Made by a program: the position numbers and the translations under genes. Positions 1 to 64,000 of a DNA stretch of 64,000 nt are shown one piece after another (position 1 is the first letter of the stretch; each line of letters starts with the position of its first letter). The DNA lies in the NCBI RefSeq assembly GCF_037860755.1, contig NZ_JBBEOI010000001.1:1-64000 (forward strand), given 5' to 3'. The stretch is from Aquipuribacter hungaricus (GTDB lineage Bacteria; Actinomycetota; Actinomycetes; Actinomycetales; JBBAYJ01). A model generated the notes under the pieces. It saw only the letters and a program-made list of their open reading frames with translations, was not told the DNA's origin and did no database searches.

Positions 1-505
1 GGGCGGCGTGCGGGCGCCCGGGTGGGCGCCGGCGCACGGCGGGGCGGCGGCCGTCCCAGGTGGGACGGTCGCGGCAGCGCTCAGCGGTGCTGGCGCGGGG
101 GGCCGACGGACGTCGGCCGGAGGGTCAGACGGAGGACCGCTCGGGGCGTCGACACATCGCGCTGGCCGTCCGGGCCAGGTCGATGTGGCGTCGGCAGAAG
201 GCGTCCAGCCCAGCGAGGGCGGTCACCCGGGATGTCATGTGCACAGCGTGTCCTCAGGACCAGGGCTCGGCACGAGCCGCGTTTGCCGGACAGTCCGTCC
301 GGCCGGGTCGTCGACCTGGGGCACCCCACCGCGGAGGAGGGTTGCCGTGCAGCGAGCCAGGCCTTGACGCTGCAACTCTTGACCTGGGTGGAACCTATGG
401 ACCCCCCGTCGCGGGTGTCAACACCGCCGCGCCGGTTGTCTCAGCACGTGGTCACGGCGTCTGCGGTGGGACCCGGCCGCGTCTCGAGGGGTCGCCGGAC
501 AGGCC
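1..505. other. No gene recognised
   Basis: Open frames run through this stretch on both strands, but they are Arg/Pro/Gly-rich and resemble no family, as expected by chance in very GC-rich DNA. I see no convincing ribosome-binding site, tRNA fold or repeat. The window edge may cut a gene whose end lies to the left. Confidence 0.5.
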
Positions 506-540
506 GACGGGCCCGCGCGCGGGGTGCGCGCGGGCCCGTC
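506..540 (-). terminator. Stem-loop terminator of the SDR gene
   Basis: Perfect 15-bp inverted repeat (506-520 with 526-540) around a 5-base loop GGGGT. It lies 14 bases beyond the stop codon of the minus-strand SDR gene. There is no U-tract, which is common for terminators in GC-rich actinobacteria. Confidence 0.75.
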
Positions 541-554
541 GGGAGGTCCTGGGA

Positions 555-1448
555 TCAGGGGGTCGGCATGCCCCCGGTGACGCCGATGCGCTCGCCGGTG
601 ATGTAGCTCGACTCCTGCGAGGCGAGGAAGACGTAGGCCGGTGCCAGCTCCGCGGGCTGCCCGGCGCGCCCGATCGGCGTCTGCTCGCCGAACCCGTCGA
701 CCTTCTCCTCGGGCATGGTCGCCGGGATGAGCGGGGTCCAGATCGGCCCCGGGGCGACGGTGTTGACGCGGATCCCGCGGGGGGCGAGCTCCTGGGACAG
801 GCCCTTGGTGAAGTTGAGCAGGGCGCCCTTGGTCGAGGCGTAGTCCAGCAGCTCCGGCGACGGCTGGTAGGCCTGGATGGAGGTGGTGACGATGATGCTG
901 GCGCCGCCCTCCATGTGCGGCACGGCGGCCTTGCACAGCCAGAACGCCGCGAAGACGTTGGTCGTGTACGTGCGCAGCAGCTGCTCGGTGGTCAGGTCCT
1001 CGATGCCGGTGATCGACATCTGGAAGGCCGCGTTGCTCACCAGGACGTCGATCCCGCCGAGCTCGGAGACGGTGCGCCCCACGAGCTCCTGGCAGTACTG
1101 CTCCTCGCGGACGTCGCCCGGGGCGGTGACGCAGCGGCGCCCGGCGGCCTCGACGACCCGCACCGTCTCCTGCGCGTCCTCCTCCTCCTCAGGCAGGTAG
1201 GAGATGACGACGTCGGCGCCCTCCCGCGCGAAGGCCAGCGCGACCGCCCGGCCGATGCCGGAGTCCCCGCCGGTGATGAGGGCACGACGGCCCTCGAGGC
1301 GTCCGCTGCCGCGGTACGACTCCTCGCCGAAGTCCGGCTCCACCGGCATGTCCTGCTCCAGCCCCGGGTGGGGGATGGAGTGGCCGGGCAGGTCGTCGGA
1401 GGACGTGTGCTGTGTCGTCGGGTCCTGGGGGGTGGTCTGGTCGCTCAT
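555..1448 (-). CDS. SDR family oxidoreductase (YghA/YhdG-like, stress type)
   Basis: A 297-residue short-chain dehydrogenase/reductase, predicted to be a cytosolic NAD(P)-dependent carbonyl or sugar-alcohol oxidoreductase. The Rossmann cofactor motif TGGDSGIG lies near residue 59, an NAA motif follows, and the catalytic YASTK is at Y203/K207. The acidic 45-residue N-terminal extension (DLPGHSIPHPG, then PVEPDFGEESYRG) is typical of the YghA/YhdG subgroup often called general-stress or glucose-dehydrogenase-like, and this sets it apart from plain FabG enzymes. The ATG start at 1448 is followed at once by this conserved extension. It is monocistronic, ends in a strong hairpin and diverges from the HAD gene. 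The substrate cannot be told from sequence. Confidence 0.9.
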   Translation of the reverse strand: MSDQTTPQDPTTQHTSSDDLPGHSIPHPGLEQDMPVEPDFGEESYRGSGRLEGRRALITGGDSGIGRAVALAFAREGADVVISYLPEEEEDAQETVRVVEAAGRRCVTAPGDVREEQYCQELVGRTVSELGGIDVLVSNAAFQMSITGIEDLTTEQLLRTYTTNVFAAFWLCKAAVPHMEGGASIIVTTSIQAYQPSPELLDYASTKGALLNFTKGLSQELAPRGIRVNTVAPGPIWTPLIPATMPEEKVDGFGEQTPIGRAGQPAELAPAYVFLASQESSYITGERIGVTGGMPTP

Positions 1449-1549
1449 GGCGCTGCTGTACCCCGCCCCGGGGGCCGGACACCTGCGCGCGGCAGGTGCG
1501 GCCCGTCGCCGCTGCGGTTGGCGGTGCCGGGCGCGGGTAGGGCGGGGGG

Positions 1550-2212
1550 ATGGCAGACACGGCGATCTTCGACGTCGACGGGACCCTGGTCGACACCAAC
1601 TACCAGCACGCGCTGGCCTGGTACCGGGCGTTCCGGCGCTTCGGCATCACCAAGCCGCTGTGGCGGGTCCACCGCGGCATCGGCATGGGCGGGGACATGT
1701 TCGTCCCCGAGCTCGCCGGCCCCGACGTGGAGGAGTCCTTCGGCGACGACCTGCGCGACGCCTGGGTCGAGGAGTTCGACCTGCTCCTCGACGAGGTGCA
1801 GCCGTTCGAGGGGGCCTACGAGCTGCTGGCCGAGGTGAAGGAGCGCGGGTTCCGGCTGGTGCTGGCCAGCTCGGGCAAGAGCCAGCACGTCGACGCCTTC
1901 CTCGACCTGCTCGACGCCCGCTCGCTGGCCGACGCCTGGACCACCAGCGACGACGTCGCCCGGAGCAAGCCGGAGCCCGACCTCGTCGCCACCGCGCTGG
2001 GCAAGGTCGAGGGGGCCAGCGGGGTCATGGTCGGCGACTCGGTGTTCGACGTGCAGGCGGCCGCCAAGCTCCAGGTGCCAACGATCGCGGTCCGCACCGG
2101 TGGGTTCTCGGTCGGCGAGCTGCACGAGGCCGGTGCTGTGGAGGTCTTCGACTCCCTCGTCGCGTTCCGCCGTGCCCTGGACGGCACCGCCCTGGCCCGC
2201 GCCAGCCGCTGA
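1550..2212 (+). CDS. HAD-superfamily hydrolase (phosphatase, PGP-like)
   Basis: A 220-residue haloacid-dehalogenase-fold phosphatase. Motif I is FDVDGTLVD (nucleophile D8, acid/base D10), motif II is the serine in VLASSGK, motif III is the lysine of RSKPEPD, and motif IV is GDSVFDVQ. A helical cap of about 65 residues between motifs I and II gives the beta-phosphoglucomutase/phosphoglycolate phosphatase topology. The ATG follows a G-run. It stands alone, divergent from the SDR gene and convergent with the sugar permease operon. The substrate, a small phosphorylated metabolite, is not inferable. Confidence 0.9.
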   Translation: MADTAIFDVDGTLVDTNYQHALAWYRAFRRFGITKPLWRVHRGIGMGGDMFVPELAGPDVEESFGDDLRDAWVEEFDLLLDEVQPFEGAYELLAEVKERGFRLVLASSGKSQHVDAFLDLLDARSLADAWTTSDDVARSKPEPDLVATALGKVEGASGVMVGDSVFDVQAAAKLQVPTIAVRTGGFSVGELHEAGAVEVFDSLVAFRRALDGTALARASR

Positions 2213-2234
2213 GCCGGGCGCGGGCCGGCCGCCC

Positions 2235-3155
2235 CTACTTGAGGCTGCCGATCGTCAGGCCGCCCTGCCAGTACTTCTGCAGGCTGACGAAGGCGACCAC
2301 GAGCGGGATGATCGACACCAGGGCACCGATGATGATGAGGCTCCACAGCGAGGTCCCGCCGCCGTTGTTGGCCGAGGCGAGGCCCTGCCACAGGTTGAGC
2401 CCCACCGTCACCGGGAAGAGCCGGTTGTCGTTGAGCATGACCAGGGGCAGGAAGAAGTTGTTCCACGTGCCGACGAAGGACAGCAGGAGCACCGTGACGA
2501 CGGCCGGCCGCATGAGCGGCAGGGCCACCTGCACGAACGTCCGCAGCTCGCCGGCGCCGTCGACCCGGGCGGCGTCGAGCAGCTCGTCCGGCACGGCGTC
2601 GCGGGCGTAGACGTGCATGAGGTAGACGCCGAAGGGGTTGAGCAGGGACGGCAGGATGACCGCCCACATGGTGTTGGTCAGCCGCAGCTCGGACATGAGC
2701 AGGAACGTGGGGATGACCAGCGCGGTCAGCGGCACCATGACCGAGCCGAGCAGGATCGCGAAGAACGCCCGCCGGAACGGGAAGCGGTACTTGGCGAAGC
2801 CGTAGCCCGCGGCGACCGACAGCACGGTGGCCCCGACCCCGCCCGCGAGGGCGTAGAGCGCGGAGTTGAGCAGCCAGCGGGCGTAGATCCCGCCGTCGAA
2901 GGTGAACAGCTGCTGCAGGTTGCCCAGGTAGTCCACGTCGGTCGCGAACCACAGCGGGTTGCTGCCGCCGAACAGGCCGGCCGCGTCCTTGGACGCCGCG
3001 ACGATGACCCACCAGAACGGCACGAGGAAGTACACGAGCAGCGCCGCGAGGAACGCGTGCGGCAGGACGTTGTTCTGGCGCGGACGCTTGCGCGGCGCTC
3101 CCCCGGCCGGGCTGCGAGGACCGGCGGGCGGACGGGTGCTGGTGACGGTGCTCAT
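2235..3155 (-). CDS. Carbohydrate ABC transporter permease, MalG type
   Basis: A 306-residue inner-membrane permease of the CUT1 family. It has about six membrane helices, the first near residues 33-53, and the cytoplasmic EAA loop (DELLDAARVDGA from residue 190) that docks the ATPase. The start ATG at 3155 overlaps the stop of the upstream permease gene (ATGA), implying translational coupling. The N-terminus before helix 1 is basic and Pro-rich, as usual for MalG proteins. It is the last gene of the arabinoside importer operon. No ATPase gene is present, so a shared MsmK/MsiK-like ATPase encoded elsewhere is assumed, as is common in actinobacteria. Confidence 0.93.
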   Translation of the reverse strand: MSTVTSTRPPAGPRSPAGGAPRKRPRQNNVLPHAFLAALLVYFLVPFWWVIVAASKDAAGLFGGSNPLWFATDVDYLGNLQQLFTFDGGIYARWLLNSALYALAGGVGATVLSVAAGYGFAKYRFPFRRAFFAILLGSVMVPLTALVIPTFLLMSELRLTNTMWAVILPSLLNPFGVYLMHVYARDAVPDELLDAARVDGAGELRTFVQVALPLMRPAVVTVLLLSFVGTWNNFFLPLVMLNDNRLFPVTVGLNLWQGLASANNGGGTSLWSLIIIGALVSIIPLVVAFVSLQKYWQGGLTIGSLK

Positions 3156-4093
3156 GACAGGAAGCTCCCCCGGCGGCGGGTGAGGAACAGGAAGAGGTAG
3201 ACAGCGACGAAGATGACCGCGCCCAGCGCGAAGGAGACCGCCGAGGCGTAGTTGAACTGTCCCTGGCTGAAGGCCAGCGTGTAGGCGTAGATGTTCGGCG
3301 TGAAGTCGCCGCCGATGGACCCCGAGGCGAGGAACCGCAAGATCTGCGGCTCGTTGAAGAACTGCAGCGTGCCGATGAGCGCGAAGACGAGGATGAGGAA
3401 CAGCGCCGGCAGCACGAGCGGGATCTTGATCCGCCAGACGATCTGCCAGCTGCTCGCGCCGTCGATGCGGGCGGCCTCGTACAGGCTGGGGTCGATCCCC
3501 TGCAGCGCGGCGTACAGGATGATCATGTAGTAGCCCGCCCACTGCCACGTGACCACGTTCATCAGGCCGTAGAACACGAGGTCGCGGCTGAGCAGGAACG
3601 GCGCGTCGGCGCCGAACGTGCCGAAGATGTCGTCGAGCGGGCCGAAGTTGGGGCTGTAGAGGAACCCCCACATGAGCGCCCCGATGACCGCGGGGATCGC
3701 GTACGGCAGGAAGATCATGAGCCGCGAGAACCGGGCGAAGCGCGTGGTGAGGCCGTCGATGACCAGCGCCACCGCCAGCGAGACGAGCATCTGCACCGGG
3801 ATGAGCACCAGCGAGAACCGGACGACGAACCACACGCCGGACAGGAAGTTCTCGTCGGTGAAGGCCTTGGCGTAGTTGGCGAACCCCGTGAAGCGGGTGC
3901 CCGTGGCCAGGCCGCTGCTGAACAGGCTCAGGTAGAACGCGTACGCCATCGGCGCGACGAGGAAAACGAGGAACACCAGGGCGAACGGGGCGACGAACAC
4001 CAGCCCCAGCCATTCCCGGCCGCGCGAGGCGGGCCGGCGCCGGGCCGGCCTGGTGGGCGCCGCCGCGGGCGCGGCGGGGGAGACGAGGGTCAT
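3152..4093 (-). CDS. Carbohydrate ABC transporter permease, MalF type
   Basis: A 313-residue CUT1 permease with a short cytoplasmic Ala/Pro/Arg-rich N-terminus, six predicted membrane helices and an EAA loop (LYEAARIDGASS from residue 204). It pairs with the MalG-type permease encoded next and with the lipoprotein encoded upstream. It lies 79 bases after the binding-protein gene, a gap filled by a strong stem-loop. The ATG at 4093 was chosen because it leaves a normal 30-residue leader before helix 1. The linked GH51 enzyme suggests the substrate is an arabinose-containing oligosaccharide. Confidence 0.93.
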   Translation of the reverse strand: MTLVSPAAPAAAPTRPARRRPASRGREWLGLVFVAPFALVFLVFLVAPMAYAFYLSLFSSGLATGTRFTGFANYAKAFTDENFLSGVWFVVRFSLVLIPVQMLVSLAVALVIDGLTTRFARFSRLMIFLPYAIPAVIGALMWGFLYSPNFGPLDDIFGTFGADAPFLLSRDLVFYGLMNVVTWQWAGYYMIILYAALQGIDPSLYEAARIDGASSWQIVWRIKIPLVLPALFLILVFALIGTLQFFNEPQILRFLASGSIGGDFTPNIYAYTLAFSQGQFNYASAVSFALGAVIFVAVYLFLFLTRRRGSFLS

Positions 4094-4119
4094 GTGCGCT
4101 CCAGCTGGTGGGTGGGGGT

Positions 4120-4153
4120 GGGCGCACCGGCCCGAGGAGGGGCCGGTGCGCCC
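4120..4153 (-). promoter_or_regulatory. Stem-loop between binding-protein and permease genes
   Basis: Perfect 14-bp inverted repeat (4120-4133 with 4140-4153) with a GAGGAG loop, inside the operon just after the binding-protein stop. Such hairpins can partially terminate transcription or shield the upstream mRNA from 3' exonucleases, so that binding protein exceeds permease. The second ABC operon has one at the same place. Confidence 0.7.
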
Positions 4154-4172
4154 GGGGGCACCGCGCGGAGGG

Positions 4173-5558
4173 TCAGTCCGTGACGGTGAAGCCCTGCTCC
4201 TCGGCGTAGGCGGTGACGGTCTCCTGCAGCTCCGCCGCCGCCTCGGCGCCGGTCACCTCGCCGGCGTTGATGGCGGCGATCTGCTCGGTCAGCGACTGGT
4301 AGTAGAACTGGCCGAACGGCGCGTAGGTGAAGCCCTCGTAGGCGTCCGCCGCGGGGACGTAGACCTCCTTGTTGGCCTGCTGCCCGTCGAAGAAGCCCAC
4401 CTCGTAGTCGACGAACTCGGCCGAGGTCAGCACGTCCTGGTTGAGCGGGAAGATGACCTGGTTCTGCCAGCCGTCCGTCAGGGACTCCTCGTCCGCGTAC
4501 AGGTCGAAGGCCACGCCCGCGGCGAGCTCGGGGTCGGCGGCCTGCGTCGTCACGGCGAAGGCGGAGCCGCCCCAGTTGACGGACACGGGGTCGGCGCCCT
4601 CCCACTGCGGCAGCGGGGCGACGGCGAAGGTGCCGGCGTCGGCGCCCTCGCCCACGCCCGCGCCGCTGAGGTAGCCGGGGGCCCAGGCGGCCGAGACGTA
4701 CGTGGCGTAGTCGCCGCCGACGACGCCGGAGATGTACTCCGGCGTGAACTGGTCCTGGGTGCCGACGAGCCCGTCCTGGACCAGGCCGGCCCAGTAGTCG
4801 AGGACCTTGACCGAGGCCGGGTCGTCGAGGGCGACGGAGATCTCCGTGGGGTTGGCCGGGTCGTACTCGAAGGGCTGCGCGCCGGCCTGGATCTGCAGGG
4901 CCATGACGACGGCCGGCACGTTGGCGCCGAAGTCGCCGAACAGGGGCCCGCCCGCGTCCTTGACGGCCCGCGCGGCCGCCTCGTACTCCTCCCACGTGGT
5001 GGGCGGGGTGACGCCGTACTGCTCGAACACGTCGGTCCGGTAGATCATCGCCATCGGGCCGCCGTCCACCGGGGCGGCGTAGACCGCGTCGCCGACCGAG
5101 ACGTCCTTCCAGGCACCCTCGCTGAAGTTCGCCTGGACGTCCTCGTAGCCGTAGCCGCTGATGTCGACCAGGGCGTCCTGGATGACGTAGTTGGGGATGC
5201 GGTCGGACTCGAGCATGACGACGTCCGGCGCGCCGGTCCCGGCGGCGATCGCGGTCTGGAACTTGTCGTACTGGTCGTTGCCCTGGCCGGCGTTGGTCCA
5301 GCAGACCTGGACGTCCTCGTGGGAGGAGTTGAAGTTGTCGACGACCGTCTCCATGTTCGGGTACCAGGCCCAGACGGTGACCTGGGGGACGCCCTCGACC
5401 TGGATCTCGTTGGTGCAGGAGAGGCTGTCGTTGCCGCCCCCGCCCGCGGCGGCGGACGCGCCCGCCGCGGAGCCGGAGCCGACGTCGTCCCCGCAGGCGG
5501 CCAGCAGCGTCGCGGCGAGACCGGCGGCGGCGATCGCGGACAGGTGCGTGTGCTTCAT
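4173..5558 (-). CDS. Sugar ABC transporter substrate-binding lipoprotein
   Basis: A 461-residue extracellular solute-binding protein (family 1, SBP_bac_1 fold). The signal peptide ends in a lipobox LAAC with the lipidated Cys at 22, followed by a Gly/Ala/Ser linker and the two-lobed binding fold starting near VTVWAWYPNME. It captures the sugar outside the membrane and delivers it to the two permeases encoded downstream. The ATG at 5558 follows an AGGGG ribosome-binding site and gives the signal peptide directly. Two palindromic operators lie 70-100 bases upstream. The likely ligand is an arabino- or arabinoxylo-oligosaccharide, inferred only from the neighbouring GH51 enzyme. Confidence 0.93.
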   Translation of the reverse strand: MKHTHLSAIAAAGLAATLLAACGDDVGSGSAAGASAAAGGGGNDSLSCTNEIQVEGVPQVTVWAWYPNMETVVDNFNSSHEDVQVCWTNAGQGNDQYDKFQTAIAAGTGAPDVVMLESDRIPNYVIQDALVDISGYGYEDVQANFSEGAWKDVSVGDAVYAAPVDGGPMAMIYRTDVFEQYGVTPPTTWEEYEAAARAVKDAGGPLFGDFGANVPAVVMALQIQAGAQPFEYDPANPTEISVALDDPASVKVLDYWAGLVQDGLVGTQDQFTPEYISGVVGGDYATYVSAAWAPGYLSGAGVGEGADAGTFAVAPLPQWEGADPVSVNWGGSAFAVTTQAADPELAAGVAFDLYADEESLTDGWQNQVIFPLNQDVLTSAEFVDYEVGFFDGQQANKEVYVPAADAYEGFTYAPFGQFYYQSLTEQIAAINAGEVTGAEAAAELQETVTAYAEEQGFTVTD

Positions 5559-5628
5559 CGAGGTGCCCCTTCGTGGGAGGTCGGGCGTCGCCCGTCGCAC
5601 CCCAGGGGGGAGGTCGGCCGCGCTGCCG

Positions 5629-5656
5629 TACAACGTTGTATTTACCACGTTGTAAA
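5629..5656 (-). promoter_or_regulatory. Tandem LacI-type operators upstream of the ABC operon
   Basis: TACAACGTTGTA (5629-5640) is a perfect 12-bp palindrome. It abuts TTTACCACGTTGTAAA (5641-5656), a 16-bp palindrome with one mismatched pair. Their centres are 14 bp apart. Both share the AACGTT or CACGTT core with two more sites on the other side of the repressor gene, so the LacI protein encoded at 5696-6712 probably binds all four. Confidence 0.8.
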
Positions 5657-5695
5657 CGGGAGTCTGGACGCCGCCCGCAGACGTGTCAAGAGCCG

Positions 5696-6712
5696 TTACC
5701 GACCTGTGGCCGTGGACTCCCGCTCGACCACGCGGAACTGCGTGAGCAGCTCCTGGGGCCGCTCGCCGCGGTCGCCCCCGAGCCGCCGGACCAGCAGGTC
5801 GACCCCGGTCCGGGCGATCTCGGCGCGGCCCGGGTCCACCGAGGTGAGGCTCGGGAGCGAGAAGCGACCCTCGTCCAGGTCGTCGAAGCCGATGAGCATG
5901 ACGTCGTCCGGCACCCGGTGCCCGGCCTGCTGCAGCCGCCGCAGCGCGCCCAGCGCCAGCTCGTCGTTCATGGCGAACACCGCGTCGAGCTCCACCCCGC
6001 GGGCGAGCACCTGGTCCATCACCTCGGCGCCGTTGGCCCGGTGCCACAGGTCGACGTAGCCCACGAGGTCGGGGTCGAAGGGCACGCCGGCGGCGTCCAG
6101 GGCGTTCCGGTACCCGACGAGCCTCAGCCCCGCCGAGCCGATCTCCTCCCCGGCGTGCGCCCCCAGGACGGCGATCCGGCGGCGGCCCCGCTCGAGCAGG
6201 TGGGCCGTGGCCGCGGCGGCCGCCCCGACGTTGTCCATGGCGACGTGGTCGACCGGGCCGTGGAAGATCCGCTCCCCGAGCAGCACCAGCGGCGTGCCGA
6301 TGTCCAGCAGGTCGGCGTCGGAGTTCTCCATCCCCAGCGGGCTGAAGATGAGGCCGTCGGTGAAGCTGCGCCGGGGGCTGCGGAGCATCTCCAGCTCACG
6401 GGAGCGGTCGCCGCCGCCGGTCTGCTCGATGAGCACGACGTAGCCGCGGGCGTGCGCGTGCTCGATGACCGCGTCGGCCAGCTGGGCGAAGTACGCCAGC
6501 GTGAGCTCCGGCACCGCGAGCCCGATCGCGCCGGTCCGGCCGCGGCGGAGGTTCCGGGCGGACATGTTGGGCCGGTACCCCAGCTCGACGATGGCGGCGC
6601 GGACCTTCTCGCGCGTCCCGGGGCGCACGTGCTGGTAGTCGTTGATGACGTTCGACACCGTCTTGATCGAGACGCCGGCGACCCGGGCCACGTCGTGCAT
6701 CGTCGCGGACAT
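5696..6712 (-). CDS. LacI-family transcriptional repressor (arabinoside locus)
   Basis: A 338-residue LacI/GalR regulator. The helix-turn-helix MHDVARVAGVSIKTVSNVIN is at residues 5-24, the hinge helix includes SARNLRRG, and a periplasmic-binding-protein-like effector domain follows (FAMNDELALGALRR and DVMLIGFDD are typical). I took the ATG at 6712, which puts a GGGGGAG sequence just upstream and the HTH at the very start. An in-frame ATG at 6760 would add 16 residues but has no ribosome-binding site. It lies between the importer and GH51 genes with matching operators on both sides, so it likely represses both and itself, with a sugar as inducer. Confidence 0.92.
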   Translation of the reverse strand: MSATMHDVARVAGVSIKTVSNVINDYQHVRPGTREKVRAAIVELGYRPNMSARNLRRGRTGAIGLAVPELTLAYFAQLADAVIEHAHARGYVVLIEQTGGGDRSRELEMLRSPRRSFTDGLIFSPLGMENSDADLLDIGTPLVLLGERIFHGPVDHVAMDNVGAAAAATAHLLERGRRRIAVLGAHAGEEIGSAGLRLVGYRNALDAAGVPFDPDLVGYVDLWHRANGAEVMDQVLARGVELDAVFAMNDELALGALRRLQQAGHRVPDDVMLIGFDDLDEGRFSLPSLTSVDPGRAEIARTGVDLLVRRLGGDRGERPQELLTQFRVVERESTATGR

Positions 6713-6765
6713 GGCTCCCCCACGCGTCGTCGCCGCCGACCGGCGGGCGGCCGTGGCCATGACGT

Positions 6766-6777
6766 TACAACGTCGTA
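6766..6777 (+). promoter_or_regulatory. LacI-type operator, repressor/GH51 intergenic
   Basis: TACAACGTCGTA matches the perfect palindrome TACAACGTTGTA at 5629 except for one base. It sits just upstream of the repressor start, fitting autoregulation. Confidence 0.65.
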
Positions 6778-6832
6778 GACGGGCGGCCCAGAGGCTTGCG
6801 CCGGACGCCCGCCCTCGGGCATCGTTCGTCTT

Positions 6833-6844
6833 TACAACGTTGCA
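6833..6844 (+). promoter_or_regulatory. LacI-type operator upstream of GH51 gene
   Basis: TACAACGTTGCA, flanked by further dyad bases (TTTACAAC / GTTGCAAT, 6831-6846), is one base off the palindrome upstream of the ABC operon. It lies 114 bases before the arabinofuranosidase start and probably controls it. Confidence 0.7.
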
Positions 6845-6957
6845 ATGACGTCACACCGGCACAGGGGCCGGGCCGCCCGGTCGTGGCGCCCCGCTCGCGG
6901 GACAGCCTCCGCGGAGCCCCTCGCCGGTGCCCCGCCACGCCGCCTGGAGGCCCCAGC

Positions 6958-8478
6958 ATGCAGCACGCCCGAGTGTCGATCGACCCCGCGTTCGTCGTGG
7001 CCCCCGTGGACCGCCGGGTCTTCGGCTCCTTCGTCGAGCACATGGGCCGGTGCGTGTACACGGGCATCTTCGAGCCGGGGCACCCCACCGCCGACGAGGA
7101 CGGCCTGCGCGGGGACGTGCTGGACCTGGTCCGCGAGCTGGGCGTCACCACGGTGCGCTACCCCGGCGGCAACTTCGTGTCCGGCTACCGGTGGGAGGAC
7201 GGCGTGGGGCCGGTCGAGGACCGCCCCACCCGCCTGGACCCGGCGTGGCGCACCATCGAGACCAACGCCTTCGGCCTCGACGAGTTCATGGGGTGGGCGC
7301 GCAAGGCCGGCATCGAGCCGATGATGGCGATGAACCTGGGCACGCGCGGCATGCAGGAGGCCATCGACCTGCTGGAGTACGCCAACCACCCGTCGGGCAC
7401 CGCGCTGTCGGACGCGCGCGTGGCGCACGGGGCGACCGAGCCGCACGGCATCCGGATGTGGTGCCTGGGCAACGAGATGGACGGGCCGTGGCAGCTCGGC
7501 CAGAAGACGGCCGAGGAGTACGGCCGCCTGGCCGCGCAGACCGCCCTGGCGATGCGCCAGTTCGACGCGGACCTTCAGCTGGTCGCGTGCGGGTCCTCCA
7601 GCCGGACCATGCCGACGTTCGGCGCCTGGGAGGCGACGGTCCTCGAGCACACCTACGACGTCGTCGACTACATCTCCGCCCACGCCTACTACCAGCTGCA
7701 CGGCGACGACTACGCGAGCTTCCTCGCCTGCTCCGTCGACATGGACCGCTTCGTCGACCAGGTCGTGGCGACCGCCGACCACGTCGGTGCCCGGCTGCAG
7801 TCCGACAAGAAGATCGACGTCTCCTTCGACGAGTGGAACGTCTGGTACCTCGAGGAGCTCAAGGCCGGCCAGGGCGGCCTGCCGGAGGACTGGGTCGAGG
7901 CGCCGCGCACGAGCGAGGAGGCCTACACGGTGGTCGACGCCGTCGTCGTCGGCTCGCTGCTCATCACGCTGCTGCGGCACGCGGACCGGGTGACCGCCGC
8001 CTCGCAGGCGCAGCTGGTCAACACCATCTCCTCGATCCGCACCGAGCCGGGCGGGCCGGCGTGGCGCCAGTCGATCTTCCACCCCTTCGCCCAGACCGCC
8101 CGCCACGCCCGCGGCACGGTCCTCGACCTGCGCGTCGACGCCCCGACCCTGTCCACCCCGGTCTACGGCGACGTGCCCCTGCTCGACGCGGTCGCCACGC
8201 ACGACGCCGAGACCGGCCGGGTCGCGGTGTTCGTCGTCAACCGGCACCCGTCGGAGCCGCTGTCGTTCAGCACGGCGCTCCGCGGCTTCGGCGGGGGCAC
8301 CCTCGTGGAGGCGCTGGTCATCGCCGACGAGGACTACGCCGCCGCCAACACCCAGGACGACCCCGACCGGGTCGTCCCCCACGAGCACCCCGGGGCTCGC
8401 GTCGACGACGGCACGCTGCTGGCCGAGCTGCCCGCGGCCTCGTGGAGCATGTTCGTCCTCGAGGTCCCCACCGCCTGA
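6958..8478 (+). CDS. Alpha-L-arabinofuranosidase, GH51
   Basis: A 506-residue intracellular retaining glycosidase that releases arabinofuranose from arabino-oligosaccharides. The (beta/alpha)8 barrel carries the acid/base E173 in GNEMDG and the nucleophile E292 in DEWNVWY. The N-terminal FGSFVEHMGR and PGGNFVSGY motifs are GH51 hallmarks. A C-terminal beta-sandwich ends the protein. There is no signal peptide, so it acts after import. The ATG at 6958 follows GGAGG with an 8-base gap and starts the conserved fold. The length matches the family (about 500). It diverges from the LacI gene and shares its operators, making this a self-contained arabinoside utilisation unit. Confidence 0.95.
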   Translation: MQHARVSIDPAFVVAPVDRRVFGSFVEHMGRCVYTGIFEPGHPTADEDGLRGDVLDLVRELGVTTVRYPGGNFVSGYRWEDGVGPVEDRPTRLDPAWRTIETNAFGLDEFMGWARKAGIEPMMAMNLGTRGMQEAIDLLEYANHPSGTALSDARVAHGATEPHGIRMWCLGNEMDGPWQLGQKTAEEYGRLAAQTALAMRQFDADLQLVACGSSSRTMPTFGAWEATVLEHTYDVVDYISAHAYYQLHGDDYASFLACSVDMDRFVDQVVATADHVGARLQSDKKIDVSFDEWNVWYLEELKAGQGGLPEDWVEAPRTSEEAYTVVDAVVVGSLLITLLRHADRVTAASQAQLVNTISSIRTEPGGPAWRQSIFHPFAQTARHARGTVLDLRVDAPTLSTPVYGDVPLLDAVATHDAETGRVAVFVVNRHPSEPLSFSTALRGFGGGTLVEALVIADEDYAAANTQDDPDRVVPHEHPGARVDDGTLLAELPAASWSMFVLEVPTA

Positions 8479-8483
8479 CGCGG

Positions 8484-8528
8484 GCGGGCGCGGGTGCCGG
8501 TCACGCGTCGACCGGCACCCGCGCCCGC
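8484..8528. terminator. Bidirectional terminator between GH51 and MFS genes
   Basis: Perfect 18-bp inverted repeat (8484-8501 with 8511-8528) with a 9-base loop. It lies 6 bases after the GH51 stop, and its right arm overlaps the last codons and stop of the convergent MFS gene. Confidence 0.8.
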
Positions 8529-9718
8529 ACCTGGTCCTCGAGCAGGGAGGGCCGGCACGCGACGCAGCCGCTGACCAGGAGCACGACGAGGCTGGCGAGC
8601 AGGACGACGAACGAGCTGGTCCACGAGCCGGTGGCGGTGTAGAGCACCCCGATGCCGAGCGGGCCGATGCAGGCGATGGCGTACCCGAGGCCCTGCATCG
8701 CGCCCGACAGGACGGTGGAGCCCGCCGTGGTCCGGGTGCGCGCGTTGACCAGCGTGAGGCAGAGCGGGAACGTGCTCACGCCGATGCCGAGCAGCACCAC
8801 CCAGGCGACCGCGCCGGAGCCGGGCGACAGCAGCAGGCCGGTCCACCCGCCGGCCAGGCACAGCGTGCACACGACGACCACCACGGACGGGTCGCGCAGC
8901 CGGATGGCCAGGGGCGGCACGACGAACGCGGCCGGCAGCCCGAACACCGAGAACAGCGCCAGGAGCGCCCCGCCCGAGGTGGGGTCGGCGCCCGCGTCGA
9001 CGAGGATGGCGGGCAGCCACGTGATGACCGCGTACACGTTGAGCCCCGTCATCCCCAGCATGAGCACGAGCGACCAGAGCAGCGGGGTGCGCCAGGCCCC
9101 CGCCAGCCGCACCGGAGCGGCCGTCGCACCGGCCGGCGCCGCACCTGCCGCACCGCCCGCGCGCACGGCGAGGACCACCCACAGCACGACCGCGACGCCC
9201 GTCAGGGGCGCCCACATCCCCGCGGCCCAGCGCCAGCCCGCGCCCAGCGCCACGGGCAGCGCGAGCAGCGGGGCGACGAACTGGCCCACCTGCAGGAGCG
9301 CGATGTACAGCGAGCTCATGGTCTTCAGGCGCGCCGAGAAGTACTTCTTGACCAGCGGGACCACGAGCACGTTGGACGCGCCGACGCCCGTGAACGCCAC
9401 GACCGTGGAGGCGACGAGGGCGGCGGTCGACGGGGACAGCGCCCGCAGCAGGACCCCGGCGGTGGTGAGCGCCACCGCGAGCGCGAGCGTGCGCTCGAGC
9501 CCGAACCGGCGGGCGAGCGCGGCGGCGAGCAGGCCGAACACGGCGAAGCTGGCGGTGACGATGGTGCCGAGCACGCCGTACAGGGACGGCCCGAAGCCCA
9601 GGTCGGCGCCGATGACGTCGAGCAGCGGGGTGAAGCCCGTGACCGCGGTGCGTAGGTTGAGGGCGGTCAGGACGACCGCCAGCAGGGGCAGCAGGCTCGG
9701 GCGGGCTCGGTCGACCAT
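8501..9718 (-). CDS. MFS transporter (CynX/NimT type)
   Basis: A 405-residue major facilitator with about 12 helices. The N-terminal signature LNLRTAVTGFTPLLDVIGADLG matches the CynX/NimT (cyanate/nitroimidazole-type) group of MFS exporters. The sequence between helices 2 and 3 is ALARRFGLERTLALA, a standard MFS loop. The ATG at 9718 puts a 10-residue leader before helix 1. It is 30 bases from the divergent GntR-type gene, which is probably its regulator. The substrate is unknown; an amphiphilic drug or small organic anion is typical of the group. Confidence 0.88.
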   Translation of the reverse strand: MVDRARPSLLPLLAVVLTALNLRTAVTGFTPLLDVIGADLGFGPSLYGVLGTIVTASFAVFGLLAAALARRFGLERTLALAVALTTAGVLLRALSPSTAALVASTVVAFTGVGASNVLVVPLVKKYFSARLKTMSSLYIALLQVGQFVAPLLALPVALGAGWRWAAGMWAPLTGVAVVLWVVLAVRAGGAAGAAPAGATAAPVRLAGAWRTPLLWSLVLMLGMTGLNVYAVITWLPAILVDAGADPTSGGALLALFSVFGLPAAFVVPPLAIRLRDPSVVVVVCTLCLAGGWTGLLLSPGSGAVAWVVLLGIGVSTFPLCLTLVNARTRTTAGSTVLSGAMQGLGYAIACIGPLGIGVLYTATGSWTSSFVVLLASLVVLLVSGCVACRPSLLEDQVRARVPVDA

Positions 9719-9748
9719 GGGCTGCTCCGGGACAGATCGGATGATGGG

Positions 9749-10471
9749 ATGAATGACGGTACCGATCCGGCCGACCGCCCGCTCCCCCGCCCGCCGACCC
9801 TCGCCGACGCCGTCACGGCGCGCTTCCACGCCGCCATCGCCTCGGGCGAGTGGCCCGTCGGGCGGCGGATCCCCGTCGAGGCGGACCTCATGGCCTGGGT
9901 CGGCGCGGGCCGCAACACCGTGCGCGAGGCCGTCTCGTCGCTCGTGCAGTCCGGCCTCGTCCGCAGGGAGCAGGGCCGCGGCACCTTCGTCATCGCCCGC
10001 TCGTCGCTCGTGACGTCCCTGTCCCGGCGGGCCGGCCGCGCCGCCCGCCGCGACGTCCTCGAGCTGCGGGCCGCCGTCGACGGTGCCGCCTCGGCCGTCG
10101 CCGCCCGCCGCCGCGACAGCTCCGACGTGACCGCGCTGCAGGAGGCCCTCGGGGCCCGGACCCGCGCCTGGGCGGGCGACGACCGGGCGGCCCGGGTCGC
10201 CGCCGACGTGGCGCTGCACCGGGCCGTCGTCGTCGCGACCCACAACGAGCTGCTCGTCGAGGTCTGGGACGGTCTCGTCCCGCTGTACGAGGAGGTGCTC
10301 GCCGACGACGTCGACCCCGACGAGGACCCGCACGCGGACGAGCACGAGCAGCTCGTCCGGGCCGTCGTCGAGCGTGACCCCGACCGCGCGGCGGCGGCGG
10401 TGCACGCCGTGCTCGGGCCGCTCCTCGACGCCCTCGCCGAGCCGGACGCCCTCGCCGACCCGGCACCCTGA
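9749..10471 (+). CDS. GntR-family regulator, FadR/FCD subfamily
   Basis: A 240-residue regulator with an N-terminal winged helix (ADAVTARFHAAIASGEWPVGRRIPVEADL, then GAGRNTVREAVSSLVQSGLV, residues 18-66; GTFV wing) and a helical FCD ligand domain (RDVLELRAAVDG onward, with a conserved LHRAVVVATHNELL). FCD proteins sense small acids, often with a bound metal. The 30-base intergenic region shared with the divergent MFS gene implies it controls that transporter and itself. The ATG at 9749 directly follows GATGATGGGATGA; no clear ribosome-binding site is visible, so a leaderless transcript is possible. Confidence 0.9.
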   Translation: MNDGTDPADRPLPRPPTLADAVTARFHAAIASGEWPVGRRIPVEADLMAWVGAGRNTVREAVSSLVQSGLVRREQGRGTFVIARSSLVTSLSRRAGRAARRDVLELRAAVDGAASAVAARRRDSSDVTALQEALGARTRAWAGDDRAARVAADVALHRAVVVATHNELLVEVWDGLVPLYEEVLADDVDPDEDPHADEHEQLVRAVVERDPDRAAAAVHAVLGPLLDALAEPDALADPAP

Positions 10472-10521
10472 CGGTCGTCGGCGCGCCGCGCTGCCCGGGT
10501 CTGAGGCCCGGCCGCAGCCCG

Positions 10522-10809
10522 CTACTCCAGGCCGACGGAGAACGCGGCGTCGAGGTCGTGCCGGCTGTAGGTCCGGAACGCGATCTTGGTGTTGGTCTCC
10601 ACGACGCCCTCGACCTTGGACAGCCGGTCGGCGATGACGTCGGCGAGCTCGTCGTGCTGCCGCACCCGGGCGATGGCGACGAGGTTGCTGTCCCCCGTCA
10701 CCGAGTAGACCTCGCTGATGCCCGGGATGTCGGCGATCTCCTGCGCCACCTCGGGGATGCGGTCGGCGGTCGTCCGGATGAGCACGATGGCGGTGAGCAC
10801 GTCCGTCAT
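10522..10809 (-). CDS. Lrp/AsnC ligand-binding domain protein (stand-alone RAM)
   Basis: A 95-residue protein consisting only of the RAM/ACT-like ligand-binding domain of Lrp/AsnC regulators (TAIVLIRTTADRIPEVAQE, then GISEVYSVTGDSNLVA and VETNTKIAFRTYS). No DNA-binding helix-turn-helix is present, and the length matches a complete stand-alone member. Such proteins form rings that bind amino acids and may form mixed assemblies with full-length Lrp proteins. The start ATG is at 10809. It stands alone, convergent with the GntR gene. Confidence 0.9.
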   Translation of the reverse strand: MTDVLTAIVLIRTTADRIPEVAQEIADIPGISEVYSVTGDSNLVAIARVRQHDELADVIADRLSKVEGVVETNTKIAFRTYSRHDLDAAFSVGLE

Positions 10810-10959
10810 CGTCGCGGACAGCCCGGGTCCTCGGCCACCCCTGCCGGTCGGACGGCACCTGGCAGGTGGTCGACATGCTCCGCACAGCCTCCGCACAGCG
10901 ACGGGGCGCACCGTCGGGGGACGGCGGGGGCACCAGGTCCCAGCCACGGAGGAGGACCC

Positions 10960-11703
10960 ATGAAGAAGCAGCTGACCAGCGTCGTCGTCACCGGCGCCAT
11001 CGCCCTCGGCGGGCTCGGGGCGGGGCTCGTGGCCCTGCCCGTCGTCGCGTCCGCCGCCACGGCCGCGCCGTCGCAGGAGGGCACGGTCGCCGGGGCGGTG
11101 GCCGACCGGGTCGAGGAGATCCGCGCCGCCCTGGACGGCCTGGTCTCCGACGGCACCCTGGACGACGCCCAGGCCGACGCCGTGGCAGAGACCCTCGACG
11201 GGGCGTGGCCCGGTCGCGGTCCCGGCGGCGGGCACGGCGGTCCCGGCGGCGCCCCCGGCGGCCCCGGTGGCCCCGGTGGACCCGGTGGACCCGGCGGGGC
11301 GGCGCTGGACGAGGCCGCCGGACTGCTCGGGCTGACGGAGGAGGACCTGCTCGCCCGTCTGGAGGAGGGCGGCTCGCTCGCGTCGGTCGCCGAGAGCGAG
11401 GGCGTCGCCCTGGACACCCTGGTCGACGGGCTCGTCACCGCCGCGCAGGAGCACCTGGCCGAGCACGTCACGGCCGGCGACCTCACGCAGGAGCAGGCCG
11501 ACGAGCGCCTGGCCGACGTGCAGGAGCGGGTCGAGACCCTCGTGCAGGAGGAGGACCTCCCGCTCGGTCGCGGCCACCGCGGCCCCGGCGCCCCGGCTGA
11601 CGGCGCGACCGACGGCTCGACGGACGGCTCGGCGGACGGCTCGACCGTGACGCCGGCGCCGGGCGACGACGCCACCGCGGAGAGCACGGGCCTGACCGCC
11701 TGA
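10960..11703 (+). CDS. Secreted Gly-Pro-rich protein of unknown function
   Basis: A 247-residue exported protein. It has a Sec signal peptide (MKKQLTSVVV start, cleavage probably after VASAA near residue 33), a helical segment rich in Asp/Glu/Ala, a collagen-like run of GPGG/GGP repeats (about residues 85-112), a second helical segment (LGLTEEDLLARLEEGGSLASVAE) and a low-complexity tail of DGS/DGST repeats. The second segment resembles helical modules seen in other actinobacterial secreted proteins, but I cannot assign a function. GGAGGA lies 4 bases before the ATG. It precedes a two-component system and could be its target. Confidence 0.82.
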   Translation: MKKQLTSVVVTGAIALGGLGAGLVALPVVASAATAAPSQEGTVAGAVADRVEEIRAALDGLVSDGTLDDAQADAVAETLDGAWPGRGPGGGHGGPGGAPGGPGGPGGPGGPGGAALDEAAGLLGLTEEDLLARLEEGGSLASVAESEGVALDTLVDGLVTAAQEHLAEHVTAGDLTQEQADERLADVQERVETLVQEEDLPLGRGHRGPGAPADGATDGSTDGSADGSTVTPAPGDDATAESTGLTA

Positions 11704-11734
11704 CCGCCTGACAGCGAGCCGCGCCAGACGGACG

Positions 11735-11775
11735 CGCGCGGCCCCGCACGCCCCGGTGCGTGCGGGGTCCGCGCG
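11735..11775 (+). terminator. Terminator after the secreted Gly-Pro protein gene
   Basis: Inverted repeat 11735-11751 with 11758-11775, 17 bp with a single bulged base and a 6-base loop, 32 bases after the stop codon. Confidence 0.65.
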
Positions 11776-11835
11776 GTCCTGCACCTCGCACCGGGCGCAC
11801 AGCCGGCGCACAGCCGCGCCCGCCATGCTGGGCAG

Positions 11836-12578
11836 GTGCCCGCCCCGACCCCGCCCCTGCTGCGCCCCGACGGCTCGGCGCTGCGCGTGCTCGTCGTCGA
11901 CGACGAGCAGTCGCTCACCGAGCTGCTGTCCATGGCGCTGCGCTACGAGGGCTGGGAGGTCCGCACCGCCACCGGCGGCCTGGCCGCCGTGCGCGCCGCG
12001 GAGGAGTTCCGCCCGGACGCCGTCGTGCTCGACGTGATGATGCCGGACATCGACGGCCTGGAGGTGCTGCGCCGCCTGCGCAGCACCGGCGACGACGTGC
12101 CGGTCCTCTTCCTCACCGCCCGGGACGCGGTCGAGGACAGGGTGGCAGGGCTCACCGCGGGCGGCGACGACTACGTCACCAAGCCCTTCAGCCTGGAAGA
12201 GGTGGTGGCACGGCTGCGCGCCCTGGTGCGCCGCGCCGGTGCCGTCGCCGTCCGGGACGACGCCCGGCTCGTGGTCGGCGACCTGGTGGTAGACGAGGAC
12301 TCCCACGAGGTGACGCGCGGGGGCGTCGAGGTCGCCCTCACCGCGACGGAGTTCGAGCTGCTCCGCTTCTTCGTCCGCAACCCGCGCCGGGTGCTGAGCA
12401 AGGCGCAGATCCTCGACCGGGTGTGGAGCTACGACTTCGGCGGGCAGGCCAACATCGTCGAGCTGTACGTGTCCTACCGCGCAAGAAGATCGACGCGGGG
12501 CGCCCGCCGATGATCCACACCCTGCGCGGCGCGGGCTACGTCCTCAAGCCTGCCGTCGAGGTCGACGCCGCGCCGTGA
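11836..12578 (+). pseudogene. OmpR-family response regulator, frameshifted near its C-terminus
   Basis: The receiver domain is intact (DDE near residue 22, phosphoacceptor D66 in VLDVMMPD, switch T/K in TARD and KPFS), as is most of the winged-helix domain (TATEFELLRFFVRNPRRVLSKAQILDRVW). After ELYVSY the frame breaks. Restoring one base between 12478 and 12479 gives LRKKIDAG and then MIHTLRGAGYVLKP, the normal end of the family, running to a stop at 12578 that overlaps the kinase start (GTGA). As read, translation stops at 12513 and loses the last beta-hairpin wing. The GTG start is at 11836. This is either a real inactivating deletion or a sequencing error; the perfect conservation of the downstream part favours an error or a very recent event. 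Confidence 0.88.
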
Positions 12579-14059
12579 GGCGGCCCTGGGGCCTGCGCCG
12601 CCGGCTGCTGCTCGCGCTCGTCGTCGTCACCGCGGTGGTGACGCTCGCGGTCGGGACCGCGAGCGTCGCGGTGCTCCGCTCGTTCCTCGTCGGCCGGCTC
12701 GACGACCAGCTGACCTCGGCCGTGCAGCGCTCCAGCGAGGGACGCGACGGCCCGGGCGGCCGTCCGGGGGCGGGCCCCCGCGGCGGCGTCGACGGCGGGC
12801 CGCCCTTCCTCCTCGTGCCCGGGCAGGCGGCAGGGACCCTGGGGGCGGAGGTCGACGGCGGCACGGTGCTCCGGGCCGCCGTCCTCGACGCGGGCGGCAC
12901 CCCTGAGCCCGTGCCCCCGGAGGCCTACCCGGCGCTCACCGGCGTCCGCGCCGGCGACGACCCGCGCAGCGTCGACGTGGCCGGGCTCGGGTCGTACCGG
13001 GTGGTCGCCGTCGGCACCCCGGACGGCGCCGTGCTCGTCACGGGGCTGCCGCTGGAGCAGGTGACCAGCACCACCACGCGGCTGGCGGTCGTCCTCCTCA
13101 CGGCCACCGCGGCCGGCTGCGCCGTGGTCCTCCTCGCGGGCGGGCCGGTGGTGCGCCGCGCGATGCGCCCCCTCGCGGAGGTGACGACGACCGCGGCGCG
13201 GGTCCGCGCCCTCGACCTGTCGGGCGGGGACGGCGCCGTGCCCGACCGCGTGCCCGCGCGCGTCGCCCGCACCCCCGACGAGGTGGGCGAGGTCGCCGCC
13301 GCGCTCAACCTCATGCTCGACCACGTGGAGGACGCGCTGCTCGAGCGGCACCGCAGCGAGACCCGGGTCCGGCAGTTCGTCGCCGACGCCAGCCACGAGC
13401 TGCGCACCCCGCTGGCGTCCGTCCGCGGCTACGCCGAGCTCGCCCGCCGCGGGCCCGGGCCGCTGACGCCGGACCTCGCGCACGCGCTGGGACGGGTGGA
13501 GGCGGAGGCCGGGCGGATGGGCGACCTCGTCGACGACCTGCTGCTGCTCGCGCGCCTGGACGCGGGACGGCCGGTCGAGCGGCAGCCGGTCGACCTGGTG
13601 CCCGTCGTGGTGACCGCGCTGGCCGACGCCCACGCGGCCGGGCCGGACCACCGCTGGCACCTCGACCTGGCCTCCGAGGAGCCCGTCGTGGTGGTCGGCG
13701 ACGAGGCCCGGCTCCGGCAGGTGGTGACCAACCTGCTCGCCAACGCGCGGGTGCACACCCCGCCCGGCACGACCGTCACGCTGTCGCTCGGCCGAGACCC
13801 GGACGCGTCACCGGGGGCCGGGGGCGAGGTCCTGCTGCGCGTCGCCGACGACGGCCCCGGGATCCCCGAGGACCTGCGGGGCTCGGTGTTCGAGCGGTTC
13901 GCCCGCGGCGACGGCAGCCGGTCCCGGGCGGCGGGCAGCACGGGTCTGGGGCTGTCCATCGTGCAGGCCGTGGTCCAGGCGCACGGCGGCCGGGTCGCCT
14001 GCCCACCGTCGCCCACCGGGGCCGTCGTGGAGGTGCGGCTGCCGGCCGCGCCCTCCTGA
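12575..14059 (+). CDS. Sensor histidine kinase (TrcS/CssS type)
   Basis: A 494-residue membrane kinase. TM1 is at residues 9-34, followed by an extracellular sensor of about 130 residues with a Gly/Pro-rich loop, TM2 near 165-188 and a HAMP linker. The HisKA helix has H274 in ADASHELRTPLA. The ATPase domain has the N box (NLLANARVHTP), G1 box (VADDGPGIP) and G2 box (GSTGLGLSIV). It starts with a GTG overlapping the stop of the response regulator gene. It phosphorylates that regulator, whose C-terminus is frameshifted here. The signal is unknown. Confidence 0.93.
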   Translation: MRRPWGLRRRLLLALVVVTAVVTLAVGTASVAVLRSFLVGRLDDQLTSAVQRSSEGRDGPGGRPGAGPRGGVDGGPPFLLVPGQAAGTLGAEVDGGTVLRAAVLDAGGTPEPVPPEAYPALTGVRAGDDPRSVDVAGLGSYRVVAVGTPDGAVLVTGLPLEQVTSTTTRLAVVLLTATAAGCAVVLLAGGPVVRRAMRPLAEVTTTAARVRALDLSGGDGAVPDRVPARVARTPDEVGEVAAALNLMLDHVEDALLERHRSETRVRQFVADASHELRTPLASVRGYAELARRGPGPLTPDLAHALGRVEAEAGRMGDLVDDLLLLARLDAGRPVERQPVDLVPVVVTALADAHAAGPDHRWHLDLASEEPVVVVGDEARLRQVVTNLLANARVHTPPGTTVTLSLGRDPDASPGAGGEVLLRVADDGPGIPEDLRGSVFERFARGDGSRSRAAGSTGLGLSIVQAVVQAHGGRVACPPSPTGAVVEVRLPAAPS

Positions 14060-14144
14060 CGACGTCCCGGACCGCCCCGGTACCGCCCTAGGCTGGGTGG
14101 TCTCCGCCCCGCCGGGCGGGCTCGGGCAGGATTGGCGGACGGCG

Positions 14145-15176
14145 ATGGTCTCCTCAGGTGGTCGCGTCCCCGCGACGCTGGAGTCGGTCGCCGCCGCGGC
14201 AGGGGTGTCCCGCGCGACGGCCAGCCGGGTGCTCACCGGCTCTCCCCGGGTGAGCGAGGCCGCGCGCGACAAGGTGCTCGCCGCCGCCAGCAGCCTGGCC
14301 TACGTCCCCAACGCCGCGGCCCGCAGCCTGGTCACCAGGCGCAGCGACACCGTGGCCTTCGTCGTCTGCGAGCCCGAGGAGAAGTTCTTCTCCGACCCGT
14401 TCTTCGCCACCGTGCTCAAGGGCGCGCACCGGATCGTCGCCGCGCACAGCCTGCAGCTCGTCTTCGTCGTGGTCGCCACCGACGAGGACCGCGACCAGCT
14501 CGAGCGGTTCGCCGCGGGCGGCCACCTGGACGCGGCCATGTTCGTCTCGCTCCATGGCAGCGAGGACATGCCCGCCCGCCTGGACGCCCTCGGCCTGCCC
14601 GTCGTCATGGCCGGCCGCTCGCTCGACCCCGGCGCCGCCGGGCTGCCGGTCGTCGACGTCGACAACGCGCAGGGGGCCGGCGTCGCCACCCGCCGGCTCG
14701 TGGAGCGGGGCTGCCGGCGGATCGGGACGATCAGCGGGCCGACGGACATGGCGGGCTCGATGGACCGCCTCGACGGCTGGCGGGAGGCCATGGCCGCCGC
14801 GGGCCGCACCCCGCACGAGGACGACGTCGTCACCGGCGACTACACCGTCGAGGGCGGGCACGAGGCGATGGTCACCCTGCTCGACCGGGGTCCGGAGGTG
14901 GACGGCGTGTTCTGCGCCAACGACCTCATGGCGGCCGGGGCGCTGCGGGCGATCGCCGACCGCGGGCTGTCGGTGCCCGACGACGTCGCCGTCGTCGGCT
15001 TCGACGACATCCCGGTCGCGCTGGCGACGCAGCCGCCGCTGACGACGGTGCACCAGCCCATCGAGGAGCTCGGCCGCCGGATGGCGCAGTCCCTGGTCAC
15101 CTCGCTGGTGGCCGGGGAGCCGGCGCCCCAGCACGTGCGGCTGCACACCCACCTGGTGGTGCGCGGCTCCGCCTGA
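14145..15176 (+). CDS. LacI-family repressor, CebR-like
   Basis: A 343-residue LacI/GalR regulator. The HTH (TLESVAAAAGVSRATASRVLTG) begins near residue 11, the hinge contains NAAARSLVTRRS, and the effector domain ends with VAVVGFDDIPVALATQPPLTTV. I chose the ATG at 14145; an in-frame upstream start at 14097 would add a non-conserved 16-residue leader. It lies directly before the beta-glucoside operon, and two AGCGCT palindromes resembling the Streptomyces CebR box TGGGAGCGCTCCCA separate them. It is therefore most likely the cellobiose-responsive repressor of the operon. Confidence 0.92.
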   Translation: MVSSGGRVPATLESVAAAAGVSRATASRVLTGSPRVSEAARDKVLAAASSLAYVPNAAARSLVTRRSDTVAFVVCEPEEKFFSDPFFATVLKGAHRIVAAHSLQLVFVVVATDEDRDQLERFAAGGHLDAAMFVSLHGSEDMPARLDALGLPVVMAGRSLDPGAAGLPVVDVDNAQGAGVATRRLVERGCRRIGTISGPTDMAGSMDRLDGWREAMAAAGRTPHEDDVVTGDYTVEGGHEAMVTLLDRGPEVDGVFCANDLMAAGALRAIADRGLSVPDDVAVVGFDDIPVALATQPPLTTVHQPIEELGRRMAQSLVTSLVAGEPAPQHVRLHTHLVVRGSA

Positions 15177-15193
15177 GCCGTCCGGGGGCGCCC

Positions 15194-15209
15194 GTGGAAG
15201 CGCTCTCAC
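15194..15209 (+). promoter_or_regulatory. CebR-type operator O1
   Basis: GTGGAAGCGCTCTCAC is an imperfect palindrome centred on AGCGCT. It sits just upstream of a TTGACA -35 hexamer at 15227-15232. Compare the CebR consensus TGGGAGCGCTCCCA. Confidence 0.75.
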
Positions 15210-15226
15210 GAATTTCCGGGAAACCG

Positions 15227-15232
15227 TTGACA
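15227..15232 (+). promoter_or_regulatory. Putative -35 element of the beta-glucoside operon
   Basis: TTGACA, flanked on both sides by the two operators. A -10 about 17-18 bases downstream is weak (around 15250-15256), so the exact promoter is uncertain. Confidence 0.45.
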
Positions 15233-15270
15233 GGGCCGGGGACCGCGGGCGACCCTTGCCGCACGACAGC

Positions 15271-15286
15271 GTGAGAGCGCTCTCAC
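15271..15286 (+). promoter_or_regulatory. CebR-type operator O2
   Basis: GTGAGAGCGCTCTCAC is a perfect 16-bp palindrome, 77 bp centre to centre from O1 and 70 bases before the binding-protein start. Two sites spaced like this could support looping by a LacI-family dimer pair. Confidence 0.85.
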
Positions 15287-15355
15287 ACCGGCAGCACGAC
15301 AGTGCTGGCCGGCCCTCCACCACTGCCTCGACGACGAGGCGGAAGGACTATCGAC

Positions 15356-16678
15356 ATGATGACGAGTCGAGCACGGACGGCCATCGCGGTGATGGCGGCA
15401 GGAGCGCTCGTGGCGCTCGCAGGCTGCGGCGGCGAGGAGGCCACGGCGGCCGAGGGCGGCGCGGACGGCGGCAGCAGCGCCGGCGGCGAGTCCGTCGAGC
15501 TGACGGTCAGCCTCTTCGGCACCTTCGGCATGGAGGAGGCGGGCCTCTTCGACCAGTACGAGGAGGAGAACCCCGGCGTCACCATCAGCTACGAGACGAC
15601 GCAGGGCGAGGACACCTACTGGCCCGCGCTGCTCACCAAGCTCAACGCCGGCAGCGGCGCCTCCGACATCCAGGGCATCGAGGTCGCCCGCATCCGCACC
15701 GCGACCACGGAGCTCGCCGACAAGTGGGTCGACCTCACGCAGACCGAGGCCGCCGACCAGCTGGGCGAGTACGCGCAGTTCAAGCAGGACGCCGCCACCA
15801 CCGAGGACGGCGCGGTCGTCGGCCTCGGCACCGACATCGGCCCCACCGGCATCTGCTACCGCACGGACCTGCTCGAGGAGGCAGGCCTGCCGACCGACCC
15901 CGACGAGCTCGCCGCCCAGATGGGCTCGTGGGAGGACTACCTGGCCCTGGGCGAGCAGTACAAGGCGTCCGCCCCCGAGGGCAGCGCCTGGACGGACTCC
16001 GCGGGCGGGCTCTACAACGCGATCATCTCCACCGAGTCGGAGATCTACTACGACGAGGCGGGCGAGCTCGTCTACGACTCGAACCCGGCCGTCAAGGCGG
16101 CGTTCGACCTGTCGGCGCAGGCCGCGGCGGACGACCTCACCGCCAAGTTCGCCCAGTTCGAGGACCCCGAGTGGAACCCCGGCTTCGGCAACGGCGCCTT
16201 CGCGACCATCGCCTGCCCGTCCTGGATGCTCGGCTACATCAAGGGCCAGGCCGGTGACGAGGGCAGCGGCAAGTGGGGCGTGACCTCGCTCCCCGGCGGC
16301 GCGGCCGGCAACTGGGGTGGCGCGTACCTCGGCGTCCCCGCCAGCTCCGAGAACCAGGAGGAGGCCGTCAAGCTCGCGATGTGGCTGACCGCCCCCGAGC
16401 AGCAGGAGAAGGTGTTCGCCGCCGGCGGCAACTTCCCGTCCAACACCACGGCCATCGACGCGGTCGCCGACACCACGGACGAGTACTTCAGCGACGCGCC
16501 GATCGGCCAGATCTTCGGTGACATCGCCAAGAACGCCCCGACCCAGATCCTCGGGCCGGACGACGGCGTGCTCAAGAACGAGATCACCAACGCGCTGCTG
16601 ACCATCGAGGTCAACGACGTGGACCCGGAGACCGCCTGGACCTCGGCGCAGCGGGCCATCGACAACCAGCTCGGCTGA
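15356..16678 (+). CDS. Beta-glucoside ABC transporter binding lipoprotein (CebE-like)
   Basis: A 440-residue family-1 solute-binding lipoprotein. The signal peptide has a lipobox LAGC with Cys24 (counting from the ATG at 15356), followed by a Gly/Ala/Glu linker and the binding fold (VELTVSLFGTFGMEEAGLFDQYEEENPG). GGAAGGA lies about 9 bases before the first of two adjacent ATG codons. It binds the sugar for the two permeases encoded downstream. Linkage to a CebR-like repressor, AGCGCT operators and a GH1 enzyme suggests cellobiose or another beta-linked oligosaccharide; direct specificity is not visible in sequence. Confidence 0.92.
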   Translation: MMTSRARTAIAVMAAGALVALAGCGGEEATAAEGGADGGSSAGGESVELTVSLFGTFGMEEAGLFDQYEEENPGVTISYETTQGEDTYWPALLTKLNAGSGASDIQGIEVARIRTATTELADKWVDLTQTEAADQLGEYAQFKQDAATTEDGAVVGLGTDIGPTGICYRTDLLEEAGLPTDPDELAAQMGSWEDYLALGEQYKASAPEGSAWTDSAGGLYNAIISTESEIYYDEAGELVYDSNPAVKAAFDLSAQAAADDLTAKFAQFEDPEWNPGFGNGAFATIACPSWMLGYIKGQAGDEGSGKWGVTSLPGGAAGNWGGAYLGVPASSENQEEAVKLAMWLTAPEQQEKVFAAGGNFPSNTTAIDAVADTTDEYFSDAPIGQIFGDIAKNAPTQILGPDDGVLKNEITNALLTIEVNDVDPETAWTSAQRAIDNQLG

Positions 16679-16685
16679 GCACCGC

Positions 16686-16724
16686 GGCGGCGGGCGGGCG
16701 CACCAGCTGCGCCCGCCCGCCGCC
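16686..16724 (+). promoter_or_regulatory. Strong stem-loop after the binding-protein gene
   Basis: Perfect 17-bp inverted repeat (16686-16702 with 16708-16724) with a CCAGC loop, 8 bases after the stop of the binding-protein gene and inside the operon. It probably limits read-through into the permease genes or protects the 3' end of the binding-protein mRNA. Confidence 0.8.
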
Positions 16725-16787
16725 CCGGCCCGACCGCGGTGCCTCCTCGACCAGGACGCCGCCCCGTCCCCGACCGAGGAGGCCGCC

Positions 16788-21182
<4,395 letters not shown>

Positions 21183-21198
21183 GCCGGGGCGGCCGGCG

Positions 21199-22143
21199 TC
21201 ACCGGTCGCGGAACGGCGCGAGCAGCCGGCGGACCGTCCCGGTGGACCCCCAGTCGTGGTCGAACATGGCCACGAGCGCGAGCAGCTGGCGCAGGTGGAG
21301 CAGCGGCATCCGCTCGCGCCAGCCCGCGTCGAGCCCGGTGGCCTCCGCGTACGCGGCGAAGAAGCGGTCGGCGGCCGGCGGGTGCGGCGAGCACCAGAGG
21401 TGGCTCAGGTCGACCTCCGCCCAGGCGTACGACACGGCGGGGTCGATGACGGCCGGCAGCCCGGCCGCCGTCGCCATGACGTTCTCCGCCCACAGGTCGC
21501 CGTGGGTGAGGCTCGCCGGGCGCACGGGCAGCAGCTCCGGCAGCCGGTCGCAGAGCCGCTCGAGCGCCCGGCGGTCGGCGGCGTCGAGCTTGTCCCGCAG
21601 CCGGGGCTCGGGCAGCCACCGCAGCAGCCGGTGCCGGGCGAAGAAGACGTGGCCGTCGTCCTCCCAGGTGTTCTCCTGCCGGTAGGTCCCCAGCCAGCCG
21701 TCGCGGTGCCAGCCGTGGCGCGGCGACGTCGTGGCGTGCAGCCGGGCCAGGTCGTGCGCGAGCTGCTCCCACGTCGCCCCGTCGTCGTCCCGCGGGACCA
21801 GGCGCTCCAGCACGAGCGCGTCCCGCCCGACCGCCAGGACGTCCGGCGTCCGCAGCCCCGCCCCGCGCAGGGCCGCCAGCCCCTCGGCCTCCACCTCGAA
21901 GACGTCCTCGCCCGGGGGTGCGTCCAGCGTCTTGGCGAACACCTGCTGCCCCGACCGCAGCCGCACCAGCGCCGCCCGGGCAGCCGTGCCCCCGGCGACC
22001 GGCCGGACGTCCGCGACCTCGCCCAGGCCCGCCGCGCGCAGCCGGTAGGGCAGCACGGCCATGGACCGGTCGGACGGGTCGGCCAGGTCGCCCCGGGCAG
22101 CCTCGTCGGCCGGGTCGGGCAGGGGCGGTGCGCACACGGGCAC
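21199..22143 (-). CDS. Fructosamine kinase-family protein
   Basis: A 314-residue protein of the fructosamine-3-kinase/ketoamine kinase family (protein-kinase-like fold). Visible motifs are ATP-side VFAKTLDA with E82 region FEVEAEGL, the catalytic loop LTHGDLWAENV and the DPAVSYAWAEVDLS metal-binding stretch, plus WHRDGWLGTYRQENTW. Members phosphorylate Amadori products on glycated proteins or free fructosamines, which then decay. GAGGAG fits a GTG two codons further in (22137) slightly better than the GTG at 22143. It is followed closely by nothing on its strand, and a VOC gene lies upstream. Confidence 0.9.
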   Translation of the reverse strand: MPVCAPPLPDPADEAARGDLADPSDRSMAVLPYRLRAAGLGEVADVRPVAGGTAARAALVRLRSGQQVFAKTLDAPPGEDVFEVEAEGLAALRGAGLRTPDVLAVGRDALVLERLVPRDDDGATWEQLAHDLARLHATTSPRHGWHRDGWLGTYRQENTWEDDGHVFFARHRLLRWLPEPRLRDKLDAADRRALERLCDRLPELLPVRPASLTHGDLWAENVMATAAGLPAVIDPAVSYAWAEVDLSHLWCSPHPPAADRFFAAYAEATGLDAGWRERMPLLHLRQLLALVAMFDHDWGSTGTVRRLLAPFRDR

Positions 22144-22162
22144 TCCTCGGGGGCGTCGGCCG

Positions 22163-22600
22163 TCAGCCCGGGGACAGCGCCTGGGCGAGCATGACGATGA
22201 TGCCGCTCGGGCCGCGCACGTACGCGAGCCGGTACGCGTCGCCGTAGGTCGACACCCCGCGCAGGGGGTGGCAGTCGTGCCGGGCAGCGACCTGCAGGCT
22301 GTGGTCCAGGTCGTCGACGGAGAACGCCACCCGGTGCATGCCGACCTCGTTCGGCAGGGTCGGCCCGGTCTCGACCGCGGTCGGGTGCACGTACTCGAAC
22401 AGCTCGAGCACTCCCTCGCCGCCGGGGGTCCGGAGCATCGCGATCATGGCGTGGTTGCCGTCGAGGCCCACGGCGTCGTCGCTCCACCCCCCGCTCACCT
22501 CGTCGCGGCCGACCACGACGAGGCCGAGGTCGGTGAAGAACGCGACCGTGGCCTCGAGGTCGCGGACGGCGATGGCCACGTTCTCGAGCCTGATGGGCAT
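22163..22600 (-). CDS. VOC family protein (glyoxalase-like)
   Basis: A 145-residue protein with two beta-alpha-beta-beta-beta modules of the vicinal oxygen chelate fold (LENVAIAVRDLEATVAFFTDLGL and GMHRVAFSVDDLDHSLQVAARHDC; ending DPSGIIVML-like GPSGIIVMLAQAL). The possible metal ligands are the His of MHRVAF and acidic residues such as the Glu of LELFEYV. The family includes glyoxalase I, dioxygenases and resistance proteins. The true activity is not inferable. It starts with ATG at 22600. Confidence 0.88.
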   Translation of the reverse strand: MPIRLENVAIAVRDLEATVAFFTDLGLVVVGRDEVSGGWSDDAVGLDGNHAMIAMLRTPGGEGVLELFEYVHPTAVETGPTLPNEVGMHRVAFSVDDLDHSLQVAARHDCHPLRGVSTYGDAYRLAYVRGPSGIIVMLAQALSPG

Positions 22601-22731
22601 GGCGCGACGCTACCGACCGGCACCGACGACGACGCCGGATGCCGGGGCGGACGGGCAGGACCGCCGCACCGACGGTCCCGCTGCTCCAGCCGACGGACCC
22701 CGACGCGGACGGCTGGGCCGGCAGAGCACCG

Positions 22732-23604
22732 TCAGGACCCTCCGGACGGACCGCCCCCCGCCCCGGCGCGCTCGTAGGGCTGCGTGCCCAGCACCCGCAG
22801 CAGGGCGAGCCGGTCCGCGGCGGGCGTGCCCGGCGCGGCGGTGAGGACGAGCAGGGCCTGCAGCTGGTCCTCGGTGAAGAGCACCTGGCAGTCCAGCTCG
22901 AGCGGACCCGTCTCCGGGTGCAGCAGCACCTTGTGGTCCTCGAACCGCCGGGCCACGCCGTGCTCCTCCCACAGCCGGACGAACTCCGGGCTGGCGGCCG
23001 TCAGGGCGACGACGAGCTCGCCGGCCCTCGACCGGGCGCCCAGCAGGCCGTGCGCCGAGCGCAGCCCCGCCACCAGGGCGCGCGACTGGCGGTCGTGGTC
23101 CGCCTCCGGGTAGACCCGCCGGGCCGTCGCGTCGGTGAACCACCGGTAGACGTCGTGCCGGGCCAGGCCCTGCCGGTGGGCCGGGTCGCCGAACAGGGCG
23201 ACGGCCAGGTCGTTGGCGACCAGGGTCTCCCCCAGCGCCGAGATCACCAGGGCCGGGGTGTCCTGCAGCCGGTCGAGCACCCGCAGCAGGGCGGGGGCGA
23301 CGTGGGGGCGCATGACGAGCCGGTCTGGCGCCGCGTGGCCCGCGACCCTGAACAGGTAGTCGCGCTCGTCGTCGGTCAGCCGCAGGGTGCGGGCGAGCGC
23401 GGTGAGCATCGCCGGGCTGGGCTGCGGTCCCCGGGACTGCTCCAGGCGCGTCAGGTAGTCCACGGACATGCCGGTGAGCTGGGCGACCTCCTCCCTCCGC
23501 AGGCCGGCTGCCCGGCGGCGGGCGCCGGCCGGCAGGCCGACGTCCGCGGGGAGCAGCCCCTCGCGGCGGGAGCGGAGGAAGGCGGCGAGCCCGGGGCGGT
23601 CCAT
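22732..23604 (-). CDS. XRE-family regulator with MmyB-like ligand domain
   Basis: A 290-residue regulator. The N-terminal HTH is of the XRE type (LRREEVAQLTGMSVDYLTRLEQSRGPQPSPAML, about residues 35-70), and a C-terminal MmyB-like PAS-related ligand domain follows (PALLRVLDRLQDTPALVISALGETLVANDLA, with FVRLWEEHGVARR). Such actinobacterial regulators usually sit back to back with the one enzyme gene they control. Here the partner is the divergent SDR at 23708. ATG at 23604 has GGAG 10 bases upstream; another ATG three codons earlier is possible. Confidence 0.9.
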   Translation of the reverse strand: MDRPGLAAFLRSRREGLLPADVGLPAGARRRAAGLRREEVAQLTGMSVDYLTRLEQSRGPQPSPAMLTALARTLRLTDDERDYLFRVAGHAAPDRLVMRPHVAPALLRVLDRLQDTPALVISALGETLVANDLAVALFGDPAHRQGLARHDVYRWFTDATARRVYPEADHDRQSRALVAGLRSAHGLLGARSRAGELVVALTAASPEFVRLWEEHGVARRFEDHKVLLHPETGPLELDCQVLFTEDQLQALLVLTAAPGTPAADRLALLRVLGTQPYERAGAGGGPSGGS

Positions 23605-23707
23605 GCCGACCATGCTCCGCCACCGTCCGGGCCCGTGCCAGGGACTCCCGGTCCCCCGACAGCCAGGGCTCTCCCGCCGCGGCGCGGGGCGGCGCAGCCT
23701 GTCCGTC

Positions 23708-24475
23708 ATGGACACCACAGGACGCACCGTCTTCATCCCCGGCGCCACCAGCGGCATCGGTCTCGCCCTCGCGCTACGGCTCCAGGCCGCCGGCAGCACC
23801 GTCGTGGTCGGCGGGCGCCGCACCGACCTGCTGCGCGCCATCACCGCCGAGCACGGCCTGGAGGGCGTGACGGTCGACACCGCCGACCCCGCCAGCATCA
23901 CGGCCGCCGCCGCCCAGGTGCTCGCCGCCCACCCCGACCTGGACACCCTCGTGACCATGGCCGGCATCATGCGGGCCGAGGACTGGACCACCTCCGACGG
24001 CTTCCTCGCGACCGCCGAGGAGACGGTCGGCACGAACGTGCTCGGCCCCGTCCGGCTCGTCGCCGCCTTCGTCGACCACCTCCGCACCAGGCCCGGGGCC
24101 GTGGTCATGACCGTCTCGAGCGGGCTCGCGTCGGTCCCCCTGGCAGCCACCCCGACCTACAACGCGTCCAAGGCGTTCGTGCACATGCTCAGCGAGTCGG
24201 TCCGGCTCCAGCTCGCCCCGACCGGCGTGCGGGTGGTCGAGCTCGTCCCGCCCGCGGTGCAGACCGCGCTCATGCCCGGCCACGAGACCAGCGAGACGGC
24301 CATGCCGCTGGAGGAGTACGTCGACGAGGTCATGGACATCCTGCGCGACCAGCCCGACGCCACCGAGGTCCTCGTCGAGCGCGTGGAGCTCCTGCGGTAC
24401 GCCGAGGTCCGGGGCGACTACGACCAGGTGGTCGGGATGCTCAACGGCACGGTGGCCCCTCCCGGCACGCCCTGA
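23708..24475 (+). CDS. SDR family oxidoreductase (DltE-like)
   Basis: A 255-residue classical short-chain dehydrogenase. The cofactor motif GATSGIG is near residue 12, a modified AG motif lies in MAGIMRAED, the catalytic Ser lies in TVSSGLA, and the active site is YNASK in PTYNASKAF. The C-terminal half (VVELVPPAVQTALM) matches the DltE/uncharacterised SDR subgroup. It diverges from the XRE regulator gene with about 100 bases between them, so it is likely its target. The substrate is unknown. Confidence 0.9.
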   Translation: MDTTGRTVFIPGATSGIGLALALRLQAAGSTVVVGGRRTDLLRAITAEHGLEGVTVDTADPASITAAAAQVLAAHPDLDTLVTMAGIMRAEDWTTSDGFLATAEETVGTNVLGPVRLVAAFVDHLRTRPGAVVMTVSSGLASVPLAATPTYNASKAFVHMLSESVRLQLAPTGVRVVELVPPAVQTALMPGHETSETAMPLEEYVDEVMDILRDQPDATEVLVERVELLRYAEVRGDYDQVVGMLNGTVAPPGTP

Positions 24476-24569
24476 CACGCCCCGACCACCCGGCAGCCAC
24501 GTAGAGTGCCGGGCCAGCGGCAGCCGTCGACGGTCCGCGGACGACGAGCAGGGGCGGGCGGGCGCGACG

Positions 24570-26789
24570 GTGGCGGGCGAGCAGGGACCGGGGGCCGAGC
24601 CGGTCGTGGCCGCGGGGACCCCCGGGACGCCCCCCACGGCGCCCGCCCCCACCGGCCCGGTCCCCCCGCCGGGGGCGGACCTCGCGGAGCTGGCGCTGGT
24701 CACCGGGGACGCGCCGTCGGCGGTCCTGCTCGTCGACCTGTCGGCCCGCACCGTCGTGCACACCAACTCCGTGGCCGACCAGCTGGCGCCCGGCGTGCGG
24801 CTCCCCGTCGGCCTGGACGTGTGGTCGGACGCCGCACGGCTGCGCGACCTGGCCGGCGCGCGGCTGTCCGACACCGACCACCCCCTGTCCCGGCTGGCGC
24901 GGTCGCAGCCGGTGCTCGGGCAGGGCGTCTCGGCGGCCCGGGTGAGCGAGCTGGGCACGCGGCGGGAGCCGCTGTGGGTGGTGGCGCTGCCCATGCTCGA
25001 CGCGCCGATGCTGCAGCAGCACGCGCTCGTCGTCCTGCTGCCGATGCGGCACCGCGAGGCCGCGGAGGCCGCGATGGACGCCGCCCAGGTGCAGGCCCAG
25101 CTGCGGGACCGGGCCGTGCTGGCGACCGGGCTGGCCTTCACCGTGGCCGACGCCCGCGCCGCGGACCAGCCGCTGGTGTGGGTCAACCCCGCCTTCACCG
25201 CCAGCACCGGCTACTCCTTCGAGGAGGCGGTCGGCCGCAACTGCCGCTTCCTCCAGGGCAGCGCCACCGACCCGGCCACGGTGGCGGCGATCAGGGCCGC
25301 GCTGGACGCGGGCGAGGGCATCACCACGTCGCTGCTCAACTACCGCAAGGACGGCACGGCGTTCTGGAACCAGCTGTCCGTCAACCCCATCTCCGGCCCG
25401 GACGGGGAGCTCACGCACTTCGTCGGGATCCAGGCCGACATCACGACGCGGGTCGCCGCAGACGCGGAGCGCGACCGCGCCCTGGTCGCCGAGCGCGGCG
25501 CCCGCCTGGAGGCCGAGCAGGCCCGCCGCGAGGCCGAGCAGGCGCAGGCGCGGCTGCGGCTGCTCGCCGAGGCGACGACCCGGCTGGCCGTCACCCTCGA
25601 CACCGCCCAGTGCCGCCAGCACCTGGTCGACCTGGTCGTGCCCGAGCTCGCCGACTGGGTGCTGCTGCTCAGCAGCGACGAGCACGGCCACCTGCGCGAG
25701 GTCAGCGCCAAGCACCGGTCCGGGCACCACCAGAAGCTGCAGGACTACACCCGCGCCCTGCGCCACGCCCTGCTCCCCGGCCCGCCCACGCAGACCCTCC
25801 TGGGCGGGGCGTCCGCCCGCCGGATCAGCGACTACGACAGCCCGACCAGGCGCGCCGAGCGGGAGAGCTGGGTGAGCGACAGCTCGATGCTCGACCTGAG
25901 CGACGACCTCGGCGCGGCGTCCCTGCTCATCCTCGCCCTGCCCGGGCGGCGCGCCGGCGACGACGTCATGGTGCTGGTCCGCGGCCCCGGCAGCCCCCGG
26001 CACAGCGAGGACGACCTCGACATCGCCGTCGACCTCGCCCGCCGGGCCGGCCTCATCCTCGACAACGCCCGGCTGTACGAGGAGCAGCACGCCATCGCGG
26101 CCGCGCTGCAGAGCAGCCTGCTCCCCGCCCTGCCCGCGGTCCCCGGCCTGACGGCGGCCGCCCGGTACCAGGCCGCCGCGTCCGGCGCCCACGTCGGCGG
26201 CGACTTCTACGAGCTCATCGCCCTGCCCGACCACGCCGTCGGCCTGGCGATCGGCGACGTCGTCGGCCACGACGTCATGGCCGCCGCCGCCATGGGCCAC
26301 CTGCGCGGGCTGCTGCGGGCGTGCGCCTGGGACGCCGCGGCGGGCTCGACGGCGGCGGTCCTCGAGCGTGTCGACGACCTGCTCGCCGGCCTGGGGATCG
26401 CCACCATGGCGACGCTCGCCTACGCGCGCCTCAACCCCGACCCCACCGGCGGCTGGACCCTCACCCACTCCAGCGCCGGGCACCCGCCCCTGCTGCTGCG
26501 CCACCCCGGGGGCGAGGTCGAGGTGCTCAGCACCGACCCGGAGCTCCTGCTCGGCGTCGCACCGCAGCGCCGCCACGCCGCCCGGCACCACCTGGCCGTG
26601 GGCTCGACGCTGCTGGCCTACACCGACGGCCTCGTGGAGCGCCACGACGAGGACCTCGACACCGGGCTCCGACGGCTGGCCGCGGCGCTGGCCGCCGGCC
26701 CGGACGACGTCGAGGACCTCGCCGAGCACCTGCTGGCGACCCTGGCCAGCACCACCGACGACACCGCCCTGCTCGTCCTGCGCACCTGA
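24570..26789 (+). CDS. LOV/PAS-GAF-SpoIIE phosphatase (blue-light-type PP2C)
   Basis: A 739-residue cytoplasmic signalling phosphatase. A degenerate PAS domain occupies about residues 35-160. A LOV-type PAS follows at about 185-295 with the flavin-cysteinyl motif GRNCRFLQG, C225 being the photoactive cysteine, and NYRKDGTAFWNQLSVNPI downstream as in true LOV domains. A short coiled coil (residues about 300-330), a GAF domain (335-490) and a SpoIIE/PP2C domain (510-739: GGDFYELI, GDVVGHDVMAAA, LTHSSAGHPPLLL, YTDGLVERH, DDTALLVL) complete it. The metal-binding Asp residues of the phosphatase are present. Such proteins dephosphorylate anti-sigma-factor antagonists, so light may feed a partner-switching stress cascade. 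The GTG start is at 24570. No cognate anti-sigma gene is adjacent. Confidence 0.93.
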   Translation: MAGEQGPGAEPVVAAGTPGTPPTAPAPTGPVPPPGADLAELALVTGDAPSAVLLVDLSARTVVHTNSVADQLAPGVRLPVGLDVWSDAARLRDLAGARLSDTDHPLSRLARSQPVLGQGVSAARVSELGTRREPLWVVALPMLDAPMLQQHALVVLLPMRHREAAEAAMDAAQVQAQLRDRAVLATGLAFTVADARAADQPLVWVNPAFTASTGYSFEEAVGRNCRFLQGSATDPATVAAIRAALDAGEGITTSLLNYRKDGTAFWNQLSVNPISGPDGELTHFVGIQADITTRVAADAERDRALVAERGARLEAEQARREAEQAQARLRLLAEATTRLAVTLDTAQCRQHLVDLVVPELADWVLLLSSDEHGHLREVSAKHRSGHHQKLQDYTRALRHALLPGPPTQTLLGGASARRISDYDSPTRRAERESWVSDSSMLDLSDDLGAASLLILALPGRRAGDDVMVLVRGPGSPRHSEDDLDIAVDLARRAGLILDNARLYEEQHAIAAALQSSLLPALPAVPGLTAAARYQAAASGAHVGGDFYELIALPDHAVGLAIGDVVGHDVMAAAAMGHLRGLLRACAWDAAAGSTAAVLERVDDLLAGLGIATMATLAYARLNPDPTGGWTLTHSSAGHPPLLLRHPGGEVEVLSTDPELLLGVAPQRRHAARHHLAVGSTLLAYTDGLVERHDEDLDTGLRRLAAALAAGPDDVEDLAEHLLATLASTTDDTALLVLRT

Positions 26790-26812
26790 CGGGTCGTCCG
26801 CGCCCAGCGATG

Positions 26813-26835
26813 CCGGCGCAGGGGTGCCCTGCCGG
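26813..26835 (+). terminator. Possible terminator after the LOV-SpoIIE gene
   Basis: Short inverted repeat CCGGCGCAGGG / CCCTGCCGG with one bulge and a GTG loop, 24 bases after the stop codon. Confidence 0.35.
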
Positions 26836-26889
26836 TACACCTCACGACGGTGACTGCCGCCGCGCGCCGGGCTGTCGCACGCTGCCCGG

Positions 26890-28086
26890 ATGAGCCGCAC
26901 GCTGCACCGCGCCCGCACCGCCGTCAGCGTCCTCTTCTTCCTCAACGGCGTGCTGTACGCGAACCTCGTGCCGCGGCTGCCGGACCTCAAGGCCGCGCTC
27001 GGGCTGGACAACGCGGCGCTCGGCGCGGGCATCGCGGCGATGCCGCTCGGCGCCCTGGTCGGCGGGCTCCTGGTCCCGCCGCTCATCCGGCGCCTGGGCT
27101 CGGCCACGGTCGCCTCGGTCGGGCTGGTCGTGCCCGCGGTGGCCCTGGCGGCGCTGTCGCTGTCCGGCGGGTGGGCGGCGTTCGCCGCTCTCATGCTCGC
27201 CTTCGGTGCCTCCGACGCCGCGGTGGACGCCGGCCAGAACGCGCACGGCTTCCGGGTGCAGCGGCGCTACGGGCGCTCCCTGGTCAACGGGTTCCACGGG
27301 CTGTGGAGCGTCGGGGCCGTCGCGGGCGGGCTGCTGGGCTCGGCCGCCGCCGGCCTGGGGGTCCCGCTCACCGTCCACCTCGGCTCCTGCGCCGTGCTGT
27401 TCACGCTGCTCGCGCTCGCCACCCGCCGGTCCCTGCTGCCGGGACCGGAGGACGCCGAGCGGGAGCCCGCCGCGTCCGGGCCGGACCGGCGGGGCCCGCG
27501 CCGGGTGGCGGGCCGGACCGTCGTCCTGCTGGGGGCAGCCGGGGCGCTCGCCGCGTCCGCGGCCTTCGTCGAGGACGCGGCCGCGTCGTGGAGCGCGCTG
27601 TTCATGCGGGACGTCGTGGGCAGCGGCGCCGCGACCGCCGGCCTGGCCTTCGTCACCCTGCAGGTGGCGATGACCGTCGGCCGGCTCACCGGGGACCGGG
27701 TCGTCGACCGGCTCGGGCAGCGCCTGGTCGGCCGGCTCGGCGGTGCCGCGGTGGCCGTCGGGGCAGGGCTCGCCCTCGCCGTCCCGACGACCGCCACCAC
27801 CCTGGCCGGCTTCGCCCTGGCCGGGCTCGGCGTGGCCACCCTGGTGCCCGCCGCGCTGCACGCCGCCGACGAGCTGCCCGGCCTGCCCGCCGGGCTCGGT
27901 ATCACCGTGGTGAGCTCCGCGCTGCGCCTGGGGTTCCTCGCCTCGCCGGTCCTCGTCGGCGCCGTGGCCGACGCGAGCAGCCTGCGGGGGGCCCTGGTCA
28001 CCGTCCCGGTCGCCGGGCTGCTGACCCTCCTCGCCACCGGGCTGCTGGTGCCCGGGCGGTCCCGGCAGCCTGCCGACCGGCGCTGA
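26890..28086 (+). CDS. MFS transporter (YbjJ-like)
   Basis: A 398-residue major facilitator with about 12 helices. The N-terminal stretch FFLNGVLYANLVPRLPDLKAALGLDNAALG and the GASDAAVDAGQNAHGFRVQRRYGRSLVNGFHGLWSVG-like helix 4-5 region place it in the YbjJ/bypass-of-stop-codon-like group. A central basic cytoplasmic loop joins the two halves. It is alone on its strand, converging on the ArsR gene. The substrate is unknown. Confidence 0.88.
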   Translation: MSRTLHRARTAVSVLFFLNGVLYANLVPRLPDLKAALGLDNAALGAGIAAMPLGALVGGLLVPPLIRRLGSATVASVGLVVPAVALAALSLSGGWAAFAALMLAFGASDAAVDAGQNAHGFRVQRRYGRSLVNGFHGLWSVGAVAGGLLGSAAAGLGVPLTVHLGSCAVLFTLLALATRRSLLPGPEDAEREPAASGPDRRGPRRVAGRTVVLLGAAGALAASAAFVEDAAASWSALFMRDVVGSGAATAGLAFVTLQVAMTVGRLTGDRVVDRLGQRLVGRLGGAAVAVGAGLALAVPTTATTLAGFALAGLGVATLVPAALHAADELPGLPAGLGITVVSSALRLGFLASPVLVGAVADASSLRGALVTVPVAGLLTLLATGLLVPGRSRQPADRR

Positions 28087-28110
28087 CACACGCTGGCCAC
28101 CTCGGTGCTG

Positions 28111-28440
28111 TCAGTGGTCGGGGTCGTCGTCGTGGTGGTCCTGGGTCGACTCCTGCGTGTGGGAGCGGGCGTCGGCGACGATGTGGGCGACGTGGTCGTC
28201 GGCCAGGACGTAGGCGGCCTCCCGACCCCGGCGCGTCCTGGTGACCAGGGACGCGTCGCGCAGCACGCGCAGGTGCTGCGACACCACGGGCTGCGGCAGG
28301 TCGAGGGCGTCGACGAGCTCGTGCACGCACAGCTCGCCGTCGGCCAGGAGGCTGATGACGGCGATGCGGACGGGCGAGCCGAGCGCCCGGAAGAGCTCGG
28401 CGACGTCCTCGTGGTCGACGAGGACGCGGGCCGGGCTCAT
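28111..28440 (-). CDS. ArsR/SmtB-family metal-sensing repressor (zinc-type alpha5 site)
   Basis: A 109-residue winged-helix repressor (FRALGSPVRIAVISLLADGELCVHELV, recognition helix PQPVVSQHLRVLRDASLV). The C-terminal helix carries D81, H83, H94 and E97, exactly the D-x-H-x10-H-x2-E pattern of the SmtB alpha5 zinc site. A His/Asp-rich tail (DHHDDDPDH) may add metal binding. The single Cys38 does not make an alpha3 site. I chose ATG at 28440; longer readings add unlike sequence. An inverted repeat TGCACG-AC-CGTGCA lies just upstream, in the gap shared with the divergent nhaA fusion gene, a possible target. Confidence 0.9.
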   Translation of the reverse strand: MSPARVLVDHEDVAELFRALGSPVRIAVISLLADGELCVHELVDALDLPQPVVSQHLRVLRDASLVTRTRRGREAAYVLADDHVAHIVADARSHTQESTQDHHDDDPDH

Positions 28441-28455
28441 GCGGGGGACCTTATG

Positions 28456-28469
28456 TGCACGACCGTGCA
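28456..28469. promoter_or_regulatory. Candidate operator of the zinc-type ArsR protein
   Basis: TGCACG and CGTGCA form a perfect 6-bp dyad around AC, 16 bases upstream of the arsR-like start and on the shared side of the nhaA fusion gene. Confidence 0.45.
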
Positions 28470-28548
28470 GGCCGGACCGGCGTCCGCCCCCGGGCTCGCC
28501 CCTCACGGCGTGGTCCTCGCGGGGGGGCGGCCCTGTAGACCTGACCGA

Positions 28549-28620
28549 ATGACGTCCCACGACCGGCAGCGCGCCGGGACCCCTCCCTGCTGGTCCTCGG
28601 ACGGGACCGCGCGGGCGTGA
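28549..28620 (+). CDS. Possible 23-codon leader peptide before nhaA fusion
   Basis: A short frame begins with ATG at 28549, ends at a TGA that overlaps the GTG of the nhaA fusion (GTGA), and encodes 23 residues. No ribosome-binding site precedes it, but a TAGACC sequence lies 7 bases before the ATG, the distance expected for the -10 of a leaderless mRNA. If transcribed this way, translation of the large protein would be coupled to this peptide. The peptide itself resembles nothing known to me. Confidence 0.3.
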   Translation: MTSHDRQRAGTPPCWSSDGTARA

Positions 28621-31067
28621 GCCAGGACGTCGCCCGCACCCCCGCCGGGCCCGGGGGGCTGCTCGACCGGGCGGCCCCGCTGGGGCGCCGCCTGCGCACC
28701 GAGGCGGGCGGCGCGGGCCTCCTGCTGGCCGCCACCCTGGCCGCGCTGCTGTGGGCGAACTCCCCGTGGGGGTCCACGTACGACGCGTTCTGGCACACCG
28801 AGCTCGCCCTGCGGGTGGGCGGCGCGGAGCTCGCCCTCGACCTGCAGCACTGGGTGAACGACGGCCTCATGACGTTCTTCTTCTTCGTCATCGGGCTGGA
28901 GGTCAAGCGCGAGCTGGTCCTCGGCGAGCTCGCCGACCGGCGCCGCGCCGCGGTCCCCGCGGCGGCGGCCCTGGTCGGGCTGGTCGTCCCCGCCCTGGTC
29001 TACGCGGCCTTCACCCTCGGCGACGAGGCGATCACGGCGTGGGGCGTGGTCATCTCCACCGACACCGCGTTCCTGCTCGGGGTGCTGGCGCTGCTGGGGC
29101 CGGCCTGCCCGCCGCAGCTGCGGGTGTTCCTGCTGGCCCTGGCCATCGCCGACGACGTCGGCGCGCTCACGGTGATCGCGCTCTTCTACACCGAGGACCT
29201 GGCGCTGCTCCCGCTCGCCGGGGCGGCGGTCGGCTTCGGCCTCATGCTCGCCCTGCGCGGGCTCAGGGTCTGGCGCGGGCCGGCGTACCTCGTCGTGGGA
29301 GTCGGGGCGTGGGTGGGGATGTACCTGTCGGGCGTGCACCCCACGCTGCTCGGGGTGGCGGTCGCCCTGGCCACGCCGGCCTACGCCCCGCGGCGCGCCG
29401 AGGTCGCCGACGCCGCCTCGCGCACCCGGGCGTACCTGCAGTCCCCCAGCCCCGAGTACGCCGACGCGGCCCGGCTGTCGATCGCCCGGTCCGTGCCGGT
29501 GGGCGAGCGGCTGCAGCAGCTGTGGCGGCCGTGGACGTCCACCGTCATGGTCCCGCTGTTCGCAATCGCCAACGCCGGCGTGCCCCTCGGCGCGGACAGC
29601 CTGCGCGCCGCCGCCGCCTCCCCGGTGACCCTCGGCGTCGTCGCAGGCCTGGTCGTCGGCAAGCTCCTGGGGATCCTCCTGGGCACCGGGCTCGCGGTCC
29701 GGCTGCGGCTCGGCGACCTCGCGCCCGGCATCGGGGGGCTCTACCTGGCCGGCGGCGCCGCGCTGTCCGGCATCGGGTTCACCATCTCCCTGTTCATCGT
29801 CGACCTCGCGCTGGACGACGACGACCTCGCCGACCAGGCCCGGATCGGCGTGCTCGCCGCCTCGGTCCTCGCCTCGGTGCTCGGCGTCGCGCTGCTGCGC
29901 CTGGCCGCCCGCCGCAGCCCCGCCGCGGACGAGCAGCTGGAGCTCGACCCGCCGGTGGACCCCGGCCGGGACCACGTGCGCGGGCCGGTCGACGCCCCCC
30001 TCACCCTGGTCGAGTACGGCGACTTCGAGTGCCCGTTCTGCGGCCGGGCGACCGGGGCCGTCGACGAGCTGCGCGAGCTCCTCGGCGACCGGTTCCGCTA
30101 CGTCTTCCGCCACTCGCCGCTCACCGACGTCCACCCGCACGCGCAGCTGGCCGCCGAGGCCGCCGAGGCCGCGGGCGCGCAGGGCCGGTTCTGGCAGATG
30201 CACGACCGGCTCTTCGCCTCCCAGGACCGGCTGACGAGCACCGACCTGCTCGACCACGCCGCCGCCCTCGACCTCGACCTGGTGCGCTTCGCCCGCGAGC
30301 TGGGCGCCGGCCGGTACCGCCGCCGGGTCGAGCAGGACGCCGAGTCCGGCCGGGCCAGCGGGGTGGGCGGGACGCCCACCTTCTTCGTCCACGGCCGCCG
30401 GCACACCGGGCCGACGGACGCCGCCACGCTGGCCGCCGCGCTGCTCGACGGGGCCGGCCGCGACGGCGGGCCCGGTACCGGCGACGCGGCCGATGGCGGC
30501 GCACCGGACGGCGCACCGGACGGGGGGCGCACGGGCGGCCTGCCGCCGTCACGGGTGCCGCGCGCCGGCAGCGCGGTCGACGACGACATCGCCCAGGTCC
30601 TGGCCGGCCTGCCCGAGCCCGTGCAGGAGACCCCGGACCGCGGCGGCGACCACCCCCGCCTGGACGACGACCGGCTCGCACGGCTGGCGCAGCACGGCAC
30701 ACGCCGGGCGGTGGCCCGCGGCGACGTCCTCTACCGCCCGGGCGCCCCGTCCTACGACCTCGTCGTCGTCCTGTCCGGGACGGTCGCCGTCATCGGCCAC
30801 GTCGAGGGCGGCCCGCCGGTCGTGCGGGTGCACGGCGCACGGCGGTTCCTCGGCGAGCTCGACCTGCTCGGCGGGCAGCCCGTGACGCGCACGACCGTGG
30901 CCCTGAGCAGCGGCGAGGTGCTCCTGGTGCCCCTGCCCCGGCTGCGCGCTCTGCTGGCCGAGGACGCCGACCTGCGCGAGCTCGTGCTGCGGGCGTACCT
31001 GGTCCGGCGCGCGGTCCGCTTCGAGCTGGCGACCGACCGCGCGCCGGCCGGCCGCGGCGAGGGCTGA
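28617..31067 (+). CDS. nhaA: NhaA Na+/H+ antiporter fused to DsbA-like thioredoxin and cyclic-nucleotide-binding domains
   Basis: An 816-residue three-part protein. Residues 1 to about 440 are a full NhaA antiporter (HWVNDGLMTFFFFVIGLEVKRE; ion-binding pair D179-D180 in AIADDVGAL; ISTDTAFLLGVL; GIGFTISLFI) with about 12 helices. Residues 455-620 are a DsbA-like thioredoxin fold (LVEYGDFECPFCGRA, C472-x-x-C475; cis-Pro loop GGTPTFFV). After a Gly/Asp/Pro-rich linker, residues 682-800 form a CNB domain (DVLYRPGAPSYDLVVVLSGTVAV, FLGELDLLGGQP). NhaA-DsbA fusions are known in actinobacteria; the third domain is unusual. The GTG start overlaps a possible leader frame. It would exchange Na+ for H+ at the membrane, with redox and ligand sensing added in the cytoplasm or at the face of the C-terminus. 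Confidence 0.92.
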   Translation: MSQDVARTPAGPGGLLDRAAPLGRRLRTEAGGAGLLLAATLAALLWANSPWGSTYDAFWHTELALRVGGAELALDLQHWVNDGLMTFFFFVIGLEVKRELVLGELADRRRAAVPAAAALVGLVVPALVYAAFTLGDEAITAWGVVISTDTAFLLGVLALLGPACPPQLRVFLLALAIADDVGALTVIALFYTEDLALLPLAGAAVGFGLMLALRGLRVWRGPAYLVVGVGAWVGMYLSGVHPTLLGVAVALATPAYAPRRAEVADAASRTRAYLQSPSPEYADAARLSIARSVPVGERLQQLWRPWTSTVMVPLFAIANAGVPLGADSLRAAAASPVTLGVVAGLVVGKLLGILLGTGLAVRLRLGDLAPGIGGLYLAGGAALSGIGFTISLFIVDLALDDDDLADQARIGVLAASVLASVLGVALLRLAARRSPAADEQLELDPPVDPGRDHVRGPVDAPLTLVEYGDFECPFCGRATGAVDELRELLGDRFRYVFRHSPLTDVHPHAQLAAEAAEAAGAQGRFWQMHDRLFASQDRLTSTDLLDHAAALDLDLVRFARELGAGRYRRRVEQDAESGRASGVGGTPTFFVHGRRHTGPTDAATLAAALLDGAGRDGGPGTGDAADGGAPDGAPDGGRTGGLPPSRVPRAGSAVDDDIAQVLAGLPEPVQETPDRGGDHPRLDDDRLARLAQHGTRRAVARGDVLYRPGAPSYDLVVVLSGTVAVIGHVEGGPPVVRVHGARRFLGELDLLGGQPVTRTTVALSSGEVLLVPLPRLRALLAEDADLRELVLRAYLVRRAVRFELATDRAPAGRGEG

Positions 31068-31079
31068 CGTCGCGGTCTG

Positions 31080-31715
31080 TCAGCCCCCGAAGACGGCGCG
31101 GCCCTGCGTGGCGGAGGTGCCCAGGTCGCTCCTGGGCAGGGTCCGGCCCGCCAGGACGGCCTCGGTCCACGCCGCGGTGGTCGCGACCGCCGCGAAGCTG
31201 GAGTGCAGGAGCACGAGCAGCGTCGCGTGCAGCTGCTCCGCCGAGACCTCGCCCGCCTCGTTGGCCAGGTGGATCGCTCCCGTGGCGTCGGACAGGACCT
31301 CCGCGGCCAGGCCGAGGTCCTCGGCGCCCACGGCCGTGGCGATGTCGCAGTTGTTGGTCATGTAGCCGACGATCGTGACGGTGTCGACGCCCTGCCCGGC
31401 CAGCCACGCGGCGACGTCGGTGCCGGCGAAGACGCTCCCCTTGTCCTTCGACGCCCGCTTCCACGACGGGCGCAGCCGTCGCTCGACCTCCGGGTGCAGC
31501 GACCAGCTCTCGCTGCCCACGGCGAAGACGGGGGCACCCTCGGGCAGCTCGTGCTGCACGACGACCACGGGCAGGTCGTGCTCCGTGGCCACGTCGAGGG
31601 CGGCCAGGACCTGGGCCAGGGTCTCCTCGCGCGGCGGGGCCTGGACCTGCAGCACCCCCGAGAAGTACTCCTGCTGGACGTCGACGACGACGAGGGCGCG
31701 GCGGGGTGCGGTCAC
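31080..31715 (-). CDS. Isochorismatase-family cysteine hydrolase
   Basis: A 211-residue alpha/beta hydrolase of the isochorismatase/nicotinamidase superfamily. The catalytic triad is visible as D12 (LVVVDVQQEYF), a lysine in the SKDKGSVFAGT region, and C123 in MTNNCDIAT. AGGAGAA lies about 6 bases before the GTG start at 31715. The family hydrolyses amides such as nicotinamide, N-carbamoylsarcosine or ureides, and the substrate cannot be assigned. It diverges from an XRE regulator that probably controls it. Confidence 0.9.
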   Translation of the reverse strand: MTAPRRALVVVDVQQEYFSGVLQVQAPPREETLAQVLAALDVATEHDLPVVVVQHELPEGAPVFAVGSESWSLHPEVERRLRPSWKRASKDKGSVFAGTDVAAWLAGQGVDTVTIVGYMTNNCDIATAVGAEDLGLAAEVLSDATGAIHLANEAGEVSAEQLHATLLVLLHSSFAAVATTAAWTEAVLAGRTLPRSDLGTSATQGRAVFGG

Positions 31716-31875
31716 GGCTGTTCTCCTGACGGGGCGGGGGTGGGTCTGTCCTGGTGCCAGCCTGGCGGACGGCGTGCGGGTCGGGGACGTCAGGGCACGG
31801 ACGCCACCCCCGGACCGGCCCGCCGCCCGGTGGAGGGTGCACTGCCAGGGCCTGTCCGCGCGGCGGCCCCCGGCC

Positions 31876-31888
31876 TACCGTCCTCGCA
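31876..31888 (+). promoter_or_regulatory. Leaderless-type -10 element of the XRE regulator gene
   Basis: TACCGT at 31876-31881 ends 6 bases before the ATG and no ribosome-binding site is present. The spacing suits a leaderless mRNA starting at or next to the initiation codon. Confidence 0.45.
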
Positions 31889-32781
31889 TGGACAACCGAG
31901 CCGAGGTCCGCGAGTTCCTCGTCACCCGCCGCGCGAAGATCACCGCCGCGGACGCAGGGCTGCCCGACGTCGGGCAGCGCCGGGTGCCCGGGCTGCGGCG
32001 CACCGAGGTCGCCTCGCTGGCCGGGGTCAGCGTCGAGTACTACGCGCGGCTCGAGCGCGGCGCGATCGCCGGGGTGTCGGCCTCGGTGCTCGACGCGCTG
32101 GCGAGGGCGCTGCGGCTGGACGACGCGGAGCGCACCCACCTGTTCGACCTCGCCCACGCCGCGGACGGCACGAGCGCGCTGCGCCGCCCCCGGCGCCGCA
32201 CCACCACCCGGACCTGGACGCCGCGGCCGAGCCTGCAGTGGGTGCTCGACAGCATCACCACCGGCCCCGCCCTGGTCCGGAACGGCCGGATGGACCTGCT
32301 GGCGGTCAACCCGCTGGGCCGCGCGATGCACTCGACGATGTACGACAGGGTCGCCGCGGGCACCGGGGACGGCCCGCCGAACTTCGCCCGGTACACGTTC
32401 CTCGACGAGGACTCCCGCCGCTTCTACCCGCACTGGGAGACCGCGGCGGACACGGTGGTGGCGATCCTCCGCACCGAGGCCGGCCGCGACCCGCACGACA
32501 GGGTGATGCACGACCTCGTCGGGGAGCTGTCGACCCGCAGCCAGGACTTCCGGCGCCGGTGGAGCTCCCACGACGTCCGCCTGCACGGCGCCGGCTCCAA
32601 GCTGTTCCACCACCCGGCGGTCGGGGAGCTCGACCTGGCCTACGAGAGCATGGACCTGGTGTCCGAGCCCGGCCTGTCGCTCACGGTCTACGCGGCGGAG
32701 CCCGCGTCGCCGACCGCGCAGGCGCTCGCGCTGCTGGCCTCCTGGGCCGCGACGGAGCTCGAGCCGGCCCGCCCGGCCTGA
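31888..32781 (+). CDS. XRE-family regulator with MmyB-like ligand domain
   Basis: A 297-residue regulator of the same type as the one at 22732-23604. The N-terminal HTH (LRRTEVASLAGVSVEYYARLERGAIAGVSASVL) spans about residues 30-66, followed by an MmyB-like ligand domain (PSLQWVLDSITTGPALVRNGRMDLLAVNPLG; FRRRWSSHDVRLHGAGSK). It diverges from the isochorismatase-like gene, its likely target. The ATG at 31888 has no ribosome-binding site but a well-placed -10 motif, so it is probably translated from a leaderless mRNA. Confidence 0.9.
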   Translation: MDNRAEVREFLVTRRAKITAADAGLPDVGQRRVPGLRRTEVASLAGVSVEYYARLERGAIAGVSASVLDALARALRLDDAERTHLFDLAHAADGTSALRRPRRRTTTRTWTPRPSLQWVLDSITTGPALVRNGRMDLLAVNPLGRAMHSTMYDRVAAGTGDGPPNFARYTFLDEDSRRFYPHWETAADTVVAILRTEAGRDPHDRVMHDLVGELSTRSQDFRRRWSSHDVRLHGAGSKLFHHPAVGELDLAYESMDLVSEPGLSLTVYAAEPASPTAQALALLASWAATELEPARPA

Positions 32782-32787
32782 CGCGGA

Positions 32788-32817
32788 GGTCGGCCCCGCC
32801 CGACGGCGGGGCCGACC
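32788..32817. terminator. Bidirectional terminator
   Basis: Perfect 13-bp inverted repeat (32788-32800 with 32805-32817) with a CGAC loop, between the convergent XRE and SDR genes. Confidence 0.78.
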
Positions 32818-32829
32818 GCGGCACCCCGG

Positions 32830-33519
32830 TCAGGCGGCGAGGAACTGGGCGTAGAACGAGCGGGGGTCCGCCGCCAGCGATGCCTTGACCATCACGCTCC
32901 ACCCGTCGACGACGACCTCGAGGTCCCCGGCCTCGACGGCGTCCAGCGTCAGGCGGACGACCTCCGCCGGGTCGGTCTTGGGCCCCTCGATCCCCTTCGC
33001 CATGTCTGTGTCCGCCAGGCCGAGGTGGACCGAGGTGACCTGCGTGCCCTGGCCGGCCAGCTCCAGGCGCAGCGCGTTGCTCATGTTCCAGTTGGCGGCC
33101 TTGGACACGGCGTACGCGCCCGCGCCCGGGTAGGAGAACCAGGACAGCGCGGAGGCGACGTTGACGACCGTGCCGCCGCCGTTCGCGGCGAGGACGGGGG
33201 CGAAGGCGCGGACCATCGACAGCGTCCCCCAGAAGTTCACGTCCATCTCGGCGCGCACGCCCTGCAGGTCGCCGAGCAGCTGGGCGCCGGTCGAGATGCC
33301 GGCGTTGTTGACGAGCAGGTCGACGTCCCCGGCCAGGGCGGCCGCCGCCGCGACGGCGTCGGGGTCGGTGATGTCCAGGGCGACCGGGCGGACGCCGGGC
33401 AGGTCGACGAGCCCGGGGTCGCGGGCGCCGGCGTAGACGGTGGCGCCACGGGCGAGCAGCTCGGCGGCGAAGTGGTGACCGAGGCCGCGGTTGGCCCCGG
33501 TGACGAATGCGGTTGTCAT
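32830..33519 (-). CDS. SDR family oxidoreductase, MerR-controlled
   Basis: A 229-residue short-chain dehydrogenase. The cofactor site TGANRGLG is at residues 7-14, followed by NNAG (LVNNAGIS), the catalytic Ser in VASALSW and YAVSK. The C-terminus is shorter than in FabG. The ATG at 33519 has no ribosome-binding site. A promoter with TTGACC, a 20-base spacer and TAGCGT ends exactly 7 bases before the ATG, so the mRNA is probably leaderless and under MerR-type control by the divergent gene. The natural substrate is an aldehyde or ketone, not assignable. Confidence 0.92.
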   Translation of the reverse strand: MTTAFVTGANRGLGHHFAAELLARGATVYAGARDPGLVDLPGVRPVALDITDPDAVAAAAALAGDVDLLVNNAGISTGAQLLGDLQGVRAEMDVNFWGTLSMVRAFAPVLAANGGGTVVNVASALSWFSYPGAGAYAVSKAANWNMSNALRLELAGQGTQVTSVHLGLADTDMAKGIEGPKTDPAEVVRLTLDAVEAGDLEVVVDGWSVMVKASLAADPRSFYAQFLAA

Positions 33520-33558
33520 GTCTGGGACGCTACGACCTCACGTTGACGTCAGGGTCAA
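33520..33558 (-). promoter_or_regulatory. MerR-type promoter with 20-bp spacer and operator
   Basis: On the minus strand, -35 TTGACC (33553-33558) and -10 TAGCGT (33527-33532) are 20 bases apart. This is the long spacing that MerR proteins correct by DNA twisting. The spacer contains the dyad ACCT-N-ACGT-TG-ACGT-N-AGGGT (33535-33555, plus strand). The SDR ATG follows the -10 by 7 bases. Confidence 0.75.
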
Positions 33559-33584
33559 GTCGAGGTCCGGCGGAGGGGGAGCGG

Positions 33585-33971
33585 GTGCGCATCGGAGAGG
33601 TCGCCGAGCAGGCGGGGGTCAGCGTGCGGGCGCTGCGCTACTACGAGGAGCAGGGCCTGCTGGTGGCCGACCGCAGCGCCGGCGGTCAGCGCCGGTACCT
33701 GCCGGAGGCCGTCGACCGGGTGCGGTTCATCCAGAACCTCTACGCCGCGGGCCTCGGCAGCAAGGCCGTCGTGCGGATCCTGCCCTGCATGGAGGACGGC
33801 GTCCTCACCGACGAGATGCACGAGCGGCTGCTGGCGGAGCGCGCCCGGGTGCAGGAGCAGCTGGACGAGCTGACCACGACGCGCGACAAGCTGGACGACG
33901 TCATCCGGCTCGGGCAGGCGCACCGCGACGGGCCGGGCGGGCCCGTGGGGCGGTGCGCCCCCGACGCCTGA
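33585..33971 (+). CDS. MerR-family transcriptional regulator
   Basis: A 128-residue activator. The N-terminal winged helix (RIGEVAEQAGVSVRALRYYEEQGLL, residues 2-26; QRRYLPEAVDRVRFIQNLYAAGL) is followed by a dimerisation coiled coil (ERLLAERARVQEQLDELTTTRDKLDDVI). A single Cys in RILPCMEDG could take part in sensing, but no metal-site motif is visible. The start is GTG at 33585 after GGAGGGGGA. Its operator lies in the promoter of the divergent SDR, so it probably activates that gene on sensing a toxic or redox-active compound. Confidence 0.92.
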   Translation: MRIGEVAEQAGVSVRALRYYEEQGLLVADRSAGGQRRYLPEAVDRVRFIQNLYAAGLGSKAVVRILPCMEDGVLTDEMHERLLAERARVQEQLDELTTTRDKLDDVIRLGQAHRDGPGGPVGRCAPDA

Positions 33972-34087
33972 CCGCCTGCGCCTGTGGCCGGACGAGCGGG
34001 AGGAGCCGTACGCGCTGTTCCGCACACCCGTCGGTGCGGGGCCGGTGGCCCTGGTCCCCTGACCCGCGGCCCGTCCGCGCCCCCGTC

Positions 34088-34668
34088 TCAGGGGTGCCAG
34101 TAGCCGACCGCGCAGAGCAGCCGGGTCTCGTCGTCCGCGCCCGCGGGGGGCTCGACGGCCGGGGGGAACACGCCCCACTCACGCCACTGCTCCGCGTTCG
34201 GCAGGACGTGCTCCTCCAGGCCCGCGACGACCTCGGGCGGCAGGGAGAAGGGCAGGTCCAGGTGCTCGGCGATGAGCCACGCCTGGAAGGCCCGGTAGGT
34301 CGCGAGGTGGGCGAGGCCCTCGGCCGCGGGGTAGTCGCCGTAGCTGAACCGGACGACCGTCCCGGGTGCGACGCCCCCGCGCACGGCCGCCGTGGCCGCG
34401 TCGTTCAGCGCGTCGTAGGCGCCGACCGGGTCGTCGCCCAGCAGGTCGGCCCCGCGCAGGTCGTCGCCGTCGGCGGCCGACCGGCCTTCGAGGACGCGCG
34501 GGACCCAGGCCTCGTCGTAGGCGTGGGAGGCGAGGACGTCGCGGGGGTGGGGTCAGGCGTCTGGCTCCACTCCTGCGGCACGGGCCGGTCCAGGTCGGCG
34601 GGGGCGACCCGGTCGACGACGCTGCGCAGGGCACGGTCGGAGGCGAGGAAGAGCTCGTCGGTCTGCAT
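34088..34668 (-). pseudogene. DinB/TIGR03086-like protein, frameshifted
   Basis: The first 41 codons from ATG at 34668 read MQTDELFLASDRALRSVVDR and on to EWSQTPDPTP. The frame then breaks in a run of five C (34543-34547). Adding one C restores RDVLASHAYDEAWVP and a continuous sequence to GYWHP at 34088, about 193 residues in all. That is the length and pattern of the TIGR03086/DinB-fold family (mycothiol- and metal-dependent, maleylpyruvate-isomerase-like), with a candidate metal-binding His in LASHAYDEAW. The indel in a homopolymer suggests a sequencing error, although a real mutation is possible. As read, the gene product would be truncated. Confidence 0.8.
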
Positions 34669-34742
34669 GCGGGGACCGTAGGAGCGGCCACCGACACCCC
34701 GGCCCCGGAACAGCCGGGCCGCTCCCCGCGCTGGCACCCGGC

Positions 34743-35909
34743 GTGACAGCCACCAGCACCTCCGCCGCCCGCCCCGACGACCTGGGGGCCTCCTGGCCCG
34801 GCGACCCCGGGACCGACCGGGCGCCCACGCCGGTCCGCACGCCGCCCGAGGGTGCGCACGCCCTCGTCGTGGGGGCCACGGGCATCACGGGGTCCGCCCT
34901 GGTGCGGCAGCTCGTCGAGGCGGGGTGGCGCACCACCGGCCTGTCCCGCCGGCCGCCCGCCGACGACCGCGCCGCGCACGTCGCCGCCGACCTGACGTCG
35001 CGGGCGTCGCTCGAGCAGGCGCTGGCCGGACTGCGGCCCACGCACGTCTTCGTCGGCGCCTGGTCCCGGCAGGAGACCGAGGCCGACAACATCCGCGTCA
35101 ACGGCGGCATGGTCCGGGACCTGCTCGCCGTCCTCGGCCCGCAGGGCTCGCTGCGGCACGTCGCGCTCGTCACCGGCCTCAAGCACTACCTGGGCCCGTT
35201 CGAGGCCTACGGCAAGGGCGAGATGCCGGACACCCCGTTCCTCGAGGACGCCGCCCGGCTCGCCGTCGACAACTTCTACTACGCGCAGGAGGACGAGCTG
35301 TTCTCCGCCGCCGCCGCGCACGGGTTCACGTGGAGCGTGCACCGCTCGCACACCGTCCTGGGCCACGCCGTCGGCAACGCCATGAACCTGGCCGCGACCC
35401 TCGCCGCGTACGCCGGCATCCAGCGACGCCTGGGCCGGCCGTTCGTCTTCCCGGGCTCGCGCGCGCAGTGGGACGGCATCGTCGACCTCACCGACGCCGA
35501 CCTGCTGGCCGACCACCAGCTCTGGGCGGCGACCACGCCGGCGGCCGCCGACGCGGCGTTCAACGTGGTCGACGGGGACGTCGTCCGCTGGCGCCGGCTG
35601 TGGCCGCGGCTCGCCGAGCACCTGGGGGTGGAGCCGCAGGGGCCCGGGGACGACCCGCTGCCGCTGGAGCAGCAGATGGCCGGTGCCGAGCAGGTCTGGG
35701 CCGAGCTCGTCGCCGAGCAGGGTCTGGGCGAGCCCGACCTGTCGCGGGTCGCCTCGTGGTGGCACACCGACGCCGACCTCGGCCGCCCCATGGAGGTCGT
35801 CGCCGACATGACCCGCAGCCGGCTGCTCGGCTGGACCGGCTGGGTGAGCACCGAGCGGGCCCTGCTGCGCCAGGTCGACGCCTACCGCGCGGAGCGCCTC
35901 GTCCCCTAG
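34743..35909 (+). CDS. PRISE-type NAD(P)H enone reductase (SDR)
   Basis: A 388-residue extended SDR. The Rossmann motif is GATGITG (near residue 42). The sequence then shows the PRISE (progesterone 5-beta-reductase/iridoid synthase-like) hallmark TGLKHYLGPFEAYGKG with K147, and NFYYAQED with Y179. These are the two catalytic residues described for plant progesterone 5-beta-reductase, and the numbers happen to coincide. Members reduce activated C=C bonds of enones. The start is GTG at 34743. Its TAG stop shares the palindrome CTAG with the stop of the convergent GAF-EAL gene. The physiological substrate is unknown. Confidence 0.9.
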   Translation: MTATSTSAARPDDLGASWPGDPGTDRAPTPVRTPPEGAHALVVGATGITGSALVRQLVEAGWRTTGLSRRPPADDRAAHVAADLTSRASLEQALAGLRPTHVFVGAWSRQETEADNIRVNGGMVRDLLAVLGPQGSLRHVALVTGLKHYLGPFEAYGKGEMPDTPFLEDAARLAVDNFYYAQEDELFSAAAAHGFTWSVHRSHTVLGHAVGNAMNLAATLAAYAGIQRRLGRPFVFPGSRAQWDGIVDLTDADLLADHQLWAATTPAAADAAFNVVDGDVVRWRRLWPRLAEHLGVEPQGPGDDPLPLEQQMAGAEQVWAELVAEQGLGEPDLSRVASWWHTDADLGRPMEVVADMTRSRLLGWTGWVSTERALLRQVDAYRAERLVP

Positions 35910-37309
35910 GTGCCCAGGCGCCGCAGCAGGTCGCGGAGCCCGGCGGGGGGCGCCGCGGCGCCGAAGTACCAGCCCTGGGCGTGGTCGCACCCGGCGGCCG
36001 CGAGGTGGTCGCGCAGCCCCTCGGTCTCCACCCCCTCCGCCGTGACCGACAGGCCCAGGGCGTGCGCCATCCCCACCGTGGCGTCGACCACCGTGGCGGC
36101 CCGCGGGTCGGTGAGCACCGCGCCCGCGATCCCCCGGTCGATCTTGAGGGCGTCGACCGGGAGGTCGAGGACGCGGGCCAGGTTGCTCCAGCCGACCCCG
36201 AAGTCGTCGACGACGACGTGCACCCCGAGCGCCGCGACGGTCGCGAGCTCGGCGCGGGCCAGCGCCGGGTCGGCCAGCTCGGTGGTCTCCGTCAGCTCCA
36301 GCGTCAGCCGCGGCCCGGCGAGGTCGTGGCGCTCCAGGGCGTCGAGCACGTCCCGGGCCAGGCCGGGGCGGGCCAGCTGGCCGCCCGCGACGTTGACCGC
36401 CACCCCGCCGGGCAGCTCCAGGCCCTGCGCGCCCAGCCGGACGAGCTGGGCGCAGGCGGTGTCCAGGACGTGGCGGGCGACCGGCACGACCATGGCCGTC
36501 GTCTCCAGGGCGGCCATGAACGACAGCGGCGGCAGCGTGCCCAGCCCTGGGTGCTGCCAGCGCAGCAGGGCCTCCAGCTGGTGCGGGCGGCCGGTCCGCA
36601 GGTCGACCACCGGCTGGTACCAGGGGACGAGCTCGCCGTGCTCGAGCGCCTGGCGCAGCCGCTCGGGGCGGCGGGCGTCCTCGCGGACGTCCGGGCCCAG
36701 CAGCCCGTCGAACCGGTCGCGCCGGCTCTGCTCGAGCAGCGCGACCACCTGGGTCGCCAGCGCGACCATCGACGCCACCTCGGCCTCGCCGAACCGTCGC
36801 TCCCGACGGTCCAGCACGCACAGCGTCCCCAGCGGCAGGCCGTCCCGCCCGACCAGTGGCACCCCCAGGTACCCGCGGATCTCCGGGCCCCCGGTGACGA
36901 GGGGGTTCTCGCGGAACCGCGGGTCCGTCCGGGCGTCCGCCACGAGCAGGACCCGCGCGTCGGCGACCACCTCCGAGCACAGCGACAGCTCGCGAGGGGT
37001 CTCGGTCAGGTGCAGGCCCAGGCTGGACTTGAACCACTGCCTCGCGGAGTCCACGAGGGTGACAGCCGCCATCGGCGTGCCGCAGACCTGCGCCGCCAGG
37101 GCGGTGACGATGTCGTACGCGGCCTCGGGAGGCGTGTCGAGGACCCCGTAGGAGCGCAGCGAGTCCAGCCGGTCCTGCTCCATCGCGTGGCCCCGGACGC
37201 CGGGCGGCGGCTCGCCCCAGGCGTCCTCCGCGTCCCTCGCCGACGACTGTCGGACGGTGGGGGTGCTGTCGTGCTCCACGTGGTCCCCGGTGCAGGCGGT
37301 GCCTGCCAC
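35906..37309 (-). CDS. GAF-EAL c-di-GMP phosphodiesterase
   Basis: A 467-residue cytoplasmic signalling protein. After a 40-residue polar N-terminus, a GAF domain (LDSLRSYGVLDTPPEAAYDIVTALAAQ, then FKSSLGL, YLGVPLVGRDGLPLGTLCVLD) spans about residues 45-205. An EAL domain follows: E246-A-L-L-R, NVAGGQLA, ELTETTE, D368-D369-F-G, LKIDRG, AEGVET and QGWYFG. All metal- and base-forming positions appear present, so it should hydrolyse c-di-GMP. No GGDEF domain is present. It diverges from the GAF-ANTAR gene and converges with the PRISE gene at a shared CTAG. Confidence 0.93.
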   Translation of the reverse strand: MAGTACTGDHVEHDSTPTVRQSSARDAEDAWGEPPPGVRGHAMEQDRLDSLRSYGVLDTPPEAAYDIVTALAAQVCGTPMAAVTLVDSARQWFKSSLGLHLTETPRELSLCSEVVADARVLLVADARTDPRFRENPLVTGGPEIRGYLGVPLVGRDGLPLGTLCVLDRRERRFGEAEVASMVALATQVVALLEQSRRDRFDGLLGPDVREDARRPERLRQALEHGELVPWYQPVVDLRTGRPHQLEALLRWQHPGLGTLPPLSFMAALETTAMVVPVARHVLDTACAQLVRLGAQGLELPGGVAVNVAGGQLARPGLARDVLDALERHDLAGPRLTLELTETTELADPALARAELATVAALGVHVVVDDFGVGWSNLARVLDLPVDALKIDRGIAGAVLTDPRAATVVDATVGMAHALGLSVTAEGVETEGLRDHLAAAGCDHAQGWYFGAAAPPAGLRDLLRRLGT

Positions 37310-37414
37310 CCTGGTCTGTCAAGGTCGGCCCCGGCGCGTCCTCACCGTAGCGGTCTACCGTGCGCACAGGGGGTGCCGACGGGTGCCGTGCCCGCCGCGC
37401 CGGAGGGGGACCGC

Positions 37415-38443
37415 ATGGGGCTCGAGCACCGCGGGCGGCCGTCCGTCGCCGACACGGGGGGCTCCGACGGGCGGGACGAGCTGGCGGCGCAGTTCAGCAG
37501 CTTCGCCCGGACCGTCCAGCAGCGGCAGGACCCGCACGAGACGCTGGTCGAGATCGTCCGGGCCGCGGTGCAGCTGGTCCCCGGCTGCGACGAGGGCTCC
37601 ATCAGCGTGGTGCTCGGACGCCGCCGCGTCTTCTCCGACGCGGCGTCGGGCGAGCTGCCGCGCGTGGTCGACGCCCTCCAGGAGGGGCTCGGGGAAGGCC
37701 CCTGCCTGGACTCGGCGTACCAGCACACGACGGTGCGCGTGCCCGACATGGCGCGCGAGCAGCGCTGGCCGCGGTTCAGCACCGCCGCCGCCGAGGCGGG
37801 CGCGCTCGGCATGATGTCGTTCCAGCTCTACGTGGACGGTGACGACCTGGGTGCGCTCAACCTGTTCTCCCGCCGGGCGGGCGCCTTCACCGACGAGTCC
37901 GAGCACGTCGGGCTCATGTTCGCCGCCCACGCGGGGGTCGCCTACGCGGCGGCCCGGCAGCGCGCCTCGCTGCGGCGGGAGGTGGAGACGCGCCACGTCA
38001 TCGGGCAGGCGCAGGGGATCCTCATGGAGCGGCACAGGGTGACGTCGGAGCAGGCGTTCGCGATGCTGGTGCGGGTCAGCCAGCACCGCAACGAGAAGCT
38101 CCGCGGGGTGGCGCAGCGGCTCGCGGACAGCGGCCACATCGACGACGTGGCCCTGCCCCGCGCCCGGACGTCAGGGCCGTTGCCACCGCGCCCGCCGGCG
38201 CGCATGCTCGGCGCCATGGACATGGCGACGTGGTGGGCACAGCTCCAGCCGGGCTCCCGCGACTGGCTGGCGGCCCACGCCGGCGAGGTGCTCGTCCCGG
38301 CCGTGGCCGAGGACGTCGCGCGGGTGGGCGGCACGTCCCCGACGTCCGACGGGTCGCCGGTCGAGGACGGGCCCGACGGCCTGTGCCTGACCGACGCCGC
38401 GGTCGACTGGGTGGTGGCGGTGGCCGACGGCGAGAGCCCCTGA
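37415..38443 (+). CDS. GAF-ANTAR antitermination regulator with extra C-terminal domain
   Basis: A 342-residue protein. A GAF domain spans about residues 25-180 (IVRAAVQLVPGCDEGSISVV, DMAREQRWPRF, SFQLYVDGDDLGALNLFS). A coiled helix and the RNA-binding ANTAR domain follow at 186-241 (RREVETRHVIGQAQGILMERHRV, AFAMLVRVSQHRNEKLR). Such proteins bind nascent RNA stem-loops and prevent termination. From residue 268, MATWWAQLQPGSRDWLAAHAGE to TDAAVDWVVAVAD resembles small free-standing actinobacterial proteins, giving an unusual fusion. An internal ATG at 38216 could also start it separately. The main ATG follows GGAGGGGGA. Confidence 0.88.
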   Translation: MGLEHRGRPSVADTGGSDGRDELAAQFSSFARTVQQRQDPHETLVEIVRAAVQLVPGCDEGSISVVLGRRRVFSDAASGELPRVVDALQEGLGEGPCLDSAYQHTTVRVPDMAREQRWPRFSTAAAEAGALGMMSFQLYVDGDDLGALNLFSRRAGAFTDESEHVGLMFAAHAGVAYAAARQRASLRREVETRHVIGQAQGILMERHRVTSEQAFAMLVRVSQHRNEKLRGVAQRLADSGHIDDVALPRARTSGPLPPRPPARMLGAMDMATWWAQLQPGSRDWLAAHAGEVLVPAVAEDVARVGGTSPTSDGSPVEDGPDGLCLTDAAVDWVVAVADGESP

Positions 38444-38534
38444 CCGGGCAGGAGAGCCGGAGGCGTGCGCGCAGCACGGCGAGCCCGGCCGACGGGCGGG
38501 CATGCGTGCACCGGCGGGGGGTAGCCGGGAGCCC

Positions 38535-39080
38535 ATGGCCGCCCCCCGCACCACCGACCGCCCGGCGAGGCTCAGCCCGTCCGACCTGAGCCAGTACCTC
38601 CGGACGGGCCGTGACCCCGACCTGCGCCGTCGGCGTGCCGTGGTCGGTCTGTCGCTGCTGGGCCTGGCGGGCGGGCAGGTCGTGGCGGCGTTCCAGACCG
38701 GTCTGCTCCGGCGCCTGCCGGACCCGCCGGGGCCGTTCGACTCCGACCGCGTCGACTCCTCCGACTACGCCTACCGGCGGCTGCAGACCGCCGACGGGCT
38801 GCTCATGCTCGTCTCGTACGCGGTCACGGCCCTGCTGGCGGGCACCGGGGGTCCCGACCGGCCGTCCACCCGGCCGCTGCTGCCGCTGCTGAGCGCCGGC
38901 AAGGTCGCCGTCGACGTGGTCACGAGGGTGGTCCTGGCGCGGGAGGAGTGGCGCGAGAACCGGGCGCTGTGCGCCTACTGCCAGGCCGCGACGGTCGCCT
39001 CGGTGGTGTCCCTGCCCCTCGTGCTGCCCGAGGCACGGCGCAGCCTGGCCGCCCTGCGGGCGCGGACGACCTCGTCCTGA
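38535..39080 (+). CDS. Vitamin K epoxide reductase-like membrane protein
   Basis: A 181-residue membrane protein with four predicted helices, the first at VVGLSLLGLAGGQVVAAFQTG. It resembles the short actinobacterial VKOR family, with the conserved block YLRTGRDPDLRRRRAVV near the N-terminus and the redox pair C146-A-Y-C149 (ENRALCAYCQAATVASVVSL). The canonical partner loop cysteines are not obvious in the first half, so it may act with a separate thiol protein. The ATG at 38535 has GGGAG close upstream; an in-frame ATG at 38502 would add 11 residues. It stands alone. Confidence 0.82.
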   Translation: MAAPRTTDRPARLSPSDLSQYLRTGRDPDLRRRRAVVGLSLLGLAGGQVVAAFQTGLLRRLPDPPGPFDSDRVDSSDYAYRRLQTADGLLMLVSYAVTALLAGTGGPDRPSTRPLLPLLSAGKVAVDVVTRVVLAREEWRENRALCAYCQAATVASVVSLPLVLPEARRSLAALRARTTSS

Positions 39081-39216
39081 CTTCCCCCGCCCCTTACCCT
39101 CGGCCCGTGGACAGGTGGCCCAGCGGGGCAGCGACGACAGCGGCAGCGGGCACCACGGACGACGCACGTGGCGCGGTGCCCCGCGGTCGCGCGGCGACCC
39201 CGGCGGGGCGGTCCTG

Positions 39217-40173
39217 ATGCCGGGCGGACTGGCGGCGCTGCTCGACGACATCGCCGTGCTCGCCAAGCTCGCGGCGGCCTCGGTGGACGACGTCGGGGCG
39301 GCCGCGGGGCGCGCGAGCGCGAAGGCCGCCGGCGTCGTCATCGACGACACGGCCGTGACGCCGCGCTACGTGCACGGCTTCACGCCCAACCGCGAGCTGC
39401 CCATCGTGCGCAAGATCGCCGTGGGTTCCCTGCGCAACAAAGTCCTGTTCATCCTCCCGGCGGCCCTGCTGCTCAGCCAGTTCCTCCCGTGGCTGCTCAC
39501 GCCGATCCTCATGCTGGGCGGCACGTACCTGGCCTTCGAGGGCGCCGAGAAGGTCTACGAGGTGCTGACCGGGCACTCCAAGGTCAAGGAGGAGGAGGCC
39601 CTGCCCGCCGGCGCGCAGGGCGAGGACCAGGAGCGGGCCATGGTGCGCGGCGCCACCCGCACCGACTTCATCCTGTCCGCCGAGATCATGGTCATCGCCC
39701 TCAACGAGGTCGCCGACGAGCCCCTGCTGTCGCGCGCGATCATCCTGCTCGTGGTGGCCATCGGGATCACCGTGCTCGTCTACGGCGTGGTCGGCCTCAT
39801 CGTGAAGATGGACGACATCGGCCTCCGGCTGGCCCAGACGCGCAACGGGGCGGTCGCCACGGCCGGACGGCTGCTGGTCACTGGCATGCCCAAGGTGCTG
39901 TCCGTGCTGTCCACGGTCGGCATCGTCGCCATGCTCTGGGTCGGCGGGCACATCCTGCTCGTCGGCGTCGACGAGCTCGGCTGGCACCAGCCGTACGACC
40001 TCGTCCACACCCTTGAGGAGGCCGTGCACGGCGTGCCCGCGGTCGGCGGCGTGCTCGCGTGGCTCGCCAACACCCTCGCCTCGGCCGTGGTCGGCCTCGC
40101 GGTCGGCGCGGTCGTCGTGGCCCTCATGCACCTGCGGCCGAAGAAGGCCGGGGCCGAGGCCCACCACGCCTGA
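39217..40173 (+). CDS. DUF808 (YedI-like) membrane protein
   Basis: A 318-residue membrane protein of the DUF808/YedI family. The conserved N-terminal block LAALLDDIAVLAKLAA, the HGFTPNRELPIVRKIAVGSLRNK stretch and ATRTDFILSAEIMVIALNEV are typical, with six to seven predicted helices. The function is unknown in all organisms. I used ATG 39217 because the conserved family start (LLALLDDIA) follows within a few residues; 34 extra codons upstream look non-coding. Confidence 0.9.
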   Translation: MPGGLAALLDDIAVLAKLAAASVDDVGAAAGRASAKAAGVVIDDTAVTPRYVHGFTPNRELPIVRKIAVGSLRNKVLFILPAALLLSQFLPWLLTPILMLGGTYLAFEGAEKVYEVLTGHSKVKEEEALPAGAQGEDQERAMVRGATRTDFILSAEIMVIALNEVADEPLLSRAIILLVVAIGITVLVYGVVGLIVKMDDIGLRLAQTRNGAVATAGRLLVTGMPKVLSVLSTVGIVAMLWVGGHILLVGVDELGWHQPYDLVHTLEEAVHGVPAVGGVLAWLANTLASAVVGLAVGAVVVALMHLRPKKAGAEAHHA

Positions 40174-40282
40174 CGGGGCGTGGCGCGACCGTCCGGCCCT
40201 CGGGTCGGACGCCGCGCCCCCGGTTCCGGGCAACCGCGCCTGAGGCACGCGCGACCGGCAGGCCGCACGGCGCCCCCGAGGG

Positions 40283-40498
40283 TCAGAGGGTCGCGGACCT
40301 GCCCTCGCCGGACCCCTTGACGGACACCCGGCGCACCCGCCGCCAGTTGACGGCCATGGGGGCCTTGATGCCCTGCTCGACCGTGGCGCCCTTGCTGGAC
40401 ATCAGGTCGGCCACCCGCTCGAGCGCGGCCCCCGGCTCGTCCTCGACCCGGATCGTCACGGCGTCGTCGTCGTCGAACCTCACGAGCAGATCGGTCAT
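40283..40498 (-). CDS. Small hypothetical protein
   Basis: A 71-residue protein with a charged, predicted beta-alpha fold (LLVRFDDDDAVTIRVEDE, then ALERVADLMSSKGATVEQGIK) and a basic C-terminus. It lies between two genes on its own ATG at 40498, and the codon pattern looks genuine. I do not recognise the family. No partner gene is in an operon with it; the lysozyme gene lies upstream on the same strand. Confidence 0.6.
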   Translation of the reverse strand: MTDLLVRFDDDDAVTIRVEDEPGAALERVADLMSSKGATVEQGIKAPMAVNWRRVRRVSVKGSGEGRSATL

Positions 40499-40551
40499 GG
40501 CCCCAACGTACGGCCCGCAGGGGCCGAGGAGGAGCGGGAGCAGCCGGCCGG

Positions 40552-41280
40552 CTACCTGGCCGCGAGGTCGTCCAGGCGGGCGGCGTTGACGTCGACGCGG
40601 CCGTCGATGCCGTCCACGCGGCCCATCCAGTGGAACTGCCACACCGTCCAGTCCCGGTCGGGGCGCCCCAGGTGGCTGACGAGCCAGCGCGGCCGCTCCG
40701 AGCGGTCCAGCACGGTGTAGCGCCCCTCCCAGTCCTCGCCGACGTACAGGAGGACGTCGCGACCCCAGGCTGCCTCGACCTCCGACAGGAAGGCGTCGAG
40801 CTCGGCGTGGACGTCCTCGGTGCTCGGGCGGCGGCTGCAGTTGCCCCCCAGCTCGAGGTCCACCGCGGGCGGCAGGGCGGTGGGCTCGGGCGGGGCGGTG
40901 CGCAGGAAGTTCTCGGCCTGCTCCAGGCCGGGCCGGCACAGGGTGAAGAAGTGGTACGCGCCGCGCTGCAGGCCGGCCTCCCCGGCGCCGTCCCAGTTCT
41001 CGGCGAAGCGGGCGTCGACGAAGGTCTCCCCCTCGCTCGCCTTGATGTAGGCGAAGGCGAGGCCGTCCTCGTCGGCGGCCACGGCCGGCCAGTCGACGGC
41101 GCCCTGGTGGTTGCTGACGTCCAGGCCGTAGGCCTCGTCCGCGCGCAGGGACGGACGGTCGTGCGGGTACCAGAGGTACCACCAGCCCGCCGCCGCGGTC
41201 AGCGCCACGAGGACGACCAGGGGCGGTACCAGCCACAGGCGTGCGCGACGCGACCTCGTCCGACCCCCTGACGACCCCAC
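40552..41280 (-). CDS. GH25 lysozyme (membrane-anchored)
   Basis: A 242-residue peptidoglycan muramidase of family GH25. After a basic leader, one membrane-spanning or signal helix (residues 15-36, WLVPPLVVLVALTAAAGWWY) tethers or exports the TIM-barrel domain. GH25 marks are GLDVSNHQGAVDW, AYIKASEGETFVD, GAYHFF and the catalytic acidic DLELGGN, ending VDVNAARLDDL. The start is GTG at 41280. It probably remodels or cleaves cell walls. It stands alone between the ACR3 gene and a small hypothetical gene. Confidence 0.92.
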   Translation of the reverse strand: MGSSGGRTRSRRARLWLVPPLVVLVALTAAAGWWYLWYPHDRPSLRADEAYGLDVSNHQGAVDWPAVAADEDGLAFAYIKASEGETFVDARFAENWDGAGEAGLQRGAYHFFTLCRPGLEQAENFLRTAPPEPTALPPAVDLELGGNCSRRPSTEDVHAELDAFLSEVEAAWGRDVLLYVGEDWEGRYTVLDRSERPRWLVSHLGRPDRDWTVWQFHWMGRVDGIDGRVDVNAARLDDLAAR

Positions 41281-41335
41281 GCTGGGGAGGCTACGTCACG
41301 GGCAGGAGCTCGGACCCGTGGGCTCGCGGCCTCGC

Positions 41336-42475
41336 TCACCGGGCGGACGGCCCCGGCAGCGCCGTCGACCGGTGGGCAGCACCAGGGACCGTCGGGTCGC
41401 CGGGGAAGAAGCGGCGGCCCGCCCAGAGCGAGACGTAGACAAGGCCGACGAGGACGGGGACCTCGATGAGGGGGCCGACGACCCCGGCCAGGGCCTGGCC
41501 CGACGTGGCGCCGAAGGTGCCGATGGCCACGGCGATGGCGAGCTCGAAGTTGTTGCCGGCCGCGGTGAAGCTGAGCGTCGCGGTCTTCGCGTAACCCAGC
41601 CCGACGGCCCGGCCGAGGAGGAACGAGCCGCCGAACATCAGGGCGAAGTAGGCCAGCAGGGGCAGGGCGATGCGCGCGACGTCCCAGGGCTGGGAGGTGA
41701 TGGCGTCGCCCTGCAGCGCGAAGATCACGACGATGGTGAACAGCAGCCCGTAGAGGGCGACCGGCCCGATCTTCGGCAGGAACGTGCCCTCGTACCAGGC
41801 ACGGCCCCGGGCCCGCTCCCCCAGCGTGCGGGTGAGGTAGCCGGCCAGCAGCGGGATGCCCAGGAAGACGAGGACGCTGACGACGATGGCGACGACGGAG
41901 AAGTCGGCGCTCGTGGTCGGCAGGCCGAGCCAGCCGGGCAGGACCTGCAGGTAGAACCAGCCCAGCGCGGCGAAGGCGAGGATCTGGAAGACCGAGTTGA
42001 TGGCCACGAGGACCGCGGCGGCCTCCCGGTCCCCGCACGACAGGTCGTTCCAGATAAGGACCATGGCGATGCACCGGGCCAGACCGACGATGATCAGGCC
42101 GGTCCGGTACTCGGGGTGGTCGGGCAGCAGGAGCCATGCCAGGGCGAACATGAGCGCGGGGCCGACCACCCAGTTGAGGACCAGGGACGCGACGAGGAGC
42201 GTGCGGTCGCCGGTCACCCGGCGGGTCTCGGTGTAGCGGACCTTGGCCAGGACCGGGTACATCATCAGCAGCAGGCCGACGGCGACGGGCAGGCTGACCG
42301 AGCCCACCTGCACGGCGTTGAGGGCGTCGTCCAGACCGGGGACGCCGCGGCCGAGCCCGAGGCCGAGCGCCATGGCCAGGACGATCCACAGCGGCAGGAA
42401 CCGGTCGAGGGTGGAGAGCCTCGCCAGGACGGGACCGTCGGTGCGGACGGGCTGCTCGTCGACGACGTCGCTCAC
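41336..42475 (-). CDS. arsB: ACR3-family arsenite efflux transporter
   Basis: A 379-residue arsenite/H+ antiporter with ten predicted helices. Family marks are LSTLDRFLPLWIVLAMALGLGLG, LPVAVGLLLMMYPVLAKV, the conserved Cys in VGLARCIAMVLIWNDLSCGDREAA (thiol needed for As(III) transport), and TLSFTAAGNNFELAIAVAIGTFG. The GTG at 42475 was taken as start; an ATG at 42586 would add 37 unlike residues and run through the operator region. The ArsR-regulated promoter lies upstream, divergent from arsR-arsC. Confidence 0.92.
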   Translation of the reverse strand: MSDVVDEQPVRTDGPVLARLSTLDRFLPLWIVLAMALGLGLGRGVPGLDDALNAVQVGSVSLPVAVGLLLMMYPVLAKVRYTETRRVTGDRTLLVASLVLNWVVGPALMFALAWLLLPDHPEYRTGLIIVGLARCIAMVLIWNDLSCGDREAAAVLVAINSVFQILAFAALGWFYLQVLPGWLGLPTTSADFSVVAIVVSVLVFLGIPLLAGYLTRTLGERARGRAWYEGTFLPKIGPVALYGLLFTIVVIFALQGDAITSQPWDVARIALPLLAYFALMFGGSFLLGRAVGLGYAKTATLSFTAAGNNFELAIAVAIGTFGATSGQALAGVVGPLIEVPVLVGLVYVSLWAGRRFFPGDPTVPGAAHRSTALPGPSAR

Positions 42476-42545
42476 CCGGCGCGCCGGGTGGTCGGGGGTT
42501 CGTCCGCCGGGGCGGGTCGCGGTGCGGGGACCATCGGGTGCACTC

Positions 42546-42616
42546 CTCGGATCGACGGACGTCGATCCGAGCCTGCCGCCAGACATCGACCGGCGTCAAC
42601 ATAGACAGACGTCGAT
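42546..42616. promoter_or_regulatory. Three ArsR operators between acr3 and arsR
   Basis: Three dyads share the core GAC-N4-GTC. CTCGGATCGAC / GTCGATCCGAG (42546-42571) is perfect over 11 bp. ACATCGAC / GTCAACAT (42583-42602) and ATAGAC / GTCGAT (42601-42616) are imperfect. The first faces acr3 and the others face arsR. Confidence 0.75.
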
Positions 42617-42637
42617 ACCCGGTGCCATGCTCCTCCC

Positions 42638-43030
42638 ATGCCCAGCCCTGCGGCCACGACCGAGCGGACGGCGGGGAGCCTGCCCGTCACGGCGGCCCCG
42701 GCGCCGGCGTGCTGCGCCCCGCTCGTCGGCGAGCCGCTCGGGGCGGAGGACGCCGCCCGCTTCGCCCGCACGCTGCGGGCGATCGCCGACCCCGCCCGGC
42801 TCCGGCTGCTGTCCATGGTCTCCGTGCACGAGGGCGGCGAGGCCTGCGTCTGCGACCTCACCGAGCCCCTGGGCCTGTCCCAGCCCACCGTGTCGCACCA
42901 CCTCAAGGTGCTCGTCGAGGCCGGCCTGCTAACCCGCGACAAGCGGGGCGTGTGGGCGTACTACGCGCTCGTGCCCGGAGCCCTCGACGCGGTGGCCGAC
43001 GTGCTGCGCACCCCTCAGACCGCACGCTGA
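42638..43030 (+). CDS. arsR: ArsR-family arsenite-responsive repressor
   Basis: A 130-residue winged-helix repressor (AIADPARLRLLSMVSV; recognition helix LSQPTVSHHLKVLVEAGLL). The likely As(III) ligands are the N-terminal pair C25-C26 (PACCAP) with C70/C72 in ACVCDL, a layout like the Corynebacterium glutamicum ArsR type rather than the E. coli one. The ATG at 42638 lies just after the operators. It is followed 13 bases later by arsC. It represses both itself and the divergent acr3 until arsenite binds. Confidence 0.93.
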   Translation: MPSPAATTERTAGSLPVTAAPAPACCAPLVGEPLGAEDAARFARTLRAIADPARLRLLSMVSVHEGGEACVCDLTEPLGLSQPTVSHHLKVLVEAGLLTRDKRGVWAYYALVPGALDAVADVLRTPQTAR

Positions 43031-43043
43031 CCAAGGAGCACGC

Positions 43044-43490
43044 ATGGACGAGACCCCCGACCAGACCCTCCCGACGGTGCTGTTCGTGTGCGTGAAGAAC
43101 GGCGGCAAGTCCCAGATGGCGGCCGGGCTGATGCGGCAGGCCACCGGCGGCCGCGTGCAGGTGCTGTCGGCAGGCACCGCCCCGGGCGGCGCGGTCAACG
43201 CCCTGTCCGCGGAGTCCCTGCTCGAGGTAGGCGTCGACATCCGCGACCAGGTGCCGCAGCCGGTCACGGACGAGCTGGTCGCCGCGGCGGACCTCGTCGT
43301 CGTGCTCGGCCGCGACGCCGTGGTGGCTCCCGAGGACGGCACCCCGGTCGTCACGTGGGACACCGACGAGCCGTCCGAGCGCGGCATCTCGGGCATGGAG
43401 CGGATGCGGCTGGTGCGCGACGACATCGCCGCCCGCGTGGACGCCCTCGCGGCCGACCTGGCGCGGGCCACGGACGCCCCCCTCCCCTGA
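43044..43490 (+). CDS. arsC: Arsenate reductase, LMW-PTP fold, mycothiol type
   Basis: A 148-residue low-molecular-weight phosphatase-fold protein. The P-loop C16-VKNGGKSQM is the signature of actinobacterial ArsC1/ArsC2 enzymes, which form an arseno-mycothiol adduct and are regenerated by mycoredoxin. WDTDEP carries the general-acid Asp region. No second and third resolving Cys are present, which also points to the mycothiol mechanism. It reduces arsenate to arsenite for export by ACR3 and is co-transcribed with arsR. Confidence 0.93.
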   Translation: MDETPDQTLPTVLFVCVKNGGKSQMAAGLMRQATGGRVQVLSAGTAPGGAVNALSAESLLEVGVDIRDQVPQPVTDELVAAADLVVVLGRDAVVAPEDGTPVVTWDTDEPSERGISGMERMRLVRDDIAARVDALAADLARATDAPLP

Positions 43491-43568
43491 GGCGGACGGG
43501 CGAGGGGAGCCCTGCCAGGGCACCCCGCCGGGCCACCGCGGGCGCGAGCCGGCGGGCACGATCGTCGG

Positions 43569-44153
43569 ATGGACCTCCAAGACTTCCTCGACCACGTCGA
43601 CCACGGGCTGCCCGTCGAGGGCGGCTCGGACCTGCACGCCTTCATGGTCCGCGCGGCCCAGGACGCCCTGCGGACCACCGCCGAGCTCAACGGCGCCTAC
43701 CGCAGCCCCGAGGAGGTGCACGCGCTGCTCGAGCGCCTGACGGGACGCCCGGTCCCCCGGTCGGTGACGGTGTTCCCGCCGTTCTACTCCGAGTTCGGCA
43801 AGAACCTCGTCCTCGGCGAGGGGGTCTTCGTCAACATGGGCTGCCGGTTCCAGGACACGGGCGGGATCACGATCGAGGACGGCGCACTGATCGGGCACGG
43901 CACGACCCTGACCACGCTGGACCACGCCATGGACCCCGGGCACCGCGCCGACATGGTCCCCGCGCCGGTCCGCATCGGGCGCAGGGCGTGGCTGGGGGCC
44001 GGCGTCACGGTCGTGCCGGGCGTCACCGTCGGGCCCGGGGCCGTCGTCGGGGCCGGCGCGGTCGTCACGCGGGACGTGCCCGCCGACACGGTCGTGGCCG
44101 GGGTCCCCGCCAGGGTCCTCCGCGCCACGGGCTTCACGACCGCGCCTGCCTGA
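43569..44153 (+). CDS. Sugar O-acetyltransferase (hexapeptide-repeat)
   Basis: A 194-residue left-handed beta-helix acyltransferase of the maltose/galactoside/NodL group. It has an N-terminal helical segment (residues 1-60) and hexapeptide repeats (FVNMGCRFQDTGGITIEDGALIGHGTTL, IGRRAWLGAGVTVVPGVTVGPGAVVGAGAVV). The catalytic His is in LDHAMDPGHR. It transfers acetyl from acetyl-CoA to a sugar hydroxyl. No operon partner; it is downstream of arsC on the same strand with a 78-base gap. Confidence 0.9.
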   Translation: MDLQDFLDHVDHGLPVEGGSDLHAFMVRAAQDALRTTAELNGAYRSPEEVHALLERLTGRPVPRSVTVFPPFYSEFGKNLVLGEGVFVNMGCRFQDTGGITIEDGALIGHGTTLTTLDHAMDPGHRADMVPAPVRIGRRAWLGAGVTVVPGVTVGPGAVVGAGAVVTRDVPADTVVAGVPARVLRATGFTTAPA

Positions 44154-44272
44154 CCCGCCGTCGCGTCCTGCCCCCGGGGCGCGGGCAGGACGGCGCGCGG
44201 GTTCTGGGACCGGTCCTTACCCTGGTCACGACGCGACCTGCCGGCGCCTCGGCCCACGACACGGAGGACCTG

Positions 44273-45466
44273 ATGGCGCACCACGAGGTCCTGGTCGTCG
44301 GGGGCGGGAACGCGGGCATCTCGCTGGCCGCCCGGCTCCTGCGCGACGGTGCGCGGGACGTCGCGGTCGTCGAGTCCGAGACCGTCCACCGGTACCGACC
44401 CCTGCTCAACTACGTCGGCGCCGGCGAGGCGACGATGGCCTCGCTCGAACGGCCGGCGGCCTCCGTCGTGCCGCGCGGCTGCACCTGGGTGCGGGACCGC
44501 GTCGTCGCGGTCGAGCCGGAGGTGCCGGCGGTGCGCACCCAGGGCGGGACCCGGATCACGTGCACGACGCTGGTCGTCTGCCCCGGGCTGGAGGAGGACT
44601 GGGACGCCACCCCCGGGCTGTCGGAGGCGTCGGCGGCGGGCTGGGCCGGGTCGACCTTCACCGTGGAGGGCGCCCCGCGGGTGTGGCCCGCCCTGCGCGA
44701 CCTCACCGGCGGACGGGTGGTGTTCACCGTGCCGCCCGAGCCGGCCCCGTGCAGCGCCACCGCCCTCAAGCCGCTGTTCATGGCGTGCGACCACTGGCGC
44801 CGCCGAGGGGTGCTGGAGGACGTCGACGTCCACCTGGTCCTGCCCGGTCCGTCGCCGCTCGGCCTGCCCGGGCCCGACCGGTACCTGGAGGAGGCGCTGA
44901 CCTCCTACGGGGTGGACGTGCTGCGGGAGGGCCGCGTCACGTCGCTGCGGGACCGCCGGGTGACCGTGTCGACGCCCACCGGCTCCCGGGAGCTCGACGA
45001 CGTCACCTTCGCGCACGTCGTCCCGCACTACCGGGCGCCGTCCTGGGTGGCCCGGAGCCCGCTGGCCGGCGCGACCCCGGCCGGCCTGGTCGACGTCGAC
45101 CCGACCACGCTGCGGCACCGCCGGTACCCCGCGGTCTGGTCGCTCGGCGACGTCGCCGACCACCGCACCAGGTCCTCCGGCGGCGCACTGCGGGAGCAGG
45201 TCACGGTGCTGGCCCGCAACATCGCCCTCACCCGTGACGACGCGGGCGTCAGCACGGCGCGGCTGGCGCGCTACGACGGCTACACCGTCATGCCCGTCAC
45301 GGTCGCCCGGCACCGCCTCATGCTCGTGGAGGTGGACCGGGACGGCCGGCCCAGACCCTCCGTGCCCTTCCCGGACCTCGTGCGGCCCCGGCGGGCGACG
45401 TGGGTGGCCGACCGGTACGCCCTGCCCGTCACCTACTTCCGGGGCATCCTGCGCGGCCGGGTGTGA
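44273..45466 (+). CDS. SQR-like NAD(P)/FAD-dependent oxidoreductase
   Basis: A 397-residue flavoprotein of the sulfide:quinone reductase/flavocytochrome-c sulfide dehydrogenase fold. The FAD site is VVGGGNAGISLAARL (residues 7-21), with the second GD motif WSLGDVAD. The PCSATALKPLFMACDHWRRRGV block aligns with the SQR stretch that carries a catalytic cysteine. The C-terminal half has no cysteine at all, so the usual two- or three-cysteine sulfide chemistry is incomplete. The ATG at 44273 follows GGAGG. It may oxidise sulfide or another donor into the quinone pool; the true role is uncertain. Confidence 0.85.
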   Translation: MAHHEVLVVGGGNAGISLAARLLRDGARDVAVVESETVHRYRPLLNYVGAGEATMASLERPAASVVPRGCTWVRDRVVAVEPEVPAVRTQGGTRITCTTLVVCPGLEEDWDATPGLSEASAAGWAGSTFTVEGAPRVWPALRDLTGGRVVFTVPPEPAPCSATALKPLFMACDHWRRRGVLEDVDVHLVLPGPSPLGLPGPDRYLEEALTSYGVDVLREGRVTSLRDRRVTVSTPTGSRELDDVTFAHVVPHYRAPSWVARSPLAGATPAGLVDVDPTTLRHRRYPAVWSLGDVADHRTRSSGGALREQVTVLARNIALTRDDAGVSTARLARYDGYTVMPVTVARHRLMLVEVDRDGRPRPSVPFPDLVRPRRATWVADRYALPVTYFRGILRGRV

Positions 45467-45523
45467 GGAGCGGGCTCCGCACCGGGGCGGACCGGCGCGG
45501 GACCTGCCGTACGTGCCGGTCGC

Positions 45524-46129
45524 CTAGAGCCACCCGTTCTCCTGGGCGAGGCGGTGGGCCTCGGCGCGGGTGGGCACCCCGAGCTTGGCCGTGACGGCGC
45601 TCAGGTGGTTGCGGACCGTCCCCGGTGACAGGAACAGCGCCCGGGCGACGTCGCGGACCGGCCGGTCGGCGGCGGCCAGCGCGAGGACCTCGGCCTCGCG
45701 CGGGGTCAGCGGCGACGGCGGGGCGGTGAGGACGTCGGCGGCCAGCACCGGGTCGACGTAGCGCTGGCCGTCCCGTACCCGCCGGACCACGTCGGCCAGC
45801 GCCGCACCGGGGGCACCCTTGGCGAGGAAGCCGCGCGCCCCCGAGGCCAGCGCCCGGCGCAGGGCGGCCGGCCCGCCGTGGCCGGTGAGGACGACCACGC
45901 GGCAGCCGGGGAGCACCCGGGCGAGCTCGCCCACGACCGCGATCCCGTCCATCGTGGGCATCTGCAGGTCGACGACCGCGACGTCCACGCGGTGGGCGAG
46001 CGCCAGCCGGACGGCCGCGGCCCCGTCGGCGGCCGTCGCCACCACCTCGATGTCCGGCTCGCGGTCCAGCAGGAGCGCCAGGGCGTCACGGACCATCTCC
46101 TCGTCGTCGGCGAGCAGGACGCGGATCAT
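45524..46129 (-). CDS. NarL/LuxR-family response regulator
   Basis: A 201-residue regulator. The receiver has DDE at residues 8-10, phosphoacceptor D54 (VVDLQMP), T in VLTGHG and K in FLAKGAPG. The C-terminal LuxR helix-turn-helix is LTPREAEVLALAAADRPVRDVARALFLSPGTVRNHLSAVTAKLGV. The ATG at 46129 overlaps the stop of the kinase gene. It acts as the output of the two-component system encoded in the same operon. Its target is not visible. Confidence 0.93.
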   Translation of the reverse strand: MIRVLLADDEEMVRDALALLLDREPDIEVVATAADGAAAVRLALAHRVDVAVVDLQMPTMDGIAVVGELARVLPGCRVVVLTGHGGPAALRRALASGARGFLAKGAPGAALADVVRRVRDGQRYVDPVLAADVLTAPPSPLTPREAEVLALAAADRPVRDVARALFLSPGTVRNHLSAVTAKLGVPTRAEAHRLAQENGWL

Positions 46130-47361
46130 CGACCGGCCATGACCAGGCGGACCTCGAACAGCCCACCGACCGGTCCCCAGGTCAGGCGGGCACCTGCGCG
46201 TGCCGCCCGCCCGGCCAGGGCCGGCAGTCCGGTGCCCCGCACGCCGTCGACCGGTCGCAGCCCGTCGTTCACGACGACCAGCGTGGCGCCCGCGTCGCCG
46301 GCTGTCAGGTCCACCGACACCTGCATGGCGTCGCTGTGCCGGAGCAGGTTGGTGACCGACTCCCGGACGACGGCGGCCAGCAGACCGGTGGAGGTCGGGT
46401 CGAGGACGTGCGCGATGGCGGCATCGGCACGGACGGTCGCCGCGATCCCGGCCGAGGCGAGCACGAGCTCCGCGGTCCGCAGCTGCTCCGCCAGGTCGAC
46501 GGTGCCGTAGCCGTGCACGGCGGCCCGCACCTCCGCCAGCGTCGAGGCGGCCAGCCCGCGGACCGCCTCGGTCTCGGCGCGCGCCCGGACGGGGTCGACG
46601 GCGACCAGGTCGCCCGCCACCTCGGCCCGCAGCGCGATGACCGTGAGCCGGTGGCCGAGCAGGTCGTGCAGCTCCTGCGCCAGCCGCAGCCGTTCCGCGC
46701 TGACGGCCAGACCCGCCTCCGCCTCGCGCCCGGCCTCCGCGGCCACCAGCAGCCGGAGCAGCCACACCAGCACCTGCCCCATGAGGACCACCAGCGCGGC
46801 GGTGCCGACGGTGAACCCGAGGGTCTGCGGCACCGACTGCCCCCAGACCACCGCCCCGACCACGGCGACCGCGACGAGCGCGCCCCCCAGGGCGAGCACC
46901 GCGCGAGGGGCGAGCACGAGCAGCAGGACCCCGACCACGGTCCCGGCCAGCCACGCCCACGGCTCCTGCCCCGGCGCCGCCCACGCCCCGACCACGGGCC
47001 ACAGGGCCAGCGCCGAGGCGAGCAGCACCGCGACCAGGCCATCGCGGGTGCGCGACCCGACCCACGGGGTGACCGCCGCCCGCAGGAGCAGGACGAGGGC
47101 CGCTCCCGACGCCGCCGCGAGCGCCCCGACCAGCAGCCACGCCGCGCGCGAGGGAGGGTCGACCAGGGCCAGCGGCAGGAGCACCCCCCAGCCCACGTTG
47201 ACCGTGAGGATCGCCAGGACGACGAGCCGCGCCCGACCCGCCCGGTCGGTGACGCCGCCGGGCCGGGACCCCGGCGTCACCATGCGCCCCATCATCGACC
47301 CGCCGGGGGCGCCGTGCCGGTGCGCTGCCGGGTCGGCGGCGCTCGACCGGGGCGGGGTCAT
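46126..47361 (-). CDS. NarL-type sensor histidine kinase
   Basis: A 411-residue HisKA_3 kinase. About six membrane helices (residues 45-210) form the sensor. The dimerisation helix has the phosphoacceptor His in LAQELHDLLGHRLTVIAL. The ATPase domain has an N box (ESVTNLLRHSDA) and G box (VRGTGLPALAGRA); G1 is degenerate (VVNDGLRP). The ATG overlaps the stop of the upstream membrane-protein gene, and its own stop overlaps the regulator start. All three are therefore coupled in translation. Confidence 0.92.
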   Translation of the reverse strand: MTPPRSSAADPAAHRHGAPGGSMMGRMVTPGSRPGGVTDRAGRARLVVLAILTVNVGWGVLLPLALVDPPSRAAWLLVGALAAASGAALVLLLRAAVTPWVGSRTRDGLVAVLLASALALWPVVGAWAAPGQEPWAWLAGTVVGVLLLVLAPRAVLALGGALVAVAVVGAVVWGQSVPQTLGFTVGTAALVVLMGQVLVWLLRLLVAAEAGREAEAGLAVSAERLRLAQELHDLLGHRLTVIALRAEVAGDLVAVDPVRARAETEAVRGLAASTLAEVRAAVHGYGTVDLAEQLRTAELVLASAGIAATVRADAAIAHVLDPTSTGLLAAVVRESVTNLLRHSDAMQVSVDLTAGDAGATLVVVNDGLRPVDGVRGTGLPALAGRAARAGARLTWGPVGGLFEVRLVMAGR

Positions 47362-47978
47362 CGCAGCAGGACGAGCTGGAGGGCGACAAGCACGTCGAGG
47401 GCGCCGCACCACTCGGCGTAGGAGCGGGAGACCACCTCTCGCCGCCGCAGGTGGACCAGGTCCCACACCCCGTGGCCGAGCCAGCCGACGGCCAGGACCC
47501 AGCGGCCCACGTCCGGGGCGGCGAGCAGCGCCACCACCGCGACGCCCGCGAACAGCACGTACCCGACGACCTGCCTGGCGAGCAGGGCCCGGCCGGCGTG
47601 CCCGCCGGGCTGCCGTCCCGGGTGACTGCCGAGGTCCGTGCCGCGGTCCCTGCCGTGGTGCACCGCGCCCGCCAGGGCCACCACCGCCGCCACGGTCGTG
47701 ACGGCGAGGACGTGGTCGACCGTGCCCCGGGACTGCAGGGCGCCGAGGGCGACGACGCTGACCAGCAACGCCGGCCAGCTCGCCCGGGGCCGCTGGAGCA
47801 CCGCGAGGACGACGTAGAGCAGCGGCAGGACGGGCAGCAGCTGCGCGGCGGTGACGGTGTCGACGCCCCAGAGCGCCGCGGCCAGCCCGACCGCGAGCGC
47901 CGTGGGCCAGCGACGGAGGAGCACGAGCAGCGGCGGGGCGGCGCGACCGGCGGCCGGGGCGGTGAGCGAGGTCTGCAC
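47358..47978 (-). CDS. Integral membrane protein of unknown function, two-component operon
   Basis: A 206-residue protein with about six predicted helices (ALAVGLAAALWGVDTVTAAQLLPVLPLLYVVLAVL; VVALGALQSRG; VLAVTTVAAVVALAGAV; VGYVLFAGVAVVALLAAPDVG). I recognise no domain. The GTG at 47978 is preceded by GGAGGAG with ideal spacing and was preferred to the GTG at 48014. It heads the operon with the kinase and regulator, so it may sense or be sensed by that system. Confidence 0.8.
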   Translation of the reverse strand: MQTSLTAPAAGRAAPPLLVLLRRWPTALAVGLAAALWGVDTVTAAQLLPVLPLLYVVLAVLQRPRASWPALLVSVVALGALQSRGTVDHVLAVTTVAAVVALAGAVHHGRDRGTDLGSHPGRQPGGHAGRALLARQVVGYVLFAGVAVVALLAAPDVGRWVLAVGWLGHGVWDLVHLRRREVVSRSYAEWCGALDVLVALQLVLLR

Positions 47979-48161
47979 GGTGGGCTCCTCCGAGAGGCGG
48001 CGGGACGCCTCCACCGTCGCCCCCTCCGGAGGCCGGCCCCCAGGTGCCGGTCGTCATGGTCCGGGCATGACAGCCAGGGCACCCGCAGGTGACGTGACGC
48101 ACCTGGGAGCACGCGCCGACCCGCGGCACCGTCGAGGGACACCCCGACGGAAGGAGATCCG

Positions 48162-48623
48162 ATGGACCGCACCGCGAGCAGCCGCACGACGAGCACCGCC
48201 GGCACGACGAGCACCGCCGGCAGGGCACGCGCCCTCGCGGTGCACTACGTCCAGATGCTGCTGGCGATGGGCGCGGGGATGCTCCTGCTCCTGCCGGCCT
48301 GGGCGCTGGCGACCCGGGACCTGAGCGCGGCCTGGCTCGCCCGCCCGGAGGTGCCGCCGCTGGTCATGGCGACCGCCATGACGGCCGGGACGGTCGTGTG
48401 GATGCGGCTGCGGCGTCACGGCTGGCGCGATGTCGTCGAGATGTCGGCGTCGATGTACCTGGGGTCCGTGGCGCTGCTCCCGCTCCTGTGGCTCGGCATG
48501 CTCGACGGCGACGGCGTCATGGCCCTGGGGCACCTGCTCATGCTCGTGGCGATGGCTGTCCCGATGCTCGCGCGCCCGGAGGTCTACGCCGTCACGCACC
48601 GGCACCACCGGTCGACGGCGTGA
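48162..48623 (+). CDS. Small four-helix membrane protein
   Basis: A 153-residue protein. A Thr/Ser-rich start (TSTAG repeated) is followed by four predicted helices (QMLLAMGAGMLLLLPAWAL; PLVMATAMTAGTVVWM; MYLGSVALLPLLWLGML; MALGHLLMLVAMAVPML) and a His-rich end (HRHHRSTA). AAGGAGATCCG precedes the ATG. Similar small proteins occur in other actinobacteria without a known role. It diverges from the membrane-protein/kinase/regulator operon and may be its target. Confidence 0.78.
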   Translation: MDRTASSRTTSTAGTTSTAGRARALAVHYVQMLLAMGAGMLLLLPAWALATRDLSAAWLARPEVPPLVMATAMTAGTVVWMRLRRHGWRDVVEMSASMYLGSVALLPLLWLGMLDGDGVMALGHLLMLVAMAVPMLARPEVYAVTHRHHRSTA

Positions 48624-48708
48624 CCGGCGGAGGGCGTCGCACCCGGGCTGCGCGCCACGGCTGCGGGGAGGGGTTGCCCGGCGCCGCGTCTGGCGGCACG
48701 GTGACGAG

Positions 48709-49671
48709 GTGGCCGCGGACGAGGAACGGGACGGCGTCCGGCTGAGCAGCCTGGACTCCCCGCTGGGCGACGGGCTGGACGTGACCAAGCGGGACCTGGT
48801 CGACCACCTCGACGCCTTCGCCGACCGGCTCGTGCCGCTGCTCGCGGGCCGTCCGCTGACCGTCACGCGGGTGCGGCCGGGTGCGGCGCCGTTCGTCCAG
48901 CGCGACGTGCCGAAGGGGGCGCCCGACTGGGTGCGCACCGTGGCCACGTGGTCCGACCGGGCCCGGCGCGAGGTGCACCAGGTCCTGGTCGAGGACCGCC
49001 GCACCCTGCTCTGGCTGGGCAACCAGCGGGCGGTGGAGCTCCACGTGCCGTTCAGCCGGGTGGGGGCGGACGAGCCGACCGGCCTGGTGCTCGACCTCGA
49101 CCCGCCGGACGGCGCCTCCTTCGACGCGGTGGTCGCCACCGCGCTGCTGTGCCGCCGGGCGCTCGCCGACGCCGGCCTGGAGGCGGCGGTGAAGACCAGC
49201 GGGGCCACCGGCCTGCACGTCGTCGTCCCCGTGCACGGCTCGTCGGCCGAGGACGTCGCCGCCGCGACCCGTGCCCTGGCCGCCCGCACCGCGGCGCTGG
49301 ACCCGGACATCGCCACGACCGCGTACGTGGTGGCCGACCGGGGCGGCCGGGTGTTCGTCGACTCCACCCGGTCGGGCCGCGGCACGGTCGCCGCGGCCTA
49401 CAGCCCCCGCGTCCGCCCCGGGCTGCCGGTCTCGGCGCCGGTCGGCTGGGAGCAGCTGGCCGACGTCCTGCCCGGCGACGTCACCGTCCGGACGGCCGTC
49501 GCCCGGTTCGGCACCGCGGACCCCTGGGCCGCGGCCCTGCCGGAGCCGCAGGAGCTGCCGGCCGACCTGGTCGCCGAGGGCCACGGCATCCCGGTCGCCC
49601 GGGTGCAGGCCATGCACGAGGGGAAGCGCCGCGCCCGTGCCCGGGCCGCGGAGGAGCAGCCCCCGACCTGA
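48709..49671 (+). CDS. Stand-alone LigD polymerase domain (NHEJ-type PrimPol)
   Basis: A 320-residue member of the archaeo-eukaryotic primase superfamily, the polymerase domain of bacterial DNA ligase D. The catalytic DLDPP carries D129 and D131. KTSGATGLHVVVPV binds nucleotide, and VFVDSTRSGRGTVAAAYSPR supplies the third acidic residue and template contacts. No ligase or nuclease domain follows, and no Ku gene is in the window. It would fill or extend ends during non-homologous end joining with ribonucleotide preference. The start is GTG at 48709; there is no good ribosome-binding site. Confidence 0.9.
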   Translation: MAADEERDGVRLSSLDSPLGDGLDVTKRDLVDHLDAFADRLVPLLAGRPLTVTRVRPGAAPFVQRDVPKGAPDWVRTVATWSDRARREVHQVLVEDRRTLLWLGNQRAVELHVPFSRVGADEPTGLVLDLDPPDGASFDAVVATALLCRRALADAGLEAAVKTSGATGLHVVVPVHGSSAEDVAAATRALAARTAALDPDIATTAYVVADRGGRVFVDSTRSGRGTVAAAYSPRVRPGLPVSAPVGWEQLADVLPGDVTVRTAVARFGTADPWAAALPEPQELPADLVAEGHGIPVARVQAMHEGKRRARARAAEEQPPT

Positions 49672-49711
49672 CCGCTGCCCGACGACCGGGCCCGCGTGCT
49701 TGTGTGTCCCC

Positions 49712-50266
49712 GTGCAGAGGTGGTGGACGCGGACGGGCCCCCGGGCCGCCCGCGTCCTCGACGCCGTGCGGCCGCACGTCGACCTGGTCCTGGTGGTCGT
49801 GGTGACGGTGGCGGCCTTCGCGCCGCCCCTGGCGGGGCGGGGCACCCTGCTCGGCTGGGAGGAACCCGTGCGGGACCTCGACGTCCTGGCCGTCGTCCTG
49901 GTGCTGGGCCACTCCCTCCCGCTCGCCCTCCGGACGCGGTCCCCGGGCTGGTGCCTGCTGCTGGTCTCGGTCTCGGCGTCCGTCTACCAGTGCCTCGGGT
50001 ACCGGCAGACCGTCGCGAGCATCGCGGTGTACCTGGCCCTGTACACCGTCGGGTACCGGCAGCGCCGGCACCGGGTGCTCACGGCGGCGGCCTGGCTGCT
50101 GGGCTACGCCGCCCTGTGCCTCACGCTGCTCCGGCTCGGCTCCCCCGTCCCGCCCGTGGAGCTGGTCGAGTTCCTCGCCCTGCCGGTCGGGTGCTGGCTG
50201 GCCGGGGCCCTGGCGGGCGCCGGGCTGGCCCAGCACAGCTGGCCGCAGAGCTCGCGGGACAGCTGA
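49712..50266 (+). pseudogene. Truncated sensor histidine kinase (membrane sensor part only)
   Basis: A 184-residue product made only of the membrane sensor part of a NarL-type kinase (VLDAVRPHVDLVLVVVVTVAAFAPPLAG; five or six helices; TVGYRQRRHRVLTAAAWLLGYAAL). After ALAGAGLAQHS the frame enters sequence that belongs, in another frame, to a thioredoxin, and ends 21 bases later. The histidine, N and G boxes are absent. This is best explained by a deletion that removed the kinase catalytic region together with the front of the neighbouring thioredoxin gene. The start is GTG at 49712. Confidence 0.75.
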
Positions 50267-50484
50267 AGCTGGTCAAGGTCGACGCGGACCTCTCGCCGGA
50301 GGTGAGCCGCCGCTTCGAGGTCCAGGCGATCCCCACACTGGTCCTCATGCACCACGGCCAGGTGGTCGCCACGCAGACCGGCGCCGCCCCCGTGAGCACC
50401 CTGCGGTCGTGGCTGACCGAGCACCTGCCTCAGCCGGACGCCACCGGGGCGGACGCCCCTTGGACCGGGGAGGACCGGCGATGA
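50236..50484 (+). pseudogene. Thioredoxin C-terminal half (N-terminus deleted)
   Basis: Reading from about 50239, LAAELAGQLKLVKVDADLS, then RRFEVQAIPTLVLMHHGQVVATQ and STLRSWLTEHL, gives the second half of a thioredoxin, including the cis-Pro loop (IPT). The first beta-alpha-beta unit and the CGPC active site are missing, and no start codon is available. Its stop overlaps the ATG of the UBP gene (ATGA), as an intact thioredoxin gene would in this operon. Confidence 0.8.
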
Positions 50485-50759
50485 CCTCGGTCCCCGGTCG
50501 GGCGGTCCCGGACCCCCACCTCGCGCTGGTCCGGCCGGTAGGGCCGCCCCGGACGGCGGGCTGCGAGGGGTGCCTGCGGCTCGGCACGCCGTGGGTGCAC
50601 CTGCGGCAGTGCCTGACCTGCGGCGAGGTCGTCTGCTGCGACTCCTCCCCCATGCGCCACGCCCGCGCCCACGCCGCCACGACGAGGCACGTCGTCGTGC
50701 GCTCGATCGAGCCCGGTGAGAGCTGGAGGTGGTGCTATGCCGACGAGCAGTTCGTCTGA
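50481..50759 (+). CDS. UBP-type zinc finger protein
   Basis: A 92-residue protein consisting of a ZnF-UBP domain. Cysteine and histidine ligands are visible in GCEGCLRLGTPWVHLRQCLTCGEVVCCDSSPMRHARAHA, with the spacing C-x2-C, C-x2-C, C-C, H-x3-H. In eukaryotes this fold binds the ubiquitin C-terminus; in bacteria it occurs as a small stand-alone protein, often beside CNB-thioredoxin-reductase genes as here. The ATG at 50481 overlaps the thioredoxin stop, and its 3' end overlaps the start of the next gene by 23 bases. Confidence 0.88.
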   Translation: MTSVPGRAVPDPHLALVRPVGPPRTAGCEGCLRLGTPWVHLRQCLTCGEVVCCDSSPMRHARAHAATTRHVVVRSIEPGESWRWCYADEQFV

Positions 50760-52419
50760 GCCCGAGGTCCCGGACCTGCCCGAGACCCCCGACACCACCG
50801 GCGCCTACCCCCGCCTCACCGAGGAGCAGGTCCTGTTCCTCGTGCGCTACGGCCAGCGGAAGCGGCTGGGGAAGGGGACCACGTTGTTCTGCGAGGGTGA
50901 CCGCGACTGCGGCCTGTTCCTGCTGCTGGACGGCAGGGTCCAGGTGGGCCAGGAGGACCACCAGGAGGGCCGGTCACGAGTCATCGCGGTCCACGGACCG
51001 GGGCGTCTCGTGGGCGACCTGTCGATGCTGACCGGCCAGGTCGTGTTCGTCACCGCCGTCGCCCAGACCGACGTCGAGGTCCTGGAGGTCCCCTTCGACC
51101 GGCTCACGGAGGCGGTCACCCACGACCGGGCGCTGGGGGACCTGATCCTGCGGGCCTTCATCCTGCGACGTCACATCCACGCCGACCTCGGCGCCGGGCT
51201 CCGGATCATCGGCTCCCGCTACTCGCCCAGCACCCGGCGCCCGAGGGACTTCGCGAGCCGCAACCGCGTCCCGTACCGCTGGGACGACCTAGAGGACGAT
51301 CCCGAGGCCGAGGCGACCCTGCGGGCGTTCGACGTCTCACCCGCCCAGACCCCTGTCGTCATCTGGAAGGGGCGGGCGGTCCTGCGCAACCCCAGCATCA
51401 CGGAGCTGGCCGCCCTCCTGGGGCTGCGGCAGGAGGCACCGCCTCGCGACGCCTACGACGTCGTGGTGGTCGGTGCGGGCCCGGCCGGTCTCGCCGCTGC
51501 CGTGTCGGCCGCCTCCGAAGGGCTCTCGACGGTCGTGCTGGACGCGATCGCGACGGGAGGCCAGGCGGGGACCTCGTCCCAGATCGAGAACTACCTCGGC
51601 TTCCCGGCCGGCATCTCGGGCGCCGAGCTCGCCGACCGGGCGGTCGTCCAGGCCCGCAAGTTCGGCGCCTCGTTCACGATCCCCGGCGAGGTGGGGTCGC
51701 TCGACCCCGTCGACGGCCACTTCGTCGTCGGGCTGACCGACGGCACCCAGGTGGAAGCGCACACCGTGGTGCTCGCGACCGGTGTACGGTACCGCCGCCT
51801 CGAGGTCCCCGGCATGGACCGGCTCGAGGGGCCCAGCGTCTACTACGCCGCCACCGAGTTCGAGGCACGGCTCTGCCGCGGCGACCCGGTGACGGTCGTC
51901 GGCGGCGGGAACTCGGCCGGGCAGGCGGCCCTGTTCCTGGCCCGGAACGCAGCCGGGGTGGACCTCGTCGTCCGCCACGACGACCTGGACCGCGACATGT
52001 CCCGCTACCTGGCGGAACGGGTCGTCGCGGCCCCACGGGTACAGCTGTGGCGCAGCTGCGAGGTCTCCGAGCTGCACGGCGACCTCGGGCTCCAGGAGGT
52101 CGTCGTCCGCAACCTGCGGACGGGCGAGTGCCGACCCCTCGCCTCGACAGCGCTCTTCGTCCTCATCGGGTCCGAACCCCGCACCCGGTGGCTGGAGGGC
52201 GTGATCGCGCTCGACGACAGGGGGTTCGTGCTGACCGGTGGCGACCGGGGTGAGGCCGACCAGGATGGCGCCGCCGTGTTCGAGACCGCGACCCCGGGCG
52301 TCTTCGCGGTGGGGGACGTGCGCAGCGGCTCGGTGAAGCGGGTGGCCTCCGCCGTCGGCGAGGGCTCCATCGCCGTGCGCCTGGTGTACGAGCACCTCGT
52401 CCGGACCGGTCGACGGTGA
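50737..52419 (+). CDS. CNB domain-thioredoxin reductase-like FAD oxidoreductase
   Basis: A 560-residue protein. The cyclic-nucleotide-binding-like domain spans about residues 30-160 (LFCEGDRDCGLFLLLDGRVQVG, GRLVGDLSMLTGQ). A glutaredoxin/GST-like linker follows (residues 160-235, RYSPSTRRPRDF to NPSITELAALLGL). The pyridine nucleotide-disulfide fold then starts with VVVVGAGPAGLAAAVSAA near residue 243 (FAD), VVGGGNSAGQAALFLARN near 388 (NADPH) and VFAVGDVRSGSVKRVASAVGEG. The CxxC of thioredoxin reductases is replaced (YYAATEFEARLC near 369-380), so it cannot reduce thioredoxin by the standard dithiol route. GGAGG precedes the ATG at 50737. Confidence 0.93.
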   Translation: MPTSSSSEPEVPDLPETPDTTGAYPRLTEEQVLFLVRYGQRKRLGKGTTLFCEGDRDCGLFLLLDGRVQVGQEDHQEGRSRVIAVHGPGRLVGDLSMLTGQVVFVTAVAQTDVEVLEVPFDRLTEAVTHDRALGDLILRAFILRRHIHADLGAGLRIIGSRYSPSTRRPRDFASRNRVPYRWDDLEDDPEAEATLRAFDVSPAQTPVVIWKGRAVLRNPSITELAALLGLRQEAPPRDAYDVVVVGAGPAGLAAAVSAASEGLSTVVLDAIATGGQAGTSSQIENYLGFPAGISGAELADRAVVQARKFGASFTIPGEVGSLDPVDGHFVVGLTDGTQVEAHTVVLATGVRYRRLEVPGMDRLEGPSVYYAATEFEARLCRGDPVTVVGGGNSAGQAALFLARNAAGVDLVVRHDDLDRDMSRYLAERVVAAPRVQLWRSCEVSELHGDLGLQEVVVRNLRTGECRPLASTALFVLIGSEPRTRWLEGVIALDDRGFVLTGGDRGEADQDGAAVFETATPGVFAVGDVRSGSVKRVASAVGEGSIAVRLVYEHLVRTGRR

Positions 52420-53042
52420 GGTGTCGACAGCGGGCGGATCACTCCGCGTGATCGGAACGTGCCGACCGGTGCCGGACGTCTTCTCGCAGTGGACGGTCGT
52501 GGCGTCGGACGGCTGGGGCGCCCGATGGTGGCCGCCCTCGACTGTCCATGGACGATCTCTCGGGCTGTTCGCCGGACGAAGGCTCGGTGACCTCCCGGTG
52601 GACGCGAGCGGTGACGTGCTGGCTGTCGTCGCAGTGTGCGAAGGAGACAGAGAGGGTCTACTGCTCCGTCAGGGGACCCGTGATCTCGGACGTCGGAGAT
52701 TGCCGCCGGACGAGGCGGGCTGACGGTGGTGACACTGAAGGTCTTTCGCCGCGGCAGCCTGCGACTGGCCAGGTCGGTGAAGGCCATGCCGTCGGCCGGT
52801 TCGTCAGCCTGCCTCACGGGGAGCGGTGGCCGGTCGCACCGGCAGGCCCGCGCCGATAGGCGATCCTCTGCAGGACCGTCCGCTCCGGGGCTCTCGAGCC
52901 GCCCCGCGCACCTGGTGGGCGGGGCCGCCGACGCCTCCGGCGAGGGCGGCGCCGCCCTGTTCACGTGCGTCGCCGACGAGTAGGTTGATCGAGGTGGCTT
53001 GTCCTCCCGCGGCCGCGTTCCCCGCAGCGAAGGAGCCTGTCC
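52420..53042 (+). other. Intergenic stretch without a recognisable gene
   Basis: About 620 bases. Open frames in all directions are short, low in hydrophobic pattern and unlike any family. The base composition seems less GC-skewed at third positions than in the neighbouring genes. No tRNA, hairpin or repeat was recognised; promoter elements of the following gene may lie at its end. Confidence 0.45.
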
Positions 53043-53342
53043 ATGGTGACCAAAGCCCTCCTCGTGCGTCTAGAGGCCTTGCCAGGTAAAGAGTCGGAGC
53101 TCTCCGAGTTCCTCGAGGCTGCACGGGCGATCGTGATGGACGAGGCGGGCACCGTCTCCTGGTTCGCCCTTCGGTTCGGCCCGTCGTCGTTCGGCGTGTT
53201 CGACGTGTTCCCCGACGACGAGGCACGCGATGCCCACCTCGCCGGGGGTGTGGGGCAGGCACTAGGGCCCAACACCGGCGTCCTCTTCTCCGAACCCCAG
53301 ATCGAGAAGATCGACATCCTCGCCGACAAGATCCCGGGGTAG
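53043..53342 (+). CDS. Antibiotic biosynthesis monooxygenase-domain (ABM) protein
   Basis: A 99-residue ferredoxin-like-fold protein of the ABM/YgiN group (ALLVRLEALPGKESELSEFLEAAR, SWFALRFGPSSFGVFDVFPDDEARDAHLAGGVGQAL). Members oxidise quinols or aromatic substrates without cofactor, or degrade haem; catalytic residues are not clear here. AAGGAG lies 7 bases before the ATG. It is a lone gene in a sparse region. Confidence 0.88.
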   Translation: MVTKALLVRLEALPGKESELSEFLEAARAIVMDEAGTVSWFALRFGPSSFGVFDVFPDDEARDAHLAGGVGQALGPNTGVLFSEPQIEKIDILADKIPG

Positions 53343-53669
53343 ACGCCCCCGCACCGCTTCCCCGAAGCATCCGCCCGAATATCTTGGCCCTGATCGCCTC
53401 AGAGCCGCAGCGCCTGGGTGTGACCCTGATAGAGCTCCAGTTCTTGGAGATCGGGCGCGTCGACCATCTCGTCCAGCTGACCTCAAGGGTCGAGTCCGGC
53501 CCTCGGATCTGTCGTCGCGCCTACCTGTCCTTCGCGCGGGGACCGCGCGATCCGTCGACTCGTCCGGCTCATCGCCGGGCTCGACTCTTGCTTCACCGAG
53601 CGCGGTGATCCGACACTCAGCCATGCCGCCGAGAGGTCGGGAGCGTCCGCGCAGCCCGATCGCGTCCGC
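53343..53669 (+). other. Intergenic stretch without a clear gene
   Basis: About 330 bases. One frame (53384-53608) begins with ordinary-looking residues but decays into an Arg-rich tail. No ribosome-binding site or family resemblance supports it. I see no RNA gene or repeat. Confidence 0.4.
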
Positions 53670-54731
53670 ATGAGCACCGACGAGGTAGTGATCGGGCTCG
53701 TCTCGGCTCCGGGTGCGGCCACCGAGATCGCGGCGACCCTCGCCGACGACCTGGGTGCAGAGCTGAGTCTTCACCTGCCCACCGTGCAGTGGCGGGTTCC
53801 CACGGTGGTCGACGAACTCGTGCAGCCGCCTGCCGACGACGCCGCCCTCGTCGCCGCGGCGAGGGAGCGGCTGGTGCAGGAGGACTGGGATCTGGTCGTC
53901 GTCCTCACCGCCCTCCCGCTCGCGGCTCGCCGGCGCCCAGTGGTGGCCCACGCGAGCCCTGTGCACGGCGTCGCTGTGGTGTGTCTCCCGGCTCTCGGTG
54001 CCATCGGGCTGCGTCGACGCACCCGTGACACAGTCGTCGGTCTCGTGCGCACCCTGCTCGGGGACACGGAGGGCGACGCGTCGTCGGGCTCGGCTGCTGT
54101 TCTCGGACGCCGTGCCCGCGAGCTCGGGAGGAGCCAGCGGCACGAGGGAGACGGCGGCGTCATGTTCACCGCGAGGGTCCTGAGCGGGAACCTGCGGCTA
54201 CTGATCGGGATGATCCGCGCCAACCAACCGTGGAAGCTCGCCATCGGACTCTCTAGAGCGCTGGCGGCCGCTCTCGCAACGGGAGTCTTCGCGATGGTCA
54301 CCTCCGACATCTGGCAGCTGGCCGACGCGCTCGGCTGGGCCAGGCTCTGGGTGATCGGGGTGGGCTCGGTCGCGGCGATCACCACCGCGCTCATCGTCGG
54401 CGCCGGCCTGTGGGAGCACGCATCGAATCCGGTCAGCAGGAAGCAGGTGACCCTCTTCAACCTCGCTACTACGGCGACGGTCGTCCTGGGCGTGCTCTGC
54501 CTCTCTGCCGCGCTCTTCGTGCTCGCACTGCTGACCTCACCAGTCCTGGTGCCCTCGGACCTGTTCGAGCAGGGCCTCGGACACGAGGTTCGCTTCAGCG
54601 ACTACCTGGAGCTGGTGTGGCTCACCAGCGCCCTCGCGACGTTCGGGGGAGCTCTCGGTGCGGGACTGGAGAGTGACGAAGGGGTCCGTGCGGCCGCCTA
54701 CACGTATCGGCAGGACCGCGCTCCTGCGTGA
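53670..54731 (+). CDS. Conserved actinobacterial membrane protein, unknown function
   Basis: A 353-residue protein. An N-terminal cytoplasmic alpha/beta domain of about 150 residues (EVVIGLVSAPGAATEIAATLADDL; WDLVVVLTALPLA; VHGVAVVCLPALGAIGLRRRTRDTVVGLV) is followed by three to four predicted helices (ALAAALATGVFAMVTSDIW; LWVIGVGSVAAITTALIVGAGLW; TATVVLGVLCLSAALFVLALL; WLTSALATFGGALGAGL). The family has no known function to my knowledge. The ATG at 53670 has no strong ribosome-binding site. Base use looks slightly less GC-biased than in the sugar operons. Confidence 0.78.
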   Translation: MSTDEVVIGLVSAPGAATEIAATLADDLGAELSLHLPTVQWRVPTVVDELVQPPADDAALVAAARERLVQEDWDLVVVLTALPLAARRRPVVAHASPVHGVAVVCLPALGAIGLRRRTRDTVVGLVRTLLGDTEGDASSGSAAVLGRRARELGRSQRHEGDGGVMFTARVLSGNLRLLIGMIRANQPWKLAIGLSRALAAALATGVFAMVTSDIWQLADALGWARLWVIGVGSVAAITTALIVGAGLWEHASNPVSRKQVTLFNLATTATVVLGVLCLSAALFVLALLTSPVLVPSDLFEQGLGHEVRFSDYLELVWLTSALATFGGALGAGLESDEGVRAAAYTYRQDRAPA

Positions 54732-55190
54732 CCAACAGAGCCAGGCGCTACCCAGGTGTGAGACTTCCGGAGCGAAGTGCCCGCACCGGGGCCGGCAGGG
54801 GATCGGCCGACGGAGTCTTTCCCTTCGTACCGCTCGTCTAGGACCGCGGCCGTCAAGGGCAGGTGTGGTGACTTCCGAAGGACTACCCGCCAGTCGGTCC
54901 GCCGCTGAGCCCGGTAGACCAGCCGCAGCAGCGGTCGGTCGAACGGGTGCCTCGGCACGTAGACCGGCTCTCGGCGGGCCACCCTGGACACATGCTGACG
55001 CCCGGCCTCGTCAGCCGCCAGGTCGCGCTCCCGCCGCGGGGAGGCCCTGCATGCACACCCCGCTCCTCCGGCCGCCCTCAGTTATGCTCGAAGGGAGAAT
55101 GCTGAGACGGGCATCTGCGGGACCCGCCAGGAGCAGGTGCACGTCGGGCCAACGATCTGGACCCGCGCAGAGTCCTCGAGGAGCGGCGGG
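54732..55190. other. Intergenic stretch without a clear gene
   Basis: About 460 bases. A minus-strand frame (54698-54991, GTG start) has some ordinary protein character in its first half (VYVPRHPFDRPLLRLVYRA, DWRVVLRKSPHLPLT) but overlaps the end of the previous gene and matches nothing I know. The right end holds the promoter of the LacI gene. Confidence 0.4.
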
Positions 55191-56195
55191 ATGTCCAGGA
55201 CAAGGCCCCCGTCGTTGAAGGACGTCGCCCGCGAGGCGGGCGTCTCGTTCCAGACGGTCTCCCGTGTGGTCAACCACGGGCCGAGGGTCTCCGTCGCCAC
55301 CCGGGACCGCGTGCTCGCGGTGATCGACGAGCTGGGCTACCGCCGCAACGAAGCGGCGCGGGCCCTCAAGACGAACCGCTCTCGCACGATCGGGGTCATC
55401 GCCGACGCCTCACCTCGGTTCGGGCCCGTGAGCACCCTCGCCGCCGTGGAGTCCGCGGCCCGTCGCGCGGGCTACACCGCGCTCGTCGCCACGATGAGCA
55501 ACCCCGGCCCGCAGCTGGTCACCGACTCCTTCCGCGACTTCACGGAGCGCGGCGTCGAGGGGGTGGTCGTCATCGCCCCGCGCGTGTCGATGGCCCAGGT
55601 CGCCCAGGAGACCTCGCCGGACATCCCGCTGGTGATGCTGGCACCGGGGGCGGACACGCTGCCCGGCATCACGGTGTTCTACGAGGACCAGGAGCTGGGC
55701 GCCCGGCTCGCCGTACGCCACCTGCACCAGCTGGGTCACCGAGAAGTCGCCCACCTCGCCGGAAGCCAGGAATGGCTCGACGGGCGTGTCCGCCTGCGGG
55801 GCTGGCAGACCGAGCTCGAGGCCAGGGACCTCCCGGCCGGGCCGGTGCGGTTCGGGGACTGGTCGGGGGACAGCGCCTACCGGATCGGTCAGGAGATGCT
55901 GGCCGAGGGCCTCCCCACCGCGATCTTCGTCGCCTCCGATCTCATGGCCCTCGGCTTCGTGCGCGCGCTGAGCGAGGCCGGCGCCTCGGTGCCCCGGGAC
56001 ATCTCGGTGGTGGGTTTCGACGACAACGAGTTCGCGCCCCACACGAACCCGCCGCTGACGACCGTCCGGCAGTCCTTCGCGACCGTCGGGACCCGGTGCA
56101 TGGAGATCCTCCTCGGCCTCATCGAAGGGCACGAGGTCGACACCACCCCGGCCGCGCCCCAGCTGATTGTGCGTCAGAGCACCGCGCCCCGCTGA
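55191..56195 (+). CDS. LacI-family repressor of the third sugar locus
   Basis: A 334-residue LacI/GalR regulator. The HTH (SLKDVAREAGVSFQTVSRVVNHG) is at residues 8-30, the hinge includes NEAARALKTNRS, and the effector domain has IPLVMLAPG, AIFVASDLMALGFVRAL and DISVVGFDDNEFAPHTNPPLTTV. ATG at 55191 follows GGAG with proper spacing; an upstream ATG at 55137 adds a non-conserved leader. Two GAACGTTC palindromes lie between it and the operon it precedes, which it very likely represses. Confidence 0.93.
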   Translation: MSRTRPPSLKDVAREAGVSFQTVSRVVNHGPRVSVATRDRVLAVIDELGYRRNEAARALKTNRSRTIGVIADASPRFGPVSTLAAVESAARRAGYTALVATMSNPGPQLVTDSFRDFTERGVEGVVVIAPRVSMAQVAQETSPDIPLVMLAPGADTLPGITVFYEDQELGARLAVRHLHQLGHREVAHLAGSQEWLDGRVRLRGWQTELEARDLPAGPVRFGDWSGDSAYRIGQEMLAEGLPTAIFVASDLMALGFVRALSEAGASVPRDISVVGFDDNEFAPHTNPPLTTVRQSFATVGTRCMEILLGLIEGHEVDTTPAAPQLIVRQSTAPR

Positions 56196-56280
56196 CTGCG
56201 GCGCCGCCCTGAGCCCTGCCTCGCCGTCAGCGAGGAGCGCGGAGGACCATCGACCGCAGGTGGAGGACGCAACTCTCGGC

Positions 56281-56322
56281 GAACGTTCTCGCAAACCCTT
56301 GACGCGGGTAGGGCGAACGTTC
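56281..56322 (+). promoter_or_regulatory. Two LacI-type operators and promoter of the third sugar operon
   Basis: GCGAACGTTC occurs twice, with GAACGTTC palindromes at 56281-56288 and 56315-56322, 34 bp apart. Between them is TTGACG (56299-56304), a likely -35. The -10 region (about 56322-56328, CACTCTA) overlaps the second operator, a layout fit for repression. Confidence 0.7.
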
Positions 56323-56487
56323 ACTCTAGGGAAACACCCGGCGTTGCCGGTGGAGCAGGAACCCGGAGAGCCCCCGGCTAGGCGCGCTGATGCGACTGCC
56401 CCGTCCCCCTCCTCGGCGCACGGACGTCCCTCGGCACAGCAGCCGCGGGACACGCAGCAGCAGCAACCATGAGGAAGGGACGTGACG

Positions 56488-57318
56488 ATGCGAGTCGCCT
56501 GCCACACCATCACCTGGGGCGGGGTCTTGGGAGCCCCGACCGGGGTCACCAGCATCAAGGACCTCCACTACCTCTCGCACGGCTCGATCACCGAGGCCGT
56601 CCGCGAGATCGGCGCCGTCGGTTACGAGGGCGCGGAGGTGTTCGACGGCAACCTCGCCGCGATCGCCGACGACCCGCAGCCGTTCCTCGACACGCTCGCC
56701 GCCAGCGGCGTCGAGCTCGTCAGCGTCTACTCCGGCGCCAACTTCGTCTACGCCGACGTCCTTCCGGACGAGATGGCCCGGCTGCGCCGCGCGTGCGTGC
56801 TGGCCCGCCGGTTCGGGGCCTCACGCCTCGTCGTCGGCGGTGGCGCCCGACGCGCCGCAGGCACCCCGGACGAGGACTACGACCGTCTCGGAGCCGCGCT
56901 CGACCAGGTCGCCGACCTCGCCGAGGAGCACGGGCTCGAGGCCAGCTATCACCCCCACCTGTCGACGATCGTCGAGTCCCCGGACGAGCTCGACCGGATC
57001 ATGGCCCGCACCCGGATCGGCTTCTGCCCCGACACCGCCCACCTCGCCGCCGGTGGCGGTGACCCCGCCGCGCTGATCCGTCGGTACCCCGGGCGTCTCG
57101 CCCACGTCCACCTCAAGGACATCGACCTGGCCACCGGGGCCTTCCTGCCCCTCGGGCAGGGCGACCTCGACCTCGAGGACGTCGTGCGCGCGGTCGTCGA
57201 GTCCGGCTACGACAGCTGGCTCGTCGTCGAGCTCGACTCCACCGACGGCACGCCGGCGGACGCCGCCGCCCTCAGCCACGCGTACCTCACCGACCTGCTC
57301 TCCCGCGTCACGTCCTGA
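56488..57318 (+). CDS. Sugar phosphate isomerase/epimerase-family TIM-barrel enzyme
   Basis: A 276-residue xylose-isomerase-like TIM barrel (AP endonuclease family 2). VACHTITWGGVLGAP opens the fold. Likely metal ligands come from ASYHPHLSTIVE, IGFCPDTAHLAAGG, LAHVHLKDID and LVVELDS. Members isomerise or epimerise free sugars, act in inositol breakdown, or cleave or hydrate 3-keto-sugars. GGAAGGGA fits the ATG at 56488; a GTG six bases earlier is too close to it. It is the first gene of the operon. Confidence 0.9.
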   Translation: MRVACHTITWGGVLGAPTGVTSIKDLHYLSHGSITEAVREIGAVGYEGAEVFDGNLAAIADDPQPFLDTLAASGVELVSVYSGANFVYADVLPDEMARLRRACVLARRFGASRLVVGGGARRAAGTPDEDYDRLGAALDQVADLAEEHGLEASYHPHLSTIVESPDELDRIMARTRIGFCPDTAHLAAGGGDPAALIRRYPGRLAHVHLKDIDLATGAFLPLGQGDLDLEDVVRAVVESGYDSWLVVELDSTDGTPADAAALSHAYLTDLLSRVTS

Positions 57319-57373
57319 CCCACCCGCGCAGCCGCCCCCATCCATCGGCACCACCCGTCGAAAGGCCCACACC

Positions 57374-58567
57374 ATGCCCAGACCAGCCTCGCCCGGCCCC
57401 CTCACCGCCGGCATCCGGTCGCTCGCGGTCCCCGCTGCGCTCTGCCTGGCCCTCACCTCCTGCACCGCCGCGGGCGGAGGCGCCTCCGACCCCGGCGGCG
57501 ACGTCGACCAGGCGTTCCTCGACCAGGTCGACGCGGCGCTCGCCGAGGTGGAGTCGCAGGTGCTGAGCACCGGCCCGAACGGGGAGGAGCCCGAGTCCGC
57601 GGACGCCGCCGAGCTCACCGACGAGCAGGTCGAGGAGGTGAAGGCGCTGGGCGCCAGCGCCGCCGTGGTCATGCACTACGCGGGCGACGACTGGTCCACC
57701 TCCCAGATCAAGGGGCTCGAGGACGAGTTCGGACGCCTCGGCATCGAGGTCGTCGCCGTCACCGACGCCGACTTCGACCCGGCCCAGCAGGTGTCCGACA
57801 TCGAGAACGTGATGACCCAGCAGCCCGACGTCATCGTCTCCCTGCCCACCGACCCGGTGGCGACCGCCGGCGCCTACCGTGCGGCCGCGGAGGCCGGCGT
57901 GGAGCTCGTCTTCATGGACAACGTCCCGGAGGGCTTCGTCGCCGGCGAGGACTACGCCTCCGCGGTCTCGGCCGATAACTTCGGCAACGGCGTCATCTCG
58001 GCGCACCTGATGGCCCGCTCCCTCGGCGGCGAGGGCACGATCGGCGTGGTCTTCCACGAGGCCGACTTCTTCGTGACCCAGCAGCGCTACGACGGCTTCC
58101 GCCAGACCATCGAGGAGGTCTACCCGGACATCGAGATCGTCGAGGAGCAGGGCATCGCCGGCCCCGACTTCGCCGGCGACGCCCAGACGGCGGCGAACGC
58201 CATGCTCAGCCAGAACCCGACGCTGGACGGGCTGTGGGCGGTGTGGGACGTGCCGGCCGAGGGCGTGCTGGCCGCCGCCCGGGCCGCCGGCCGCGACGAC
58301 CTCAAGGTCGCGACCCAGGACCTCGGGCTGAACGTCGGCATCTCCCTGGCCCAGGACGAGAACGTCATCGGGCTCGGCGCCCAGCGGCCCTACGAGCAGG
58401 GCGTCACCGAGGCACGCCTGGCCGCGCTCGCCCTTCTCGGCGAGGCCACCCCCGCCTACGTCGCCCTGCCCTCGCTCGGCGTCACCCACGAGAACGTCCT
58501 CGAGGCGTGGGAGACGGTCTATGCGGAGGAGGCACCCTCCGACCTCGCCGACTCCTACGTCGACTGA
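57374..58567 (+). CDS. Ribose-type ABC transporter sugar-binding lipoprotein
   Basis: A 397-residue periplasmic-binding protein type I (Peripla_BP_4). The signal peptide has a lipobox LTSC with Cys30, then an acidic linker of about 60 residues, then the binding fold (AAVVMHYAGDDWSTSQIKGLEDEFGRLG, DVIVSLPTDPVATAGAYRAAAEAGVELVFMDNVP, DGLWAVWDVPAEGVLAAARAAG). GAAAGG precedes the ATG by 8 bases. It serves the RbsA/RbsC-type proteins encoded next. The ligand is unknown; a pentose, inositol or glycoside are all possible. No stem-loop follows it, unlike the other two binding-protein genes. Confidence 0.92.
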   Translation: MPRPASPGPLTAGIRSLAVPAALCLALTSCTAAGGGASDPGGDVDQAFLDQVDAALAEVESQVLSTGPNGEEPESADAAELTDEQVEEVKALGASAAVVMHYAGDDWSTSQIKGLEDEFGRLGIEVVAVTDADFDPAQQVSDIENVMTQQPDVIVSLPTDPVATAGAYRAAAEAGVELVFMDNVPEGFVAGEDYASAVSADNFGNGVISAHLMARSLGGEGTIGVVFHEADFFVTQQRYDGFRQTIEEVYPDIEIVEEQGIAGPDFAGDAQTAANAMLSQNPTLDGLWAVWDVPAEGVLAAARAAGRDDLKVATQDLGLNVGISLAQDENVIGLGAQRPYEQGVTEARLAALALLGEATPAYVALPSLGVTHENVLEAWETVYAEEAPSDLADSYVD

Positions 58568-58609
58568 CAGCCCCCCTACCGAGGCACGGCACAGACGCGA
58601 AGGAGCGAC

Positions 58610-60169
<1,560 letters not shown>

Positions 60170-60171
60170 CC

Positions 60172-61161
60172 ATGGCCACCACCACGTCCCCCACAACGCC
60201 GGCCGCCGCCCCCGGGAGCCGGAGCCGCAGCCCCCTGCTCGAGAAGCTCGACTGGCGCCGCTACATCATCTACATCGGCTTCGTCCTGGTGTTCCTCGTG
60301 TTCGCCGTCACCTTGAACGACAACGGCTTCCTCACGACCAACAACCTGCTCAATATCGTCCGCCAGTCCGCGATCATCGCGATCATCGCCGTGGGCATGA
60401 CCTACGTGATCGCGTGCGCGGAGATCGACCTGTCCGTGGGGTCGACGGCCGGACTGGCCAGCGTGATCACGGCGATGGCGATCTCCGACTACGGACTCCT
60501 TGCCGGCGTGGCCGCAGGCCTCCTGGTGGGGGTCGTGGTGGGGTCGATCAACGGCGCGCTCGTCAGCATGCTCAACATCCCGTCGTTCCTGGTGACGCTC
60601 GGCATGCTCGGCATCGCCGTCGGCGTGGCGCAGTGGATCACCGACTCCGCCCCCCAGCCGATCCTGGACCCGACCTACAACCTCGTCTTCGGCGGCGGCA
60701 ATTTCGGACCGGTACCCGGCCTGCTCGTGTGGATGGCGATCGTCGTCGCCCTCGGCGCTGTCGGCCTGGCCAAGACCCGCTTCGGGCGCCAGGTCCTGGC
60801 CACCGGTGGCAACCGGATGGCAGCGGACTTCACCGGGATCAACACCCGTCGGGTCAAGTTCCAGGTTCTGGTGATCTCCTCCGTGCTGGCCGCCCTGGCG
60901 GGCATGCTCTACGCGGGTCGGCTCGAGTCGGGACGCTTCCAGTGGGGCACCGGCGACGAGCTGTCGGCGATCGCCGCGGTCATCCTCGGCGGCACCAGCC
61001 TGTTCGGCGGGGCCGGCTCGGTCGTCGGCACGCTCGTCGGGGCCCTGCTGATCGGCCTCATCAACAACGGGCTCGTGCTCGCCGGGCTGGACACCAGCCA
61101 GCAGCAGGTCGTCCGCGGCGTCATCATCATCCTCGCCGTGGCGCTGGCGAGGCGGAAGTGA
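60172..61161 (+). CDS. Sugar ABC transporter permease (RbsC type)
   Basis: A 329-residue CUT2 permease with eight to ten predicted helices (YIIYIGFVLVFLVFAVTL first). Family marks are IACAEIDLSVGSTAGLASV, GALVSMLNIPSFLVTLGM, GRQVLATGGNRMAADFTGIN and AVILGGTSLFGGAGSVVGTLVGALLIGLINNGLVL. AAGGAG lies 7 bases before the ATG at 60172, two bases after the ATPase stop. The stop overlaps the GTG of the following oxidoreductase. Confidence 0.94.
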   Translation: MATTTSPTTPAAAPGSRSRSPLLEKLDWRRYIIYIGFVLVFLVFAVTLNDNGFLTTNNLLNIVRQSAIIAIIAVGMTYVIACAEIDLSVGSTAGLASVITAMAISDYGLLAGVAAGLLVGVVVGSINGALVSMLNIPSFLVTLGMLGIAVGVAQWITDSAPQPILDPTYNLVFGGGNFGPVPGLLVWMAIVVALGAVGLAKTRFGRQVLATGGNRMAADFTGINTRRVKFQVLVISSVLAALAGMLYAGRLESGRFQWGTGDELSAIAAVILGGTSLFGGAGSVVGTLVGALLIGLINNGLVLAGLDTSQQQVVRGVIIILAVALARRK

Positions 61162-62243
61162 ACGCCCCGCCGCTGCGTCACGGCATCATCGGTACCGGGT
61201 TCATGGCGACCGTCCACTCCCGCGCGGTCCGACGTAGCAGCGGGGTCCTCTCCCTGGTGGCCGGCGCCACCCCCGAGAGCGGCCAGGCCGCCGCGGTGTC
61301 CCTGGGCGCCCGTGCGGGAGCGGCGGACGCGGCCGAGCTCGTGGCCTCCCCGGAGGTCGACGTCGTGCACGTCTGCACGCCTAACAACACCCACGCGCCC
61401 CTGGTGCGCCTGGCGCTGCAGGCCGGGAAGCACGTGGTCTGCGAGAAGCCGCTGGCGACCTGCCCGGACGAGGCGGCCGAGCTCGCCGGGCTCGCGGCAG
61501 CAGCGGGCGTGGTGGCCGCCGTCCCGTTCGTCTACCGCTTCTACCCCACGGTCCGCCACGCCGCGGCCATGGTGGCCCGCGGCGAGGCGGGGCCCCTGTG
61601 GCTGCTGCACGGCTCCTACCTGCAGGACTGGCTATCCACTCCCGGCCGGAGCAACTGGCGGGTGGACGCCGCGCAGGGCGGGGCGTCGCGGGCGTTCGGT
61701 GACATCGGCATCCACTGGTGCGACCTCATGGAGTTCGTCACCGGGCACCGCATCACCGCGCTCGTGGCCCGGACGGCGGTCGCGCACCCCGAGCGGGCAG
61801 GCTCCGTGGTCACCACCGAGGACGGCGCCTCGGTCGTCTTCGAGACCGACCGGGGAGCCACCGGCTCCCTCGTGGTCTCGCAGGCCTCGCCCGGCCGCAA
61901 GAACCGTCTGGAGTTCTCCTTCGACGGGACGCTCGCCTCCCTGGCCTTCGACCAGGAACGACCGGAGGAGCTGTGGGTCGGCGGCACGAACGGCAACCGC
62001 ACCGTGCTGCGCGACCCCGCCGCGCTCGACCCCGCGGCCGCCGGCTACGCCGTGCTGCCGGCCGGGCACCCGCAGGGCTACCAGGACAGCTTCGATGCCT
62101 TCGTCGCCGACGTCTCGCGCCAGGTACGCGGCGACCAGGTGCCCGGCCTGCCGTCCTTCGCCGACGGCGCACGCGCCGCTCGGATCACTGATGCGGTGCT
62201 GCGCTCGGCGCGCACCCGGACCTGGGTGGAGGTACCCGCATGA
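61158..62243 (+). CDS. Gfo/Idh/MocA-family oxidoreductase
   Basis: A 361-residue NAD(P)-dependent sugar dehydrogenase-like enzyme. The Rossmann motif GIIGTGFMA is at about residues 9-17, EKP is at 96-98, and the C-terminal domain has the conserved GDIGIHWCDLMEFVTG (catalytic Asp/His candidates D/H in GDIGIHWCD). The GTG start overlaps the permease stop, and its stop overlaps the next ATG. It probably oxidises the imported sugar or a breakdown product, or reduces a keto-sugar. The reaction position is not determinable. Confidence 0.92.
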   Translation: MNAPPLRHGIIGTGFMATVHSRAVRRSSGVLSLVAGATPESGQAAAVSLGARAGAADAAELVASPEVDVVHVCTPNNTHAPLVRLALQAGKHVVCEKPLATCPDEAAELAGLAAAAGVVAAVPFVYRFYPTVRHAAAMVARGEAGPLWLLHGSYLQDWLSTPGRSNWRVDAAQGGASRAFGDIGIHWCDLMEFVTGHRITALVARTAVAHPERAGSVVTTEDGASVVFETDRGATGSLVVSQASPGRKNRLEFSFDGTLASLAFDQERPEELWVGGTNGNRTVLRDPAALDPAAAGYAVLPAGHPQGYQDSFDAFVADVSRQVRGDQVPGLPSFADGARAARITDAVLRSARTRTWVEVPA

Positions 62244-62890
62244 CCGACGACACGTTCTTCGACCCGCACCAGCGGGCGACCATCGCCGCGGCTATGGCCC
62301 GCATGATCCCTACCGACGACGTGCCCGGCGCGGCCGAGGCCGGGACGATCGACTTCCTCGACCGGTACCTGTCCGGCCCCGGGTACGTCTACGCGGCGCC
62401 CGACGGCGACGGCTTCGAGACGCTGACCGGGCGACGGCTCGAGGCCTGGACCCGCCGCATCGCCGTGGTCCGCGAACGGTACGTCGCCGGCGTCGAGCTG
62501 CTGGACGCCGCCGCCCGCAGGCGCGGCGCGGACTTCGTCGACCTCGGCCCCGAGGCCCAGGACCAGGTCCTGCGCGAGGTCGAGCGCCCCGAGGGGCGCG
62601 AGGAGGAGGCGGACCTCGCCCGCAGCCAGGTCACCCTCTACGGCGCGCCCGTGGAGGTGGCCCTGCAGCAGACCAGCGCCGAGGTCGACCTCGGGTTCCT
62701 CCCGCTGCTCGCGCTGCACACGCGCCAAGGCTTCTACGCCGACCCGGTCTACGGCGGCAACCGGGACCACGTCGGCTGGCAGGTGATCGGCTTCCCGGGG
62801 CCGGCGAGCCTCGCCGAGGTCCACCAGGGCCTCTACACCACCATCGACTACTTCGCCGACAACCGGGTCCACCCCGGCACGGAGGACTGA
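62240..62890 (+). CDS. Gluconate 2-dehydrogenase subunit 3-like protein
   Basis: A 216-residue small subunit of the Gluconate_2-dh3 family (FFDPHQRATIAAAMARMIPTDDVPGAAEAG at the start; HTRQGFYADPVYGGNRDHVGWQVIGFPG near the end). In known complexes it accompanies a GMC-type FAD catalytic subunit such as gluconate 2-dehydrogenase or glucoside 3-dehydrogenase, and often brings the Tat signal for both. No Tat or Sec signal is present here, so the complex is probably cytoplasmic. GAGGT precedes the ATG, which overlaps the preceding stop. Confidence 0.92.
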   Translation: MTDDTFFDPHQRATIAAAMARMIPTDDVPGAAEAGTIDFLDRYLSGPGYVYAAPDGDGFETLTGRRLEAWTRRIAVVRERYVAGVELLDAAARRRGADFVDLGPEAQDQVLREVERPEGREEEADLARSQVTLYGAPVEVALQQTSAEVDLGFLPLLALHTRQGFYADPVYGGNRDHVGWQVIGFPGPASLAEVHQGLYTTIDYFADNRVHPGTED

Positions 62891-62891
62891 C

Positions 62892-64000
62892 ATGACCACG
62901 ACCCGTCACGACCGCACGGACGTCCTGATCATCGGCGCAGGGGCCTCCGGCGCCACGGCGGCGAAGGTCCTCACCGAGCGCGGGCTGCGTGTCGTCGCCC
63001 TGGAGAAGGGGCCCTGGCGCACCAAGGAGACCTTCAGCGGCGACGAGCTCGCCAGCATCAACCGCTACGACCTGTGGCCCGACCCGCTCCTCAACCCCCG
63101 TACGCACCGCACGGGGGCGGACCAGCCGGCCACCGAGCAGCTGTTCTGCCCCGTCCCGCAGATGGTCGGCGGGGGCACCGTGCACTGGCAGGGCTGGCTG
63201 CCCCGGTTCACCGAGGACGACTTCCGCTTCCACAGCGTCGTGGGGGGCGTCCCGGGGGCCTCCCTGGCCGACTGGCCCATCACCTACGCCGAGCTCGAGC
63301 CCTACTACACCGCGGTCGAGTGGGCCTTCGGTGTCTCGGGCCAGGCCGGGGCCAACGCCTTCGAGTCCTTCCGCTCCAAGGGCTATCCCTGCCCACCGAT
63401 GCCCATGTCGCGGTACGCGGAGAAGTACCACGCCGGTGCGTCCGCGCTCGGCTGGAACTCCTTCCCGACCCCGCAGGCCGCCCTGTCCCAGCCCTTCGAC
63501 GGCCGGCCCGCGACGGTCCTCAGCGCCTTCGCGCAGCAGCACGGCGACCCCACGGGGACCCGGTCGAGCGCTCTCAACGTGTTCGTGCCCCACGCGGTGG
63601 CGACCGGACGGTACGACCTGCGCCCGGACAGCTACGTCCGGGAGATCACCGTCGACGAGCGCGGGCGCGCCCGGGGCGCGGTCTACGAGGACGCGCAGGG
63701 CACCCTGCACGAGCAGCGGGCCGACGTCGTCGTCCTGGCCTGCGGGGCGGTCGAGACGGCCCGGCTGATGCTGCTCTCCACGTCGGCCCGGCACCCGCAC
63801 GGCCTGGCCAACGACAACGACCTGGTGGGCCGCAACGTCACCTTCCACGAGTTCAGCTCGGCCGTGGCCACCTTCGACGACCCGGTCTACGCGTGGGCCG
63901 GCGGGGGCTACGTCAGCGCGAGCTCGTTCCAGTTCTACGCCCACGACGACGACCGCGGGTTCGCCGGCGGCGGGCACATGGCCTCGTCGGGGGTCGGCAT
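62892..64000 (+). CDS. GMC-family FAD oxidoreductase, catalytic subunit (partial, runs off window)
   Basis: The first 369 codons of a GMC oxidoreductase. The FAD site is VLIIGAGASGATAAKVL (residues 11-27, GAGASG at 15-20), followed by EKGPW and GGGTVHWQGWLPRF, which is typical of the sugar-oxidising branch (gluconate 2-dehydrogenase large subunit, glucoside 3-dehydrogenase, pyranose-2-oxidase-like). Further FAD contacts lie in VVLACGAVETARLMLLS. The catalytic His and His/Asn lie beyond the window. There is no signal peptide. It starts one base after the small-subunit stop. It probably oxidises a sugar ring hydroxyl with the small subunit; an electron acceptor gene is not visible. Confidence 0.92.
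   Translation, partial: MTTTRHDRTDVLIIGAGASGATAAKVLTERGLRVVALEKGPWRTKETFSGDELASINRYDLWPDPLLNPRTHRTGADQPATEQLFCPVPQMVGGGTVHWQGWLPRFTEDDFRFHSVVGGVPGASLADWPITYAELEPYYTAVEWAFGVSGQAGANAFESFRSKGYPCPPMPMSRYAEKYHAGASALGWNSFPTPQAALSQPFDGRPATVLSAFAQQHGDPTGTRSSALNVFVPHAVATGRYDLRPDSYVREITVDERGRARGAVYEDAQGTLHEQRADVVVLACGAVETARLMLLSTSARHPHGLANDNDLVGRNVTFHEFSSAVATFDDPVYAWAGGGYVSASSFQFYAHDDDRGFAGGGHMASSGVG

Follow-up and report, generated by a model that had tools for sequence, protein, structure and literature searches.

How does a membrane antiporter come to end in a cyclic-nucleotide-binding (CNB) fold, and what would such a domain do for ion exchange? The question is raised by a gene in the 64,000-nucleotide stretch of Aquipuribacter hungaricus DNA analysed here (hereafter, the window), which comes from a draft genome of 547 contigs. 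A first-pass annotation, made from the letters of the window, had read this gene as a single 816-residue frame joining a complete NhaA to a CPFC-containing thioredoxin fold and then to a CNB fold, and had proposed that the third domain would make Na+/H+ exchange responsive to redox state and to a nucleotide or other ligand.

The three-domain frame is borne out by the open reading frame itself, by Pfam, by the coding pattern and by relatives. Positions 28617 to 31067 of the forward strand form an uninterrupted frame with a GTG start and zero internal stops, encoding 816 aa, within which all Pfam matches exceed their gathering cut-offs: Na_H_antiport_1 at residues 26-427 (28692..29897, E=4.7e-128), Thioredoxin_4 at residues 451-609 (29967..30443, E=3.4e-18), with DSBA overlying it at 463-609 (E=3.3e-12), and cNMP_binding at residues 697-783 (E=2e-12). 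Third-position GC is 0.97-1.0 in the NhaA, DsbA and CNB parts and 0.91 in the linker, so that, by GC at each codon position, the coding pattern is kept across all three domains. In an AlphaFold model of the whole protein (pLDDT 87, pTM 0.72), values of pLDDT below 50 are confined to residues 1-12, 617-650 and 805-816; the second of these stretches belongs to a linker (residues 617-664, 30465..30608) that is largely disordered in the model, and beyond it lie an 'ETPD' leader and the CNB-like domain (residues 665-816, 30609..31064; modelled CNB, 684-806). The suspicion that the CNB segment is a separate gene, set apart by a missed frameshift or an overlooked gene boundary, is ruled out because the domains are in frame and because six Geodermatophilus genomes contain the identical layout, unbroken.

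By residues and by fold, the antiporter core is intact, and Na+/H+ exchange is predicted. The protein matches TIGR00773 at 311.5 bits (cut-off 254), and D179, D180 and K349 of its NhaA domain are invariant in an alignment of 37 rows; the ion-binding residues of E. coli NhaA, an Asp-Asp pair plus a Lys, are D163, D164 and K300. Foldseek aligns the NhaA domain with NhaA 7S24 at a TM of 0.92, and the groups of matches that follow are SLC9C1 and SOS1, both of them eukaryotic Na+/H+ exchangers whose CNB domains are C-terminal. In the DsbA-like domain, which matches the fold of B. subtilis BdbD (3EU4), the cysteines of the CPFC site (C472 and C475; 30030-30041) are at least 90% conserved among 37 homologues and the cis-proline, P587, is invariant. 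Homology to NhaA and the modelled helices both place the C-terminus of the antiporter in the cytoplasm; since the C-terminus of E. coli NhaA is cytoplasmic (PMC13408996), both added domains would lie in the cytosol.

Fusions of NhaA to a DsbA-like domain had been described as known in actinobacteria, and they are indeed common among the sampled actinomycetes: an NhaA match runs on through the DsbA domain in 19 of 99 genomes of the order sample (fused proteins counted) and in 47 of 198 genomes of the class sample. The CNB-bearing form is rare. We found it in the window, in six Geodermatophilus genomes (whose copies are 65-71% identical), in G251 (L096), which belongs to another family, and, degraded, in G072 (L092). 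This last copy (L092:1492-3454) is missing the first ~136 NhaA residues and the DsbA part with CPFC, its frames are shifted, and it is either a pseudogene or an assembly error. At G059:C12:13773-16708, NhaA adjoins a DsbA-like gene on the opposite strand, the two being unfused. Presence of the tail cannot be scored in the nearest named match, an uncultured Quadrisphaera MAG with 79-80% identity, because its contig ends ahead of the CNB position. The gene is absent from the same-genus genomes G001 and G002, each of which yields a distant NhaA match only. No plasmid record covered 80% of the antiporter protein, and no viral carriage of the tail module was found. Public genomes already include the Geodermatophilus genes; the literature searched, which omits most subscription journals, held no relevant description of NhaA-DsbA or NhaA-CNB proteins or of the three-domain architecture.

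The antiporter tail belongs to a larger module that comprises a leader, a CNB and a cysteine-less thioredoxin fold. Antiporters of the relatives extend ~75 aa past the CNB, into a domain that the window copy lacks, and the CNB plus this segment align end to end, from an LPETPD leader to a VLRNPS motif, with the N-terminal half of a flavoprotein encoded elsewhere in the window (50716..52419, forward strand; module match at 50770-51423, E=2.7e-100 in the module profile search). When the complete module of the homologue L008 is modelled (pLDDT 90), the CNB part, which matches the CRP family, is followed by a beta-alpha-beta-alpha-beta-beta-alpha thioredoxin-like fold, and this segment contains no conserved cysteine in the module alignment. 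The window antiporter has retained leader and CNB, and its homologues in Geodermatophilus and G251 have the thioredoxin-fold domain as well. Profile searches with the module spanned overlapping samples of 198 genomes from the class, 99 from the order and 198 from the phylum; among the loci examined, strong matches (E < about 1e-22) were limited to proteins with CNB, thioredoxin-fold and TrxR-like parts and to the NhaA proteins listed above. The likeness that had been noticed between the end of the antiporter CNB (ELVLRAYLVRR) and that of the flavoprotein (DLILRAFILRR) is genuine, in that all or almost all of 32 modules keep the RR pair; the two window modules are 35% identical.

The first-pass annotation had gone further, suggesting a common module attached to two proteins within one genome neighbourhood. 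The module family and the alignment support a common module, but the module tree speaks against duplication in the neighbourhood: the antiporter modules of the window, G072 and Geodermatophilus group together (support 99/98) in a clade apart from the flavoprotein modules, with G072's as the closest to that of the window antiporter. The tree thereby rules out that the CNB was recently copied from one of these window genes to the other, and because the antiporter clade is separate, the two CNBs are old relatives, divided by an ancient split, and not local copies.

The ancestry of the fusion is less clear-cut. A single grouping of the CNB-bearing proteins is rejected on the NhaA+DsbA tree (AU p=2e-44), a result driven by NhaA, for which the grouping of CNB-bearing domains is rejected by itself (p=2e-8); the G251 antiporter has an NhaA of Streptomyces type. 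The suggestion of two fusions is weakened because neither the DsbA part (single origin, p=0.285 with L013 and 0.046 without it) nor the module (p=0.41) clearly rejects one origin. A linker motif, LPxLGxRR, is common to the CNB-bearing antiporters and reads VPVIGRLR in G251, whose DsbA domain is about equally identical to both groups. Judging from these comparisons, the G251 protein would reflect either a single fusion whose tail was later moved, as a cassette, onto another NhaA, or two separate fusions.

The other carrier of the module has the FAD/NAD(P) domains of a thioredoxin-reductase (TrxR)-like flavoprotein by Pfam, and the first-pass annotation had labelled it, from 50737, a reductase. 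A related CNB-TrxR has been reported to reduce thioredoxin (PMC6544261). That label is nevertheless hard to maintain, as the CxxC of true thioredoxin reductases was present in none of the 14 CNB-TrxR-like proteins checked (that of the window, 50716-52419, and loci L120-L141), which have YAATxxEAxxC instead. 'Thioredoxin reductase' seems a doubtful name for this family; because its members lack CxxC, they may not be thiol reductases, and direct electron transfer from them to the CPFC site of the antiporter is doubtful.

Several genes surround these two. A zf-UBP zinc-finger protein (50409..50759, forward strand) lies directly upstream of the CNB-flavoprotein gene and overlaps it, and a zf-UBP reading frame also stands directly ahead of the CNB-TrxR-like gene in G163 (L153:2-475). 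At 49271-50484 on the forward strand, just ahead of the CNB-flavoprotein, a membrane sensor-kinase-like frame (49271-50266) overlaps a reading frame that matches the C-terminal half of thioredoxin only (profile positions 42-102, WCxxC absent), and the arrangement resembles a chimera or a broken gene. An ArsR/SmtB-type metalloregulator (28111..28560, reverse strand; NF033788, E=1e-26) lies divergent from the antiporter gene; its C-terminal D-x-H-x10-H-x2-E pattern resembles, by sequence, that of zinc-sensing SmtB/CzrA. This regulator might, or might not, govern the antiporter; neighbourhood comparison found no homologue of it beside the Geodermatophilus antiporters, and no conserved neighbourhood of the antiporter was found beyond closely related Geodermatophilus.

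Whether the tail senses a nucleotide turns on its phosphate-binding cassette. In CRP and PKA, an Arg of this cassette contacts the cyclic phosphate. The antiporter has the CNB fold, both by Pfam and by the match of the L008 model to the CRP family, and its degenerate cassette GELDLLGGQPVTRTTV (residues 746-761, 30852..30899) retains the Glu and has Val756 at the position of the Arg, which is absent from 31 of the 32 aligned modules and present in one. Replacing this Arg in SLC9C1 abolishes the effect of cAMP (PMC6052114), and in SOS1, where the position is occupied by Tyr, the authors conclude that cyclic nucleotide binding is precluded (PMC10372031). Because the cassette Arg is missing, the proposed response of ion exchange to a nucleotide is unsupported, and the CNB-like domain of the antiporter probably does not bind nucleotides.

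What we infer instead, with a probability of about 0.4, is an NhaA-type Na+/H+ antiporter whose cytoplasmic tail serves in regulation or docking and is tied to the CNB-flavoprotein redox system. Given the cytoplasmic C-terminus of NhaA, the DsbA-like domain would be a cytosolic thiol module rather than an oxidase working outside the cytoplasm. The CNB-like domain would bind no cyclic nucleotide and, like the Arg-less domain of SOS1, might function in protein-protein docking or autoinhibition; the tail would thus subject the antiporter to a partner or signal that also acts on CNB-flavoproteins, and the outcome would be that Na+/H+ exchange tracks the cellular NAD(P)H/thiol state.

A link to CNB-flavoproteins is favoured by the shared module together with the co-occurrence and close linkage of unfused genes. 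NhaA-DsbA proteins are commoner than expected in module-bearing genomes, both in the class sample (11/25, p=0.014) and in the order sample (6/7, p=1.5e-4), and unfused NhaA-DsbA and module genes are no more than 15 kb apart in 3 of 10 genomes (about 2 kb in G165 and G214, about 15 kb in G163; binomial p about 1e-4). Because these tests were post hoc and made on related genomes, we treat co-occurrence and linkage as leads, not proof. The absence of the gene from G001 and G002 counts against a regulatory tail. A stronger version, in which a non-nucleotide CNB module couples the antiporter to CNB-flavoproteins such that NAD(P)H/thiol state sets exchange directly, and in which a DsbA-CNB-Trx cassette may move between NhaAs, is tentative and, on balance, doubtful.

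Next in probability, and unlikely, is that the CNB-like domain is structural, aiding dimer stabilisation, folding or targeting and sensing nothing, with regulation, if any, left to the DsbA-like domain alone. Both NhaA and the CRP-type CNB proteins form dimers, and the degenerate ligand cassette and the long disordered linker would each be in keeping with such a task; but a linker with 34 disordered residues would make a poor rigid clamp, and the presence of the module on a redox flavoprotein suggests a more specific role. We consider it more unlikely still that, as CRP/FNR relatives often do, the tail recognises some small molecule that is neither cAMP nor cGMP, and that this ligand gates both carriers of the module. 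CRP/FNR proteins have switched ligand many times, and the flavoprotein cassettes share a conserved replacement motif, GELxLLxGQxxFxTA, that does not have the appearance of random decay; in the antiporter copies, however, the motif is weaker, as GELDLFSDHPVS and GGLGTLRGEAMF show.

A passenger tail, fixed by chance with the fusion and decaying in the window lineage, we rank lower again, yet it is a serious rival because NhaA and DsbA both evolve clearly more slowly than the CNB. The linker is the fastest part of all, and between the window protein and L008 the CNB is 48% identical, against 78% for NhaA. The window copy is without the last domain of the module, of which no remnant was found 3' of the antiporter stop (the single weak match there lying within the isochorismatase gene on the other strand), and the degraded copy in G072 would fit such decay as well. 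Since the CNB is the faster part and the thioredoxin-like domain is missing in the window copy, the tail is possibly under relaxed constraint. Against this, six Geodermatophilus genomes keep the tail with its reading frame, its folds and a dN/dS below 1: values for the CNB are 0.22-0.58 in most Geodermatophilus pairs and 0.79 in one pair (0.1-0.3 for NhaA), indicating, at the sequence level, purifying selection on the CNB in most pairs. The tail also occurs on a different NhaA in G251. Finally, a true cyclic-nucleotide-gated antiporter on the SLC9C1 model is highly improbable, for although the cNMP_binding match exceeds its cut-off, SLC9C1 structures are among the fold matches and the cassette Glu is retained, the Arg is replaced by Val756 here and missing in 31/32 modules, and a Pfam scan of the antiporter found no voltage-sensor domain.

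Should the preferred reading, a tail tied to the CNB-flavoprotein redox system, be correct, the antiporter would be a separately evolved bacterial counterpart of SOS1 and SLC9C1, the CNB-bearing eukaryotic Na+/H+ exchangers, and would, in soil actinomycetes, couple salt and pH homeostasis to the redox state. The antiporter is also a second carrier, one with an assayable activity, of an unexplained CNB module from a widespread family of TrxR-like flavoproteins.

Comparison with known systems shows how its parts are shared. E. coli NhaA is alike in fold, in its catalytic Asp pair and in its Lys, but has no extra cytoplasmic domains. The actinomycete NhaA-DsbA fusions have the identical order of NhaA core and CPxC thioredoxin fold, at about 45-67% identity over 600 residues, and, unlike the 816-aa antiporter, stop after the thioredoxin domain, with no CNB. 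With the CNB-TrxR-like flavoproteins, among them ATII-TrxR (PMC6544261), whose Pfam architecture is identical to that of 50716-52419, the antiporter family has in common the leader, CNB and cysteine-less thioredoxin-fold module and its Arg-less cassette; in those proteins the module stands at the N-terminus, ahead of the FAD/NAD(P) domains, whereas in the antiporter it sits at the C-terminus of a membrane transporter and is missing its last domain. SLC9C1, the sperm Na+/H+ exchanger, is alike as an exchanger with a C-terminal CNB domain and as a fold match, but it is eukaryotic and possesses a voltage sensor and, with Arg1053, a functional cAMP site (PMC6052114), whereas the antiporter has neither voltage sensor nor cassette Arg. 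The nearest working counterpart of the antiporter tail is plant SOS1 (PMC10372031), a Na+/H+ antiporter and fold match with a cytoplasmic C-terminal CNB-like domain that likewise lacks the cassette Arg; SOS1 belongs to another antiporter family (13 TM), has a far larger tail and no thioredoxin domain, and the likeness is convergent.
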